DNA of 47,763 nt from Lachnoclostridium sp. An196 (lineage in GTDB: Bacteria > Bacillota > Clostridia > Lachnospirales > Lachnospiraceae). Below, one piece after another: positions 1 to 47,763 of the stretch. A model generated the notes under the pieces. That model saw only the letters and a list, made by a program, of their open reading frames with translations. It ran no database searches and was not told the DNA's origin. The stretch spans positions 1 through 47,763 of the forward strand of contig NZ_NFJZ01000017.1 of the NCBI RefSeq assembly GCF_002160135.1. Direction: 5' to 3'. The position numbers and the translations under genes were made by a program. Within the stretch, counting starts at the first letter, position 1; each line of letters starts with the position of its first letter.

Positions 1-2699
1 GCTTTCGCCTGCATATTCGCGCCCCATGTGGCTACCTGCGTCACGGCTCCTACAATGCAGTTCCAGATTTTCTGCGGTGTCTGGGTTACGATATTCACAA
101 TGCCTGTAAGCATACCGTTCATTACTTCGCTGGCTTTGGCCTGCATATTCGCGCCCCATTCCGCAATCCTTGTTATGCCGTCAGCTATCGCGCCTGCAAT
201 CTGTCCCGGCAGCTCTGCCAGCTTCGTAATGATTGCAAGCACCAGTTGGCCTGCTGCCGCCACAATCTGCGGCAAGCCGTTTACCAGCCCCGTAACAATG
301 GCTACGATAATCTGCGGGATTGCCTCAATTAACAGCGGGATTGCATTTATAATGCCGTCCACAAGCGCTATCACAATGTCTGCCGCATTTTCCATAATCA
401 TAGGCAGCCCCTCTACCAGCGCGTTTATGATTGCTGTAATAATTTCCGGCAGGCGCTCTATCAGCACAGGCAGCGCCGCTACGATACCGTCAGCCAGCCC
501 GGAAACAAGCTGTAAGGCCGCCTCCACCAGCATAGGTATATTGTTTGCCAGCGTCTCCACGATAGTAAGCACTGCGTCAATTATACTCGGCACAAGCTCC
601 GGCAACGCCTGTCCTATCCCTGTCGCCAGTCCCGCAATAATCTGTACCGCTCCGTCTGCTAAACTGGGTATCATTTCTATAATCCCGTCCAGCAGTGTAG
701 TTACGATTTCCACGGCGCTTTCTGTCAGTGTAGGGATTGCCTCTATAATCCCGTCAGCTAAAGACTTGATAATATCAACGCCCGCCTGCACAATCGTAGG
801 CGCGTTTTCTACTATCCCCTGCGCCAGCCCGGATACCATTTCAACGGCAAAATCTGCAATCTGCGGTATCAGTTCCGTAAGCCCGCTGGTAAGGTTCTTT
901 ATGGCTGTCCCAAAACTATCCGCAAATTTCCCAATATCGCCGCCCGCCTCCGCAGCTCCCCGGCTGATTTCGTTTGCAAAATCGCTGAATATCGGTAACG
1001 CCTGCTCCCCTATCGGCATAATAAAGCTGGTCTGCAATATCCGTCCGGCTCCCTTAATTGCCTCGCCAAACGTATCATACTTGACTGCATTTATCTGCCC
1101 CATAGCGTCCGTTGTCCTGCTTATCTGCCCCTCAACGTCCATAAGGGCTGTGCAAGCGTCTGCGCCCATATCCTCCCACATAGTACCCATAAGCCCTACG
1201 CCTGCGGTGTACTGTAGGCTCTCGTCGTCGCAGTTTTTTAGGGCGCTGCTTATCTCGCCCATGGCCTCCTTTGCGCTTTCCCCGCCTGTCTGGAATTTGC
1301 TAACCAGCTCGTCTGCATTAAGCCCCAGACTGGTAAGGTATTCATTAGCTGTGCCGTCGTTCATGCGTATGCTAAACTCTTTGAAAGCGTCGCCCATTTT
1401 GTCAATGCTCCATACGCCTGTATCAGCTCCGTTTTTGATAGAGTTAAACATATCCTCGGCACTAAGCCCGGCCTGCGAATACTGATTGCTGTACTCATTG
1501 ATAACGTCCAGCAAATCCCCGTTCTGATTAAGCCCCTGCTGCGCCCCCTGCGCGATAAGGTTATATGCCTCCTCGCCGGAAAGCCCAAATTTCTGCATAA
1601 GCTGCGTGGCTGCCCGCGTACTCTCGGCTACGTCCATATCGAAAGTGTCCCGCAGGGCTAAAGCGTTGGTCGTCATTTTTTCCAGCTCGTCTGCTCCCAA
1701 ATCGCCCGCCTGCTGCTTTACCGTCGTCATGGCTGCCGCAATATCCTTAAAGCCCTCTCCGTAATTGCCGTTATAGATATTCTCCATAACCTGCTTATAC
1801 TGGTCGGCTTCGTCTGTTGCGGTTCCTGTCGCGGCGCAGAAGTCATTTAAAGCGCCTTTTGCCTCGTCTGCCTGGCTTACGGCATATCCCAGCCCGGCTA
1901 CAACGGCTGTGCCGATTGCTGCCGCTGCTGTGCCGATTGCCTTAACTCCCGTTGCCATAGCGCCGCCTAAACCGCTTAAAGTAGCAGAAAATTTGCTGTG
2001 ACTTACCTCTGTATCTTTAATCTGGTTATCCACCTCATATAAAGCGGCCTTTTCCTTATGCAACTGTTCTTCCAGTTGTTTTGCTTCTTTGCTGGTTTTC
2101 CCGTACTGGTCTGCGATACTTTTATAGGCTGTTTCTGTTTCGTTTACCTTGCGCTCCTGCTCGGCATACGCCTTTTTTAATAAATCCTGCTTTTCTACCA
2201 GCGCCTTTGCGCTGTTCTCATTGTCCTTATACTTTGCGTTTACCTCTTGCAATTCCGCCCGCAGTAAACTTAAATTTTGGTCTATATCTTTACAGGAATT
2301 TTCATACTGCCGTTGTGTACTAACCGCTTCTTTCTGTATCTTTTCATTCTCTTTAAGGGCATTTGTTGTATTCTGTAACGCTGTTTTCTGGTAATTTAAT
2401 TCTTTCTGATACTTCAAAACCGCGTCTGAATTTTCCCCGTAGATGTCCCTACATCTTTCTAACTGTTTTTCCGTTTCAGCTACTTTTTTCGCCTGCTCCT
2501 CATATGTCCTCTGTAAAATATCCTGTTTCGCCTTTAATGCTTCTGTACTGTCTGCGTTGTTTTTGTACTCCGCAGTGACAAGTTTCATTTCAGAATTAAG
2601 CAGACTAAGGCTTTTGTTTATACTGGAACAGGCTTCTTTATATTGCTTCTCTCCGTCAATGCTTAATCTTGTTCTTATGTTCTGTGCCTTATCTGCCAC
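1..2699 (-). CDS. Phage tail tape measure protein, 3' end outside window
   Basis: Tape measure proteins set siphovirus tail length and act in DNA ejection. About 899 codons are visible and no stop is reached before the window edge. I start it at GTG 2699 because AAGGAGG lies just upstream; there is no better ATG. The first ~190 residues are two related coiled-coil blocks of about 90 residues, each with a LxxLxxExxxVxAxYKxN pattern, which looks like an internal duplication. A glycine/alanine-rich hydrophobic stretch follows. The last ~300 visible residues are a repeating hydrophobic module (xxGIxxxIPxLxxxAxxII), usual for tape measures. It lies downstream of the tail chaperone pair, its expected place. 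Family assignment is firm; full length is unknown. Confidence 0.92.
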   Translation of the reverse strand, partial: MADKAQNIRTRLSIDGEKQYKEACSSINKSLSLLNSEMKLVTAEYKNNADSTEALKAKQDILQRTYEEQAKKVAETEKQLERCRDIYGENSDAVLKYQKELNYQKTALQNTTNALKENEKIQKEAVSTQRQYENSCKDIDQNLSLLRAELQEVNAKYKDNENSAKALVEKQDLLKKAYAEQERKVNETETAYKSIADQYGKTSKEAKQLEEQLHKEKAALYEVDNQIKDTEVSHSKFSATLSGLGGAMATGVKAIGTAAAAIGTAVVAGLGYAVSQADEAKGALNDFCAATGTATDEADQYKQVMENIYNGNYGEGFKDIAAAMTTVKQQAGDLGADELEKMTTNALALRDTFDMDVAESTRAATQLMQKFGLSGEEAYNLIAQGAQQGLNQNGDLLDVINEYSNQYSQAGLSAEDMFNSIKNGADTGVWSIDKMGDAFKEFSIRMNDGTANEYLTSLGLNADELVSKFQTGGESAKEAMGEISSALKNCDDESLQYTAGVGLMGTMWEDMGADACTALMDVEGQISRTTDAMGQINAVKYDTFGEAIKGAGRILQTSFIMPIGEQALPIFSDFANEISRGAAEAGGDIGKFADSFGTAIKNLTSGLTELIPQIADFAVEMVSGLAQGIVENAPTIVQAGVDIIKSLADGIIEAIPTLTESAVEIVTTLLDGIIEMIPSLADGAVQIIAGLATGIGQALPELVPSIIDAVLTIVETLANNIPMLVEAALQLVSGLADGIVAALPVLIERLPEIITAIINALVEGLPMIMENAADIVIALVDGIINAIPLLIEAIPQIIVAIVTGLVNGLPQIVAAAGQLVLAIITKLAELPGQIAGAIADGITRIAEWGANMQAKASEVMNGMLTGIVNIVTQTPQKIWNCIVGAVTQVATWGANMQAK

Positions 2700-2717
2700 G
2701 TTCTCCCCTCCTTTTTG

Positions 2718-2746
2718 TTGCTTTTAAATCGACAATGTTTTATAAT
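2718..2746 (+). promoter_or_regulatory. Promoter of plus-strand moron gene
   Basis: TTGCTT, a 17-base spacer and a perfect TATAAT precede the only plus-strand gene inside the structural cluster. The -35 matches consensus at only three positions, so strength is uncertain. Having its own promoter against the flow of the late operon is typical of a moron expressed in the lysogen. Confidence 0.55.
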
Positions 2747-2777
2747 TTTTTCAAAACAAGAAAGGCGGTAAATCTCC

Positions 2778-3409
2778 ATGAAAAAAAAGATTATTTTTTG
2801 CGGCTTAACGCTACTGTTTTCCCTTTCTGCTGTAAGCGGATTATTTAGCGGTAATGCCGCTGGCGCTGTCGGCTGTCTCGTTATAGCTGCAATTTTGGGT
2901 TTCCTTGCGTATCGCTCTTTTAAAACCTCCGATAGCGTCACAAGTGCTACAGCAGGCGTAAAGTCTGCAAATAATACTACCCCCCCCCCCCAGAAAATTC
3001 AGACAATTTAACAATTCCTCCTACTTCTGTTTCTTCTGCTCCTATCTCTGCGCCTAAAAATGAGTTTGAATTTGTTGTTATAAAGCTGTCCGGCGTGACA
3101 TTCAAAAACGAAAACGGCGCACTGCGTCAATCTATCCTGCGTAAAATAAATTTCCATGACGCTCCCTTTGACGAATACATAGAATTAGAATTACAGCCCT
3201 ACGAATTTGAGGGCAGCCCTGCCTACGGTGTTTACGCTAATGGCCTGCAAATCGGAAATATCCCAGCTGATAAAGTCCAATTTGTTTCTGATAATTGGGA
3301 ACGTATTGACAGCGTAAGCGCCATAGATGTTTACGGTGGCGGCCACGGAAAGGACGGGCGGGCAATTTCTTACGGGTGTAAAATCACTTTAAAACTGCGT
3401 AATAAATAG
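2778..3409 (+). CDS. Membrane-anchored HIRAN-like moron protein, frame broken at poly-C
   Basis: As sequenced, translation from ATG 2778 (AGGCGG upstream) gives two hydrophobic segments (residues 5-24 and 28-45), then a Thr/Pro stretch, and stops at 3011. The reading frame entered at 2993 is open to 3409. Its product continues the Pro/Ser linker and then matches the HIRAN pattern (FVVIKLSGVTFKNENG, RQSILRKI, YANGLQIGNIP). One extra C, or two fewer, in the 12-C run at 2980-2991 would join both parts into one protein of about 210 residues. The HIRAN part has no start of its own that keeps its first strand, so I treat this as one gene. HIRAN domains are linked with DNA binding, but here the domain would be tethered to a membrane. 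It sits between tape measure and tail chaperone genes on the opposite strand. Function unknown; lysogenic conversion or exclusion of other phages is only a guess. Confidence 0.7.
2980..2991 (+). repeat. Homopolymer run of 12 C
   Basis: Twelve consecutive C lie exactly where the reading frame of the HIRAN-like moron changes. Runs of this length slip during replication and also cause sequencing length errors, so this may be a phase-variation switch or an artefact. Confidence 0.95.
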
Positions 3410-3416
3410 CCATGCT

Positions 3417-3659
3417 TTACAGTCCCCCTAATGCTATGTCGATAGCGTCCATGCCTCCTGCTGCCTGTTTCGGTACTGCTGCCTGCGTCTGCACTGGTAC
3501 AAAAGCAGGCTGGCTATACTCTTTGTGATACTTAAACAGCGTCACAATCTGATACGGTGTTTTCCTCCACGCCTCACGCTCCCGGTATCCCAGCAGCACC
3601 ATAGCGATATATAAAAGCCGCGCAGTGTCTAATCTTCCTGCGCGGCTGTCACTTCCCCC
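3417..3659 (-). CDS. Tail assembly chaperone T part, reached by -1 frameshift
   Basis: The frame -1 to the upstream chaperone gene opens just after a TAA at 3660-3662 and runs to 3417, reading RLDTARLLYIAMVLLGYRE onward. An internal ATG at 3602 has no Shine-Dalgarno sequence, and the peptide before it looks protein-like, so this part is probably made only as a G-T fusion by slippage at the G5 run. In lambda-like siphoviruses gpG and gpGT coat the tape measure during tail assembly. Position between major tail protein and tape measure fits exactly. Confidence 0.72.
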   Translation of the reverse strand, partial: GGSDSRAGRLDTARLLYIAMVLLGYREREAWRKTPYQIVTLFKYHKEYSQPAFVPVQTQAAVPKQAAGGMDAIDIALGGL

Positions 3660-4039
3660 TTATCTTCGTTTTCCTCTCCCGGCTCCTCCCCGTTCTCGTT
3701 GTCCTTTTCTCCGTCTCCTGCTGTCCCGGCAACAAAGGACGCGTAAATAGCCCTCTGTACTTCCTGCAAATTTCCTGTGTGTATCATTCTGCCTACCTGC
3801 GTTTCTGTCAAAAGCTCTGCGTTCTCGTCCTCCTCTAAAAGTCCCTCGTTCAAAAGCAGCGTAAGCAGCCATTTTGTATCTTTTACCCAGTCCGGGTTAT
3901 TCTGGTTAAAAACCTCGTTCAGCTTATCGTACCCGCCAAACTTCCCCTGTATCTCGTCCAGTGCGTTAAGGGTAAAGAGTAAACGGTACTCCTTTCCTTT
4001 CAACGTAACTGTATATCCTCCGTCTTTTAATGCGCTCAT
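3629..4039 (-). CDS. Tail assembly chaperone (G-like)
   Basis: A protein of 136 residues. The N-terminal half is compact (YTVTLKGKEYRLLFTLNALDEI) and the C-terminal tail very acidic (EKDNENGEEPGEENEDKGE). This is the usual shape of siphovirus tail assembly chaperones, which keep the tape measure soluble and recruit tail tube subunits. It follows the major tail protein and overlaps a -1 frame extension. Called by shape and gene order; sequence alone is weak. Confidence 0.8.
   Translation of the reverse strand: MSALKDGGYTVTLKGKEYRLLFTLNALDEIQGKFGGYDKLNEVFNQNNPDWVKDTKWLLTLLLNEGLLEEDENAELLTETQVGRMIHTGNLQEVQRAIYASFVAGTAGDGEKDNENGEEPGEENEDKGEVTAAQED
3653..3661 (-). other. Candidate -1 ribosomal slippery site
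   Basis: On the minus strand the zero-frame codons are AAG GGG GAA, giving a run of five G. The -1 frame has a TAA immediately before it, so a shift must occur at or after GGG. A P-site GGG tRNA can re-pair perfectly after slipping one base. It is not a classical X XXY YYZ heptamer, since GAA would re-pair poorly with GGA. Confidence 0.5.
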
Positions 4040-4050
4040 ATCTTAAATAA

Positions 4051-4070
4051 GGCGCGGCCTGCGCCGCGCC
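4051..4070 (-). terminator. Hairpin between major tail protein and chaperone genes
   Basis: A perfect 8-base stem (GGCGCGGC/GCCGCGCC) with a 4-base loop is followed on the minus strand by TTATTT. It probably acts as a partial terminator or 3' stabiliser that raises major tail protein mRNA over the genes after it. Confidence 0.6.
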
Positions 4071-4083
4071 TCTCCTCCTCTCT

Positions 4084-4647
4084 TTATACTGATTCCATTG
4101 CGTGCGCAGGCTCCGGTACTTCCGTAAACCACGTTGTCGCCGCCGTGTCTGTCTCTGCTCCTACAAAATCTGCTTTCCAACGCCCATCCGATTTACGCGC
4201 GGTAATACTGGCCTCAATCTCCGGCGTGTTAAAAGTAATGCTTTCGCCTTTCGTCTCGTAGTTTTCGGACGGCAGATTAAACTTGCATTTCAGCAGCCAT
4301 ACATAGCGGTATTTACCGCCTGTCTTTCTCGCCCTAAATCCAACGGCCACAAAGGGCGGCTCGTCGTCTTTTCCAGCCCATACAACTTTATTCTGGTCTA
4401 CTTCCTGCCCCAGAAGCTCCGCCAGTACCTCCGGCGTTAAATCCTTAATCCCCAGCGTCAGTGTTCCACTGGAAAACTCCTGTACGCTTTCGCTCAATGT
4501 GTCGTCTGCATAAAGCGTAGCGCTGGCCGTTTCTACGGAAAGAGAAGCGGTCATAGCTTCGGACATTTTCTTAGGCGTTTCGTAGCTCTCTACTCCGTCC
4601 TCCTCTGTGCATAACGCATAGTAAAGGTCTTTCAATCCTAATGTCAT
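4084..4647 (-). CDS. Major tail protein (phi13-like family)
   Basis: Forms the tail tube. The 187 residues start GLKDLYYALCTEEDG, continue with repeated short strands (SVETASATLYADD, GTLTLGIKDLTPE) and end with strands around FNTPEIEASITARKSDG. This pattern is that of the phi13-type major tail proteins of Firmicute siphoviruses. The gene lies after the tail completion gene and before the chaperone pair, and a hairpin right after its stop fits a highly expressed structural protein. Confidence 0.88.
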   Translation of the reverse strand: MTLGLKDLYYALCTEEDGVESYETPKKMSEAMTASLSVETASATLYADDTLSESVQEFSSGTLTLGIKDLTPEVLAELLGQEVDQNKVVWAGKDDEPPFVAVGFRARKTGGKYRYVWLLKCKFNLPSENYETKGESITFNTPEIEASITARKSDGRWKADFVGAETDTAATTWFTEVPEPAHAMESV

Positions 4648-4653
4648 TTTATT

Positions 4654-4989
4654 TCACTCCTTTAATATTTCGATTGTGATAGGCACATACCAGTACCCGG
4701 TTTCTGTTTCAAATTCTTCTGTATCCACGCTGTTTATGTAGTATCCTGCTGCCTCCAATATTTCCAGCGTCTTTTCTAACTGCTCCTCAAAGTCCGCTTT
4801 GGAAAAAAGCGTTACCCGGTACATTTCCCGGCTGCCCTGCCGCTTATCATCAGCATTTACAGCGGCATTTTTCATAATCCGCAGGAATGTATAATAGGCG
4901 GCTGGCTTTTTCTTTCCTGTGTAAACTCCTCTCTGTGCAGGCAGCCCGGCGCTCTCTAATACATTCTGCAAGCTATCCATTGTTTTCAC
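4654..4989 (-). CDS. Tail terminator/completion protein
   Basis: A small alpha/beta protein of 111 residues (MDSLQNVLESAGLPAQRGVY, KPAAYYTFLRI, YRVTLFSKADFEEQLEKTLEILEAAGYY). It has the size and gene position of siphovirus tail completion proteins that cap the tail tube at the head. It overlaps the preceding gp10-like gene by 17 bases, implying coupled translation. Assigned mainly by synteny. Confidence 0.75.
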   Translation of the reverse strand: MKTMDSLQNVLESAGLPAQRGVYTGKKKPAAYYTFLRIMKNAAVNADDKRQGSREMYRVTLFSKADFEEQLEKTLEILEAAGYYINSVDTEEFETETGYWYVPITIEILKE

Positions 4990-5404
4990 GCTCCCATATT
5001 TTCAGCTGCTCGTTTACTACTTTGTCGTGCGCTTTCTCATTGGCTACCGTCATATAAGGGCGTGCTGCTTGGCTGCTCGTTCCATATTCCGCCACAAATC
5101 CGATAGTTGCATAGCGCACTTTACTTTTATCGCCCTTGCGGTCGTTCCCGTGTTTTGCCCTGCCCTGCGGGTATACGTCAATGTGCTGCTCCCGCTCGTC
5201 TCCCTTTACCGCTGTCGCCTTAATGGAATTGACAAAACCAGCCGTTTCTACGATACCCATAGCCCTTGCCTCTGCCCTCTGTGCCTCTACCAGCACGTCT
5301 GCGCCTGCTTTCAGCATTTTAGGGACAGCGGAAACGGTCGCCTGCTCCCGCTTGCTGAAAGACTCAATAACAGCCTCTAAGCCCACGGTATTAAATGCTC
5401 CCAT
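4973..5404 (-). CDS. HK97 gp10-like tail component
   Basis: The 143 residues include an N-terminal helix with AGADVLVEAQRAEA and the family's closing motif GFVAEYGTSSQAARPYMTVANEKA. HK97 gp10-like proteins work at the head-tail interface or in early tail assembly. Spacing to the head closure gene is 1 base, so the two are probably co-translated. Confidence 0.87.
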   Translation of the reverse strand: MGAFNTVGLEAVIESFSKREQATVSAVPKMLKAGADVLVEAQRAEARAMGIVETAGFVNSIKATAVKGDEREQHIDVYPQGRAKHGNDRKGDKSKVRYATIGFVAEYGTSSQAARPYMTVANEKAHDKVVNEQLKIWERENNG

Positions 5405-5405
5405 T

Positions 5406-5735
5406 TTATGCCCCCTCTCCTTTGTGCCGCAGGTCTGTAAGCGTAAGCTCTAATGTGTCCTCGTCAATGTCGTAGGTTTTAAGGACAAAATAGCGCCGCC
5501 CGTCCATTTCTACGGTATCCTCGCCGCCATAATCTGCCTTATGTACCTCACATTTGCGCTCTACCACTTTTCCTGTCTGTTCACTCTTGAAATATTCGTT
5601 GTATCCTACGGATTTCATGTTACAGAAAACAGTTCGGCTGCTTTCCGCAGGCTCTACGGGAAAGCCATTGTCATTTACCCGGTCTGCCTGCTCCGTTTCG
5701 CTTATCAGTGTGATTTCGTCCGCCCATTTAGCCAT
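5406..5735 (-). CDS. Phage head closure protein
   Basis: A 109-residue protein rich in beta strands (MAKWADEITLISETEQ, VFCNMKSVGYNEYFKSEQTGK, YFVLKTYDIDEDTLELTLTD). It matches the pattern of head-tail joining or head closure proteins (SPP1 gp16-like) that seal the portal after packaging. It overlaps the connector gene by 8 bases and precedes the gp10-like gene, the standard order. Confidence 0.84.
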   Translation of the reverse strand: MAKWADEITLISETEQADRVNDNGFPVEPAESSRTVFCNMKSVGYNEYFKSEQTGKVVERKCEVHKADYGGEDTVEMDGRRYFVLKTYDIDEDTLELTLTDLRHKGEGA

Positions 5736-6069
5736 TTTCTGCCCCGCTTTCCCCGCCTGTGGTGTCCGTTTCGGACATATCCGGCACAGTATTGTACTCC
5801 TGTGACATAGAAAGCCGCATTTTCAGAGTGTCGTAAGAGTTTCTGAATTTTTCGGCGTTATTCTGGTATCCAAATTCCGCTTTACAGTACAGCGTAATTG
5901 CCCGGATAATCAGCGCGTCGTTTTCATCAACCCTCTTTACACCGTCGTTCTTAAGGTCTGCTTTGCAAGCTTCTATACAGTCCTCTATTTCCTCTGTGAT
6001 TTTTGCGCTGGTACTGCTGATACGCAGCGCCGCCCGCATTTTCTCTGTCAGTGTGGTATCTGCTGCCAT
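5728..6069 (-). CDS. Head-tail connector protein (gp6-like)
   Basis: A mostly helical 113-residue protein (MRAALRISSTSAKITEEIEDCIEACKADL, IIRAITLYCKAEFGY) like HK97 gp6 and SPP1 gp15 adaptor proteins, which form a ring under the portal. Its C-terminus carries a DMSETDT peptide encoded by a 21-base sequence that recurs exactly in parB. A terminator lies just upstream, so it probably depends on read-through. Confidence 0.84.
   Translation of the reverse strand: MAADTTLTEKMRAALRISSTSAKITEEIEDCIEACKADLKNDGVKRVDENDALIIRAITLYCKAEFGYQNNAEKFRNSYDTLKMRLSMSQEYNTVPDMSETDTTGGESGAENG
5761..5781. repeat. Repeated palindromic site, copy 1
   Basis: Twenty-one bases identical to 14229-14249. The core is the palindrome TGTCCG-TTT-CGGACA. 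Here it lies in the 3' end of the connector gene. Two perfect copies 8.5 kb apart in the same phage, both near a gene end, suggest a protein-binding site; parS is one possibility. Confidence 0.75.
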
Positions 6070-6097
6070 ACCCGTACCCTCTTTCTAAGTGAATGTC

Positions 6098-6140
6098 AAA
6101 AAAGAGGCGGTCGCGTATGTCCCCATAGCTCTCGCCTCTT
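6098..6140 (-). terminator. Rho-independent terminator between capsid and connector genes
   Basis: AAGAGGCG/CGCCTCTT form the outer stem, with a second GCTATG/CATA.GC pairing inside, followed on the minus strand by six T. It fills the only sizeable gap in the head gene series and would reduce transcription of tail genes relative to capsid. Confidence 0.72.
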
Positions 6141-6147
6141 ATCTCTG

Positions 6148-6534
6148 TTACTCTACGATTTTTACAAGTTCCTTTCCGGCCAAAACTTCTGCCCGTTCTT
6201 TGTCCGTAATAAAAACCTCTCCCGGCTCTTTAATCTGGTTTAAGCGCTTATCTAAGTACCTTTCCAGTACCTTTACCCTCGCTTTTCCCTCTCCCGGTTT
6301 GTTCTCCTGCTGCCGCTTTTCCTGTTTTGCCTGCTCCGCTTCTGCTTCGCGCGCAAGCTCTTTATCTTCCTCCGTCAGTTCGCTTTCGTCGGGTACGTCC
6401 ACCTCTACCGCCGCGCAGCGTGCGGCAATTTCCTTAATCGTCCCCTCGTCGCTTACTCCCAGCTCCCGCGCCAACGCCTGCAAGTCGGCTTTCTTCATGC
6501 TTTCCAGCTGTTTAGTATCTAAATTCCCTTTCAT
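6148..6534 (-). CDS. Capsid-adjacent protein with Rho_N/SAP-like N-terminus
   Basis: A highly charged 128-residue protein. Residues 7-45 (LESMKKADLQALARELGV, TIKEIAARCAAVEV) resemble the helix-extended-loop-helix of Rho_N/HeH or SAP domains, often nucleic-acid binding. The middle is Glu/Lys/Gln rich and the end (VFITDKERAEVLAGKELVKIVE) is compact. Small genes of this kind commonly follow the major capsid gene; role unknown. Confidence 0.7.
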   Translation of the reverse strand: MKGNLDTKQLESMKKADLQALARELGVSDEGTIKEIAARCAAVEVDVPDESELTEEDKELAREAEAEQAKQEKRQQENKPGEGKARVKVLERYLDKRLNQIKEPGEVFITDKERAEVLAGKELVKIVE

Positions 6535-6547
6535 TTTTCCAACTCCT

Positions 6548-7777
6548 TTATGCAGCTTCCAGTTTCTTAATTGTTACAAGGCTGTTCTTATCAACTACCT
6601 TTCCGTCTGCCAGCATGATACCCTTTGTTATCTGGTCGTCCGTGTCGTTGTCCTCGTACTTTTTCACACCCATAGCATAGTTTGTGTTAAGCACATAGTC
6701 CTTGAAATTGAAAAGGAAAGCGAACACGTCCCCTGTCGCCAGCGTGCTTGCATAGCTCTTTACATAGTCGCAGCACACTACCGGACGGCCTAAAAGGGTA
6801 CGCTCCGGCTTTCCTGCAAGTCCATAGTTTACCCTGCCGATAGGCTGCCCGTTGGTGTCTGTCAGCCCGTAATACTGCATGAAAGTTTTCTTGCTCATGC
6901 ACCATGCCGCCCCGTTTTCGTATGCCTGCGGCAGCGCGGCTTCTGCTGCGATTAAGTCGGCGTAAGCGGGCGCGGCGCTTTCGATTGCCTGCCCTTCCTC
7001 CGGCGTTTCCGCTAAAATGCCTTTCGGCTTTCCCGTACCGTCGCCGTCAATGATTGCCTGCTCCAGCGCCTTTGTCATTGCCTCCACAATATTGTTGATA
7101 AGTAGGGTTTCAAAGGCGCTGATTGCCATTGTATCCACTTCCAGAGATACCGCTACCGCGCAGCGCAGCTTATGATATGCAAAAGTAATCATGCCGTCTT
7201 TTGTTGCGGTATGCTTCTGCTTATCGCTGCCTTTCCCCTCGCTTACCCACGTTGCCACAGGCTTAACCGTAGATACAGGGATTGCCACGCCGCCCTTATA
7301 TGCCGTTCTGGTAACAAGGGTTAAAATCATTCCCGTACTTTCCAGCTTCTGCACAATCTGGTTAAGTACCGTAGTAGGAATGACTGCCCCCACGTCTGTA
7401 GTTGTGCTTACCGCGTCTGCCCGGTACTCTGCGGGGATTTTTGTACCGCGGCACACATACTGCATAAATGCCTTTCTGTACTCCATGCTCGCGTATTTAT
7501 CGCCGTCCGTTTCCCCCGCAGCGCCCTTAAAGTTCCTCAAAACCGTAGGCGTTGTTTCGCCTCCGTCCCCGTCGTCTACAGGCTCTCCGTTTGCAATCTT
7601 TTCCAGCAGCTTCTTTCTCTTTTCCGCACTGTCTAAAAGTGCCTGCCTCTGCTCCTGCAAATCTCCTACCTCTGTTTCAAAAGCAGCAATCTCTGCCTCC
7701 GTCAGCTCTGCTCCTCTGGTGTTCAGCTCGTTCTTAATCTGGGCTAATCTCGCCTCAATGTCCTTTAAAGTTTTCAT
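6548..7777 (-). CDS. Major capsid protein, HK97 family
   Basis: Forms the icosahedral head. Residues 1-65 are a coiled coil rich in Glu/Lys/Gln, the scaffold-like delta region normally removed by the protease encoded next door. The core then begins (DAVSTTTDVGAVIPTTVLNQIVQ) and shows HK97-fold markers: EALTKALEQAIIDGDGTGKPKGIL-type helix and glycine loop, GRPVVCCDY, then YVLNTNYAMGVKKYEDND. At 409 residues it is of normal length. Start has a strong AAGGAG site. Confidence 0.95.
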   Translation of the reverse strand: MKTLKDIEARLAQIKNELNTRGAELTEAEIAAFETEVGDLQEQRQALLDSAEKRKKLLEKIANGEPVDDGDGGETTPTVLRNFKGAAGETDGDKYASMEYRKAFMQYVCRGTKIPAEYRADAVSTTTDVGAVIPTTVLNQIVQKLESTGMILTLVTRTAYKGGVAIPVSTVKPVATWVSEGKGSDKQKHTATKDGMITFAYHKLRCAVAVSLEVDTMAISAFETLLINNIVEAMTKALEQAIIDGDGTGKPKGILAETPEEGQAIESAAPAYADLIAAEAALPQAYENGAAWCMSKKTFMQYYGLTDTNGQPIGRVNYGLAGKPERTLLGRPVVCCDYVKSYASTLATGDVFAFLFNFKDYVLNTNYAMGVKKYEDNDTDDQITKGIMLADGKVVDKNSLVTIKKLEAA

Positions 7778-7801
7778 GCTTTTAATTCTCCTTTTCTCGT
7801 C

Positions 7802-8398
7802 TTATAAACTGGCTCTAATCTTTAGCAGCTGCACCCGCTTATAAAGCCGCTCCTGCTTCTCTGCTTCGTAACTCCTACTCGCAAAACTGCGGGCGCTTAT
7901 TTCAGTGTCGCCGTTTGCCGGTATGCTCACGGCGGACACGTCATAAACCTTTTTGATTTTTAAGATTGTCCTTGTGCGTGTCGCCCGGTCGTAACTTTCT
8001 TCCTGCACCCGGAACGCCCACGACATTTTTGTTATCATGCCTGCCTCTATGTCTTGATAAAGTCCACGGGCTAAATCTGTCTTTCCCAAATCGGCTGCAA
8101 TCAAAAGTCCCCTATGGTCTGGTATCAGAAGCAGCGTTTTATTGGACTGCCGGGCAAATACCCGCCCCTCATGGTCGTACTGCATGATAACGTCGCTCAT
8201 ATCTGCGCCGTCCAGCGCGTGTGCGTCTATTCTTTCGTAAAACTTTGTGCCGTCCTCAAACTCGTAAAGCAGGTACGGCTTATCAAAAGTTGTCGCATAT
8301 CCCTCTACGTAATACTCCGTATCTATCCGCTTCGTTGCTGCCTGCACTGATAAAGGCGCGGCCAGTGCCCTATATTCCCTGTCTGTCTTAAACGGCAT
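7802..8398 (-). CDS. HK97-family prohead protease
   Basis: Matures the capsid by cleaving the delta domain. The 198 residues show the S78-type protease pattern: YVEGYATTFDKPY, DVIMQYDHEGRVFARQ with a candidate catalytic His near 77, then MITKMSWAFRVQEE with a candidate Ser near 126 and VYDVSAVSIPANGDTEI. I choose ATG 8398 over a GTG three codons upstream, whose ribosome site would be too close. It overlaps the portal gene by 11 bases and is followed by capsid. Confidence 0.92.
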   Translation of the reverse strand: MPFKTDREYRALAAPLSVQAATKRIDTEYYVEGYATTFDKPYLLYEFEDGTKFYERIDAHALDGADMSDVIMQYDHEGRVFARQSNKTLLLIPDHRGLLIAADLGKTDLARGLYQDIEAGMITKMSWAFRVQEESYDRATRTRTILKIKKVYDVSAVSIPANGDTEISARSFASRSYEAEKQERLYKRVQLLKIRASL

Positions 8399-9668
8399 TT
8401 TCTCCACTTCCTTTCTGCCCTTTATCGTCCGGCTGCGGCGGTTCCGGCTCCTCCCCGCCTGCTGGCGGCTCCTCCGGCTCCTGCTGCCCCGGCTGTATCG
8501 GCTGCACTATTATTTTCGGCTCCTCTTTTTTATCGTCCAGCCTGCTAACTTCGGTATATTCCTTTCGGATATAGTATTTTTCGCCTCCCTCTACGTGCGC
8601 CATGTTCCATATATCCATTACATCATTCCGGCACAAAAGCGCCCGGTCGAAAAGCTGCGTGCTTACCTGTAGCTTTGTGGCGTTGCTGGCATATTGCAGG
8701 CGGTTTGCGCTAAATACAATAGCGTTTCCCTGTGCAATTTCCCGCTTTGTAAATGTCATATTCGTCATTACAAGGGAAAGCTGGATTGCAAAAGGCTCTA
8801 TTTTTCCCTCGTAATAGGCGTTCCATGTGTTTTCATCAAATTTATTTTGCAGAATATCCATACTTGTACCAAAATGGGTACATACGCTGTCCTGTATCTG
8901 CTGCATTTGCAGCGCATTTGGCGTGTACGGCTTGCTTTCCACCTGTTTTAAGTCGCTGAATTTATTATCATAAATAATCATTCCGCTTTTGTTGTCTGCG
9001 CTTAAGTTGTCCTCGGTAAACCGTTCCCGCTCTTTCTTAATGTCCTCCGGCTTCAGCATATTTGCCACCTTTGCAAGAAAGCGGATATTTGCAGAATTTT
9101 TTACAGCGTTAATAATTCCCTCATTCTGGGTATGTATCAGCTGCATTGTCGGCTTAAGCGTTGTGTTGTCCTCTCCAAAAAGGTCGTCTGAATATTCAAA
9201 GTCCGTCATAATCCCCACCCGCTCAAACTCAATAGCGCCGTACTCTCCATTTGCAAACAGATACCGCAAGTATACTTGTCCTGCTGCCTCTACCACCTCG
9301 CAGCGTTGCGGGCGTATCGGATACCAGCCGCACAGGTTTCCTGCCTCGTCCTCAATAGGCACAATAAAAGCGGTGTTTTCCACCGCTAAGATTGTCGCCA
9401 GACGTTTTATAAACTTCACTGTATCCATAAAGTAGTTTGGCTTATACTGTAATACCCGCTCTAATCGCTTGTGGGCGCTACCCTCAACCTCCGGCTTTAG
9501 CTTGCTACAATGGGTAGCAAAGCTGTTGATTGCTACCCTTGTCAAATCCATTTCATACACGCCGCCGTTAAAGCTGGTAAACGTCGGGCTGTACCCGTTC
9601 AGCATTTTAAAATAGCTGTCTATTACCTGCATTTTTCTTCCATGAAACAGGTAATCTATAAATTTCAT
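8388..9668 (-). CDS. Phage portal protein, HK97 family
   Basis: The portal ring is the DNA entry channel and head-tail vertex. The 426 residues carry family signals: AINSFATHCSKLKPEVEG, YKPNYFMDTVKFIKRLATILAVENTAFIVP, then SVCTHFGTSMDILQNKFDENTWNAYYEGKIEPFAIQL. The C-terminal 45 residues are a low-complexity Pro/Glu tail (EEPPAGGEEPEPPQPDD). It stands between the large terminase and protease genes as expected. Confidence 0.94.
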   Translation of the reverse strand: MKFIDYLFHGRKMQVIDSYFKMLNGYSPTFTSFNGGVYEMDLTRVAINSFATHCSKLKPEVEGSAHKRLERVLQYKPNYFMDTVKFIKRLATILAVENTAFIVPIEDEAGNLCGWYPIRPQRCEVVEAAGQVYLRYLFANGEYGAIEFERVGIMTDFEYSDDLFGEDNTTLKPTMQLIHTQNEGIINAVKNSANIRFLAKVANMLKPEDIKKERERFTEDNLSADNKSGMIIYDNKFSDLKQVESKPYTPNALQMQQIQDSVCTHFGTSMDILQNKFDENTWNAYYEGKIEPFAIQLSLVMTNMTFTKREIAQGNAIVFSANRLQYASNATKLQVSTQLFDRALLCRNDVMDIWNMAHVEGGEKYYIRKEYTEVSRLDDKKEEPKIIVQPIQPGQQEPEEPPAGGEEPEPPQPDDKGQKGSGENAV

Positions 9669-9686
9669 GCGTTTACTCTCCCCTTT

Positions 9687-11243
9687 CTATGCAGCGTTTT
9701 TAAGCAGCTCGCCGCACTCCTCGTAATATTTCTGGCGCACTGTCATAGCGTCTATGACAGATACAAAACCGTCTATGTGCGCCCGCTGCTCTATCTTTAT
9801 CGGTCTGAATTTCCGGGTTTCCATGTTCTGCTTAAGCGCCACATTAAGGAAATGTGATTTAAGCAAGTTGTTATTGGCAATCTTGAAATTGCCGTCCTTT
9901 ATGATGCCCTCAAATTCCCGTATTACAGGCGTTAAATTCTCCCCTTGGAAAACGTCGTCCATGTGAAAACCATAGTTTTTCATATCGTTTATGAGATACT
10001 GGGCGCTGTATCGGTCGTATCCAATTTGCAGCGGCCTTATTCCGTAGGTTTCCAGCAGCATAACAAACCAGTTGAACACATCTTTATAGTCTACGTAGTT
10101 CTCGCCGCTTAAGGTAATCAGCTCCTTTTTCACAAATATGTCATAGGGTACGCCGTCCGTGGCCTGCAAGCTCTCTACCCGGTTCCTCGGCATAAAGAAT
10201 TGAGTAAAGGCGTAAAGCACACCGCCCTTTTCAATTACTACGCTGGCCGCCGTAAGGTCTGTTGTCTGGCTTAAGTCAATGCCTCCCACTGCGTAGCAGT
10301 CCCTAAAATCTTCTAAGGTCTTTTCCACGCCTGCCCCGTCTACGGTCGTATATTCCAGCCATGCAATCGAGCTGTTTTGCTTGATATTGCAATACTTTGT
10401 CAAAAACTCTGCTTTCTTGCTTAAACTGCTCTCTGCAATCGCTATCTCGTCTGTAAAGAAACTTTCCTTTACGGATACTCCCATATTCGGGTTTGCTTTC
10501 TTTAGTTCCTCTATGTCATTCCATTTCTCCACGTCGTCAATCATGTAAAGAAATGGTAATAACCTGCGTTCCTTGCTGTTGCCTTTTAAAAAGCTGGTGC
10601 TGCGCTTCATCAGCTCGTCATAAATACTATCGTTTATGTATCCGGCTGTGCTGATACTTAAAATCATGGGCTGGGTACGCGCTCCTAATGCAGACTTCAT
10701 AACCTCATACTGCTTAAGCCCAGCGTCTCCACTCCATGCTGCCATTTCATCACATACCACCAGCTGCGGGTTAAAGCCGTCTGATTTTTTCGCATTAAAG
10801 GCAATCGGCTTTATTACCGTGTTCGTCTCCGCAATATAAATATCGCTCCTGCGCTTCTTTGCCAGCTCTAAAAGCTCGTCCTCTGCCTGTACCATTTGAT
10901 AAAACCCGTCATACACAAGCGCTGCTTGGTCTAACTTCGGCGCTAAGCAATAGATTTCCTGCCCGTATTCCGGTTCTAAGTACGCCATGTATGCGATAAT
11001 CGCAGAAGCAAACAAACTTTTGCCGTTTTTTCTGCCGATTACTATAAAAATTTCGCGGAAAACGCGCACTTTTTCCGCGTCCTGTATGCCAAAAATCACG
11101 GAAACTATGGCCTTTTGCCACAGTTCCAGCTTGATTAAATCGTTGCGCCCTTTGCTGTGGTGGCAGAAATTTTCTATAAAGCGTATGGCCTTATTTGCGG
11201 TCTTTGCGTTAAAGAAATACTCCTGCTTTTCCAGCCCGTCCAC
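9687..11243 (-). CDS. terL: Terminase large subunit
   Basis: The DNA packaging motor and nuclease. Walker A (IVIGRKNGKS, ~68-77), Walker B (LVVCDEMAAW, ~161-170), and a nuclease-domain acidic motif (VGGIDLSQTTDLTAA) are all present. The GTG at 11243 is the first usable start, but the same frame stays open upstream to a TAA at about 11,375 and reads a terminase-like leader (APYRNYIYEYHAKINSGEI, then TAGKWIKAIYKII) with no ATG, GTG or TTG. So the true N-terminus is unresolved: a rare start codon, a frameshift from terS, or a sequence error. Confidence 0.93.
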   Translation of the reverse strand: MDGLEKQEYFFNAKTANKAIRFIENFCHHSKGRNDLIKLELWQKAIVSVIFGIQDAEKVRVFREIFIVIGRKNGKSLFASAIIAYMAYLEPEYGQEIYCLAPKLDQAALVYDGFYQMVQAEDELLELAKKRRSDIYIAETNTVIKPIAFNAKKSDGFNPQLVVCDEMAAWSGDAGLKQYEVMKSALGARTQPMILSISTAGYINDSIYDELMKRSTSFLKGNSKERRLLPFLYMIDDVEKWNDIEELKKANPNMGVSVKESFFTDEIAIAESSLSKKAEFLTKYCNIKQNSSIAWLEYTTVDGAGVEKTLEDFRDCYAVGGIDLSQTTDLTAASVVIEKGGVLYAFTQFFMPRNRVESLQATDGVPYDIFVKKELITLSGENYVDYKDVFNWFVMLLETYGIRPLQIGYDRYSAQYLINDMKNYGFHMDDVFQGENLTPVIREFEGIIKDGNFKIANNNLLKSHFLNVALKQNMETRKFRPIKIEQRAHIDGFVSVIDAMTVRQKYYEECGELLKNAA

Positions 11244-11346
11244 AATAATTTTATATATGGCCTTTATCCACTTTCCCGCCGTAATCTCGCCGCTGTTTAT
11301 TTTCGCGTGGTACTCATAGATATAGTTCCTGTACGGCGCAGCCGTG

Positions 11347-11700
11347 TTACTCGTCCCGCAGGGCTTGCAGCCTGCTTACCTTTCGTTTCGCAGCTGGCAC
11401 TAAATCTATCAGCTGCTTAATGACTGCTGCATAATTCTTGCTCAACGCTATGTAAGTATCAGCCTCCGGGCTTTTCTTGGTTCCCCACTGGTTTTCTCCG
11501 TTCTGGTACTCGCTCGTCCAGCCCTCCTGCCGTATGGTTTCCTGCAAATCGTCCAGCTCGATACTCATAAATGCAGCCTTTTCTATCAGCGGCGTTACCA
11601 ACTTTTTCTTATTCTCGTCTAACTCTTTGAAAATCCCTTTAAGTCTGGTTTTCTCTGCCTTAATCCTCTGCTCTTTTGTCCTCTCTTTCTTTGCTGCCAT
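11347..11700 (-). CDS. terS: Terminase small subunit, P27-like
   Basis: Recognises the packaging site and loads the large subunit. The 117 residues begin with a basic helix (KKERTKEQRIKAEKTRLKGIF), then LVTPLIEKAAFMSIELDDLQETI and SPEADTYIALSKNYAAVIKQLIDLVP, the pattern of P27-type small subunits. The gene ends in the region where the terL reading frame opens. Possible binding repeats lie just upstream of its start. Confidence 0.88.
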   Translation of the reverse strand: MAAKKERTKEQRIKAEKTRLKGIFKELDENKKKLVTPLIEKAAFMSIELDDLQETIRQEGWTSEYQNGENQWGTKKSPEADTYIALSKNYAAVIKQLIDLVPAAKRKVSRLQALRDE

Positions 11701-11727
11701 TCCTTTACCCCGCTTTCCTTTCCTGCG

Positions 11728-11750
11728 CTACACCACACCCCCTACACCAC
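11728..11750. repeat. Two 9-base direct repeats, candidate cos/pac region
   Basis: CTACACCAC occurs at 11728-11736 and 11742-11750 in the non-coding gap between the HNH and small terminase genes. HNH-terminase pairs are known from cos phages, and cos sites often lie here. Repeats spaced 14 bases apart could be terminase-binding sites. This is inference from place and pattern. Confidence 0.4.
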
Positions 11751-11805
11751 GTATGCGCGCGCCCGCAGGGTAATTTTAGGGTATCCCCCTCGGTATCTGT
11801 CCCCT

Positions 11806-12105
11806 TTAATTTTTCTTTGAGATAGGGGGGAGTATCCCGCCGTCCTCGTCAAACCGATACCGCCGCTGCCGTTCCTTCCTGTGGTGTTCTTTGTTGTGGC
11901 AGTCTTGGCACAGCGCCTCTAAGTTATCCCAGCATAGCGTAACGCCTGCGTCTCCTATGTTCTCTTTGGTTATGTACTGCTTATGGTGTACTACCTTTGC
12001 AGGTTCCCCGCAGCGCTCACAAATATAATCTTGTGACATAAGATAAGCGGCGCGGGTTTGTTCCCATGCCGCCGATAAATAAAATGCTTTCGCCCATGCT
12101 TTCAT
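11806..12105 (-). CDS. HNH endonuclease next to terminase
   Basis: A 99-residue HNH nuclease: zinc knuckle CERCGEPAKVVHHK near residues 29-42, then LCWDNLEALCQDCHNKEH with the N/H residues of the fold. Such proteins stimulate terminase cutting at cos in HK97-type phages. It is the first late gene after the candidate late promoter and has a strong AAAGGAGCGG site. Confidence 0.9.
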   Translation of the reverse strand: MKAWAKAFYLSAAWEQTRAAYLMSQDYICERCGEPAKVVHHKQYITKENIGDAGVTLCWDNLEALCQDCHNKEHHRKERQRRYRFDEDGGILPPISKKN

Positions 12106-12131
12106 ACCGCCCCGCTCCTTTCTTTAAAATC

Positions 12132-12159
12132 CCCAGCGCCCTAAGTTTCATGCGCTGGG
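12132..12159. terminator. Leader hairpin 2 upstream of HNH gene
   Basis: Perfect 8-base inverted repeat (CCCAGCGC/GCGCTGGG) with a 12-base loop. On the minus strand ATTTT follows. It lies inside the predicted late-operon leader, 27 bases before the HNH start, and may be an attenuator or mRNA-stabilising stem. Confidence 0.5.
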
Positions 12160-12172
12160 TAGGAGGTTAAGA

Positions 12173-12274
12173 ATGAGTAAGCAAAAGAAAAGAGTAGGCC
12201 GCTCATGCTGTATGCTTAAGCTCTCGCCTACTCTTTCCATGCTATCATTGTATCTCTTTCGTTCTACCATGTAA
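12173..12274 (+). CDS. Possible 33-residue plus-strand ORF
   Basis: ATG 12173 has a perfect AGGAGG seven bases upstream and reads MSKQKKRVGRSCC, then a hydrophobic end (LSMLSLYLFRST). It is antisense to the late leader and overlaps its hairpin and promoter, so much of the codon content may simply be leader structure read backwards. No plus-strand promoter was recognised. Reported because the ribosome site is unusually good; low confidence that it is made. Confidence 0.25.
   Translation: MSKQKKRVGRSCCMLKLSPTLSMLSLYLFRSTM
12189..12236 (-). terminator. Leader terminator right after late promoter
   Basis: An 11-base perfect inverted repeat (AAAGAGTAGGC/GCCTACTCTTT, loop 26 bases) begins only a few bases after the predicted minus-strand start and is followed by TTTTCTTTTG. 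Unimpeded, it would give a ~60-base RNA; passing it would need antitermination or an activator. Confidence 0.6.
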
Positions 12275-12275
12275 A
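12247..12275 (-). promoter_or_regulatory. Candidate phage late promoter
   Basis: On the minus strand TTTACA, 17 bases, TACAAT: five of six matches in each box. Transcription would start near 12240 and run through HNH, terminase and all structural genes. The gene upstream encodes an ArpU-like regulator, consistent with control of late genes here. Confidence 0.65.
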
Positions 12276-12322
12276 CACCACGATTTTACCACGCTTGCCC
12301 CATGCCTGCTGCCCTGTATGGC

Positions 12323-12547
12323 TCACTGCGGTATAACATAGATTGCCTTAATCCTGCTGTCTGCTACCAATGTAGGTATGCCCGTTTTATTCTCTATTTG
12401 CTGCTCTATCTCTTTTCTGTCCTCCTGCTTAAGCAGGCAATCCGTTTGTACTACAAGCGCCCGCGCATTTTCCTGTACCCCTTTTAGTTCCTCTATCTCT
12501 CCCAGCTCTTTCCTTGTTCCGTCCTCGTACTCCGCTATTACTTTCAT
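12323..12547 (-). CDS. Small phage protein of unknown function
   Basis: I do not recognise this 74-residue protein (MKVIAEYEDGTRKELGEIEEL). It is acidic, with predicted strand-helix-strand order: a central region (QTDCLLKQEDRKEIEQQIENKTG) and a closing strand (IKAIYVIPQ). It starts one base after the stop of the ArpU-like gene, so the two are coupled. Confidence 0.7.
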   Translation of the reverse strand: MKVIAEYEDGTRKELGEIEELKGVQENARALVVQTDCLLKQEDRKEIEQQIENKTGIPTLVADSRIKAIYVIPQ

Positions 12548-12548
12548 G

Positions 12549-13166
12549 TTATTTTATCCTCTCCTCGTCAATTCCCCACAGCAGTATTGAAAGCTCATTG
12601 ATTATGCCAGTAACCCAGCGGCGCGGCGTGTTCTTTCCTGTATTCAGTTCCTCGGCAATCTGCGCATAATCCCAGCCCTGCATAAAGTACAGCTCAAAGG
12701 CTCTGTATTCTACTTCCCTGTCTGCCTCTTTCCTCCTGCGCTCTATCTCCTCTATGGCCTTGTCTATATGTGCTGTCATAATCAGTGTTTTAAACCTGCT
12801 CCGGCGCACACTCTCTAAATACGTCCTCTGCTGCTCCTCCGTCATTCCGGCAAGCCCCAGTTGCTCCCCGTCGCTTACTGCGTGTTCGATATGGAAAACC
12901 GCGTCACGGTAACATTTCATAAGGGCAAAGGTATTGTGGTACTTATCCCGCTTTTTATCCTTTTCCTCCTGCCGCTTAAATTCTGATACCGCCGCTTTCG
13001 CCGCCTTTTGTATCAGCCCCTCTAATTCCGCCTCTGGAATTGCTACCCAGCTTTCGCCCTTTGGGTTTTCTCCCTCCTCTGTCAGCTCTCCGTTTCCTGC
13101 CTTGATTTCCTGCCCCGTCATTTCTTCCGCTTCTACTCCCTTATTTTCTGTCTCTTTTACCTGCAT
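12549..13166 (-). CDS. ArpU/sigma-like late transcription regulator
   Basis: A 205-residue protein with a charged N-terminus and a C-terminal sigma-region-4-like helix-turn-helix (YRAFELYFMQGWDYAQIAEELNT, then TPRRWVTGIINELSILLWG). ArpU-type proteins regulate late genes in Firmicute phages. ATG 13166 is chosen because AAAAGGAGAAAAAGAC lies just before it; the longer reading needs TTG. It is the last gene before the late promoter, an apt place for a late activator or antiterminator. The DNA-binding assignment is moderate; the late role is inferred. Confidence 0.72.
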   Translation of the reverse strand: MQVKETENKGVEAEEMTGQEIKAGNGELTEEGENPKGESWVAIPEAELEGLIQKAAKAAVSEFKRQEEKDKKRDKYHNTFALMKCYRDAVFHIEHAVSDGEQLGLAGMTEEQQRTYLESVRRSRFKTLIMTAHIDKAIEEIERRRKEADREVEYRAFELYFMQGWDYAQIAEELNTGKNTPRRWVTGIINELSILLWGIDEERIK

Positions 13167-13254
13167 TGTCTTTTTCTCCTTTTCCCACATTTTCCAGCCG
13201 CCCAAATATCGCAAGCAGTAAAAATATTATGATTATCAATAAAAAATCCGTCAT
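13141..13254 (-). CDS. Small membrane protein (37 residues)
   Basis: ATG 13254 with an AAAGGAG site encodes one hydrophobic helix (FLLIIIIFLLLAIFG) and a basic tail (KGEKDNAGKRDRK). It overlaps the start of the ArpU-like gene. Too small to classify; it could be a holin-like or regulatory membrane peptide, but nothing shows that. Confidence 0.6.
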   Translation of the reverse strand: MTDFLLIIIIFLLLAIFGRLENVGKGEKDNAGKRDRK

Positions 13255-13484
13255 AGCCTGCACTCTCCTTTCTCACAAGGCGGAAACGGGCAGTTTTCAC
13301 AGTCTTGATTTTCGCATTTCCCGCCGTTCCTGTCCCGCAAAATCACATACGGTAATATCCAAATGGGCGTTGTGATTAAAATTGTTGCTTTTATAAAAAA
13401 CAGCAAAATTGCCGCCGCCCATTCTTCCACACTTTCCCAAAATCCTTGTAAACCCTCTACTATCTCGTCCATGTATTCAAACAT
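13251..13484 (-). CDS. Small membrane protein with cysteine-rich tail
   Basis: Seventy-seven residues: an acidic amphipathic N-terminus, one or two membrane segments (AAAILLFFIKATILITTPIW), then a short tail with five Cys (CENQDCENCPFPPCEKGEC). The stop overlaps the next small membrane gene by 4 bases. Function unknown. Confidence 0.68.
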   Translation of the reverse strand: MFEYMDEIVEGLQGFWESVEEWAAAILLFFIKATILITTPIWILPYVILRDRNGGKCENQDCENCPFPPCEKGECRL

Positions 13485-14012
13485 CTACAGCGCCTCCCCT
13501 GTATTCGCAGCTATGCCCGCATAAGTCAAAACGTCTATGCCGTCGTCTCTTTTTACTACCCGTTCCGGGCAGGTCGCCTTAAAATGCTCTATCTGGTCGT
13601 TTTCCAAAAGTTCGGCTATTTTCTCCGCAGTGCTCTTACTGTGCGTAAGCGCTCTAAGCTCGTCTGCCCCTCCCAGCGCATTTATTTCATAGACGGCGTA
13701 TAAATCAGTTCCGTAGCTTCGCACTTCCCAGCTAAAAATACGCCCTTTTATATCCAGCGGTTTTATTGCGTCTGCCACATTTCTAAAAGCCGTCCCCGCC
13801 GTATCGCAGCCTCTCCCCAATGCCCGCATAAACTCTGCAATCACATTTGTAATTGTATCTGTCGCCTGTTCTGCTGCCTTTATTAAATCAGCATAAGCAA
13901 GGGCATTAAACGCCCTTGCTGCCTGTTTTCTACGCTTTCGTTTGTCAATCTCTGGTGTCGGATTTACTCCGTACCGCTTTTTATAATTCTTTTTCCACTG
14001 TCTGTATTTCAT
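13485..14012 (-). CDS. Hypothetical phage protein, basic N-terminus
   Basis: Not recognised. The 175-residue product begins with a basic stretch (MKYRQWKKNYKKRYG), then Ala-rich helices and a C-terminal alpha/beta part (YGTDLYAVYEINALGGADELRALTHSKSTAEKIAELL). ATG 14012 is preferred over an upstream in-frame start because that extension is the neighbouring small gene read in another frame; the two overlap as ATGA. Confidence 0.7.
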   Translation of the reverse strand: MKYRQWKKNYKKRYGVNPTPEIDKRKRRKQAARAFNALAYADLIKAAEQATDTITNVIAEFMRALGRGCDTAGTAFRNVADAIKPLDIKGRIFSWEVRSYGTDLYAVYEINALGGADELRALTHSKSTAEKIAELLENDQIEHFKATCPERVVKRDDGIDVLTYAGIAANTGEAL

Positions 14013-14176
14013 AGCCCTATTTCCTCTCTTTCCTTGTCGCTTAAAATCCTCGGTCTGTCTATCTCCGCTATTGTATTCCCGCCTCCAAAATCCCAATCTA
14101 TAAAGCCCTTTATATATATCTTATCTGTTTCCCCGTTTACATAGGTTATAGGGATTTCTATTACAATTTTATTCAC
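14009..14176 (-). CDS. Small phage protein (55 residues)
   Basis: GTG 14176 follows a perfect AGGAGG and encodes a beta-rich 55-residue protein (NKIVIEIPITYVNGETDKIYI, ending ILSDKEREEIGL). Its TGA overlaps the ATG of the next gene, and it begins 1 base after the parB stop codon region, so it is part of the operon. Function unknown. Confidence 0.65.
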   Translation of the reverse strand: MNKIVIEIPITYVNGETDKIYIKGFIDWDFGGGNTIAEIDRPRILSDKEREEIGL

Positions 14177-14177
14177 T

Positions 14178-15467
14178 TCACGCCTCCTCTGGCGGGTTCA
14201 TACCAAAACTTAATTGCCCCTCTATCTGGGTGTCCGTTTCGGACATATCACCTGTATGCCCCGTTACTTCAATCCCCAAAATACAATAACCCTCTGCCAG
14301 CCCGGTATAATCTTGCAGCATATAGGTAATATCTGCGCTTATTGTGCGCCCTGTAAATTTCCCGTCTTTAAATTCCAGCATATTAAGGCTTTCTCCCGCC
14401 TTATAGCCTCTGTCATTTTTTCGCAGTTCAAAACGCTTTTTCCCGCTTACTACGTCGTCATAATACGTTGCTGCAATCTTTATATCATGTACCTTGCTCC
14501 CCGTTCCCCTGTCGCTCGGTAAATGCTCCATTTTCTCCCGGTCTGCCTGCTCCCGCAGCTTCTTTTTTGTCTCCCGGTCTATTTTGTCCTGCTCCTCACT
14601 ATATCGCTGCTCCTCCGTCTTTTCTGCCTCTGCTTTATCTATGTACTGGTCGCATTTCTCGCAGGTTCCCGTCTTTACGTTGCAGTCCTTATAATGCAGG
14701 CAGGAATAGCACAGGGACGTTATGCTTTCCGGGTGCGGCGTTTTGTAATCGTCCCCGGCTTTTTTCTCTGCCGCCTTTGCCGCTATCTCTTTTGCCCTTA
14801 TGTCTGCGCCTGCTGCCGCCTGCTCCGCTATCTCTTTTTGCTCCTCTGGTGTCAGTTTTGCCGCCTCATACGCAGCGGATATGCCTATATTCCCCTGTGC
14901 AAACTGCTCTTTAATCTCCGGCGTGGCATTTTTGTTGATACTATCCATTCTGGCTACGTTTGTGCTGCTCTCATTCATCAAATCCGCGATAACATCCCGC
15001 AGTTTTCCGGTAATCTCTAATCCGTCCTCTTTCTTCGCCCTCAAAAGCGCTTCTTTGAGCTTCTGCGCCTGCTGCGTTTTCTCCCACGGTGTAAGCTCCC
15101 TGTTATATGCGTTTCCGATAATCAGCGACAAGTCCAGCATGGCCGCTGTCATATCCTTGTAAAGATAACGGACGCGCTTATATTCTTCATGCCCCCGTTC
15201 AAGGTTCATAATATTTGCAAGGTTTCTGCGGTGTCCGCTTACTATGCGAAACTCTCCGTTTATCCTCCCCAGTACCGTAGGCTGCTGCTGGCCTACTGCT
15301 AAAAAGCTGTCTGCCAGCTCCTCTATATTCTCCTGTGAGTAAAAATTATTTTCGGACGGTTTTACATCATGCGGATTTAACCAGATTTCCGTATAATCCG
15401 TAACCGTTCCTGCTCCCGCCGCCTTGCTCTTTGCGTTCAAAATGTCATTAAATCCAAACTTTGCCAT
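14178..15467 (-). CDS. parB: ParB-family protein fused to a DUF3850/ASCH-like domain
   Basis: Residues ~25-175 are a ParB/Spo0J nuclease-like N-terminal domain (IWLNPHDVKPSENNF, QQQPTVLGRINGEFRIVSGHRR) and HTH region. Residues 253-272 contain five Cys (C253, C256, C262, C269, C272) that could hold a metal. A charged coiled coil follows. Residues ~326-401 (VHDIKIAATYYDDVVSGKKRFELRKNDRGY..) match DUF3850, an ASCH/PUA-like fold. The protein ends with DMSETDT, encoded inside a palindromic repeat. ParB binds parS and works with ParA, encoded two genes upstream, in DNA segregation or gene regulation. The C-terminal fusion is unusual; the domain could bind RNA or a nucleotide, which is inference. 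Confidence 0.87.
   Translation of the reverse strand: MAKFGFNDILNAKSKAAGAGTVTDYTEIWLNPHDVKPSENNFYSQENIEELADSFLAVGQQQPTVLGRINGEFRIVSGHRRNLANIMNLERGHEEYKRVRYLYKDMTAAMLDLSLIIGNAYNRELTPWEKTQQAQKLKEALLRAKKEDGLEITGKLRDVIADLMNESSTNVARMDSINKNATPEIKEQFAQGNIGISAAYEAAKLTPEEQKEIAEQAAAGADIRAKEIAAKAAEKKAGDDYKTPHPESITSLCYSCLHYKDCNVKTGTCEKCDQYIDKAEAEKTEEQRYSEEQDKIDRETKKKLREQADREKMEHLPSDRGTGSKVHDIKIAATYYDDVVSGKKRFELRKNDRGYKAGESLNMLEFKDGKFTGRTISADITYMLQDYTGLAEGYCILGIEVTGHTGDMSETDTQIEGQLSFGMNPPEEA
14229..14249. repeat. Repeated palindromic site, copy 2
   Basis: Identical over 21 bases to 5761-5781, core TGTCCG-TTT-CGGACA. It lies in the 3' end of the phage parB gene, which makes it a candidate parS or regulatory operator for ParB. 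Confidence 0.75.
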
Positions 15468-15472
15468 ACCCT

Positions 15473-15676
15473 CTACCTCGCTTTCCGCCTCTCTATCTCA
15501 ATCTTTTTCTTACACTGTCCCATTATGCCGTTGCACATTTCGCAGGTTCTCCAATGTTCGCAAGCGTCGCTTTGCGGGCAGGCGCGCCCGGCAAATTTAC
15601 CGCCCCAGTTCCAGCAGGTAGTACCGCCATTTCTGCTGCAATCCCAGTACGCGCAACAGCTCTCTTTATGTGCCAT
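15473..15676 (-). CDS. Small cysteine-rich protein
   Basis: Sixty-seven residues with ten Cys (SCCAYWDCSRNGGTTCWNWG, ACPQSDACEHWRTCEMCNG), probably metal-binding. It is squeezed between parA and parB, 3 and 5 bases from each. Unrecognised; a role with the partition proteins is only suggested by position. Confidence 0.72.
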   Translation of the reverse strand: MAHKESCCAYWDCSRNGGTTCWNWGGKFAGRACPQSDACEHWRTCEMCNGIMGQCKKKIEIERRKAR

Positions 15677-15679
15677 GTT

Positions 15680-16477
15680 CTACCTCGCTTTCCCGGTGTA
15701 CCGTGTCACAAATTTTTTGTAATCCTGTGCCGCGCCACAGCAGGGGCTATATTCATAAATCGGCTTAAAATTAAATGTGCTTTCCGCTACTTTTCTGGAA
15801 TATCGGATAACTCCTAAAATGCTGTAGTATGGCTCTCCTGTTATATGCGCCTCTCTTTTCTGCCGTTCCAGCCATTCCTTGCCCGCTGCCTCTCCGTCCG
15901 TATTCTGGTATGCTGTAATCAGTATCCCCCGCAGGCAGAGGCGCGGGTTAATCTGCTTCGCGTCCTCTATCTGCTCCGCCAGAATGTCCAGCCCGTCAAG
16001 CGCCCATTCATCAATCTTCACGGGTACTATAACCTCGTCCGTTACCGCCAGCGCATTTACCACGTTAAGCCCTATATCTGGCGGATTGTCGATAATGCAG
16101 TAATCATAATACCCGTTTACCCAGTCTGCGTGTTCCATAAACTGCTTAAAGCGGTCTATCTGGTTTCCCGCCTCCTCCGCTGTCAGCTGCCACGTAGCGC
16201 CCATAAGTGACATATTGGCTGTAAGAATATCTAAGCCCTCGTACTCCGTGTGCTGTATCAGCTCTACCGCTGCCCGCCAGTCCCCACTTAATATCCTGCT
16301 CACTGGCGCTACGCTCTCTGCGTCATATCGCCCATACGCCCGGCTTAAATTCCCCTGCTTGTCATTGTCAACCAGCAGTACCTTAAAGCCTCTGCGGTGC
16401 AACTCATAAGCCATATTTACCGCCGTAAAGGTCTTGGCTACTCCTCCCTTTAAATTTAAAATGCTTACTGTCCTCAT
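15680..16477 (-). CDS. parA: ParA-family ATPase
   Basis: A 265-residue Walker-type ATPase with deviant Walker A KGGVAKT (10-16), switch/Walker B motifs (LLVDNDKQGNLSRAYG; YCIIDNPPDIGLNVVNAL). ParA proteins position plasmid or chromosome DNA with ParB. Together with the ParB-like gene this is a full partition pair in a tailed phage, as in phage-plasmids. RBS is within the upstream gap of 68 bases, which otherwise shows nothing. Confidence 0.92.
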   Translation of the reverse strand: MRTVSILNLKGGVAKTFTAVNMAYELHRRGFKVLLVDNDKQGNLSRAYGRYDAESVAPVSRILSGDWRAAVELIQHTEYEGLDILTANMSLMGATWQLTAEEAGNQIDRFKQFMEHADWVNGYYDYCIIDNPPDIGLNVVNALAVTDEVIVPVKIDEWALDGLDILAEQIEDAKQINPRLCLRGILITAYQNTDGEAAGKEWLERQKREAHITGEPYYSILGVIRYSRKVAESTFNFKPIYEYSPCCGAAQDYKKFVTRYTGKAR

Positions 16478-16545
16478 TCTCTACCTCGCTTTCTTGCGCC
16501 GCCTCCGGGCGCAGCTGTTTGTATGTTTCCTACTCTTTTGTTCTG

Positions 16546-16956
16546 TCACGCTTTCCCCAGCGTTTGCCCCGGCTCTCCCAGCTGCCCGGTATGCAGTAAA
16601 TACCGCTCTACCAGTTCTGCCGCTGTCTGCCAGCCGTAGCATACCGCCGTGAAATATCCCTGCTGCCGCAGGTAGTCTAACCAGCTCCTCTGCTTTGCCG
16701 TTGTTGTGTTCCTCCCGGCCTTAAGCTCTATGTAAAGCCCGTGGTATATTCCCCTCGGTGCTGGTAAACAAATATCCGGCACGCCTGCCTTTACTCCCTG
16801 CCGTTTCAGTGCTATTGCCGTCGCCGCGTCCCGCTTTCCTCCGTTTGGGACGTGGTGCATATATTCCAGCTCCGGCATACGCCCAGTATTGTAGGCCGCC
16901 CAGCTGAAAAGCGCCTCCTGTTGCCCGCTCTCGTCGTCCAGTCTAAAGTTTCTCAT
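16546..16956 (-). CDS. VRR-NUC domain nuclease
   Basis: A stand-alone VRR-NUC (PD-(D/E)XK) protein of 136 residues: ESGQQEALFSWAAY, then GVKAGVPDICLPAPRGIYHGLYIELKAGRNTTTAKQR with the D and ExK catalytic positions. Such proteins are widespread in Firmicute phages, probably resolving or trimming DNA branches in replication or packaging. Its start lies inside the preceding membrane-protein gene. Confidence 0.9.
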   Translation of the reverse strand: MRNFRLDDESGQQEALFSWAAYNTGRMPELEYMHHVPNGGKRDAATAIALKRQGVKAGVPDICLPAPRGIYHGLYIELKAGRNTTTAKQRSWLDYLRQQGYFTAVCYGWQTAAELVERYLLHTGQLGEPGQTLGKA

Positions 16957-17113
16957 GTTCCCGCGTCTCCTCGCTTTCCTTTTTGTCCGGGTTTTCTTCC
17001 CATTCGTGGCACTGATTGATACCCGACGTAATCCCCCGCAGAATAAACCAGACGATTTCTATAACGGCCAGCGCTATAAATACAATTCCGGCTATCAAAA
17101 TCACTTTTCCCAT
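16943..17113 (-). CDS. Small membrane protein (56 residues)
   Basis: ATG 17113 after GGAGG encodes one clear transmembrane helix (VILIAGIVFIALAVIEIVWFIL) and a charged, Glu/Lys-rich C-terminal tail. It overlaps the VRR-NUC start by 14 bases and begins 6 bases after rep. Unknown role. Confidence 0.66.
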   Translation of the reverse strand: MGKVILIAGIVFIALAVIEIVWFILRGITSGINQCHEWEENPDKKESEETREHEKL

Positions 17114-17119
17114 ATCGTT

Positions 17120-17887
17120 CTATCCTCCGTCCTTTTCGATTTCTACAAGCGTATATCTGAAATATCCGTACCCGTAATAATCCGGGCTGTGTATTCCCTT
17201 GCTTACGCTGTCCTTATCCACGTAATACCCTTTTATCGCCCTCGGCTCTGCCTTAAACCATGCGCGCTCTGTTATTATCCTTATCTCCGGCTCCGGCCTC
17301 ACAAGGTTCTTGCTGCAATTCCAGCGCTTACCCTGTAGCGCCCCGTCCTCTTTCGTTCTATGCTTGTCCGTATACTTGATAAAATAGCTTGCCAGCTTCG
17401 CATAATTCCCGGTATCGTCCAGCGGAAAAACCTTTACCCTGTTGTGCCCCTCATAAGCCTTATACCAGCACTGCTGCAATACCTTTGTGTCTATCTGGTT
17501 TATGACAAGGTGGTGGTGCCTTGCCCCTTTTTCGCCTATCTCCATAACATGTATGTACTTAAGCTCTTTCCCCTGTCTCCTGTACTCTTTCCGCAGCTCC
17601 CGCAGGAATATATCTATATCCTCCCGCATTTGCTCCCGGCTCCTCGGCTCCTTTCCTTTCTCCCGTATGTAGTCCAGTATGACGTGATAATCTCCATAGC
17701 CAAAATTAGCGTTCATCAGGATACGCAGCTTTCTTTCTGCCTGTCTGGTGTTTACCTTTACCTGCTGCTCCTTTGTGGGCTTAACCTTATCCCCTCTCTT
17801 TATCCCCGGCTTTTTATATCTGCTGGTAAAGTAACGCTCTACCTCTATGGTCTTTCCAGCCCTTGTTATCCTCTCTACGTATGGCAT
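17120..17887 (-). CDS. HUH-endonuclease replication protein
   Basis: Residues ~108-130 (LKYIHVMEIGEKGARHHHLVIN) contain the HUH motif (His 124-126), and NYAKLASYFIKYTDK (~161-175) carries Tyr and Lys placed like the nicking Y motif (Y168, Y172, K171). The N-terminus (~1-50) is basic. This layout resembles rolling-circle Rep proteins, especially the VP4/Rep group of microviruses and small plasmids, which nick the origin and join to the 5' end. In a siphovirus it would replace the usual replisome genes; none were seen. Start ATG 17887 has GGAGG ten bases before it. A hairpin and antisense RNA candidate lie in its leader. Confidence 0.78.
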   Translation of the reverse strand: MPYVERITRAGKTIEVERYFTSRYKKPGIKRGDKVKPTKEQQVKVNTRQAERKLRILMNANFGYGDYHVILDYIREKGKEPRSREQMREDIDIFLRELRKEYRRQGKELKYIHVMEIGEKGARHHHLVINQIDTKVLQQCWYKAYEGHNRVKVFPLDDTGNYAKLASYFIKYTDKHRTKEDGALQGKRWNCSKNLVRPEPEIRIITERAWFKAEPRAIKGYYVDKDSVSKGIHSPDYYGYGYFRYTLVEIEKDGG

Positions 17888-17934
17888 ATATATTTATCCT
17901 CCCTGTCGGATAGTTAATACTTTTATCAAGTGGT

Positions 17935-17955
17935 AAAACGGGCATTTCAGCCCGT
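17935..17955 (-). terminator. Candidate transcription attenuator in rep leader
   Basis: Minus-strand ACGGGC-TGAAAT-GCCCGT followed by TTTACC: a short GC-rich stem with a weak T tract, 48 bases ahead of the rep start codon. It sits between the antisense-RNA target and rep, where ctRNA-controlled attenuators lie in plasmids such as pT181 and pIP501. Confidence 0.45.
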
Positions 17956-17963
17956 GTAGTTCC

Positions 17964-17992
17964 TTGACTTTTCGCCATACAATGCTTATACT
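17964..17992 (+). promoter_or_regulatory. Promoter for antisense RNA opposite rep leader
   Basis: TTGACT, exactly 17 bases, TATACT on the plus strand: five of six consensus matches in each box. It is one of the best sigma-A-type promoters in the window, points away from rep, and no protein ORF follows before a terminator 30 bases later. Confidence 0.72.
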
Positions 17993-17998
17993 GGATTT

Positions 17999-18056
17999 AG
18001 GTTGAAAAGCTGTATAGCTTAGCCCCTATGGTATTCCCGTACCGTAGGGGCTTTTT
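17999..18056 (+). ncRNA. Candidate ~58-nt antisense (ctRNA-like) RNA
   Basis: Between the strong plus-strand promoter and TTTTT at 18052-18056 there is room only for a short RNA. It would contain a small stem (AAGCT-gtat-AGCTT, 18007-18020) and a 13-pair terminator stem (AGCCCCTATGGTA with TACCGTAGGGGCT, one G-U pair). It is complementary to the leader of any rep mRNA read from the right. By analogy with plasmid ctRNAs it could limit Rep synthesis and copy number. Promoter and terminator are seen directly; the function is inferred. Confidence 0.55.
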
Positions 18057-18071
18057 ACTGTTGTCATGGAT

Positions 18072-18278
18072 TTACAGGCGTTTTGCCGCTTTCTTTTTGC
18101 GGATTGCCTTAATCTGCGCCAGCAGGCCGTTTTCTGCGGCTTCTGCCGCCTTATGGCGTTTCAGCTCCTTGTAATCCGCCCACAGACTGCGGAAAATTGC
18201 AATACTCTTTCCGTTCTGCCCGTAATGGCTCAATCTGTTTGCCTCATTTCTCAATACTGCCCGTCTTAATTTCCTCAT
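18072..18278 (-). CDS. Small basic protein of unknown function
   Basis: Sixty-eight residues, strongly basic (MRKLRRAVLRNEANRLSHYG ... IKAIRKKKAAKRL), mostly helical. It ends 16 bases from the antisense RNA terminator and is the last gene before rep. Unrecognised; nucleic-acid contact is possible from charge alone. Confidence 0.6.
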   Translation of the reverse strand: MRKLRRAVLRNEANRLSHYGQNGKSIAIFRSLWADYKELKRHKAAEAAENGLLAQIKAIRKKKAAKRL

Positions 18279-18293
18279 TCTCCTAAATCTCCT

Positions 18294-18791
18294 TTACAAA
18301 AGTTCTATGTGTGTAATCGCAAACGCAAAGGCTGTCCGGTATGGTAAACTGCAATCATAACCAGTACAGGTATGTAGCCTGCTACCTTTGCAGAAATTGC
18401 AGCAGTTCATTTTCGCGTATCTTTCTGCTTTTATTTCCTCCTGCCGCCTATCGTCCAGTAGCTTAAATGCCAGCCTGTCTGCGTTTACTACCTCGATACC
18501 CAGCCTGTCCGCCGTCTGTATCTCCCGGCTCATACCCTCGCTTACTCCATATTTCACGCCAACTATGACAAAATCACAGGTCTTAAGCAATGCCATGCCC
18601 GCAGCCATTCCCTGCTCCCGCTCCTGTGGCTTTTTATCGTCTAAGCACTGCGTCATATATAAGTGCGGCGTTATCGGCGCTAATCCGGCATTGAGCGCCT
18701 GCTTTGTAAGCGCCTGTGCGTACTCTATGTTTCTATCCAGCTCCGCGCCGTCCTTTGCCCGGTACGGACTGCAAATATATACCCGCTTCAT
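18294..18791 (-). CDS. DUF4406/DUF7768-like deoxyribosyltransferase-fold protein
   Basis: Begins MKRVYICSPYRAKDGAELDRNIEYAQ and continues TPHLYMTQCLDD, CDFVIVGVKYGVSEGMSREI, the pattern of phage proteins with a nucleoside 2-deoxyribosyltransferase-like fold. A C-terminal extension has five Cys (NCCNFCKGSRLHTC). The substrate is unknown; nucleotide salvage or modification is the usual guess. Start overlaps the previous gene's stop as ATGA. Confidence 0.75.
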   Translation of the reverse strand: MKRVYICSPYRAKDGAELDRNIEYAQALTKQALNAGLAPITPHLYMTQCLDDKKPQEREQGMAAGMALLKTCDFVIVGVKYGVSEGMSREIQTADRLGIEVVNADRLAFKLLDDRRQEEIKAERYAKMNCCNFCKGSRLHTCTGYDCSLPYRTAFAFAITHIELL

Positions 18792-19120
18792 GCTCTGCCC
18801 TTTCTGGCTCTTACCGCCCTCTGCTGTGCCTCTGCTCTGGCCTGCTCATTTCCTGCCAGATATGCAGATAGACACATTAAATCATCAGCGCTTTTCTCGT
18901 CGATAAACTCACAGTCAAGGCAGCATTTGCAATACCCTGTAATCTGTATGTACCTGTCGTACACTTCCTGCGGCGTTTTGCAGGCTTTTAAGCTGTTTAC
19001 CATATTCGCCAGACGCGAAACAGCTTTTATGCCTATAGCCCCTCCTTTCCCGCGGGCTTCTATTCTGATTTCCTGCATTTTCGCTGTGCCGTCTGGATTT
19101 ACAAAAAGTTTACTTCTCAT
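18788..19120 (-). CDS. Hypothetical phage protein with Cys motif
   Basis: A 110-residue protein (KAVSRLANMVNSLKACKTPQ, YCKCCLDCEFIDEKSADDLMCL) with a CxCCxxC cluster mid-protein. Unrecognised. ATG 19120 has GGAGGCAGGGA upstream and overlaps the stop of the SSB-like gene, so they are translated together. Confidence 0.68.
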   Translation of the reverse strand: MRSKLFVNPDGTAKMQEIRIEARGKGGAIGIKAVSRLANMVNSLKACKTPQEVYDRYIQITGYCKCCLDCEFIDEKSADDLMCLSAYLAGNEQARAEAQQRAVRARKGRA

Positions 19121-19856
19121 TCCCTGCCTCCATTTTCTCTATCAGCTGTACAGAAAGCTCGTAGGCCGTCCGGCGTTCAGTCTCCCGGTAAGCCTCTTTT
19201 CCGTCTGTGTAATATTTTGCTATTTCCTTGTCATATTCCCGGCTCTGGTATCTCCCCAGAAGCCTTACTTTTGTCCCCTGCTCCCAGCCTGCTACCTCGT
19301 CTGCGGTTTCCTGCCAGCAGATACAGGGAATAAAGCAGTTTCCCGGCGCAAGCTCCTTTTGTACCTTTATGAAAATATCTGAAATACGCTTTCCTCTGGG
19401 CGTTTCCCTGTGCGTCGGCTTAAACACAATCTCGCCCGTTATGGCTACGTCGTTCTGAAATTCTGCCTTTGGGCTTGCAGCTACATAATCAGCCAGAATA
19501 AATACAAGGCACTTCCCCGTTTCAAAGTCCTTAAGCGTCTGTATCTTCCCTGTGATTAAAAGCCTGCTGCCCGGCGCAAATTCCCGCAATACGTCAAGCT
19601 CTCCCTGTGCCGCCTTATACGGCGTGTCCTGCTCAAAGGCTACCGCTACCTCGTCCTTTATCCCGCTCGGCCTCGGTATCTCGATTTTCCCCAGATACCC
19701 AGCGAACGGCGGGCCGCATATCTGCGTAACCTCCGCCAGTTCCTTAACCTCTCCCACCAGCCCCGCCACGTTCCGCGCTCTCCCGCGCTTTGTCAGTTCC
19801 TCTAAAATCTCTTTATTGATTTCTCCCAGAAAATCCGGCTTTTTCATCTTCTCCAC
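19110..19856 (-). CDS. Single-stranded DNA-binding-like protein, two OB folds
   Basis: The 248 residues contain two beta-barrel-like halves: ~30-125 (VAGLVGEVKELAEVTQICG, LVFILADYVAAS) and ~130-235 (VAITGEIVFKPTHRETPRGKRISDIFIKVQ, CFIPCICWQETADEV, TKVRLLGRYQSREY). The second half follows the SSB/PriB pattern. Probably coats ssDNA made during replication, which suits a rolling-circle-type Rep. Translation likely starts at GTG 19856 (AAGGAGAG upstream); ATG 19847 is an alternative. Confidence 0.75.
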   Translation of the reverse strand: MEKMKKPDFLGEINKEILEELTKRGRARNVAGLVGEVKELAEVTQICGPPFAGYLGKIEIPRPSGIKDEVAVAFEQDTPYKAAQGELDVLREFAPGSRLLITGKIQTLKDFETGKCLVFILADYVAASPKAEFQNDVAITGEIVFKPTHRETPRGKRISDIFIKVQKELAPGNCFIPCICWQETADEVAGWEQGTKVRLLGRYQSREYDKEIAKYYTDGKEAYRETERRTAYELSVQLIEKMEAGNEK

Positions 19857-20161
19857 TGTTGCCGCTCTCCTTTCTTCCGTTTCCTCTCGTACCCAAATAG
19901 GTACATATCCATGCTTACAATGTCCCCGGACGGCAATAACGCGCGGTTTTCAAACCACCATGCGCCCGCTGTGTCCCGGTAATAATCAAAGACAAGCCGC
20001 CCGTTCCTTTCGTCCCCGTCCAATGCTCCGCTTATCTTACTGCCTATGTACGTTACCCCTCGCCCGCCTGCTCCGTGTGCCTCCATACTCTCAATGCTCC
20101 ACGCCTCTTTATATGCCACGCGTTCCAGCTCTGGGCTTATCTCTCTAAACTCCTGCGCCAT
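19844..20161 (-). CDS. Hypothetical phage protein
   Basis: A 105-residue protein not recognised: helical start (FREISPELERVAYKEAWSIESMEAHGAG), then strands with aromatic residues (RLVFDYYRDTAGAWWFENR, DMYLFGYE) and a basic tail. Overlaps the SSB-like gene by 13 bases. Confidence 0.66.
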   Translation of the reverse strand: MAQEFREISPELERVAYKEAWSIESMEAHGAGGRGVTYIGSKISGALDGDERNGRLVFDYYRDTAGAWWFENRALLPSGDIVSMDMYLFGYERKRKKGERQQWRR

Positions 20162-20163
20162 AA

Positions 20164-20385
20164 TTAAGAGAAAAAGGCGGCTGGTGCCAGCTCGTAGCCG
20201 TCTATATCTTCATTTTCAAGCGGCCTGTCATACTCCACATATCCCCACGCCTGCCGCCCAATCTCCGGCACGTATTCCCGGCTGCTGAAATTATGGATAA
20301 GCATAACCGGGTTATTCTTTGGCTTTGGATACGCCCCCGGCGTGACCGGGCGCTGCGTGCTGTAATACCTGTATTTCACGCTCAT
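20164..20385 (-). CDS. Small LPD-like accessory protein
   Basis: Seventy-three residues (YRYYSTQRPVTPGAYPKPKNNPV, YVEYDRPLENEDIDGYELAP). The pattern YRYYSTQRPV..AWGYVEYDRPL recalls a small domain common in Firmicute plasmids and ICEs, often found within large polyvalent proteins; I cannot name it with certainty. It suggests exchange with conjugative elements. Confidence 0.65.
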   Translation of the reverse strand: MSVKYRYYSTQRPVTPGAYPKPKNNPVMLIHNFSSREYVPEIGRQAWGYVEYDRPLENEDIDGYELAPAAFFS

Positions 20386-20546
20386 ACCTCCCTTTTTCGC
20401 TTATATTTGCAGTAATGCCAAACGCATACTACCTTATAGCTGTTCTGTGCGTAATCCTTGCTCATGCAAGCCCCGTTTTTGTCGTCGTGGTAAACACACT
20501 CTTTACAATAGTCTGGGTGCTGCGGGTGCAATATGATTTCTGCCAT
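20382..20546 (-). CDS. Small cysteine-rich phage protein
   Basis: ATG 20546 (GGAG upstream) gives 54 residues with six Cys (HPDYCKECVYHDDKNGACMSK, VVCVWHYCKY), likely a zinc-binding knuckle. The longer upstream reading is the neighbour gene in another frame. Overlaps the next gene by 4 bases. Unknown role. Confidence 0.64.
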   Translation of the reverse strand: MAEIILHPQHPDYCKECVYHDDKNGACMSKDYAQNSYKVVCVWHYCKYKRKREV

Positions 20547-20547
20547 G

Positions 20548-20877
20548 CTATTTCTCCGGCATTTCATAGACGCGCGGTATTGCCACCGCTCCCGGCTGTA
20601 TATCCATGCCACCGCGTATTAACGCTGCCCCGCCGCTCCACGTCAAATACTGGGCGCATACGCGCTGTATCTCGTCCAGCACTTCTAAGCAGCGTTCCTT
20701 ACTCTCATACTCTGCTATCTCCTCTAAGCAGCCGTCAGAAATGCAGATTGTATGGTGTACCTCCGCCTCTTTTCCTCTCTTAAAATCCTGTTTCTCGCTG
20801 TATTCCAGCGCATTAAAGGAAATTCCAAAACGGTACAACTTTTCTCTGTTCTGGCTCCGTATGTAAACCTCACTCAT
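20548..20877 (-). CDS. Hypothetical phage protein
   Basis: A 109-residue alpha/beta protein starting MSEVYIRSQNREKLYRFG and containing ERCLEVLDEIQRVCAQYL. Proteins opening with this VYIRSQ(N/D)REKL pattern are common in Firmicute phages without known function. Overlaps the upstream gene by 8 bases. Confidence 0.68.
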   Translation of the reverse strand: MSEVYIRSQNREKLYRFGISFNALEYSEKQDFKRGKEAEVHHTICISDGCLEEIAEYESKERCLEVLDEIQRVCAQYLTWSGGAALIRGGMDIQPGAVAIPRVYEMPEK

Positions 20878-21271
20878 TCCTGCTATCCTCGCTTTCCTCT
20901 GTGTATTCCGGCTCTCCGTGTTCTAAAAATCCCTCCAAATATCCGGCGCACACTATGTCAATGTCCTGCCCGGCGCTGCCGTCGCTGTTTATCGTGATTT
21001 CTCCGTAATAACCATATACCGCGCCGTCCGGCGTATATATGGTTACGGTTCCTTTTGTTGCTGGCTCTGGTATTTCAATAACCAGCGGCTCCGCCTGCTC
21101 CTGCTGCATAATCGCCGCTACCTGTTCGTCTGTCTGCGGTTCTTCCCGCTGCCCTCTCCACCAGATAAGCATAGGCAGTAATACCAGCGCCGCTATAAAA
21201 GCCGCTGCGCCTGCTGCCGCACGTATCAGCGCCTTAAGTATCCTGTTTTCTCTCCTGTGTTGCTTTCTCAT
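20870..21271 (-). CDS. Membrane-anchored hypothetical protein
   Basis: One transmembrane segment (~14-38, LIRAAAGAAAFIAALVLLPMLIWW) after a basic N-terminus, then an acidic linker and a beta-rich external or cytoplasmic domain (GTVTIYTPDGAVYGYYGEITI). 133 residues; overlaps the preceding gene by 38 bases. Unrecognised. Confidence 0.65.
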   Translation of the reverse strand: MRKQHRRENRILKALIRAAAGAAAFIAALVLLPMLIWWRGQREEPQTDEQVAAIMQQEQAEPLVIEIPEPATKGTVTIYTPDGAVYGYYGEITINSDGSAGQDIDIVCAGYLEGFLEHGEPEYTEESEDSRNE

Positions 21272-21518
21272 TTTCCCGCTCCTCTTTTAAGTACTTTTCC
21301 GCAATTCTTATAAAAGCCTCTATCCTCTCAATCTTTCTATTGTGTGCTTCTATTTGCTTCTGTGCCTTTCCTTTTATCCATATCCAATATGGTATTTCTG
21401 GATTTTCTTTTTCTTTCCGCAAGTCTTTCTTTGCTTTTTCTATAGCCTCTGCTAAATCTCCTGTATATGAAAAACTCCGCTCGTTCTTTGTTTCCTTTAT
21501 TTGATATGTTGACTTCAC
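21234..21518 (-). CDS. Small helical protein
   Basis: Ninety-four highly charged residues, almost all helix (AEAIEKAKKDLRKEKENPEI, HNRKIERIEAFIRIAEKYLKEE). Start GTG 21518 overlaps the methyltransferase stop (AAGTGA) and has GGAGG upstream, so translation is coupled. Function unknown. Confidence 0.64.
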   Translation of the reverse strand: MKSTYQIKETKNERSFSYTGDLAEAIEKAKKDLRKEKENPEIPYWIWIKGKAQKQIEAHNRKIERIEAFIRIAEKYLKEERENEKATQERKQDT

Positions 21519-22495
21519 TTTTTTACCTCCATGGTTTGATTAAGAAGAATTTTCCTAAACAGGCTCTCAAAAATTGGTACAGGTATACTATTGCCCGCCT
21601 GCTTATAAAGCGCCATTTTATAACGCCCGTTTTTCTCATGTACTGCCGCTGCCGCTTTAAAATCCTCGTCGGTATATCCTTGCAAACGCCAACATTCCAA
21701 TTCTGTAAGATACCTGTAGCGTCCGTTTCCCATATCAATTACCTGCGCAGGCGTTCTGTCCTGTCTGGCTGTTATTGTATAGGCATAGTCCTGTATCACT
21801 GTTGCGCGCCTTATGCCCTTTTCCCCTATCACGCTTAATACGCTCGGCTGCGTAACGTCGTACACTGGCGGCGCGTCCGGTAAAAGAAACTCTTTTATAT
21901 CCCTCATGGGCGTTTTTATCAAATCGTCAAAGGAAAATGCTTTTTCTCCCAGTGTCGATACGGTAAATACTCTTTCCCTCGCCTGCGGTAAACCAAATTC
22001 GCGCGCGTCCAAAATCTTAAAGCTGCTGCTATACCCCAGACGCTCCATTTCCTTTATGTACCTGTCAAAATTCGCCCTCATGTATCGGCTTAATACATTC
22101 TTTACGTTCTCCCAGATAACGTACCTTGGCCGCCATTCTCCCATTTGCTCTATAATGTGAATGGTTTCCCACATTAAGCTGCTGCGTGTTCCGCTGCCCT
22201 CGTCTGCGCCTTTCCCTCTGTTTATCCGTCCTCCCTCTGCCTTTGCTTTCCCTTGGTGTCCTGCTATGCTAAAGTCTTGACATGGGCTGCCGTGTATCAG
22301 AATATCCGGCTTTAAATTCCAGCCTACAACGCTCTGCGTTTTATATCGCAATTCCTCTGAAAACATAGCGTTATAGGAACGCACTGCCTTTTCGTCGATT
22401 TCAACGTAATCTATGGCTTTTACAGGTATCCCGATATTCCGCAGCGCACAGCGCGGGCTGCCTATCCCTCCAAACAGTTCCAAAATCTGTACCAC
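21515..22495 (-). CDS. C5-cytosine DNA methyltransferase
   Basis: Transfers a methyl group from SAM to cytosine C5. All main motifs are visible: I (ELFGGIGSPRCAL, ~5-18), IV with catalytic Cys72 (GSPCQDFSIAG), VI (YVIWENVKN), VIII (QARERVF) and X (QAGNSIPV). 326 residues, normal for a solitary enzyme. No restriction endonuclease is adjacent, so it is probably a phage orphan that shields the genome or marks DNA. Start GTG 22495 has AGAGGG upstream. Confidence 0.93.
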   Translation of the reverse strand: MVQILELFGGIGSPRCALRNIGIPVKAIDYVEIDEKAVRSYNAMFSEELRYKTQSVVGWNLKPDILIHGSPCQDFSIAGHQGKAKAEGGRINRGKGADEGSGTRSSLMWETIHIIEQMGEWRPRYVIWENVKNVLSRYMRANFDRYIKEMERLGYSSSFKILDAREFGLPQARERVFTVSTLGEKAFSFDDLIKTPMRDIKEFLLPDAPPVYDVTQPSVLSVIGEKGIRRATVIQDYAYTITARQDRTPAQVIDMGNGRYRYLTELECWRLQGYTDEDFKAAAAVHEKNGRYKMALYKQAGNSIPVPIFESLFRKILLNQTMEVKK

Positions 22496-22790
22496 GTTTT
22501 TCCCTCTCTTTCGTCTGCCAGTAAAAATTATTCGTTATCAGCATTTCCCGGCTGAATACCAGATACAGCCCCAGCGGTACAGTCAATACCGCTATTGTCG
22601 CGTCTCCGTCCAGCAGCCATACTGCAAACGCAGTAAAAGCCAGCACTGATATACCCGTTAATTTCTGCTTGATAAAATACCAGCGCCTCTGCCTGCGCAA
22701 CTGCTCCCTCCTGCGCCTGTGCCTCTCCGCCCTCTTATATTCCGCTATTGCCTCTGTGCTGTCGGTAAGTATAATGACCGCGTACCTCAT
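22401..22790 (-). CDS. Small membrane protein overlapping methyltransferase start
   Basis: ATG 22790 (GGAGAGG upstream) gives 129 residues: strand (MRYAVIILTD), an Arg-rich helix (RRRREQLRRQRRWYF), then two membrane segments (ISVLAFTAFAVWLL, ATIAVLTVPLGLYLVF). Its last ~30 codons overlap the methyltransferase gene by 95 bases in another frame, which is longer than any other overlap in the phage. Unrecognised. Confidence 0.6.
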   Translation of the reverse strand: MRYAVIILTDSTEAIAEYKRAERHRRRREQLRRQRRWYFIKQKLTGISVLAFTAFAVWLLDGDATIAVLTVPLGLYLVFSREMLITNNFYWQTKEREKRGTDFGTVWRDRQPALCAAEYRDTCKSHRLR

Positions 22791-22885
22791 TCTCTGCCTC
22801 TCCTCCTGCGGTGGCGCTCTTATCTGCTTCACTGCCTCCGCTCTCCTACTCTGGCGTATATTTACTGTGTTGGCGCTTTTTCACA

Positions 22886-23152
22886 TTAAAAAAGCTGCTT
22901 AAAAACCTGTTGACCTGCCACATACTCTATAGCTGGTATGACCGCTGCTATTTTTTCACAGTATACAGATACGGCTATTTGCCTGCCGTCCTCCGCCGCA
23001 GGTCTGCCAAACCTGCTACAAATACGCCTTACTGGTGTCGAACCAGTCAGCTTAAGCCCCTGCGTCCAGTTGCACTGTGCCCCAAATACTCGCCGCATTT
23101 TACCTAGAATTACTACGGTTTTCTCCCGGCAAAGGCGCTTACTGGCGGCCAC
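22886..23152 (-). CDS. Possible small phage ORF
   Basis: An 88-residue frame, open across the only 300-base gap in the early region. The C-terminal half (RQIAVSVYCEKIAAVIPAIEYVAGQQVFKQLF) looks protein-like; the start (GTG 23152, or ATG 23098) has no good ribosome site. The DNA also holds a tRNA T-arm-like segment at 23031-23047. Weakly supported. Confidence 0.35.
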   Translation of the reverse strand: MAASKRLCREKTVVILGKMRRVFGAQCNWTQGLKLTGSTPVRRICSRFGRPAAEDGRQIAVSVYCEKIAAVIPAIEYVAGQQVFKQLF

Positions 23153-23167
23153 TGCCGCCCATATTTT

Positions 23168-23551
23168 CTAAAACAAAAATCCCTTATCAACCAAAAACTT
23201 TATCCAGTCACAGCCCGTAACATCTTCTCGCTGTATGAATCTGTAAAATTCTTCTTTTGTGGTTACTCCGTCCTCGTTCATAAGTTGTTTTGCTCTCTCT
23301 GCTGCATTAGTTTGAAAAACGCAATCTGCGTAAAACGTCCTTTCTGCCGTTCCGTAATCGTTTCTCCCTCCCGGTGTTCTCATTTCTACTATCACCATTG
23401 GCCTCTTGCTCTTTTTGCCTCTTGCTTTTCTAAGTACCACAGCTTCACTGAATAGCCAGCCATTCCAACCCCGACGCATGGGCGCAAATTGTGTACGCGG
23501 AACCTGCACCAAATCTCCCGACTTCATTTTTTCATAGTTTGCAATTTTCAT
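23168..23551 (-). CDS. Hypothetical phage protein
   Basis: A 127-residue protein of mixed structure: an SH3-like start (MKSGDLVQVPRTQFAPMRRGWNGWLFSEAVVL), a basic RKARGKKSKRP strand pair, then helices (TTKEEFYRFIQREDVTGCDWIKFLVDKG). Not recognised; the first half could bind nucleic acid. Confidence 0.65.
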   Translation of the reverse strand: MKIANYEKMKSGDLVQVPRTQFAPMRRGWNGWLFSEAVVLRKARGKKSKRPMVIVEMRTPGGRNDYGTAERTFYADCVFQTNAAERAKQLMNEDGVTTKEEFYRFIQREDVTGCDWIKFLVDKGFLF

Positions 23552-23579
23552 GGTTTACCTCTCTTTCGTTTTTCTTTGG

Positions 23580-23771
23580 TTAAAGTGTTTTCTGTGCCTT
23601 GTCTGCGCTGTAAGTCTCCTGCGTGGCTCCGCAGCGGGTAAGCTCTTTATAAATCGTATCTCTATGCACTCCCAGCGCTGCTGCTATCTCAACTACCCTG
23701 TTGCCCGCCTTGCTCATGTTCTCTATGGTCTGCCTGTCCTTATAGCACAGTCTTTTGTATTTTCTCGCCAT
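23580..23771 (-). CDS. Small helix-turn-helix protein (HTH_38-like)
   Basis: ATG 23771, preceded by GGGGAG, gives 63 residues: MARKYKRLCYKDRQTIENMSKAGNRVVEIAAALGVHRDTIYKEL.., which matches the IS30-transposase-type HTH_38 with its recognition helix near the C-terminus. No transposase domain follows, so it is likely a small phage DNA-binding regulator. It overlaps the gene before it by 32 bases. Confidence 0.75.
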   Translation of the reverse strand: MARKYKRLCYKDRQTIENMSKAGNRVVEIAAALGVHRDTIYKELTRCGATQETYSADKAQKTL

Positions 23772-24072
23772 TGTCTCTGCTCCCCTTTCTTTCAACTCTA
23801 AAAAGCCAGTCTGTTTCATCTTCTGTAACCAACCCGTAATACGTATCTGTTCTTGTAAAGCAATACTCTACGCCGTAAAACTGCCGTATCGCCATTTTAT
23901 AAACTTCCCACTGCGCTTGGCACCAATCCGCCGCTTTTCTTCCCCTTTTATAATCGTCCGTATAATACCCATGCTTTCTGCAAGCGTCTAAAGATATATC
24001 CCAGCTTGTTATACATTCCTTTAAAGCTCCGCCTAATTCTGTCTTTAAAAATCTCTCTTTGTTTAACTTCAT
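23740..24072 (-). CDS. First early gene, hypothetical protein
   Basis: A 110-residue protein (MKLNKERFLKTELGGALKEC, YKRGRKAADWCQAQWEVYKMAIRQFYG) of unknown function. It is the rightmost prophage gene; two minus-directed terminator-like hairpins precede it and no gene of phage type lies beyond. Confidence 0.66.
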   Translation of the reverse strand: MKLNKERFLKTELGGALKECITSWDISLDACRKHGYYTDDYKRGRKAADWCQAQWEVYKMAIRQFYGVEYCFTRTDTYYGLVTEDETDWLFRVERKGSRDNGEKIQKTVL

Positions 24073-24104
24073 ATTTCCTGCCTCTCTTTCGTGGATAAAA
24101 AAAT

Positions 24105-24141
24105 AAGCGCGTCCAGAGATTTTTAGTCTCTAAACGCGCTT
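24105..24141 (-). terminator. Two-tier hairpin, terminator-like, before first phage gene
   Basis: Outer stem AAGCGCGT/ACGCGCTT, 2-base bulges, inner stem AGAGA/TCTCT. On the minus strand ATTTTTTTA follows, and on the plus strand TTTCATTTT, so it may stop RNA from both sides. It lies 33 bases before the first phage start codon. Confidence 0.6.
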
Positions 24142-24162
24142 TTCATTTTCCTGTATATAAAA

Positions 24163-24207
24163 AATGAAATTCGGCTTGAGATTTAATATCTCCTGTCGAA
24201 TTTCATT
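24163..24207 (-). terminator. Second two-tier hairpin at prophage edge
   Basis: Outer stem AATGAAATTCG/CGAATTTCATT (11 pairs), 4-base bulges, inner stem GAGAT/ATCTC. On the minus strand TTTTTATA follows. Same architecture as 24105-24141 with different sequence. The prophage boundary (att) should lie near here but no duplicated core can be tested within this window. Confidence 0.55.
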
Positions 24208-24227
24208 CTAAAACTTATCAAACTAGA

Positions 24228-24257
24228 ATAACATATATCTGTGATATATGTTATAAT
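24228..24257 (+). promoter_or_regulatory. xdhC promoter overlapped by a 27-bp palindromic operator
   Basis: An extended -10 (TG-T-TATAAT, 24249-24257) is overlapped by a perfect 12-base inverted repeat, ATAACATATATC and its complement with a TGT spacer (24228-24254). No good -35 is present. A dimeric regulator bound here would block RNA polymerase. Arms ATAAC..ATAT recall ModE-type sites, but the regulator is unknown. Confidence 0.68.
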
Positions 24258-24350
24258 GAACACAGAATGCGAATGATACCATCGCGCATACCGGTTTCCG
24301 CGCTTGCCGCAGAAAGCCGGGCGCATCTATCAAAACACAGGGGGTACATC

Positions 24351-25364
24351 ATGAAAGAACGAATCAAAGCGATTCTGAGCACTCTCAAACGCCGGGAATC
24401 CCTGATCCTGGTCAGTATCCTGGCAAGTTCCGGCTCTACGCCCAGGGGGGCGGGCGCACTGATGCTGGTATTTGAAGACGGGCACGCGGAAGGAACCATC
24501 GGAGGCGGCGCAGTGGAGCACGCCGCACATCAGCACGCCGTCCGGCTTCTGCATGAACGCACTTCCGATACGGTAGGCTACCGCCTGTCCAAGGAAGATG
24601 TGGCCGGTCTCGGCATGGTCTGCGGAGGAGACGTCACCGTATATTTCCAGTACCTGGACGGAGATGCCTGCCTCCCCCTGTTCGAACGTCTCCTGGACGC
24701 GTTCTCCGAGAATAAAAACTTCTGGCTCGTGCGCAGAATGGAGCAGAACCGGGTGACAGCCATGGCTGCCTGTGACGAAGACGGACATTTCTGGGGCGAT
24801 GATCTGTCCGGTTCTCTTCCGGCAGGGCTTCTGAAATCCAGGGCTGTTTTCCTGAGCGGAGATCCTTCTTACTATGCGGAGCCCATCGTTCAGGCCGGAT
24901 GGGTATACGTCTTCGGCGGCGGGCACGTCTCCCAGGAGCTGGCTCCGCTGCTGGCTCATGTGGGATTCACGGTGGCAGTATTTGAGGACCGGGAAGCATT
25001 CGCCGATCCGGCGCTTTTCCCCGGTGTACAGGAAGTGATTCTGGGAGATTTTCAAAACCTCGCCGCCTCCATTACATTGACCGAAAAGGATTCCGCCGTG
25101 GTCATGACGCGCGGACACCAGGCTGATTTCGAGATCCTGGCTCAGCTCCTGAGACGCCCCATGGCCTATATCGGATGCATCGGCAGCCGCCGGAAAATCG
25201 CCGAGACCCGGAGAAAGCTGTCCGAACTGGGATTTCCGGACGACGCCTATGATGTGGTCCACTCTCCCATCGGCCTGAATATCGGAGCCGAGACGCCTGC
25301 GGAAATCGCGGTCTGTATCGCTGCCGAGATGATCCAGTGCAGAGCCGCGGCAAAAGAAGTATAA
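24351..25364 (+). CDS. xdhC: XdhC/CoxI-family molybdenum hydroxylase accessory protein
   Basis: XdhC proteins bind the molybdenum cofactor, help sulfurate it and insert it into xanthine dehydrogenase-type enzymes. The 337 residues have the N-terminal XdhC domain (LVSILASSGSTPRGAGALMLV, GTIGGGAVE) and a C-terminal Rossmann domain (YVFGGGHVSQELAPLLAHVGF, MTRGHQADFEIL, IGCIGSRRK). ATG 24351 follows AGGGGG; an in-frame extension upstream overlaps the promoter and is ignored. It likely matures the Mop enzyme encoded at the far end of the island and ends at a shared terminator. Confidence 0.93.
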   Translation: MKERIKAILSTLKRRESLILVSILASSGSTPRGAGALMLVFEDGHAEGTIGGGAVEHAAHQHAVRLLHERTSDTVGYRLSKEDVAGLGMVCGGDVTVYFQYLDGDACLPLFERLLDAFSENKNFWLVRRMEQNRVTAMAACDEDGHFWGDDLSGSLPAGLLKSRAVFLSGDPSYYAEPIVQAGWVYVFGGGHVSQELAPLLAHVGFTVAVFEDREAFADPALFPGVQEVILGDFQNLAASITLTEKDSAVVMTRGHQADFEILAQLLRRPMAYIGCIGSRRKIAETRRKLSELGFPDDAYDVVHSPIGLNIGAETPAEIAVCIAAEMIQCRAAAKEV

Positions 25365-25367
25365 AAA

Positions 25368-25420
25368 AAGAAGACGGAAACTCCTTTTTCTTTCAAAGGA
25401 GAATTTCCGCCTTCTTTTTA
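25368..25420. terminator. Bidirectional terminator between convergent genes
   Basis: AAGAAGACGGAAACTCCTTT pairs with the stretch ending in TTCCGCCTTCTT (one mismatch, 2-base bulge). T runs follow on the plus strand and A runs give T on the minus strand. It serves both xdhC and the end of the minus-strand molybdenum genes. Confidence 0.85.
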
Positions 25421-25424
25421 TCTT

Positions 25425-26447
25425 TTATCCTTTTCCGAAACCACAGTCCGGATAATGGCACTCCGGACATCCCAGGCAAAGTCCGCCGTGTCCCAGTGTG
25501 GTGATATCCTTGCGCGAGATCGGTATCCCCGCCGCCACTCTCGGCAATAACAGGTCAAAAATCGTAGCTTTCGCGTACATGACGCATCCCGGAAGCCCCA
25601 TCACCGGCGTCCCGTCCGGGAAATATGCCAGACACAGCATGGCTCCCGGCAGCACCGGAGCCCCATAGGTGACAACCTCTGTTCCCGCTTCCCGGATCGC
25701 TCCCGGCGTCTGGTCATCCGGATCCACGCTCATGCCGCCTGTGGCTATGATCAGATCCAGTCCTTTATCTTTCATCTCCCGGATCGCCGACACGATGTCC
25801 GCCTTCTCATCGCCCACGATCCGATGTTCTTTCAGCTCGATACCGTAAGCCTGCAGCTTTCTCTCCACCACCGGAGTGAACTTGTCCTCGATCCGTCCAT
25901 AGAACACCTCGTTGCCGGTGGTGACGACACCTGCCGTCTTCAGGCGGTAGGGAAGCAGACGGCAGAGCGGTTCACTTCCTGCGCGCTCTTTCGCCAGCTC
26001 CATCTTCTCCTTTTTAATCACCAGCGGGATCACTCTGGTGCCCGCCAGCTTCTCGCCCTTTTTCACCGGGCTGTTCGTATGTCTTGTGGCAATCATGATC
26101 TGATCAATGTCGTTGACCGCATCCAGACGCTCTACATCCACCTGGAACAGACCTTCGCATTCGGCAGTCAGTTCAATCTTGCCCTCTTTCACCTCAGAAG
26201 CCTTCATATGGTCGTTCTGGCAGATCTGCCGAAGGATCTCTGCAGCGTCATTTTCGTGATACATAGTATCATCTTTTTCCCATATGTAGAGATGGTCTTT
26301 TCCCATGCTGAGCAGCACCGGGATATCTTCCTCTGTCACAATATGGCCTTTTCTGAACCGGGGACCTTTACTCACCCCGGGGATAATCTGCGTCAGATCA
26401 TGGCACAGCACCTGTCCGACCGCATCCTCTGTTCTGATCAGTTTCAT
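25425..26447 (-). CDS. Molybdopterin-binding protein, MoeA-like
   Basis: A 340-residue protein with an N-terminal MoeA/biosynthesis-like part (EDAVGQVLCHDLTQIIPG, FRKGHIVTEEDIPVLLSMGK) and a MoCF molybdopterin-binding domain (~180-300: VVTTGNEVFYGRIEDKFTPV, LIIATGGMSVDPDDQTP, VMGLPGCVMYAKATIFDLLLP). It ends with a Cys-rich tail (CLGCPECHYPDCGFG) suited to metal binding. It probably helps insert or hold the cofactor for the hydroxylase. It is shorter than canonical MoeA (~400), so a MoeA-related accessory rather than MoeA itself. Confidence 0.87.
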   Translation of the reverse strand: MKLIRTEDAVGQVLCHDLTQIIPGVSKGPRFRKGHIVTEEDIPVLLSMGKDHLYIWEKDDTMYHENDAAEILRQICQNDHMKASEVKEGKIELTAECEGLFQVDVERLDAVNDIDQIMIATRHTNSPVKKGEKLAGTRVIPLVIKKEKMELAKERAGSEPLCRLLPYRLKTAGVVTTGNEVFYGRIEDKFTPVVERKLQAYGIELKEHRIVGDEKADIVSAIREMKDKGLDLIIATGGMSVDPDDQTPGAIREAGTEVVTYGAPVLPGAMLCLAYFPDGTPVMGLPGCVMYAKATIFDLLLPRVAAGIPISRKDITTLGHGGLCLGCPECHYPDCGFGKG

Positions 26448-26474
26448 AATTTCACTCTCCTGTTATTATTTCGG

Positions 26475-27407
26475 CTATTTGCGGGCGCACTCGCCGTCGC
26501 GCCCTCCTGCCAGCAGGATTCCGTGTTCCAATGTTGGCAGAATATATTCCAGATGTTCTTTCACTGCTTTAGGGCTACCAGGCAGGTTTACGATAAGCGT
26601 CTTGCCTCTCAGCACACTGGCTGCCCTGGACAGCATAGCTCTCGGTGTAATCGACAGGCTGTAAGCGCGCATAGCCTCCGCGATACCCGGCGCGTTCCGG
26701 TCCGCCACCGCCATCGTGGCCTCCGGAGTCACGTCCGTAGGAGCAAATCCGGTGCCTCCTGTCGTCAGGATCAGATCCATCTGACGCCCATCCGCCAGAC
26801 GAATCAGCTGATTTTTCAGCGGCTGGATCCCGTCCGGCAGCAAAAGAGTTTCTTCCACCCGGTATCCGGCTTCGGTAAGCATCTTCACGATCAGCGGGCC
26901 TGAGAGATCCTCTCTCTCTCCTCTGCTCCCCTTGTCTGAAAGTGTGATCACAGCCGCCCGAAGAGGCGGATTCTCTTCCGGAGGAAGCAGTACCAGTTCA
27001 TCCCCCACAGACACTTTCCCGCCTTTTAATACCCGGGCGAAGACTCCTTCTCTGGGCATAATGCAGTCTCCGGTCTTCTGCCTGATGATACAGTCGCTGT
27101 GGCATTCTTTTCCGATCTGCGTCATTTCCAGTACGGCGTCTCCTGTGCCGAACCGGCTGCCCACCGGTAAATTCCGAAAATCCAGGCCGTCCACCACCAG
27201 ATTCTCGCCGAACGCTCCGTATTCCACCCAGATTTTTTTCCGGAACTCGTCGATCTTATCCCCGGACAGGAGGCTTACCTGTCTGTGCCAGTTTCCTCCA
27301 TGCGCGTCTCCCTCCAGTCCGAAGCCTTCCACCAGCATTCCGGAACCCACATTTTCTTTCGGCGTCCCCTTTTCTCTGCTGATACAGACTGCTCTGATCT
27401 TTCCCAT
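26475..27407 (-). CDS. MOSC domain fused to MogA/MoaB
   Basis: Residues 1-140 are a MOSC domain (GLEGDAHGGNWHRQVSLLS, WVEYGAFGENLVVDGLDF, IGKECHSDCIIRQKTGDCIMPREGVFARV) with the conserved Cys region. Residues ~150-305 are MogA/MoaB (VITLSDKGSRGEREDLSGPL, LILTTGGTGFAPTDVTPEAT, LIVNLPGSPKAVKEHL), which adenylates molybdopterin. The fusion ties adenylation to sulfur-carrier or cofactor-binding chemistry. 310 residues. Coupled in an operon with the MoeA-like gene and mod genes. Confidence 0.92.
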   Translation of the reverse strand: MGKIRAVCISREKGTPKENVGSGMLVEGFGLEGDAHGGNWHRQVSLLSGDKIDEFRKKIWVEYGAFGENLVVDGLDFRNLPVGSRFGTGDAVLEMTQIGKECHSDCIIRQKTGDCIMPREGVFARVLKGGKVSVGDELVLLPPEENPPLRAAVITLSDKGSRGEREDLSGPLIVKMLTEAGYRVEETLLLPDGIQPLKNQLIRLADGRQMDLILTTGGTGFAPTDVTPEATMAVADRNAPGIAEAMRAYSLSITPRAMLSRAASVLRGKTLIVNLPGSPKAVKEHLEYILPTLEHGILLAGGRDGECARK

Positions 27408-27431
27408 ACCACATTACCTCCTGTCTCTTTT

Positions 27432-28487
27432 TTACCTGTTATCCTCCGGATATAAAAGCAGCACATTCTGCGGCGCGATTCCCAGCTGCTCCGGCATTTT
27501 GTCCGGCATCCGGTCCTTTGGAATCCTCCACCATACAGGCGTACTGTCCTTTTCCTGCCCTGCATAGCGGAACAGAATCGTAGTCTCAAAAGGTTCTTCC
27601 ATGCGGTCCGCATAGACTACCGGAAATACATTCTCTCTGGCTCTGGAATTGAAATAATGCGCCCGGATACCGATGGCGCAGACATGATCCCCCACCGGTT
27701 TTCCTGTCTTCAGGCAGATCCCCCACTCCGGAACCTCCACTTCATATTCCCCTGACTTTCTGGCCCTGACAATGTTCTTGCAGCCGGTCAGAACAGCCCC
27801 GGCCCGGGTCCCGGGATCAGCAAAGATCTCTTTGGTCCCGCCGGTCCCAAATACCTTTCCGCTGTCAATCAGCGCCATTCTGGAACAAAGATGATATATT
27901 TCGTCTCTGCTGTGGCTGACCAACAGTACATCTTTCCCGTAATTTTCCAGCAGTTCCTTTACCTGAATCTGCAAAGAATCCCTCAGATAGGAGTCCAGCG
28001 CGCTGAACGGCTCATCCAGAAGAAGCAGTTCCGGTCCGCTGACCAGAATACGCGCCAGCGCCGCTCTCTGCTGCTGTCCTCCGGAAAGCTGATGCGGAAG
28101 GGATCTGCGGAGACTTGTCAGTTCCATCATCTCCAGCACATTTTCCAGCTTTTCCCTGCGGATATTTCTGTCTTTTTCCCGGTTCAGCCCGCAGAGTATG
28201 TTCTTTTCCACCGTCATATTGGGAAACAGCGCATAATTCTGAAAAAGATAACCTACGTTCCTTACCTGCGGACTCAGATTCATATGCTGTTCGCTGTCAA
28301 AAAGAACTCTGCCGTTCAGAACAATACGTCCCTCGTCCGGCGTGACGATCCCGGCGATACTTTTCAGCGTCAGGCTTTTGCCGCATCCGGATGCTCCCAG
28401 AAGCCCCATGATCCCGCTCTCATGTTCCAGATCAACAGAAAGCAGAAACCCTCCAAAATCCTTTTTAATGTGAACCGAAAGACTCAT
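27432..28487 (-). CDS. modC: Molybdate ABC transporter ATP-binding protein
   Basis: Powers molybdate (or tungstate) uptake. Walker A GASGCGKS (31-38), Q loop (YLFQNYALFPNMTVEKN), signature LSGGQQQR, Walker B LLLLDEPFSALD, H loop VSHSRDEI. The C-terminal ~110 residues are a small beta domain like ModC's MOP/TOBE region but diverged. ATG 28487 overlaps the modB stop as ATGA and is used in place of a longer start. Confidence 0.93.
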   Translation of the reverse strand: MSLSVHIKKDFGGFLLSVDLEHESGIMGLLGASGCGKSLTLKSIAGIVTPDEGRIVLNGRVLFDSEQHMNLSPQVRNVGYLFQNYALFPNMTVEKNILCGLNREKDRNIRREKLENVLEMMELTSLRRSLPHQLSGGQQQRAALARILVSGPELLLLDEPFSALDSYLRDSLQIQVKELLENYGKDVLLVSHSRDEIYHLCSRMALIDSGKVFGTGGTKEIFADPGTRAGAVLTGCKNIVRARKSGEYEVEVPEWGICLKTGKPVGDHVCAIGIRAHYFNSRARENVFPVVYADRMEEPFETTILFRYAGQEKDSTPVWWRIPKDRMPDKMPEQLGIAPQNVLLLYPEDNR

Positions 28488-29152
28488 GACGCACCTGCCT
28501 TTCCGTTTCTGCATTCCAGCATATTCACAATCAGCAGCACCACCGTGGATATCGCCATATTGACCAGTACCCAGAAGAGCGCGCCCGCTTCGTCATTCGT
28601 TCTCCACAGCTGATATACCGTCGTGGAAATCGTCGCCGTCTTGCCCGGAATATATCCGATCAGCATGCTGGTCGCTCCGTATTCGCCCAATGCGCGGGCA
28701 AACGCCAGCACCGTCCCTGCCAGGATTCCCTGTCTGCAGGCAGGCATCCGGATATTCCAGAAAATATAAGTATTGGACAGACCCAAAGTCTGTCCTGCAT
28801 AAGCCAGCGTTACGTCGAAACTTTCAAATGCGCCTCTGGCTGTCCGATACATCAAAGGAAACGCCACCACCGCAGATGTCAGGATTCCTCCATACCAGGT
28901 CATGGCGAACTGAATCCCCCACTGCGACAGCAGCATCCCCAAAGGCCTTTTCAATCCAAAGATCAACAGAAGGAAATATCCGCATACAGTAGGCGGAAGA
29001 ACCATGGGCAGCGTCAGGAATACATCCAGAATTCCTTTTATGGCACGGGGCAGCCGCGCCACATAATACGCCGCGAATATACCGGCAAAAAATACCATCA
29101 CACAGCTTATCGCCGCAATTCTCAGAGAGTTGATAAGCGGATACCAGTCCAA
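28484..29152 (-). CDS. modB: Molybdate ABC transporter permease
   Basis: A 222-residue permease with five or six membrane spans and the EAA loop (YAGQTLGLSNTYIFWNIRMPACRQGILAGTVLAFARALGEYGA). Family members begin MDWxPLxxSL; here that reads from TTG 29152, seven bases after GGAGG, while GTG 29161 overlaps the ribosome site. I choose TTG. Coupled to modC by a 4-base overlap. Confidence 0.92.
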   Translation of the reverse strand: MDWYPLINSLRIAAISCVMVFFAGIFAAYYVARLPRAIKGILDVFLTLPMVLPPTVCGYFLLLIFGLKRPLGMLLSQWGIQFAMTWYGGILTSAVVAFPLMYRTARGAFESFDVTLAYAGQTLGLSNTYIFWNIRMPACRQGILAGTVLAFARALGEYGATSMLIGYIPGKTATISTTVYQLWRTNDEAGALFWVLVNMAISTVVLLIVNMLECRNGKAGAS

Positions 29153-29179
29153 ACTCCGCACCTCCGTTCTCTACAGCCG

Positions 29180-29205
29180 GGGGCTGCCTGTCCTGCAGCA
29201 GCCCC
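29180..29205 (-). terminator. Hairpin between modA and modB
   Basis: GGGGCTGC/GCAGCCCC, 8 pairs with a 10-base loop, no T tract on the minus strand. Likely a processing or stabilising stem that lets modA mRNA exceed modBC, as usual for binding-protein genes. Confidence 0.5.
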
Positions 29206-29269
29206 GCGTATTTTCCTTTATCAACTGTTCAGGACGGCATATCTTCTCACCCTGCCTGAACTGTTATCT

Positions 29270-30211
29270 TTATTCTACCCCTGAAAATCCGACTTCTTCA
29301 AATACAGCCATGCATTCATCTGTCTGCAGATAATCCAGAAATGCCTGAGCCTCTTCCGGATGAGCCGCAGTCTTCAGCACTGCCGCCGGATAGATAACCT
29401 GTCCGCACATATCTGCCGTCGCGTAGTCCACGATATTCAATCCCTCAGAGTACGCGTCCGTACAGTAGATCACGCCGCAGTCCACGCTGCCCTCCGCGAT
29501 CTGAGTCGCCACTTCCTTTACATTGCTGCCATAGGAAATCACACCGGACGCTGCCAGTTCTTCCTCATTGAGACCGTAATACTCCAGGATTCTCTGTGTA
29601 TACTGACCTACCGGCACATCGCTGTTGCCCATAGCCATTAAAATACTTCCGTCCTGAAGAGCCGCCGCCATATCGTCGAACGACTCAAGGCCCGCCTCAT
29701 TGTCCGGCGTCACGCACAGCGTCACTCTGTTTTCCAGAATATCGACTCTGGAATCTTCATCCACAAAGTCCAGTCCTTCCGTGTTGACTTCCGGATCCGC
29801 GTTGATGTCCAGCTGATTCATCTGGGTCTGTCCTGCGGAAATGAACAAGTCGCACGCTGCGCCCTCCTGGATCTGTGTCTTCAGTGTTCCCGAAGAATCA
29901 AAGTTGAAAGTCAGCGTCACGTTGGGAGCAACTTCCTTGTACATTTCACTGATCTCGGTCAGGGTTTCCGTCATGGACGCGGCCGCGAATACGACCACTT
30001 CCACATTTTCTGCAGTGTCTGCGGTCTCTTCCGCAGGCTCCTCCGCCTCCGTTGTCTCCTCCTCTGAAGCTGTATCTGCAGCTTCGGTTTCATCTGCGGC
30101 AGCGGCCACCTCTGTGTCCTCCGTACTGGAGGAAGTGCTTGATGACCCACAGGCTGCCAGGCTGATACCCAACGCACATGCGAGCAGCGATGCCAAAAGT
30201 TTTTTCTGCAT
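29270..30211 (-). CDS. modA: Molybdate-binding lipoprotein
   Basis: A lipoprotein signal (SLLACALGISLAACGSSS, lipobox LAAC) is followed by a ~50-residue acidic Ser/Thr/Glu/Ala linker and the ModA domain (VVFAAASMTETLTEISEMYKE, CDLFISAGQTQMNQLD, GNSDVPVGQYTQRILEYYG, VDCGVIYCTDAYSEGL). It captures oxyanion outside the membrane and delivers it to ModBC. 313 residues. Two Cys in the C-terminal lobe are uncommon. It has its own candidate promoter. Confidence 0.94.
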   Translation of the reverse strand: MQKKLLASLLACALGISLAACGSSSTSSSTEDTEVAAAADETEAADTASEEETTEAEEPAEETADTAENVEVVVFAAASMTETLTEISEMYKEVAPNVTLTFNFDSSGTLKTQIQEGAACDLFISAGQTQMNQLDINADPEVNTEGLDFVDEDSRVDILENRVTLCVTPDNEAGLESFDDMAAALQDGSILMAMGNSDVPVGQYTQRILEYYGLNEEELAASGVISYGSNVKEVATQIAEGSVDCGVIYCTDAYSEGLNIVDYATADMCGQVIYPAAVLKTAAHPEEAQAFLDYLQTDECMAVFEEVGFSGVE

Positions 30212-30248
30212 CTTTTTCTCCTTCCTTTCTTTTTCAGAAAAAAATATT

Positions 30249-30272
30249 CAAAACGCGGATTTACACGTTTTG
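30249..30272. promoter_or_regulatory. Inverted repeat in modA leader
   Basis: CAAAACG/CGTTTTG, 10-base spacer, lying 15-40 bases downstream of the modA -10. A roadblock operator for the ModE-like protein encoded just upstream is possible but untested. Confidence 0.4.
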
Positions 30273-30286
30273 TTCTCGCAAAAGAT

Positions 30287-30315
30287 AATATAACAAACCG
30301 CAGCATCCTTTTCAA
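30287..30315 (-). promoter_or_regulatory. modA promoter
   Basis: Minus-strand TTGAAA, 17-base spacer, TATATT: five of six matches in each box, in the 155-base AT-rich gap after the modE-like gene. It separates transport genes from the hydroxylase accessory operon. Confidence 0.68.
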
Positions 30316-30366
30316 GTTATTTACATATTTAATTTGTCAATATTTAATTATATATTTTTAATTTCA

Positions 30367-30738
30367 TCAGTGTTTTTCGTTATTTTCTACCAATTTCACA
30401 TTTTCTCCATAATACTTTTCAAATACATCTCTGACCACTCCGGCAGCCTTTTTCTCCGCCTCTTCATATACTTCCAGAAGTTTTTCCCCTTCCGGAGTCA
30501 GCACGGACCCATTTTTTCCCATTCTTACCAGAAGCGGCATGCCCAGCGTCTTTTCCGCCTGGCGGACGATCCTCCAGGCTTTGCTGTAAGCCATACCCAT
30601 CTCTTTGGTCGCCTGGTTCAGAGAATGATACTCTTTTACCCCGTGCAGCAGATCCGCTACGCCTCTGCCGAAATAATCCCTGCCATCCACATTTTTTCCT
30701 TTTACACGCACGCGCACATTATAGTACAGACCATTCAT
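30367..30738 (-). CDS. ModE-type regulator (LysR-like HTH only)
   Basis: A 123-residue DNA-binding protein: VRVRVKGKNVDGRDYFGRGVADLLHGVKEYHSLNQATKEMGMAYSKAWRIVRQAEKTLGMPLLVRM, the HTH of the ModE/LysR family, then a helical end. The molybdate-binding MOP domains of full ModE are missing, as in many Clostridia, so the signal it senses is unclear. ATG 30738 overlaps the stop of the ligase gene and has GGAG upstream. It is encoded last in the accessory operon and next to modA, its probable target. Confidence 0.85.
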   Translation of the reverse strand: MNGLYYNVRVRVKGKNVDGRDYFGRGVADLLHGVKEYHSLNQATKEMGMAYSKAWRIVRQAEKTLGMPLLVRMGKNGSVLTPEGEKLLEVYEEAEKKAAGVVRDVFEKYYGENVKLVENNEKH

Positions 30739-31937
30739 CGCTTCTCCATCCCCGTTATTTTTCTTTTTCCAGCATAGCACGGCATGTCTTCCATAGCAAC
30801 GGTTTTCCACCGGTACCGTATCGGATATCCTTCCAGTTCTTCCGGAAAATCCGCCCTGTCCTTCCGGAGATAGCCTTCCGCATATAGCGTATCTCCCTCC
30901 ATCCGCATCCGGTAATCCACCACTTCCTCATACTGAAACATCCGGTCGTCCAGTTTTTCCATCGCCGTACATCTGCTCCTGCGGCGTACCCGGTCCAACC
31001 TTATAACAGCGCTGCCGCAGGGGCAAGGTTCCGGCAGGATCCTGGTGATGTCTCCGGTCCGGTACCGGATCAGCGGCATGGCATCCGCTTCAATGGAAGT
31101 CAGAACCAGTTCTCCCCATTCTCCCCGCGGCAGAACCCTTCCCTCTTCATCCACGATCTCCGCGATCAGGTCATTTTCCCGCAGATGCATCCCCTCAAAC
31201 GCCGGACAGGTCACCGCTCCGCCCAGTCCGATCTCCCTGGAGCCATAATGCGGATACAGTCTGGTTCCAAGGCGGGCTTCGATCTCTTTTCTGACCGTAT
31301 CGGGGCAGGCGTCCGCGCTCACCAGCGCCCTTACAAGGCTGTTCTCAGGCCGGAGCCGCAAAAGGGACAGCAGCGGGACAGGCATGCCCACAAACACCTG
31401 AGGTCTTTCAACATCCAAAATATCCAGCAGTTCCCCATAGCTGCGCCCGGTTCCTGCCGCCAGAGGAATCCCTTTCAGCCGTCCGACCGCCTCCGCGATC
31501 AGTTCTCCCAGCCCCCGGTTCCCGGAAAAAGGCATACAAACCATAACCTTCTCTCCCGGGAAGACCAGTTCCGAAAGGCCTGCCGCGAAAAATGAAACCG
31601 TTCTCTCATTGTCCTTTGCCGAATAATAGACGCGCTTCGCCTTTCCGGCAGTTCCCGAAGTCTCCTGGGAACGTACACGCTCGATCCCGCTCTGGCTCGT
31701 CAATACCATGCGGTGGCCTTCCCGGATCAGGTCTTTTTCCGTGGTGAACGGCAGTCTGCGCAGATCCTCCAGCGTATCCAGCCGGTCCGGCAGAGAACGG
31801 TAAAAACCGCCCCGCTCCTTCTCCCTTTTCAGCAGAATATTTAACTTTCGAAGCTGGATCTCTTCGATCTGTTTCCTTTCCAGATCCTGTACACCTTCCT
31901 GTCTCCGGATCCAGCCGTCCAGATTCGTTCTTTTCAT
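30735..31937 (-). CDS. PaaK-like AMP-forming ligase
   Basis: A 400-residue adenylate-forming enzyme related to phenylacetate-CoA ligase: LPFTTEKDLIREG, P-loop-like SQETSGTAGKAKRVYYSAKDN, YGSREIG, LIRYRTGDIT. It resembles the AMP-dependent CoA ligase encoded at DVU_1553 in D. vulgaris. The substrate could be an organic acid linked to the Mop aldehyde oxidoreductase or a cofactor carboxylate; nothing here decides. Translation coupled on both sides by 4-base overlaps. Confidence 0.85.
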   Translation of the reverse strand: MKRTNLDGWIRRQEGVQDLERKQIEEIQLRKLNILLKREKERGGFYRSLPDRLDTLEDLRRLPFTTEKDLIREGHRMVLTSQSGIERVRSQETSGTAGKAKRVYYSAKDNERTVSFFAAGLSELVFPGEKVMVCMPFSGNRGLGELIAEAVGRLKGIPLAAGTGRSYGELLDILDVERPQVFVGMPVPLLSLLRLRPENSLVRALVSADACPDTVRKEIEARLGTRLYPHYGSREIGLGGAVTCPAFEGMHLRENDLIAEIVDEEGRVLPRGEWGELVLTSIEADAMPLIRYRTGDITRILPEPCPCGSAVIRLDRVRRRSRCTAMEKLDDRMFQYEEVVDYRMRMEGDTLYAEGYLRKDRADFPEELEGYPIRYRWKTVAMEDMPCYAGKRKITGMEKR

Positions 31938-33316
31938 CGGTACAGAAATCTCCCCCTCCGGTCTGTCAGATTATAGGCGCAGAAGGGCACCATCCCGTAG
32001 CGGCTGTCTGTCTCCAGGATGTAACAGCGGCGAAGACGGGCGAGATCCAGATTATAAGCATCCTGAAACAGCATGCACGAAACGGCAAACGTGTTGTTGT
32101 GCCGCTTCATCAGGAATTCGTCCAGCGAAGAAGTGTCCAGCCGCATCTGTTCTGTACTCTCCCCGCAGCAGCAGTTCTGTGTTTCCGGTTCGTTTTCTCC
32201 GCAGCAGCAGCTTCCTGTTTTCGCGCCGCTCCACTGCTGTTCCACGTATTTTCTCGCCTGTTCCGAAGCTCCTCCTCTGCGCGACTCGCCATGCGCCAGA
32301 GGACTCAGGCTTCCATCCTCCCGGCGCAGATAATTTGCCTGGAACGTACAGTAAGGATTCGTCGCGTTTCCCCCGGTGAAATGCTCTGCTTTCATCATGC
32401 CGCCCGTCTGCTCTTCGATCAGGGCCAGGAGCTTCGGAATCGTCACGCGATAGCTTCCCGGATCTTCCGGATATCTGCCGAAATAACTCATGGGCTGAAA
32501 ATGCACTCCCCGCACGGCCGGCATCCGGTCCACGGCGTATTTAAGAATCGTGCCCACCTGGTCTTCATTGATCCCACGGGCAATCACCGGAACCAGCACG
32601 ATCCCCAGCCCGGCTTCTTCGCAGGCATCGACGGCAGCCTTTTTCTGCTCCCACAAAGCCTTCCCCCTGAACACCTGACAGACTTCATCCCCGATCCCGT
32701 CAAACTGTAAATATACGCAGGAGAGTCCTGCCTCTTTCAGAGCTTTCGCGTATCCCTCTTCTTCCGCCAGACGGATTCCGTTGGTATTCAGCTGGAAAAA
32801 AGTAAATCCTTTCTCTTTCCCCATCCGGATCAGCTCCGGCAGATCGTCGCGCATGGAAGGCTCTCCTCCGGAAAGCTGCAGATTGAAGGGACCCCCGTGT
32901 TCCATCAGAAAGTCCATCTGTCTGCCCAGTTCTTCCAGAGAAATATCTTCTCCTTCTCCCGCGTCCGCAAAACATACCGGACACCTTAGATTACATCTTT
33001 TCGTCACTTCCAGCAAAACGCAGCAGCCCCGGCGCTCATGAGCCTCACAGAGACCGCAGTCCAGCGGACAGCCCTTTTCAGAAGGTCCGGCTTTCAGGAT
33101 CCGGTCCGCCGGACGCGCTCCGGCGCCCCAGGCCTCATAGCTCTCCCTGCTCCCTTCCCAGATCAGAGCGCGGAAATCCCCATGCTCCGGACATGTCTTC
33201 TCCAGATAGATGCCATCCTCTTCTTCCGTCTTCACAGCCGGGATCACCCGCAGGCATTCCGGGCAGACGCTCTGCGTCTCTCCGATCGCTTTTACGCTTC
33301 TGTCTCTTCCAGCCAT
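31934..33316 (-). CDS. Cysteine-rich radical SAM protein (TrsS-like)
   Basis: Radical SAM cluster motif CNLRCPVC (C108, C112, C115), followed by LQLSGGEPSMRDDLPELI and NTNG. An N-terminal CPECLRVIP..CPEHG zinc-ribbon-like part and a CPLDCGLC..CC group precede it, as in MoaA-related radical SAM enzymes with a start domain. Unusual CCCG motifs occur at 370-373 and 382-385. The C-terminus has CYILETDSRYGMVPFCAYNLT. It resembles the radical SAM (seleno)protein TrsS found next to Mop genes. No in-frame UGA was seen inside this version. Reaction unknown. Confidence 0.87.
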   Translation of the reverse strand: MAGRDRSVKAIGETQSVCPECLRVIPAVKTEEEDGIYLEKTCPEHGDFRALIWEGSRESYEAWGAGARPADRILKAGPSEKGCPLDCGLCEAHERRGCCVLLEVTKRCNLRCPVCFADAGEGEDISLEELGRQMDFLMEHGGPFNLQLSGGEPSMRDDLPELIRMGKEKGFTFFQLNTNGIRLAEEEGYAKALKEAGLSCVYLQFDGIGDEVCQVFRGKALWEQKKAAVDACEEAGLGIVLVPVIARGINEDQVGTILKYAVDRMPAVRGVHFQPMSYFGRYPEDPGSYRVTIPKLLALIEEQTGGMMKAEHFTGGNATNPYCTFQANYLRREDGSLSPLAHGESRRGGASEQARKYVEQQWSGAKTGSCCCGENEPETQNCCCGESTEQMRLDTSSLDEFLMKRHNNTFAVSCMLFQDAYNLDLARLRRCYILETDSRYGMVPFCAYNLTDRRGRFLYR

Positions 33317-33570
33317 CGCTCCAGCCCTTTCTTCTCTTCTTCCCAGTTTTCCTCCGTAAAATTGACTTTCACCACCCGCGCCGCCAGGATGCCTTTGATC
33401 TCCATCCCTTCTCTCCGCGCGGAAAACACCGGCCGGCGGAACCGGTGGTTCTCCCGGATATCCCAGTCGGCCAGCAGCCTGGTCAGCTCCTTTCCGGTGA
33501 CAGGAAGTTCATATTCATATGTGCGCGCCCCGGCAAAACAATTTTCCGTTTTCTTACATCGAAATTCCAT
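33292..33570 (-). CDS. Small accessory protein of the hydroxylase cluster
   Basis: Ninety-two residues (MEFRCKKTENCFAGARTYEYELP, LLADWDIRENHRFRRPVFSARREGMEIKGILAARVVKVNF), with two Cys near the N-terminus. Overlaps the radical SAM start by 25 bases and is 3 bases after the aminotransferase. Not recognised; position suggests a partner of the radical SAM protein. Confidence 0.75.
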   Translation of the reverse strand: MEFRCKKTENCFAGARTYEYELPVTGKELTRLLADWDIRENHRFRRPVFSARREGMEIKGILAARVVKVNFTEENWEEEKKGLERWLEETEA

Positions 33571-33573
33571 CTT

Positions 33574-34689
33574 TTACACACTCTCCGCCAGATCCCGCAC
33601 TGCCGACAATACGGTCTCTATCTCTTTCTCTGATGTGAATCTGGACAGACTGAGCCGGATGGTCCCCTGCGGCATCCCGATGTCTTTCATCAGGCCGGGC
33701 GCGCAGTGCAGTCCGGTCCGGCAGATGATGTCATAACTGTCGGTCAGGATATCTCCCGCCTCTTCCGGCGTATATCCCGGTATCACAAAAGACAGCACCG
33801 GCATACACGGTTCTTCCGGGCGGATCACCTGACAGCCTATGCCGGCCAGGCCGTCCGCCAGCTGACGCATCCGGGCGCTTATGATATCCCTATCCGCCGG
33901 GTGCTCCCTGCTCCACCTGAGGGCTGCCAGAAGGCCGTGATAAGACGGCTCGTTTCCGGTTCCGGCTTCCAGATGAACCGGCATCTCATCCGGCATCTCC
34001 TTCAGATCGCTTTTGATGCCCGTGCCGCCCACCATATACGGACGCAGGGAAATCCCCTGCCGTACATAGAGACCACCGGTGCCCTGAGGTCCCAGCAGAT
34101 ATTTATGGCCGGTGAAGGCCGCCATATCCACTCCCCATTTCTCCAGTCTGACCGGGACACATCCCAGCGTCTGGGACATATCCAGCAGGAAGGCCGCCCC
34201 ATACGCATGCGCCGACGCGCACATGGCTTCCGCGTCATTTACCGCCCCCGTCACATTGGACGCGTGATTCAGTACACACAGCCTCGGACGGTATTTCTGT
34301 ACCGTCTCCTTCCATCTCTCCGGCCGGATCCGCCCGGTCTCATCCGCCGGTACATATACCACCCTGACGCCGCTCTGTTCCAGCCGGTACAGCGGCCGGA
34401 GCACCGAATTGTGCTCGGCATTCGTGGCAAGCACCGTATCCCCCTCCTGCAGAGGCCAGCCGAAAAGAGCTTCGTTCAGTCCCCAGGTAGAATTGCATCC
34501 CAGCGCGATCCGCTCCGGACAGGAAACGCCCATCAGAGATGCCAGTTCTCTGCGCGCTTCATCAAACACGTTCACATCCTCGATTCCTCCCCGGTTGGCG
34601 GCTCCGGGAAGCCTGCGCACGGCTTTCGCCATGGCTTCCCCCACCTCCTCCGGCTTTGGCCAGGACGTGGCGGCATTATTCATGTACAC
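33574..34689 (-). CDS. Class V aminotransferase / cysteine desulfurase-like
   Basis: PLP enzyme with SufS/Csd features: MNNAATSWPKP, ATNAEHNSVLRPL, Schiff-base Lys in TGHKYLLGPQGTGGLYV, and the sulfur-accepting Cys in RTGLHCAPGLMKDIG. It probably supplies sulfur, for example the terminal sulfido ligand of the molybdenum cofactor via XdhC, or selenium. GTG 34689 (MYMNNAATS) with GAGGAG upstream best matches family starts; ATG 34683 is possible. Overlaps the preceding gene by 14 bases. Confidence 0.9.
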   Translation of the reverse strand: MYMNNAATSWPKPEEVGEAMAKAVRRLPGAANRGGIEDVNVFDEARRELASLMGVSCPERIALGCNSTWGLNEALFGWPLQEGDTVLATNAEHNSVLRPLYRLEQSGVRVVYVPADETGRIRPERWKETVQKYRPRLCVLNHASNVTGAVNDAEAMCASAHAYGAAFLLDMSQTLGCVPVRLEKWGVDMAAFTGHKYLLGPQGTGGLYVRQGISLRPYMVGGTGIKSDLKEMPDEMPVHLEAGTGNEPSYHGLLAALRWSREHPADRDIISARMRQLADGLAGIGCQVIRPEEPCMPVLSFVIPGYTPEEAGDILTDSYDIICRTGLHCAPGLMKDIGMPQGTIRLSLSRFTSEKEIETVLSAVRDLAESV

Positions 34690-35779
34690 ATGTCTCCTCA
34701 AGCCTTTCACCTGTCCTTTCTTCAAATTCCGCGATCAGGCGCCGGCAAAGGGCGATATTTTTCCTCACCCGCTCTTTTACCGGATCTTTCCCGAGCGCTT
34801 TCTGATAACGCTCCGCTACCGTCACTCTCCGGTCTTCCTGTACCAGTTTGTCCGCCAGAAAGACGATCGCGGATTCCCGGCAGATACTCTCCGGTTCTTC
34901 TTCAAATCCGCCGTGCGCGCCGACTATCTCCGCCAGAGCCGCATACCCCTTTTCTTCCAGGAATAATGCCGCGGCCTGTTCATGATGCGGCTGCAGGCGG
35001 CAAAGATCATGCAGATAACCTCCGCTGCGGCACAGTTCCACATCCAGGCAGGCCCCGCGGCTGATCAGAGATTCCGCCATCCGGGCGGCCAGATCTCCCA
35101 CTGCCCGGCAATGTGCCCGGATATGCGCGGGCAGCCGCACCTCTTCATACAACTGTACGCAGCAGTCTGCCGAGATCCCCCGGAACCTCCGGGCATACAC
35201 CCTCATCTCCTCCAGATCCGAAGGATAATCCGCGTCCTTTAAGGTTCCCGGATCCCTGCTCTCTGCTTTTTTCATCCGCATCTTACTGGAAACGGCGCCC
35301 AGTCCTCCCTCTCCTCCATAGGAAAGCACCTCGTCATATCCTTCCGGGCTTAAAAACAGCGGGTGAGCATGCTTGCCGTTCAGAAGCGGGATCATCCCCT
35401 GCATCCCCTTCTCCAGCCCCTCTGCCTCCTTCTTCAGATAAGCCATCGTCTTCGGAGATACCAGAGGCAGATCTCCCGGCAGGAAGAAAACGCCCTCCGC
35501 GTCTCTCATGCCTGACAGCCCTTTCTTCACGGACGCCAGCATATCCGTAGAGGCAAAGTCCCTGTTCTCTGTCAGCCGCACTCCCATAGGGGCCAGGATC
35601 TCCCGCATCCGGTCCGCCTCCCTGCCGATCACTACCGTGATATCTTGGATACCTCCGTTTTTTAGGCTCTGAACCGTCATCTGGATCATGGGAAATCCGT
35701 TCAGCGTAAGCAGCGGTTTGAACGCGCCCATGCGCCTGGACTGCCCCGCCGCCACGATCAGTCCCCGCCAGTCTCTCAT
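34676..35779 (-). CDS. MobA/MocA-like nucleotidyltransferase fused to HD domain
   Basis: Residues 1-190: NTP transferase of the MobA/MocA type (GLIVAAGQSRRMGAFKPLL, VVIGREADRM, FLPGDLPLVSPKTM). Residues ~215-365: HD domain (AHCRAVGDLAARMAESLISRG, GGYLHDLCR, IVFLADKLVQEDRRVTVAERYQKAL). It probably makes molybdopterin cytosine dinucleotide, the cofactor form of Mop-type enzymes; the HD part could cleave a nucleotide or phosphate ester. DVU_1551 is the likely counterpart. ATG 35779 overlaps the previous stop as ATGA. Confidence 0.87.
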   Translation of the reverse strand: MRDWRGLIVAAGQSRRMGAFKPLLTLNGFPMIQMTVQSLKNGGIQDITVVIGREADRMREILAPMGVRLTENRDFASTDMLASVKKGLSGMRDAEGVFFLPGDLPLVSPKTMAYLKKEAEGLEKGMQGMIPLLNGKHAHPLFLSPEGYDEVLSYGGEGGLGAVSSKMRMKKAESRDPGTLKDADYPSDLEEMRVYARRFRGISADCCVQLYEEVRLPAHIRAHCRAVGDLAARMAESLISRGACLDVELCRSGGYLHDLCRLQPHHEQAAALFLEEKGYAALAEIVGAHGGFEEEPESICRESAIVFLADKLVQEDRRVTVAERYQKALGKDPVKERVRKNIALCRRLIAEFEERTGERLEETCVHE

Positions 35780-36201
35780 ATGGTCCCGTTTTTCTGCAGA
35801 ATCTCCAGGCATTTTTCAAACACTCCTTCCACGATCCCCGGGCACCGGCGCATCTTATTTCCCGGATCTCCATCCAGTATCTGCCCGCAGGAACACCCGC
35901 CGTACGCCTCCCCCATAGATTCCTCGAACCATTCCACCAGTTCACAGATCATGGCAGACGCATTGGGGTCTTCCAGTTCCCCGGCCTCTCCTTTCCCGCA
36001 GAAATATCCCAGCAGGCAGCATCCTCCCGTCAGCGCGCCGCACGTCCTGCCGGAGAACCCCAACCCTCCGTTCAGCCCGCTCATGGCACGGATCAGGTCC
36101 GGATCCTCTTTTCCCTCCGACTCCAGGGCAAGGATCAGGAGAATCTGAGCGCAGTAAAACCCCTGTCCCGATAATTCCAGCATCCGGTCAAACAGTTCCA
36201 T
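35776..36201 (-). CDS. C_GCAxxG_C_C family protein
   Basis: A 141-residue Cys-rich protein: GQGFYCAQILLILALE, GGLGFSGRTCGALTGGCCLLGYFCGKG, YGGCSCGQILDG, RRCPGIVEGVFEKCLEIL. The spaced Cys and TCGALTGG match the C_GCAxxG_C_C redox family. Likely carries a metal or thiol centre for electron or sulfur transfer. ATG 36201 has AAGGAGAGG; the longer reading is the methyltransferase in another frame. Resembles DVU_1555. Confidence 0.88.
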   Translation of the reverse strand: MELFDRMLELSGQGFYCAQILLILALESEGKEDPDLIRAMSGLNGGLGFSGRTCGALTGGCCLLGYFCGKGEAGELEDPNASAMICELVEWFEESMGEAYGGCSCGQILDGDPGNKMRRCPGIVEGVFEKCLEILQKNGTI

Positions 36202-36886
36202 TTCCCTCTCCTTTCTCCAGGCAGGCCAGAAAATATCCGCAGCCGGTCTTTCCGGCAGAGCGGAAGAAATCCAGAAGCGTTTCTTCCGCATTCCCTTTCC
36301 ACAGACTTTCCAGGAAAAAATCCTTCCACAGAATGCTTTCGTCTTCCATGGAGCAGATCCGGAATCCGGCGTCTGCAAATGCCTTTCTCCAGCCTTCCCA
36401 GGTAAGATCTCCTCCAAGCAGCGGTTCCAGGTCTGTCCGTTTCTGAAAAAACACATCCGACAGGAGGAATTTCCCTCCCGGCCTCAGGATCCGGTGCGCT
36501 TCCCGCAGCGCCTCCGCCCGTCCGCCGCAGGAGGACAAGCTGCATTCTGCCAGACAGAGATCATAGGATTCATCCCGGCAGCGCAGGCTGCGCATATCCT
36601 GTTCCCTCACTTCTTCCGATCCCGGAAACAGATCGATCCCCTCCGCGTCGTATCCGTTTTCTCTCAGGAACCGTACCGCGGTTCCATCTCCTGCTCCCAG
36701 ATCCAGCGCCCGCGGCGATTCTGAACCTGCATCCGAAATCTGGGCGTTTCCGGTCTCCTGCTCCCGGATCCGGCATTGACCCATTTTCAGGAGTCTCTCT
36801 GTAAGAGAGATTCCTCCCGGATGTCCCCCCGGCAGGCACGTCTTGTGTTCCTTTTTCTGTGTTTTCGCCTTCGCTTCTCCGTTCAT
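36188..36886 (-). CDS. SAM-dependent methyltransferase (TrsM-like)
   Basis: Class I methyltransferase with SAM motif ALDLGAGDGTAVRFL (~62-75), acidic residue in AEGIDLFPG, post-motif DESYDLCLAECSLSSCGG and LRPGGKFLLSDVF. 232 residues; the first ~55 are poorly conserved. Resembles DVU_1556. Substrate unknown. Overlaps neighbours by 4 and 14 bases. Confidence 0.86.
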   Translation of the reverse strand: MNGEAKAKTQKKEHKTCLPGGHPGGISLTERLLKMGQCRIREQETGNAQISDAGSESPRALDLGAGDGTAVRFLRENGYDAEGIDLFPGSEEVREQDMRSLRCRDESYDLCLAECSLSSCGGRAEALREAHRILRPGGKFLLSDVFFQKRTDLEPLLGGDLTWEGWRKAFADAGFRICSMEDESILWKDFFLESLWKGNAEETLLDFFRSAGKTGCGYFLACLEKGEGNGTV

Positions 36887-37101
36887 TTATCCTCCAGACT
36901 GCGTTCCACGGTCAGTACTTTGCCCATGGCCAGATCCTCCGGCACATAGACGAATCCGCATTCCGGACAGACCGGAAGCTCCACAGGGAACGCGTTTCCC
37001 ATATAAGAGAACATCGCTTTCCCTTTCACCATCGCCTTCTTACACCGGGCACACATCAATTTTCCCATGGGATCTACGCTGTAATAATTTTTTTCCGCCA
37101 T
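36883..37101 (-). CDS. Small two-CxxC redox/zinc protein
   Basis: Seventy-two residues with CARC (17-20) and CPEC (45-48), plus hydrophobic strands between (AMFSYMGNAFPVELPVC). Rubredoxin-like or zinc-ribbon fold; similar to the DVU_1557-type protein next to Mop clusters. Could bind iron or zinc. Starts 10 bases after the large oxidoreductase gene. Confidence 0.85.
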   Translation of the reverse strand: MAEKNYYSVDPMGKLMCARCKKAMVKGKAMFSYMGNAFPVELPVCPECGFVYVPEDLAMGKVLTVERSLEDK

Positions 37102-37110
37102 GGCATCCTC

Positions 37111-39327
37111 CTACTCCACAGTCATCCGGTGGCTGTAAGCGCCGAATACCAGGTATCCGTCTTCTTCCTTCCGGAACTTTACCCAGAATGTTACATTTCC
37201 CAGCCTGCGGCAGGTCACAAGCCAGCCATGCTCCTGATCGAAGACCGCCGCGCCGGATTCTTCGTACGCCCGGAGCACCGCATCCACATCGCTTTTCAGA
37301 ATCATGCGGTCTTCCATCTCTTCCATGGCTCCTTGCGCGTAACGGACAGGGAGCATTTCTTCCATATACATATCCTCCTTCCAGATCTCCCGCAGCAGTT
37401 TCTGTTTCAATTTCAGCCGGTTCTTTCTTCTGCGGGACAGATCCGGAACTGTATCATCCCCGGTCCCGTAGACCAGTTCCAGGATATGCCGCGTCCCGGC
37501 TCCCGTCCTTGCGAACTGGTCTTTGCAGGCCATACAGTAGGTCACGATCATTCCGTCCGCGCGTCCGGCCGCAAAATCTGCTTTCTCCCGCGCCATCTGA
37601 GGATTGGCGTATTTTACCAGGCCGCCAAAACCGCAGCATGGGGACAGATCTCCGGAAAACGGCGCTTCCGTCACTCGGCATCCCAGGGCACGCGCCAGAG
37701 CGCGCACCACCTCCTGCGTCTTCTTGTCGCCTCTGGCCCCGCAGGCGTCGTGAACCGCAGCCGGACGGCTCTCCAGAGGCTCCACGCCCAGTTTCAGCAG
37801 AATTTCCCAGATCCCCACCGTCTCTGCCTCAAAGTAACGGTCAAAAATCTTCCGGCAGGTAGGGCAGGCACAGATCACTGTCGGCCTTCCCATCTCTTCC
37901 CAGGCAGACCGGAATCTTTCTTCCGCTTCCGCAAGCAGATCCTCTCTGGCCGCCCACTCGGAGACAGCCCCGCAGCAGCCCAGGATCAATCCTACGCCGC
38001 CCTCCAGCCTTGTGCTCAGATCCCGGTAAGCAGCCTCCACCGTATCCGGCGATACCGCGGATGCCTGACAGCCCGGGAAGAACACATAACGGCATTTCTC
38101 AAACCCCGGCTGTTTCCTTGCCAGGAAAGCTTCCCCGTTGGAAAACTGCTGATCCAGAAGGGCAAATTCATGAGCCGACGGAGGCATCTTCTTCGTCTCC
38201 ACCATGGTATGCCGCGCGATCCGGCATACATCCGGATAATCAAATCCATTGGGACAGGCCGCCCTGCACTGCCCGCATTCATCACAGGCATTGATCAGGC
38301 CGTTGGCCATGTGGTTGCCCATGACGATGGAGAGATTGTTATAGATCTCCCGGATCGCCGCTCTGGGATTTCTTTTATAATGCTGCAAGTAGACGCATCC
38401 TTTGATGCACTCCGTACACTGGCACTGGATGCATCTGGCGGCTTCCGCCGCGGCCTTCTCCTTTGTCACATGCTCCGGATCCAGAAGACTCTCCGATCCT
38501 TCCACCCCATCCATGGTTACAAAGAGCCGGCTCTCTCTGTTTTCTTCTTCCGGGGGTGTCCCCGCGCCCTGCAGAAAGCAGTCGGCAAGAAGCGCCGTCC
38601 TCTTTGCGGAAGCCAGAAGCCCCGCGACGCTTTCTTCTTTCTGTCCGGCGAAGCAGTTCTCCTTCTGACAGGCCAATCCCGGATCCGGCGAAATACATAC
38701 GGCATCCGCTTCCTCTGATACCTTCTCAATTAATTCTATCGACAGGGCCTTCTCTTCTTTTCGTAAGATCCGCAGATTCTGAAGCGCTGTCAGATCCGCT
38801 TTTGCTTCCGCTTCCGGAAGCCCCAGCCGCAGCAATGGTTCCACCAGTGATCCGCAGGAAGTATGCCAGGAAACCTCATACCCCTTCTTTCCCAGCTCCC
38901 AACAGCATGCCAACGCAAAAAGATCGTCCCCGATCACCGCCGTCTTCTTCTGTTTTTTCGGAAGCATAAACCGGCTGACCGCGCCGCTTCCCCCGTACAT
39001 GGCGCATGCTCTCTCCAGCGCCCGCAGACGGACACCGTCTCCCAGACGGGAGAGCGTACATCTGTTCTCGCATTCACCGCTGCAGTTCCCGGACAGCGTA
39101 TACAAAAAAGGCGTAGACATCCGGATAATCCCCGCAGCCTTGGAAAAATCGCCTTTCGCCGCATGATCGCACACACTCCGCATGTCGATGCCCAGCGGGC
39201 AGGCTGCCATGCAGGGAGGCGGATCTGTCCGGGTGCACACCGCTTCCCGCTCATGAAGCTCATCCTGCCCGAAAGCCTGCTTCATCAGATAATGTTTTCC
39301 CACCAGGGCAGACTCTTTTTTCTCCAT
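37111..39327 (-). CDS. Multi-domain Fe-S oxidoreductase with CCG (HdrB/D-like) domains
   Basis: Of 738 residues, ~30-110 is a GltD-type Fe-S part (CTRTDPPPCMAACPLGID, GNCSGECENRCTLSRLGD). A Rossmann-like part follows, but its usual GxGxxG is lost (AVIGDDLFALACCWELGKKGYEV). Then come ferredoxin-type clusters (CIQCQCTECIKGC; CDECGQCRAACPNGFD), two CCG domains (FFPGCQASAVSP..GCCGAVSEW; HDACGARG..SPCCGFGGLVKYANP) and a ~90-residue end domain (VFDQEHGWLVTCRRLGNVTFWVKFR). CCG domains move electrons or reduce disulfides in heterodisulfide reductases. Likely electron partner of Mop. Resembles DVU_1558. Confidence 0.85.
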   Translation of the reverse strand: MEKKESALVGKHYLMKQAFGQDELHEREAVCTRTDPPPCMAACPLGIDMRSVCDHAAKGDFSKAAGIIRMSTPFLYTLSGNCSGECENRCTLSRLGDGVRLRALERACAMYGGSGAVSRFMLPKKQKKTAVIGDDLFALACCWELGKKGYEVSWHTSCGSLVEPLLRLGLPEAEAKADLTALQNLRILRKEEKALSIELIEKVSEEADAVCISPDPGLACQKENCFAGQKEESVAGLLASAKRTALLADCFLQGAGTPPEEENRESRLFVTMDGVEGSESLLDPEHVTKEKAAAEAARCIQCQCTECIKGCVYLQHYKRNPRAAIREIYNNLSIVMGNHMANGLINACDECGQCRAACPNGFDYPDVCRIARHTMVETKKMPPSAHEFALLDQQFSNGEAFLARKQPGFEKCRYVFFPGCQASAVSPDTVEAAYRDLSTRLEGGVGLILGCCGAVSEWAAREDLLAEAEERFRSAWEEMGRPTVICACPTCRKIFDRYFEAETVGIWEILLKLGVEPLESRPAAVHDACGARGDKKTQEVVRALARALGCRVTEAPFSGDLSPCCGFGGLVKYANPQMAREKADFAAGRADGMIVTYCMACKDQFARTGAGTRHILELVYGTGDDTVPDLSRRRKNRLKLKQKLLREIWKEDMYMEEMLPVRYAQGAMEEMEDRMILKSDVDAVLRAYEESGAAVFDQEHGWLVTCRRLGNVTFWVKFRKEEDGYLVFGAYSHRMTVE

Positions 39328-39373
39328 GTACCGCTTCCCTCCAATTATCCTTAAAATAGATAAGTGTTTTTAT

Positions 39374-39401
39374 AAAACAGGGCTGCCGCCAAGCAGCCCT
39401 G
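39374..39401 (-). terminator. Terminator after aldehyde oxidoreductase gene
   Basis: A 9-pair perfect GC-rich stem (CAGGGCTGC/GCAGCCCTG, 6-base loop) followed on the minus strand by TTTTATAAAAA. Partial read-through would give much more Mop mRNA than accessory mRNA. A GCGCCGCGGCGC palindrome also lies close by (39415-39426). Confidence 0.85.
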
Positions 39402-39443
39402 CCATGTTGCTCCCGCGCCGCGGCGCAGGATTCGTCCCATACA

Positions 39444-42191
39444 TTATAAAGCGTCGATGGCCGCTTTCACAACCTCCGGCCTTGCCGGCACTCTGGTAAT
39501 ACGCGCGCCGGTCGCCTGGAAGATCGCATTCAGGATAGCCGGATGCGGAGCCGCCAGCGGGCCCTCGCCGCAGCCTGCAGCGCCGTACGGTCCAAGCGGA
39601 CGCGGATGGTTCTCTTGATAGATCAGTTCGATATCGTCCGGAATATCGTTGGGGTACGGAATGCCGCATTTCAATAGCGACGTGTGTTTCTTCAGGTCTT
39701 CAAAATCCTCCGACAGCGCAAGGCCGATACCCTGGGCAATGGCGCCCATGACCTGGCCGTCCACCACGGATTTGTTGATGATGGTTCCGAAATCGGAAAC
39801 CATGGTGAAACGGATCACCTTCACCTTTCCGGTAGCCATCTCCACGCGGACAACCGGAAGATTGATGCAGTACATATAAACGGAGAACGGATTGCCCTGT
39901 GCTGTTTCCTGATCGCAGTCGGAACATGCGGTAGCCACCCATTTGCCCTCGTATTTCAGCGGCAGATTCTCCGCTTTCATCTCTTCATAGGTGCGGTAAG
40001 TGCCGTCCGGTTTCTTCATGGCGTTCACCAGCATCTCGCAGGCCACGCGCACCGCGTTTCCGGTCATGACGTTGGAACGGGAACCGCCTGCGGGCCCGGA
40101 ATTGGGAGTCAGGCCAGTGTCGTTCATGACCAGGCGTATCTGATCCGGAGTGAATCCCGCCTGACGAAGCGTCTCATGGGCATGGGTCAGGGTTCCGATG
40201 TCCGCGCCCTGTCCGTGGTCTTCCCAGGAATCATAGACCGTCACAGTATTGTCCTCATTCAGCTCCGCCCAGGCCTCGGAAGAGTCCACGCCGTCCAGGC
40301 CGCAGCCGTATACGCCAAGGGAGACGCCGGCGCCGTATTTATATTTGCCGCCTTCGCTCTGCTCCGCGTTCAGTTTCTCTGCGTAGGCCTTGTTCGCCTG
40401 CCACTTCGGGCGCGCCAGATCGTAAAGATCTTCCAGACAGTACACATCCGGCTTGCATCCGTTCGGCGTAGTGGAGCCTGCGGACTCTTTGTAGCAGTTC
40501 ATAGCGCGGAACTCGAAAGGATCGATGCCCATCTTCTCGGCCATGATATCCATGGCAATGTCCCCGCCCATGAAGGACTGCGGCGCTCCGTATCCCCGGA
40601 ACGCGGCGCCGTACGCATGGTTGGTACAGACTGTCTGAGATTTGTTGCGGATATTCGGAATATCCACACCTGCTCCTACGAACTGACTCAGGCGCATGGT
40701 AAGCAGGTCTCCGAACTCGGAATAAGGACCATGGTCGATATAATTGTCTCCTTCCAGAGCCAGAATCTTTCCCTTTTCATCCGCCGCCAGCTTGATATGC
40801 ATAAAGCCCGGGCTTCTCTTTCCGGTATAAGTGATCATCTGATACATATTAAAGTTCAGCGCCACCGGACGTCCCGTCACCAGAGCGGCCACTCCTACCA
40901 GGGCCTCGATGGTCGGGGAAAATTTATAGCCGAAGGTTCCTCCCGCATGCAGTTGGACCAGTCTCAGCTTCTCCGGCTCCACGCCGATGCCGGCGCAGAT
41001 CATGGCATGGTGCAGATGGATACCGATGGATTTGGAATGAATCGTCACGCGTCCCTCTTCGTCTATGTACGCATACGCCACATCCGGTTCAATCGGCATA
41101 TGCGGCTGACGGGAACAGTAAGCGTCTACTTCCACTACATTGGGAGCGCTCTCCATGATCGGAGCCGTGTCTTCTCCCTTGATGCAGTTCGTCTCATAAT
41201 AGACATTCGGCGTACCCGGATGGATCTCGATGGCGTCAGGAGCCATGGCTTCCGGCGCGGACATATATGCGGGAAGGATCTCCAGGTCGACCTTTACCGC
41301 CTTCGCGGCTTCCTTCGCATGCGTTTCTGTATCCGCGCAGACCATAGCGATAGCGTCGCCGTACTGGAATACCTTTTCATCGCACAGAATCGGGCGGTCC
41401 CATCCGTCGCCTTTATTGGTCGGGAATGTGATCAGGCCGGTGATCCGGTTCTTGCCCGGCACATCCTTGTACGTGATGACCTTGTAAACACCCGGCATCT
41501 TTTCCGCCTCGGAAGTATCGATGCCTTTAATCAGAGCGTGGGACACCTCTGCCTGCACCAGGGCTATCTGCAAAGTATCTTCCGGAAGGTTTTTAATCTC
41601 ATCCGCTCCGAAATTCCAGCTTCCCGTCACCTTTGCCACCGCCGACGGACGCGCGTAGGTCGTGCCCAGGATCCGGTTTTCAGTAGGTTTGAACATCAGG
41701 TCTTCTTTGGACATTTCCCCGCGCAGTACCTTCGCCGCATCCATCACCGCGTCAATCAGCGGCTTGTAGCCGGTACACCGGCAGAGATTGCGGTTCTTGT
41801 TGAACCAGTCGCGGACTTCCTCCCTGGTGGGAGACGGATTGTTTTCCAGCAGCACCTTTGCGCTCATGATGAAGCCCGGCGAACAGAATCCGCACTGGGC
41901 GCATCCATGCGCCACCCATGCCGCCTGCAGCGGATGCAGGTTATCCAGAGTGCCGATCCCCTCGATGGTCTCGATCTTTGCGTAGTCGGGAACGCGGGAC
42001 ATCCTGGTGATGCAGGAGCGGGTCACTTTCCCGTCCATGATAACGTTGCAGGCTCCGCAGTGGCCTTCCCCGCAGCCGATCTTACAGCCGGTCAGCAGAA
42101 GGCGGTCCCTGAGCACCTGCGCCAGGGTTTCTGTGCCCTCCAGCACCAGAGTGCGTTCCACTCCGTTGATAATCAGGACTTTTTTGATCAT
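39444..42191 (-). CDS. mop: Mop-type aldehyde oxidoreductase (molybdenum hydroxylase)
   Basis: Single-chain xanthine oxidase-family enzyme, 915 residues. Two [2Fe-2S] domains come first, with ligands C40/C45/C48/C60 and C100/C103/C137/C139, the same numbering as D. gigas Mop. The molybdenum domains follow, including long near-identical stretches (GKNRITGLITFPTNKGDGWD, RQPHMPIEPDVA, SEAWAELN, DHGQGADIG, NSGPAGGSR) and the catalytic Glu in GCGEGPLAAPH. It lacks an FAD domain, so electrons leave through Fe-S partners. The cofactor is expected to be molybdopterin cytosine dinucleotide; Mo versus W and the true substrate are not shown. ATG 42191 has AGGAGG. In D. vulgaris the matching gene is next to DVU_1551-1558. 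Confidence 0.95.
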   Translation of the reverse strand: MIKKVLIINGVERTLVLEGTETLAQVLRDRLLLTGCKIGCGEGHCGACNVIMDGKVTRSCITRMSRVPDYAKIETIEGIGTLDNLHPLQAAWVAHGCAQCGFCSPGFIMSAKVLLENNPSPTREEVRDWFNKNRNLCRCTGYKPLIDAVMDAAKVLRGEMSKEDLMFKPTENRILGTTYARPSAVAKVTGSWNFGADEIKNLPEDTLQIALVQAEVSHALIKGIDTSEAEKMPGVYKVITYKDVPGKNRITGLITFPTNKGDGWDRPILCDEKVFQYGDAIAMVCADTETHAKEAAKAVKVDLEILPAYMSAPEAMAPDAIEIHPGTPNVYYETNCIKGEDTAPIMESAPNVVEVDAYCSRQPHMPIEPDVAYAYIDEEGRVTIHSKSIGIHLHHAMICAGIGVEPEKLRLVQLHAGGTFGYKFSPTIEALVGVAALVTGRPVALNFNMYQMITYTGKRSPGFMHIKLAADEKGKILALEGDNYIDHGPYSEFGDLLTMRLSQFVGAGVDIPNIRNKSQTVCTNHAYGAAFRGYGAPQSFMGGDIAMDIMAEKMGIDPFEFRAMNCYKESAGSTTPNGCKPDVYCLEDLYDLARPKWQANKAYAEKLNAEQSEGGKYKYGAGVSLGVYGCGLDGVDSSEAWAELNEDNTVTVYDSWEDHGQGADIGTLTHAHETLRQAGFTPDQIRLVMNDTGLTPNSGPAGGSRSNVMTGNAVRVACEMLVNAMKKPDGTYRTYEEMKAENLPLKYEGKWVATACSDCDQETAQGNPFSVYMYCINLPVVRVEMATGKVKVIRFTMVSDFGTIINKSVVDGQVMGAIAQGIGLALSEDFEDLKKHTSLLKCGIPYPNDIPDDIELIYQENHPRPLGPYGAAGCGEGPLAAPHPAILNAIFQATGARITRVPARPEVVKAAIDAL

Positions 42192-42277
42192 GCTATAACC
42201 TCCTCTCACATTCTTCTGAAGCAGTCTCTATATTCCTGTCCTTTTGTGTTCGTTATATCTGTTCAAACGCCTCTTTC

Positions 42278-42300
42278 TCTGATAAAATGGCTTTATCAGA
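42278..42300. promoter_or_regulatory. 23-bp palindrome between mop and divergent small gene
   Basis: TCTGATAAA/TTTATCAGA with an ATGGC spacer. It covers a possible plus-strand -10 (TAAAAT) and lies 87 bases upstream of mop, so one protein could control both directions. It is also able to form a hairpin. Confidence 0.5.
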
Positions 42301-42318
42301 ACTTATTGGAGGCTGTAC

Positions 42319-42567
42319 ATGGAACTGAACGAAATACGCGCTCATCTGGTCACAGTGGAAGTCACCGACGAGGTCACCGGCCAGGTCTTCCGCCGGGAAC
42401 TTCCCATCGATTATTATGAAAATGCCAATTTTCTCCGTTTACGCGGAGAAAATATGGACGGGAGTCCCAGTGAACTGGTTTTCATTACCCATACAGGGAT
42501 GCGCCGTCTGAACGATCTGACGGGACACGGACCCGATCAGGATCCCTGCGGTTCACATACGGTATAA
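42319..42567 (+). CDS. Small protein divergent from mop
   Basis: An unrecognised 82-residue protein: HLVTVEVTDEVTGQVFRREL, PIDYYENANFLRLRGENMDG, then a C-terminal DPCGSHTV. Has TTGGAGG ribosome site. The divergent position and shared palindrome imply a role linked to aldehyde oxidoreductase, perhaps regulatory or as a chaperone; no domain proves it. Confidence 0.72.
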   Translation: MELNEIRAHLVTVEVTDEVTGQVFRRELPIDYYENANFLRLRGENMDGSPSELVFITHTGMRRLNDLTGHGPDQDPCGSHTV

Positions 42568-42569
42568 AA

Positions 42570-42595
42570 TGCGCAAAATTTGTCTGTTTTGCACA
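42570..42595 (+). terminator. Terminator after small divergent gene
   Basis: TGCGCAAAA pairs with TTTTGCACA (one mismatch, 8-base loop), followed by ATATTTTCTGTCTTT. Weak but correctly placed 3 bases after the stop. The rest of the gap to 42,719 holds a TATAAT at 42633-42638 that may serve the next gene. Confidence 0.45.
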
Positions 42596-42719
42596 ATATT
42601 TTCTGTCTTTATACTTCGATTATAGTTTATTGTATAATAAGGGTCAACGCAATTTTCCTTCGTCTATTATTCTATTTTGAGGATAATAAAAACGTATGGA
42701 AAAAGGGAGAGGAGTGCTT

Positions 42720-43568
42720 ATGAACATCGTCATCTTTGGCTGCGGACAGGCCGGCCGCATGGTACTAAACTGGCTTCCGGCCGGGAATAATCCCGTCGCA
42801 TACGCCGACAATGATCCCCGGAAATGGGGAACTTATATATGCCAGGTTCCGGTTATTCCTCCCTCAGATCTTCTGTCTTTTCAGCCGGATCTGGTGTGGA
42901 TCGCGGTCGTCAACCGGGAGGCTTCTCTGTCCATCGAGCGGCAGCTCCGCGGTCTTGGCTACCATGGCCTCATCCAAAGCCTGACGCCGCTGCGGGAGCG
43001 TCTGGATCTGCGCCTTGCCTGTCTTCGCCTTCTTGCAGAGCAGATCCGGGACAGAGGCCTGCCCGGCGCCGCGGCCGAGCTGGGAGTCTACCAGGGCGTG
43101 TTCGCCGCGGAGATCAACCGCCTTTTTCCGGACCGTCCGCTGTACCTGTTCGATACCTTTGAGGGATTTTCGCAGGAAGACATCGAAAAAGAGAAAAAAA
43201 TAACCCCTTCCACCCGCGTGTCCGCCGAAGATTTTCAGGACACCGGTGTGGAAGAGGTGCTTGCCAAGCTGCCGTATCCGGAGCAGGCGATCATATGTAA
43301 AGGACATTTCCCGGACACATTGCCGCAGGATCTTCCTCCCCTTGCTTTCGTCAGCCTGGATCCGGATCTGTATGAACCGGTCTGGCATGGGTTGAATGCT
43401 TTCTGGCCGCGTCTGGTCCCCGGAGGCGTCATCCTGATCCACGACTGCTTCAGCGCGCAGTTTGAAGGTGTGGGCAAAGCCGTCCGCCGGTTCTGCCGGG
43501 AGCAGAATCTGACCGTGCTTCCTCTGGCGGATCTCCACGGAAGCGGAGTACTGGTCCGCCAGGGTTAA
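42720..43568 (+). CDS. TylF-like methyltransferase with N-terminal Rossmann domain
   Basis: Residues ~1-90 form a nucleotide-binding-like domain (MNIVIFGCGQAGRMVLNWL, NPVAYADNDPRKWGTYICQVPVI), similar to those heading sugar-modifying enzymes. Residues ~115-280 match macrocin-O-methyltransferase TylF (AELGVYQGVFAAEINRLFPDRPLYLFDTFEGF, AFVSLDPDLYEPVWHGLNAFWPRLVPGGVILIHDC). Likely modifies a glycan. ATG 42720 after AGGAG is preferred over an ATG eight codons upstream. Stands alone, convergent with ftsH. Confidence 0.83.
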   Translation: MNIVIFGCGQAGRMVLNWLPAGNNPVAYADNDPRKWGTYICQVPVIPPSDLLSFQPDLVWIAVVNREASLSIERQLRGLGYHGLIQSLTPLRERLDLRLACLRLLAEQIRDRGLPGAAAELGVYQGVFAAEINRLFPDRPLYLFDTFEGFSQEDIEKEKKITPSTRVSAEDFQDTGVEEVLAKLPYPEQAIICKGHFPDTLPQDLPPLAFVSLDPDLYEPVWHGLNAFWPRLVPGGVILIHDCFSAQFEGVGKAVRRFCREQNLTVLPLADLHGSGVLVRQG

Positions 43569-43577
43569 AAAGCCGGT

Positions 43578-45395
43578 TTACGCATTCAGGATAGCCATGA
43601 ACTCATCCCCGGTAATTGTTTCTTTCTCATACAGATAGTCTGCCAGCTCGTCCAGTTTCTGCCGGTTCTCGCTCAGAATCCGGCGGGCTTTCTCGTGCTG
43701 TTTCTTCACTGTCTCTACTACCTGCTGATCGATCTGTGTCTGTGTCTCCGCAGAGCAGGCAAGAGAAGTGTCTCCTCCCAGATACTGGTTGGTGACTGTC
43801 TCCATGGCCACCATGTCGAATTCTTCGCTCATGCCGTAGCGTGTGATCATGGCCCTGGAAAGTTTTGTCGCCTGCTCGATATCGTTGGACGCGCCGGTGG
43901 TGATCGAGCCGAAGACAAGCTCTTCCGCCGCACGGCCTCCTGTCAGCGTGGCGATCTTATTCTCGATCTCTTCTTTGCTCATCAGGTAATGTTCTCCTTC
44001 TTCCACCTGCATGGTATATCCCAGAGCGCCCGAAGTACGCGGTACGATCGTAATCTTCTGTACGGGCGCCGAATGGCTCTGCATGGCCGCCACCAGGGCA
44101 TGCCCGATCTCATGGCAGGCAACAATCTTCTTCTCTTTGTCCGTCAGGATCGCGTTCTTTTTCTGGTATCCGGCAATGACAACTTCGATACTCTCTTCCA
44201 GATCTGCCTGCGTGACGACCTTTCTTCCGCTGCGCACGGCGCGCAGGGCGGCTTCATTGACTATATTGGCCAGTTCTGCTCCGGACGCGCCCGACGCCAT
44301 CCTTGCAACTTTTCCAAAGTCCGCGTCATCGGATACTTTTATTTTCCGGGCATGTACTTTCAGGATCTCTTCCCGTCCCTTCATATCCGGCAGTTCTACA
44401 GGAACTCTCCGGTCAAAACGTCCCGGCCTCGTCAGCGCCGGGTCCAGAGACTCCGGACGGTTCGTAGCAGCCAGAAGGATGACGCCGCTGTTTTCCTCAA
44501 AACCGTCCATCTCTGTCAGAAGCTGGTTCAGCGTCTGTTCCCGCTCGTCGTTTCCTCCGATCTGGCCGTCTCTCTTCTTTCCGATCGCGTCGATCTCATC
44601 GATGAATACGATGCAGGGCGCTTTTTCCTTTGCCTGCCGGAACAGGTCGCGGACTTTCGCGGCTCCCATGCCGACAAACATCTCTACAAATTCGGAGCCG
44701 GACATGGAAAAGAACGGAACATTCGCTTCGCCCGCCACTGCCTTTGCCAGCATGGTTTTACCGGTACCGGGAGGCCCTACCAGCAGGATGCCCTTGGGCA
44801 TGGCGGCTCCCACTTCCTTATATATATTCGGATTGTGCAGATAATCCACGATTTCTTTCAGATTCTCTTTCGCCTCATCCTCGCCTGCCACATCGGAAAA
44901 GCGGATGCCTTCAGAGGATTTTACATAGATCTTGGCGTTGCTTTTTCCCATTCCGAACGCCATGGAGTTGGGTCCTCCTGCCCGGTCCATCATTTTTTTC
45001 GACATCCACTGTCCGATTCCGATAAAAATGACGATCGGCAGCACCCATGTCAGAAGGAAACTCAGGATCGGAGACATCTGTTCAATAATTTGACCGGAAA
45101 ATTTCGCTCCAGAATTATACAGCCGGGCTGTCAGATCCGGATCATCCACCATACCAGTTTTGTATACGGCAGTGTTGTCTTTATCTGTAAAAATGATCTG
45201 GTTGCTCTCTGCCTGAATCTCTACCTGGCCGACCTGCTTTTCTTCCGTCATGGAAATAAAAGTACCGTAATCCACCTCCCGCACCTGCCGCTGCAGTATC
45301 CAGGGCATAGCCAGGAAGTTAAAAAGCATCAGAACCAGAAGCACGATAACATAATAATAGATCAACGGTTTTTTCGGCTGTTTCACTTCATTCAT
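43578..45395 (-). CDS. ftsH: ATP-dependent zinc metalloprotease FtsH
   Basis: Membrane AAA protease for quality control. Two transmembrane segments (~12-30 and ~109-127) bracket an extracytoplasmic domain. Walker A GPPGTGKT (207-214), Walker [15 protein letters not shown] region [20 protein letters not shown], zinc site HEIGH (428-432). 605 residues, slightly short of the usual 640 because the C-terminal tail is brief. ATG 45395 with AAAGGAGG overlaps the upstream gene by 8 bases. May be an extra FtsH copy beside a housekeeping one elsewhere; not testable here. Confidence 0.96.
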
Positions 45396-45849
45396 GATTG
45401 AATTCCTCCTTTTGTTCATTATTTTCCTCCGCGCTCATCTGCAGGTCGATCGCTTTCAGTGCGGCGACCAGAGCATAGCGCATGGACTGGACGGCAAAGT
45501 CGATGGCATATTCTGTATAGAGCGCGGCGGCTTCCATACGGCTCTCTGCAGGAGTGCCGGCTTCGCTGCTCAGGTATTCCGGCAGCTCGGTTTCCAGCAG
45601 TTCCTTGGCTTTCTGAAAATAGGAAAGCTGCGCGTCAGACAGCGCCGCCACCGCCGGAGAACGGCTGCTCTCCACATTCTTCTGAAGAAGAAGCTCGTTC
45701 TCTCTGTAATCGTCCTCCGCCCTCTGCAGTTCCTGCCGGATTCTGGAATGGTCTTCCTGCTGGCAGATCCGCAGGCGGGTCTGCATCCGTCCGTACTGCT
45801 GTTCCAGTTCATACAGTTTTATCGCAAACAGCCCTTCGTTCAGTTTCAC
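45388..45849 (-). CDS. Coiled-coil protein upstream of ftsH
   Basis: A 153-residue helical protein (KLYELEQQYGRMQTRLRICQQ, ENELLLQKNVESSRSPAVAALS, AIDFAVQSMRYALVAALKAID). GTG 45849 lies eight bases after GGAG; TTG 45855 would be too close. Translation coupled to ftsH, suggesting an adaptor or regulator of it. Family unknown. Confidence 0.72.
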   Translation of the reverse strand: MKLNEGLFAIKLYELEQQYGRMQTRLRICQQEDHSRIRQELQRAEDDYRENELLLQKNVESSRSPAVAALSDAQLSYFQKAKELLETELPEYLSSEAGTPAESRMEAAALYTEYAIDFAVQSMRYALVAALKAIDLQMSAEENNEQKEEFNHE

Positions 45850-45890
45850 TGACAAGACTCCTTTCGCAAATATCCTATGTCCTGTCTTCT

Positions 45891-45899
45891 TTTATAACA
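45891..45899 (-). promoter_or_regulatory. Extended -10 of the ftsH operon
   Basis: Minus-strand TG-T-TATAAA (extended -10 pattern) 42 bases before the start of the coiled-coil gene. No clear -35. Likely promoter by motif and place only. Confidence 0.45.
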
Positions 45900-45948
45900 G
45901 AGCTTCCCTTACCCCGCCACTTGCAGTTTTTTTGATCTGTATGGACAA

Positions 45949-45987
45949 AATCCGCAAAATGTAAGTCTTTTTGACACTTTGCGGATT
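45949..45987. promoter_or_regulatory. Inverted repeat between ftsH operon and glycosyltransferase
   Basis: AATCCGCAAA/TTTGCGGATT, 10 perfect pairs, 19-base spacer, lying in the 226-base divergent gap. It is upstream of both genes and includes TTGACA at 45971-45976. Could be an operator serving both sides or a large hairpin. Confidence 0.5.
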
Positions 45988-46075
45988 CTGTAAGGACAAA
46001 TATGAAAAAGTGTGACTACCCTGCCGGCAGCTTGTCTGTTATTCTGTAGGCAGAAAAATTTCAGAGGTGTGAACA

Positions 46076-46951
46076 ATGTTAAATCAATCGCCCATTCGGC
46101 TGCTGGCTACCCTGGACGAAAATTATCTTCCCCGGCTCCAGGTGCTTCTGACATCTGTTTTTATCAACAATCCTGAAGAAAAGATGGAACTGTACCTGAT
46201 ACACAGGAACATACCGGAGAAATCTCTGGAAAAACTGCGTATGCAATGTCGTTCTTTCCATTACTCCCTGCACCTTATCCAGGTGGACGCGTCCTTTTTT
46301 CAGAACGCGCCGGTATCCAGGCGGTATCCTCAGGAGATGTATTACCGGCTGCTGGCCCCGCATCTGCTGCCGGGAGATCTGGACCGGATCCTGTATCTGG
46401 ATCCCGACACACTGGTGATCAACGCGCTGCGTCCTTTGTGGGAAACAAACTTAAACGGAAATCTTTTCGCCGCGGCATCCCATACCGGGATAACGGAGAT
46501 CGCCAACAACGTCAACCGGCTGCGTCTGGGGACCGACAGTGATTATTTCAATTCCGGCGTACTCCTGATGGATTTAAAACTGGGCAGAGAGAAGATCCTG
46601 CCGGAAGATGTGTTTTCTTACTTTTCCGAACACAGCGCAAGCCTGCTCCTGCCGGATCAGGACATTCTCAACGCCATGTATGGAAATCAGATTTGGGAAG
46701 TGGACGATGCCGTCTGGAATTATGACGCCCGCAACTACAACAGCTATCTGCTGCGCAGTTCCGGAAAAGCAGATCTTGACTGGGTAATATCTCATACGGC
46801 TATCCTCCATTTCTGCGGCCGGGCAAAGCCCTGGAAACCGGGATATCCCTACCGCTTCGGCATCCTGTATAAGCATTATGAGCATTTGACCCATTCTCTG
46901 GAAGTTTCCGCTATCGGCAAAAAATCGGGGAATATGTCTTTCATAAATTAA
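46076..46951 (+). CDS. Glycosyltransferase family 8 protein
   Basis: GT8 features: LLATLDENYLPRLQVLLTSVFINNP, YPQEMYYRLLAPHLLPGDLDRILYLDPDTLVIN with the DxD metal motif, DYFNSGVLLMDL, LPDQDILNAMYG, and HFCGRAKPW. 291 residues. Transfers glucose or galactose from UDP-sugar, probably to cell-surface glycan. AGAGGTG ribosome site. Monocistronic as seen. Confidence 0.93.
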   Translation: MLNQSPIRLLATLDENYLPRLQVLLTSVFINNPEEKMELYLIHRNIPEKSLEKLRMQCRSFHYSLHLIQVDASFFQNAPVSRRYPQEMYYRLLAPHLLPGDLDRILYLDPDTLVINALRPLWETNLNGNLFAAASHTGITEIANNVNRLRLGTDSDYFNSGVLLMDLKLGREKILPEDVFSYFSEHSASLLLPDQDILNAMYGNQIWEVDDAVWNYDARNYNSYLLRSSGKADLDWVISHTAILHFCGRAKPWKPGYPYRFGILYKHYEHLTHSLEVSAIGKKSGNMSFIN

Positions 46952-47042
46952 AAGAACTGAAAGCAGACAAATGGTTCGAAGGGCATGCGGAGAAAGAACT
47001 GTTTAAAGACATTCAGATCACCGAAACATTTCAGGCATACTT
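46952..47042. other. Short gap with possible coding remnant
   Basis: The plus strand reads about 36 codons without a start (ADKWFEGHAEKELFKDIQIT, ending at TGA ~47070 inside the next gene). Composition looks like protein, but neither start nor partner is visible. Possibly debris from the rearrangement that truncated the neighbouring antitoxin gene. Confidence 0.25.
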
Positions 47043-47234
47043 TTATTCAAGTTTACTGATATCCGCCTGATTAATCCCAGTACGTTCGGCCAGCTGCTTT
47101 TGTGTTAAATTTTGGGAAGTTCTAGCCTCAATAATAGCTTTTATTACATCAAGTTCCGGCTGGAGAGCTTGATATTCCTCAGCAAAGTCATGATCAGTCA
47201 TTTGCTTGTTTTTGAACTGTTTTAATGTTTTCAC
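47043..47234 (-). pseudogene. Truncated XRE-family antitoxin-like gene
   Basis: Sixty-three residues: DVIKAIIEARTSQNLTQKQLAERTGINQADISKLE followed directly by TAA. HigA/XRE antitoxins carry on for 25-40 residues after ISKLE(N)G, so the dimerisation end is missing. GTG start 47234 with GGACAGGG upstream. No toxin gene lies on either side. It may still bind DNA, but it is probably a remnant. Confidence 0.7.
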
Positions 47235-47275
47235 GCTTTCCCTGTCCTCTCCCTATAATCGCCTTTTGTACAATC

Positions 47276-47297
47276 GGAGGGAGCAACTGCTCCCTCC
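47276..47297. terminator. Hairpin after Rpn-like gene
   Basis: GGAGGGAGCA/TGCTCCCTCC, 10 perfect pairs, 2-base loop, 6 bases after the stop of the minus-strand gene at 47303. No T run follows on either strand, so termination strength is unclear. Confidence 0.5.
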
Positions 47298-47302
47298 CTG
47301 TT

Positions 47303-47763
47303 CTATTTCTGCGCAACTAGCGCTTCCAGTTCACGTATGCGATCCGCCTGCTCCTTTATTTTTCGGTCGCTTTCCGTTTTTAGGGCTTCATATTTCCTGT
47401 CTTTTTCTATTAATTCTTCTTTTTGTTCGTTAATTTTTTTCTGCTGCTCGTTCATAACCTGCTTCTGTTCGTCAATCATATATTTCACTGTATTCTGATC
47501 CATGATCTTCAACGCGTCTGAAAACATCCCCAATACCTCCTCTGGCTTCCGACGCAGCATGGCCAGTTCCCGGTAGATCTCCTCCAGCCACGGATATTCG
47601 CTTACCAGCTTCTCCGCCTCTTCCACCGTCTCTGTCAGCAGGAAACTCAGCCACGCCGTCTGTTCGTTCTTATCTTTAGCATAAGGGAATTCCCGGAACA
47701 CGTCAAGGCATACCAGGCAATATTCCTGAAGAAGGGACAGTTCCAGGCCCGTATCAAACTTCG
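47303..47763 (-). CDS. Rpn/PD-(D/E)XK family transposase-nuclease, N-terminus outside window
   Basis: The visible 152 codons read KFDTGLELSLLQEYCLVCLDV, REFPYAKDKNEQTAWLSFLLTETVEEAEKL, YRELAMLRRKPEEVLGMFSDALKIMD and a C-terminal coiled coil (~60 residues rich in Glu/Lys/Gln). This is the C-terminal half of the Rpn-type proteins abundant in Lachnospiraceae, implicated in DNA cleavage and recombination. The nuclease core lies beyond the right edge. Confidence 0.83.
   Translation of the reverse strand, partial: KFDTGLELSLLQEYCLVCLDVFREFPYAKDKNEQTAWLSFLLTETVEEAEKLVSEYPWLEEIYRELAMLRRKPEEVLGMFSDALKIMDQNTVKYMIDEQKQVMNEQQKKINEQKEELIEKDRKYEALKTESDRKIKEQADRIRELEALVAQK

What the first reader, a model, noticed from the sequence alone, without database searches (positions are those of the whole stretch)
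17935..18056. Possible ctRNA and attenuator controlling the phage Rep, as in pT181/pIP501 plasmids
Opposite the rep leader lies a strong promoter (TTGACT-17-TATACT), 58 bases of non-coding sequence and a perfect terminator. Between its target and rep is a minus-strand stem followed by T. This matches antisense-RNA attenuation of rep genes in Gram-positive plasmids, which to my knowledge is not a usual feature of tailed phages.
Basis: partly seen in the sequence, partly recalled or inferred. Interest (0 to 1): 0.7.

Follow-up and report, generated by a model that had tools for sequence, protein, structure and literature searches.

The report
Antisense RNA switch on phage replication
Phages of gut bacteria appear to make a tiny RNA opposite the start of their replication gene that tips the gene's message into a shape hiding its start signal, much as some plasmids limit their copy number.

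Summary
The promoter, ~58-nt RNA and terminator opposite rep are real and conserved: an automatic scan found promoter and terminator in 51 of 54 related leaders; the hairpin covaries strongly. A counter-transcribed RNA (ctRNA) is well supported, though no transcript was observed.

The pT181/pIP501-type attenuator is not supported. Its 'stem plus T' sits beside a conserved CTTGATA nick motif, so it probably belongs to the replication origin. It persists in 4 of 4 relatives judged to lack the ctRNA, is absent from 7 of 54 that have it (one clade), and has no anti-attenuator partner.

Instead the leader holds three elements: A (in the ctRNA target), B (in the ctRNA promoter's spacer), C (rep start, AUG-CCA-UAC). 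B can pair with A or C; both pairings coevolve. In silico, A:B forms in 27 of 30 nascent leaders, B:C in 29 of 30 when the ctRNA-covered part is blocked. Best reading: a ctRNA-driven switch masking the rep start codon, as on plasmid pSK41, here on a rolling-circle Rep of mostly ParAB-bearing tailed phages. Against: 19 of 30 full-length free leaders also prefer B:C, so the switch must be co-transcriptional; it was not found in 22 more distant leaders.

The parts
17120..17887 (-). rep: HUH-type rolling-circle replication initiator (255 aa)
   Evidence: PF23343 REP_ORF2-G2P E 4e-15; phrog_3584 replication initiation protein E 9e-65; H124 H125 H126 and Y168, K171 invariant in the 10 sequences aligned
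17879..17885 (-). element C: GCCATAC, i.e. the G of the rep AUG plus codons 2-3 (CCA TAC)
   Evidence: exact 7-bp inverted repeat with element B; coevolves with B
17898..17903 (-). probable rep Shine-Dalgarno GGGAGG
   Evidence: sequence reading
17903..17932 (-). probable double-strand origin, CACTTGATAAAAGTATTAACTATCCGACAG, nick expected in CTTG^ATA
   Evidence: CTTGATAA and ATTA invariant in the 31-leader alignment, also present in leaders without ctRNA; CTTGATA is the Rep_1 dso nick motif in PMC10378824 (passages); the cut position within it is recalled
17938..17955 (-).
   Evidence: present in 4 of 4 ctRNA-less leaders, absent in 7 of 54 ctRNA leaders
17964..17992 (+). ctRNA promoter TTGACT-17-TATACT
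   Evidence: conserved
17974..17981 (-). element B: TGTATGGC (anti-start), lying inside the ctRNA promoter spacer
17999..18056 (+). predicted ctRNA, 58 nt (start inferred 7 bases after the -10 box)
   Evidence: length 56-105, median 58, over the 51 leaders scanned
18011..18018 (-). element A: GCTATACA, inside the ctRNA target, pairs with B
   Evidence: exact A...B pattern occurs once in the window, mean 0.00 in 100 shuffles
18021..18056 (+). ctRNA terminator hairpin and T-run; loop UUCCC
   Evidence: 11 of 13 pairs show changes on both sides

Best explanation
A ~58-nt ctRNA transcribed from the plus strand represses translation of the phage's rolling-circle initiator through a co-transcriptional three-element switch. 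While the leader is being made, A pairs with B (A:B), so when the rep start (C) emerges it is free and is translated. If a ctRNA has bound its target, A is occupied, B stays free and pairs with the start codon and codons 2-3 (B:C), and Rep is not made. More element copies give more ctRNA and less Rep: negative feedback on copy number. Supported by sequence evidence: the ctRNA unit, its conservation, the two coevolving pairings. Inferred: that the RNA is made, that binding triggers the switch, that copy number is what it controls.
For: Conserved promoter + terminator opposite rep. Hairpin: 11 of 13 pairs with changes on both sides in 31 leaders; with A:B, covariation score 0.345 vs 0.159 shuffled, 0/500. 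Swap test on 30 leaders under 80% identity: native A:B and B:C stronger than any of 20,000 permutations; A:C control p 0.79. B:C changes on both sides in 4 leaders: L093, L098, L115, L118; L118 has A, B and C changed together, on different branches of the Rep tree, some weakly supported. Deviations in sense orientation are G-U rather than A-C: B:C 23 vs 2, A:B 24 vs 10. Folding: A:B in 27 of 30 nascent leaders; B:C in 29 of 30 with the ctRNA-covered part blocked. ParA match in 47 of 53 ctRNA loci, 0 of 4 ctRNA-less. An exact A...B pattern in viral contigs: 23 of 45 hits beside a Rep relative, each just upstream of the nick motif and an ATGCC.
Against: No RNA data. Equilibrium folding of full-length leaders does not give a simple switch: start-codon pairing rises by >0.2 on blocking in 2 of 26 leaders, and 19 of 30 free full-length leaders already prefer B:C. 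RNAalifold on the same alignment predicts only the hairpin, not A:B. For B:C the number of pairs with changes on both sides is not above shuffles (167/500), since MPY codons fix most of C. The swap signal is also present, with weaker energies, in the antisense orientation. Of the 24 G-U cells in A:B, 21 are one pair, probably inherited. In 22 more distant leaders A:B was significant in 6 and B:start region in 0. The 54 leaders were picked by eye from 85 distinct ones.
Confidence: 0.65

Rival explanations
1. pT181/pIP501-type transcription attenuation: ctRNA binding lets the GC stem + T before rep form and stop transcription.
For: A 6-bp GC stem followed by TTTT lies between target and rep and similar stems occur in most of the 54 leaders.
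Against: Stem present in 4 of 4 leaders without ctRNA, absent in 7 of 54 with it (one clade of the Rep tree); 5' arm has no coevolving partner upstream (p 0.46); 1-6 T, mostly 3-5, in the 10 bases before the nick motif. The nick motif directly follows.
Confidence: 0.1
2. The antisense RNA exists and lowers Rep by plain duplex formation (RNase III cleavage, transcriptional collision), without the A/B/C switch.
For: ctRNA-like promoters extend to distant Reps where the B:start pairing was not found; no dedicated rep promoter was evident (2 of 29, 1.6 expected), so convergent transcription is likely.
Against: Does not explain the coevolution of B with C and of A with B.
Confidence: 0.15
3. Single-strand origin: the plus-strand RNA is a primer for lagging-strand synthesis made on the displaced strand, the conserved hairpins being sso structures.
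For: The displaced strand would be the rep-sense strand and the unit lies just upstream of the nick, where an sso is often found (recalled); A:B sits on that strand.
Against: A normal double-stranded promoter and a strong intrinsic terminator are kept; CS-6-like TAGCGW (recalled motif) in 1 of 54 leaders; B:C with the start codon has no role in priming.
Confidence: 0.06
4. A, B and C are DNA half-sites for a repressor or for Rep itself (operator model), not RNA pairing.
For: B lies in a promoter spacer; short inverted motifs can be operators; the swap signal is also seen in the antisense orientation.
Against: G-U over A-C bias in the sense orientation (B:C 23 vs 2; A:B 24 vs 10), which a double-stranded operator would not produce; C is largely fixed by MPY codons.
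Confidence: 0.04

Closest known systems
pSK41/pSK1 staphylococcal RNAI (RepA_N theta plasmids)
   [quoted passage not shown] binding induces a stem-loop that sequesters the ribosome binding site instead of attenuating transcription (review PMC5703833, passages).
   Different: Here 58 nt, target ends ~112 nt upstream of AUG; Rep is an HUH rolling-circle protein; the element is a tailed phage; the anti-start lies inside the ctRNA promoter; the origin lies between B and C. Sequences were not compared directly.
pT181 RNAI / pIP501 RNAIII attenuation
   Same: ctRNA opposite a rep leader; a competing upstream element (pre-emptor in pT181; PMC5703833, passages).
   Different: No attenuator-pre-emptor pair detectable; the pre-empted element here masks the start codon.
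pC194/pUB110 antisense RNAs (Rep_1)
   Same: Rolling-circle plasmids with the CTTGATA nick motif and an antisense RNA near rep proposed to block translation (passages).
   [quoted passage not shown] Rep is Rep_1, here PF23343.
pMV158 RNAII (with CopG)
   Same: Short antisense RNA with one terminator hairpin and a 5' tail inhibits translation of a rolling-circle repB (PMC4485353, abstract).
   Different: No upstream A/B/C switch is mentioned in that abstract; CopG was not sought here.
RNA-based origins of extrachromosomal mycobacterial prophages
   Same: Phages with parABS kept as low-copy plasmids; RNA-based replication systems (PMC7157519, passages).
   Different: There RNA-based systems serve initiation in phages lacking repA; here an antisense RNA faces a rep gene.

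Membership tests
pT181/pIP501 antisense transcription attenuation | antisense RNA complementary to the rep leader | tested here: met
   (sequence evidence only)
pT181/pIP501 antisense transcription attenuation | sense-strand intrinsic terminator belonging to the system, between target and rep | tested here: not met
   stem occurs without ctRNA (4 of 4) and is absent with it (7 of 54)
pT181/pIP501 antisense transcription attenuation | upstream sequence pairing with the terminator's 5' arm | tested here: not met
   native -7.99 vs permuted -7.97 kcal/mol, p 0.46, 27 leaders
pT181/pIP501 antisense transcription attenuation | known ctRNA family in Rfam | tested here: not met
   0 matches at gathering score in the window; at E<=10 over 17850-18150 5 weak matches, none named ctRNA
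pSK41-type antisense translational switch | antisense target upstream of, not covering, the start region | tested here: met
   target ends ~112 nt upstream of AUG (RNA start inferred)
pSK41-type antisense translational switch | antisense binding frees a leader element that sequesters the start region | tested here: inconclusive
   in silico B:C in 29 of 30 when blocked, but also in 19 of 30 free full-length leaders; 2 of 26
pSK41-type antisense translational switch | RepA_N initiator | tested here: not met
   only PF23343 matched at E<=0.01
pC194/pUB110 Rep_1 rolling-circle replicons | CTTGATA nick motif in the dso | tested here: met
   17924-17930, conserved; motif from PMC10378824 passages
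pC194/pUB110 Rep_1 rolling-circle replicons | Rep_1 protein family | tested here: not met
   Pfam scan gave PF23343 only, E<=0.01
pC194/pUB110 Rep_1 rolling-circle replicons | nicking and rolling-circle replication shown | not testable with these tools
   needs biochemistry
pMV158 RNAII/CopG | second regulator CopG cotranscribed with repB | not tested
   not sought

The most novel reading that the evidence does not exclude
Tailed phages of Lachnospiraceae and Clostridia carry their own class of plasmid-style copy-number control: a ctRNA-driven, co-transcriptional switch in which an anti-start element, written into the spacer of the ctRNA's own promoter, is held off the rep start codon by a decoy that the ctRNA removes. 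The rolling-circle origin lies inside the switch, and loop inversion of the ctRNA hairpin (seen between L116 and L117) creates new incompatibility types.
Probability: 0.5. Interest if true: 0.72.

Novelty: new variant of a known kind. Interest (0 to 1): 0.57.

Why it matters
If true, it gives a concrete mechanism for how a family of mostly ParAB-bearing phages keeps its rolling-circle initiator under control as a prophage, and predicts which such phages exclude each other (ctRNA loop and A/B/C types). It also shows a compact regulator in which one 8-base stretch serves as promoter spacer, anti-start and decoy partner. In the searches made (listings of an open-access library only) I recognised no paper describing an antisense RNA on a rolling-circle Rep of a tailed phage.

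Tried and rejected
Rfam search, whole window at gathering score and 17850-18150 at E<=10: no ctRNA family. Attenuator/pre-emptor pairing: rejected. Simple equilibrium switch: not supported, replaced by the nascent-transcript test. Extending the A/B/C switch to 22 distant leaders: not supported, A:B 6 of 22, B:start region 0 of 22. Dedicated sense promoter for rep: none evident, 2 of 29 vs 1.6 expected. dif-like site in the window: none with up to 3 mismatches. Solved structure for Rep: no sequence match at E<=1. tblastn in plasmids: 2 records, under 30% identity. RNAalifold did not find A:B.

Limits of the sets: 98 leaders, 85 distinct; 54 chosen by eye for the A/B/C class, 31 left out (4 without recognisable ctRNA, 27 more divergent); the representative sets (26 to 31 leaders) differ slightly. 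In one search the automatic promoter is a site other than the aligned one in at least L098, and L055, L058 and L093 were missed. Terminator hairpins counted by strand (27 of 30; G-U 39, A-C 1) were detected allowing G-U, so that count is biased. L018/L109 (same contig) has a stop inside rep; its leader was used, its Rep was left out of the protein alignment and tree.

Full report
Setting. Bases 1 to about 24.1 kb of the window are a tailed-phage region read mainly on the minus strand: terminase large subunit, portal, prohead protease, capsid, tail proteins, ParA- and ParB-like proteins and an initiator. From 24.27 kb chromosomal genes follow (XdhC, molybdopterin-binding domain). The initiator, rep (17120-17887, minus), matches PF23343 REP_ORF2-G2P (E 4e-15) and phrog_3584 replication initiation protein (E 9e-65). 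Whether this copy is integrated or an assembly join was not settled.

The observation. By themselves the promoter and terminator counts in the region are about what shuffles give, so I turned to relatives.

Relatives. Rep searches gave 23 and 53 viral loci, 43 genome loci, 15 phage records and 2 plasmid records. From, plus Butyrivibrio phage Arawn (L041) and the window, 98 leaders were cut, 85 distinct. A conserved order is seen, in rep-sense direction: covarying hairpin, A (GCYATAC), reverse of the -10 box, B (GTATGGC), reverse of the -35 box, GC stem, CACTTGATAA...TATTA, Shine-Dalgarno, AUG-CCN-UAY. I picked by eye the 54 that show it. The automatic scan found promoter and terminator in 51 of these 54; L055, L058 and L093 were missed. 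Predicted RNA length is 56-105 nt, median 58. Many distant leaders (Rep about 40-55% identical) also carry a strong plus-strand promoter such as TTGACT-17-TATAAT or TTGTTA-17-TATAAT opposite the leader; for L075, L078 and L085 the scan found none.

Is it more than chance? In 29 representatives a >=10/12 promoter is found on the antisense strand in 19 (1.8 expected) and on the sense strand in 2 (1.6 expected). In a 31-sequence alignment the hairpin plus A:B has 88.0% paired cells against 76.8% in shuffles and a covariation score of 0.345 against 0.159 (0/500 each); the hairpin has both-sided changes in 11 of 13 pairs, A:B in 3 of 8. RNAalifold on that alignment returned the hairpin only.

Why not attenuation. 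The stem 17938-17955 lies just before CTTGATAA, the nick motif of Rep_1-type double-strand origins (PMC10378824, passages). The stretch folds at -8.1 to -10.4 kcal/mol in the four leaders judged ctRNA-less (L041, L064, L111, L112; L041 and L064 are close kin) and only at -0.6 to -3.3 in L069, L116, L117, L120, L125, L126 and L127, which have the ctRNA unit and form one clade of the Rep tree; L074 is also weak (-2.7). Its 5' arm does not coevolve with anything upstream: native -7.99, permuted -7.97 kcal/mol, p 0.46 over 27 leaders. I read it as part of the origin.

The A/B/C switch. B is complementary to A and to C. Among 30 leaders under 80% identical, native A:B (-12.9 kcal/mol) and B:C (-15.0) beat all of 20,000 permutations of partners (mismatched means -11.0 and -13.3); the A:C control does not (p 0.79); single-leader shuffles give p<0.05 in 29 of 30 for each. 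The same test in the antisense orientation is also significant but with weaker energies (-10.4 and -12.9). Departures from Watson-Crick pairing in the sense strand are G-U more than A-C: B:C 23 against 2, A:B 24 against 10; 21 of the 24 are one U-G pair, probably inherited. In one search B:C is 95.6% paired (93.2% shuffled, 1/500), with both-sided change in 5 cells from 4 leaders, L093, L098, L115 and L118 (1.5 shuffled, 2/500); the number of pairs with such change is not unusual (167/500), as expected when codons Met-Pro-Tyr fix most of C. In L118 all three elements changed together: GCCTTAC, GTAAGGC, GCCTTAC. These four sit on different branches of the Rep tree, several with modest support or long.

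Folding. With full-length leaders at equilibrium the start codon is mostly paired whether or not the ctRNA-covered part is blocked; pairing rises by more than 0.2 in 2 of 26 close leaders and 1 of 14 distant ones. With the leader cut 20 nt before AUG, A:B forms in 27 of 30; full length, A:B in 8 and B:C in 19 of 30; with the ctRNA-covered part blocked, B:C in 29 of 30. So the sequence supports a co-transcriptional decision: A:B first, then either translation or, if ctRNA holds A, B:C. This timing is inference.

Context. ParA-like matches follow rep in 47 of 53 ctRNA loci and ParB-like in 44; many of these loci are near relatives of one another; of the 6 without ParA, L055 and L062 are cut short downstream; 0 of the 4 ctRNA-less loci have either, with 3.3-5.0 kb downstream held. 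Arawn has only been seen to grow lytically, though its authors find signs of possible temperance (PMC7372960, passages). An exact A...B pattern in viral contigs hit 45 stretches: 23 beside a Rep relative, with the nick motif 29-42 and ATGCC 82-109 bases downstream; the other 22 have no Rep relative and look like chance. In more distant leaders (22 tested) A:B is significant in 6 and B with the start region in 0: the switch as described belongs to the closer clade, the antisense promoter to a wider one.

Comparison. Closest in working is the pSK41 RNAI: an antisense RNA against a leader ~100 nt upstream that makes the start region be sequestered without attenuation (review PMC5703833, passages). 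It is not a member: the initiator is PF23343, not RepA_N. It shares the nick motif with pC194-type origins but not the Rep family. No Rfam family matched. I rate it a new variant of a known kind. Novelty searches saw only listings of an open-access library.

Verdict. ctRNA opposite rep: about 0.85 likely from sequence. A/B/C translational switch as its mode of action: 0.65. Attenuation: 0.1.

Noticed in passing
L116 and L117, leader hairpin just upstream of element A: Two near-identical leaders carry the ctRNA hairpin loop in opposite orientation (sense loop TTCCCG in one, CGGGAA in the other) with unchanged arms and nearly unchanged flanks: a loop inversion that could change ctRNA specificity.
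   Followed up: partly
window 24090-24250 (minus strand): At the right edge of the phage, a promoter-like stretch is followed by two terminator-like hairpins in tandem before the first phage gene; possibly an antitermination or regulatory leader (read by eye).
   Followed up: no
L057 (record AP018536.1, searched as G061): No hit of PF00589 or PF00239 within about 69 kb of this chromosomal rep, so how this prophage entered the chromosome is unclear.
   Followed up: no
ctRNA terminator loops, many loci (e.g. L067, L074, L029): The loop is often UUCCC/UCCC in the ctRNA (GGGA in the sense strand) even where the stem sequence is wholly different; possibly a kissing-loop motif.
   Followed up: no
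window 14178-15467 (minus): ParB-like protein whose C-terminal part matches DUF3850/ASCH.
   Followed up: no
L018 and L109 (same contig): The rep gene has a stop codon inside it, by sequencing error or decay.
   Followed up: no
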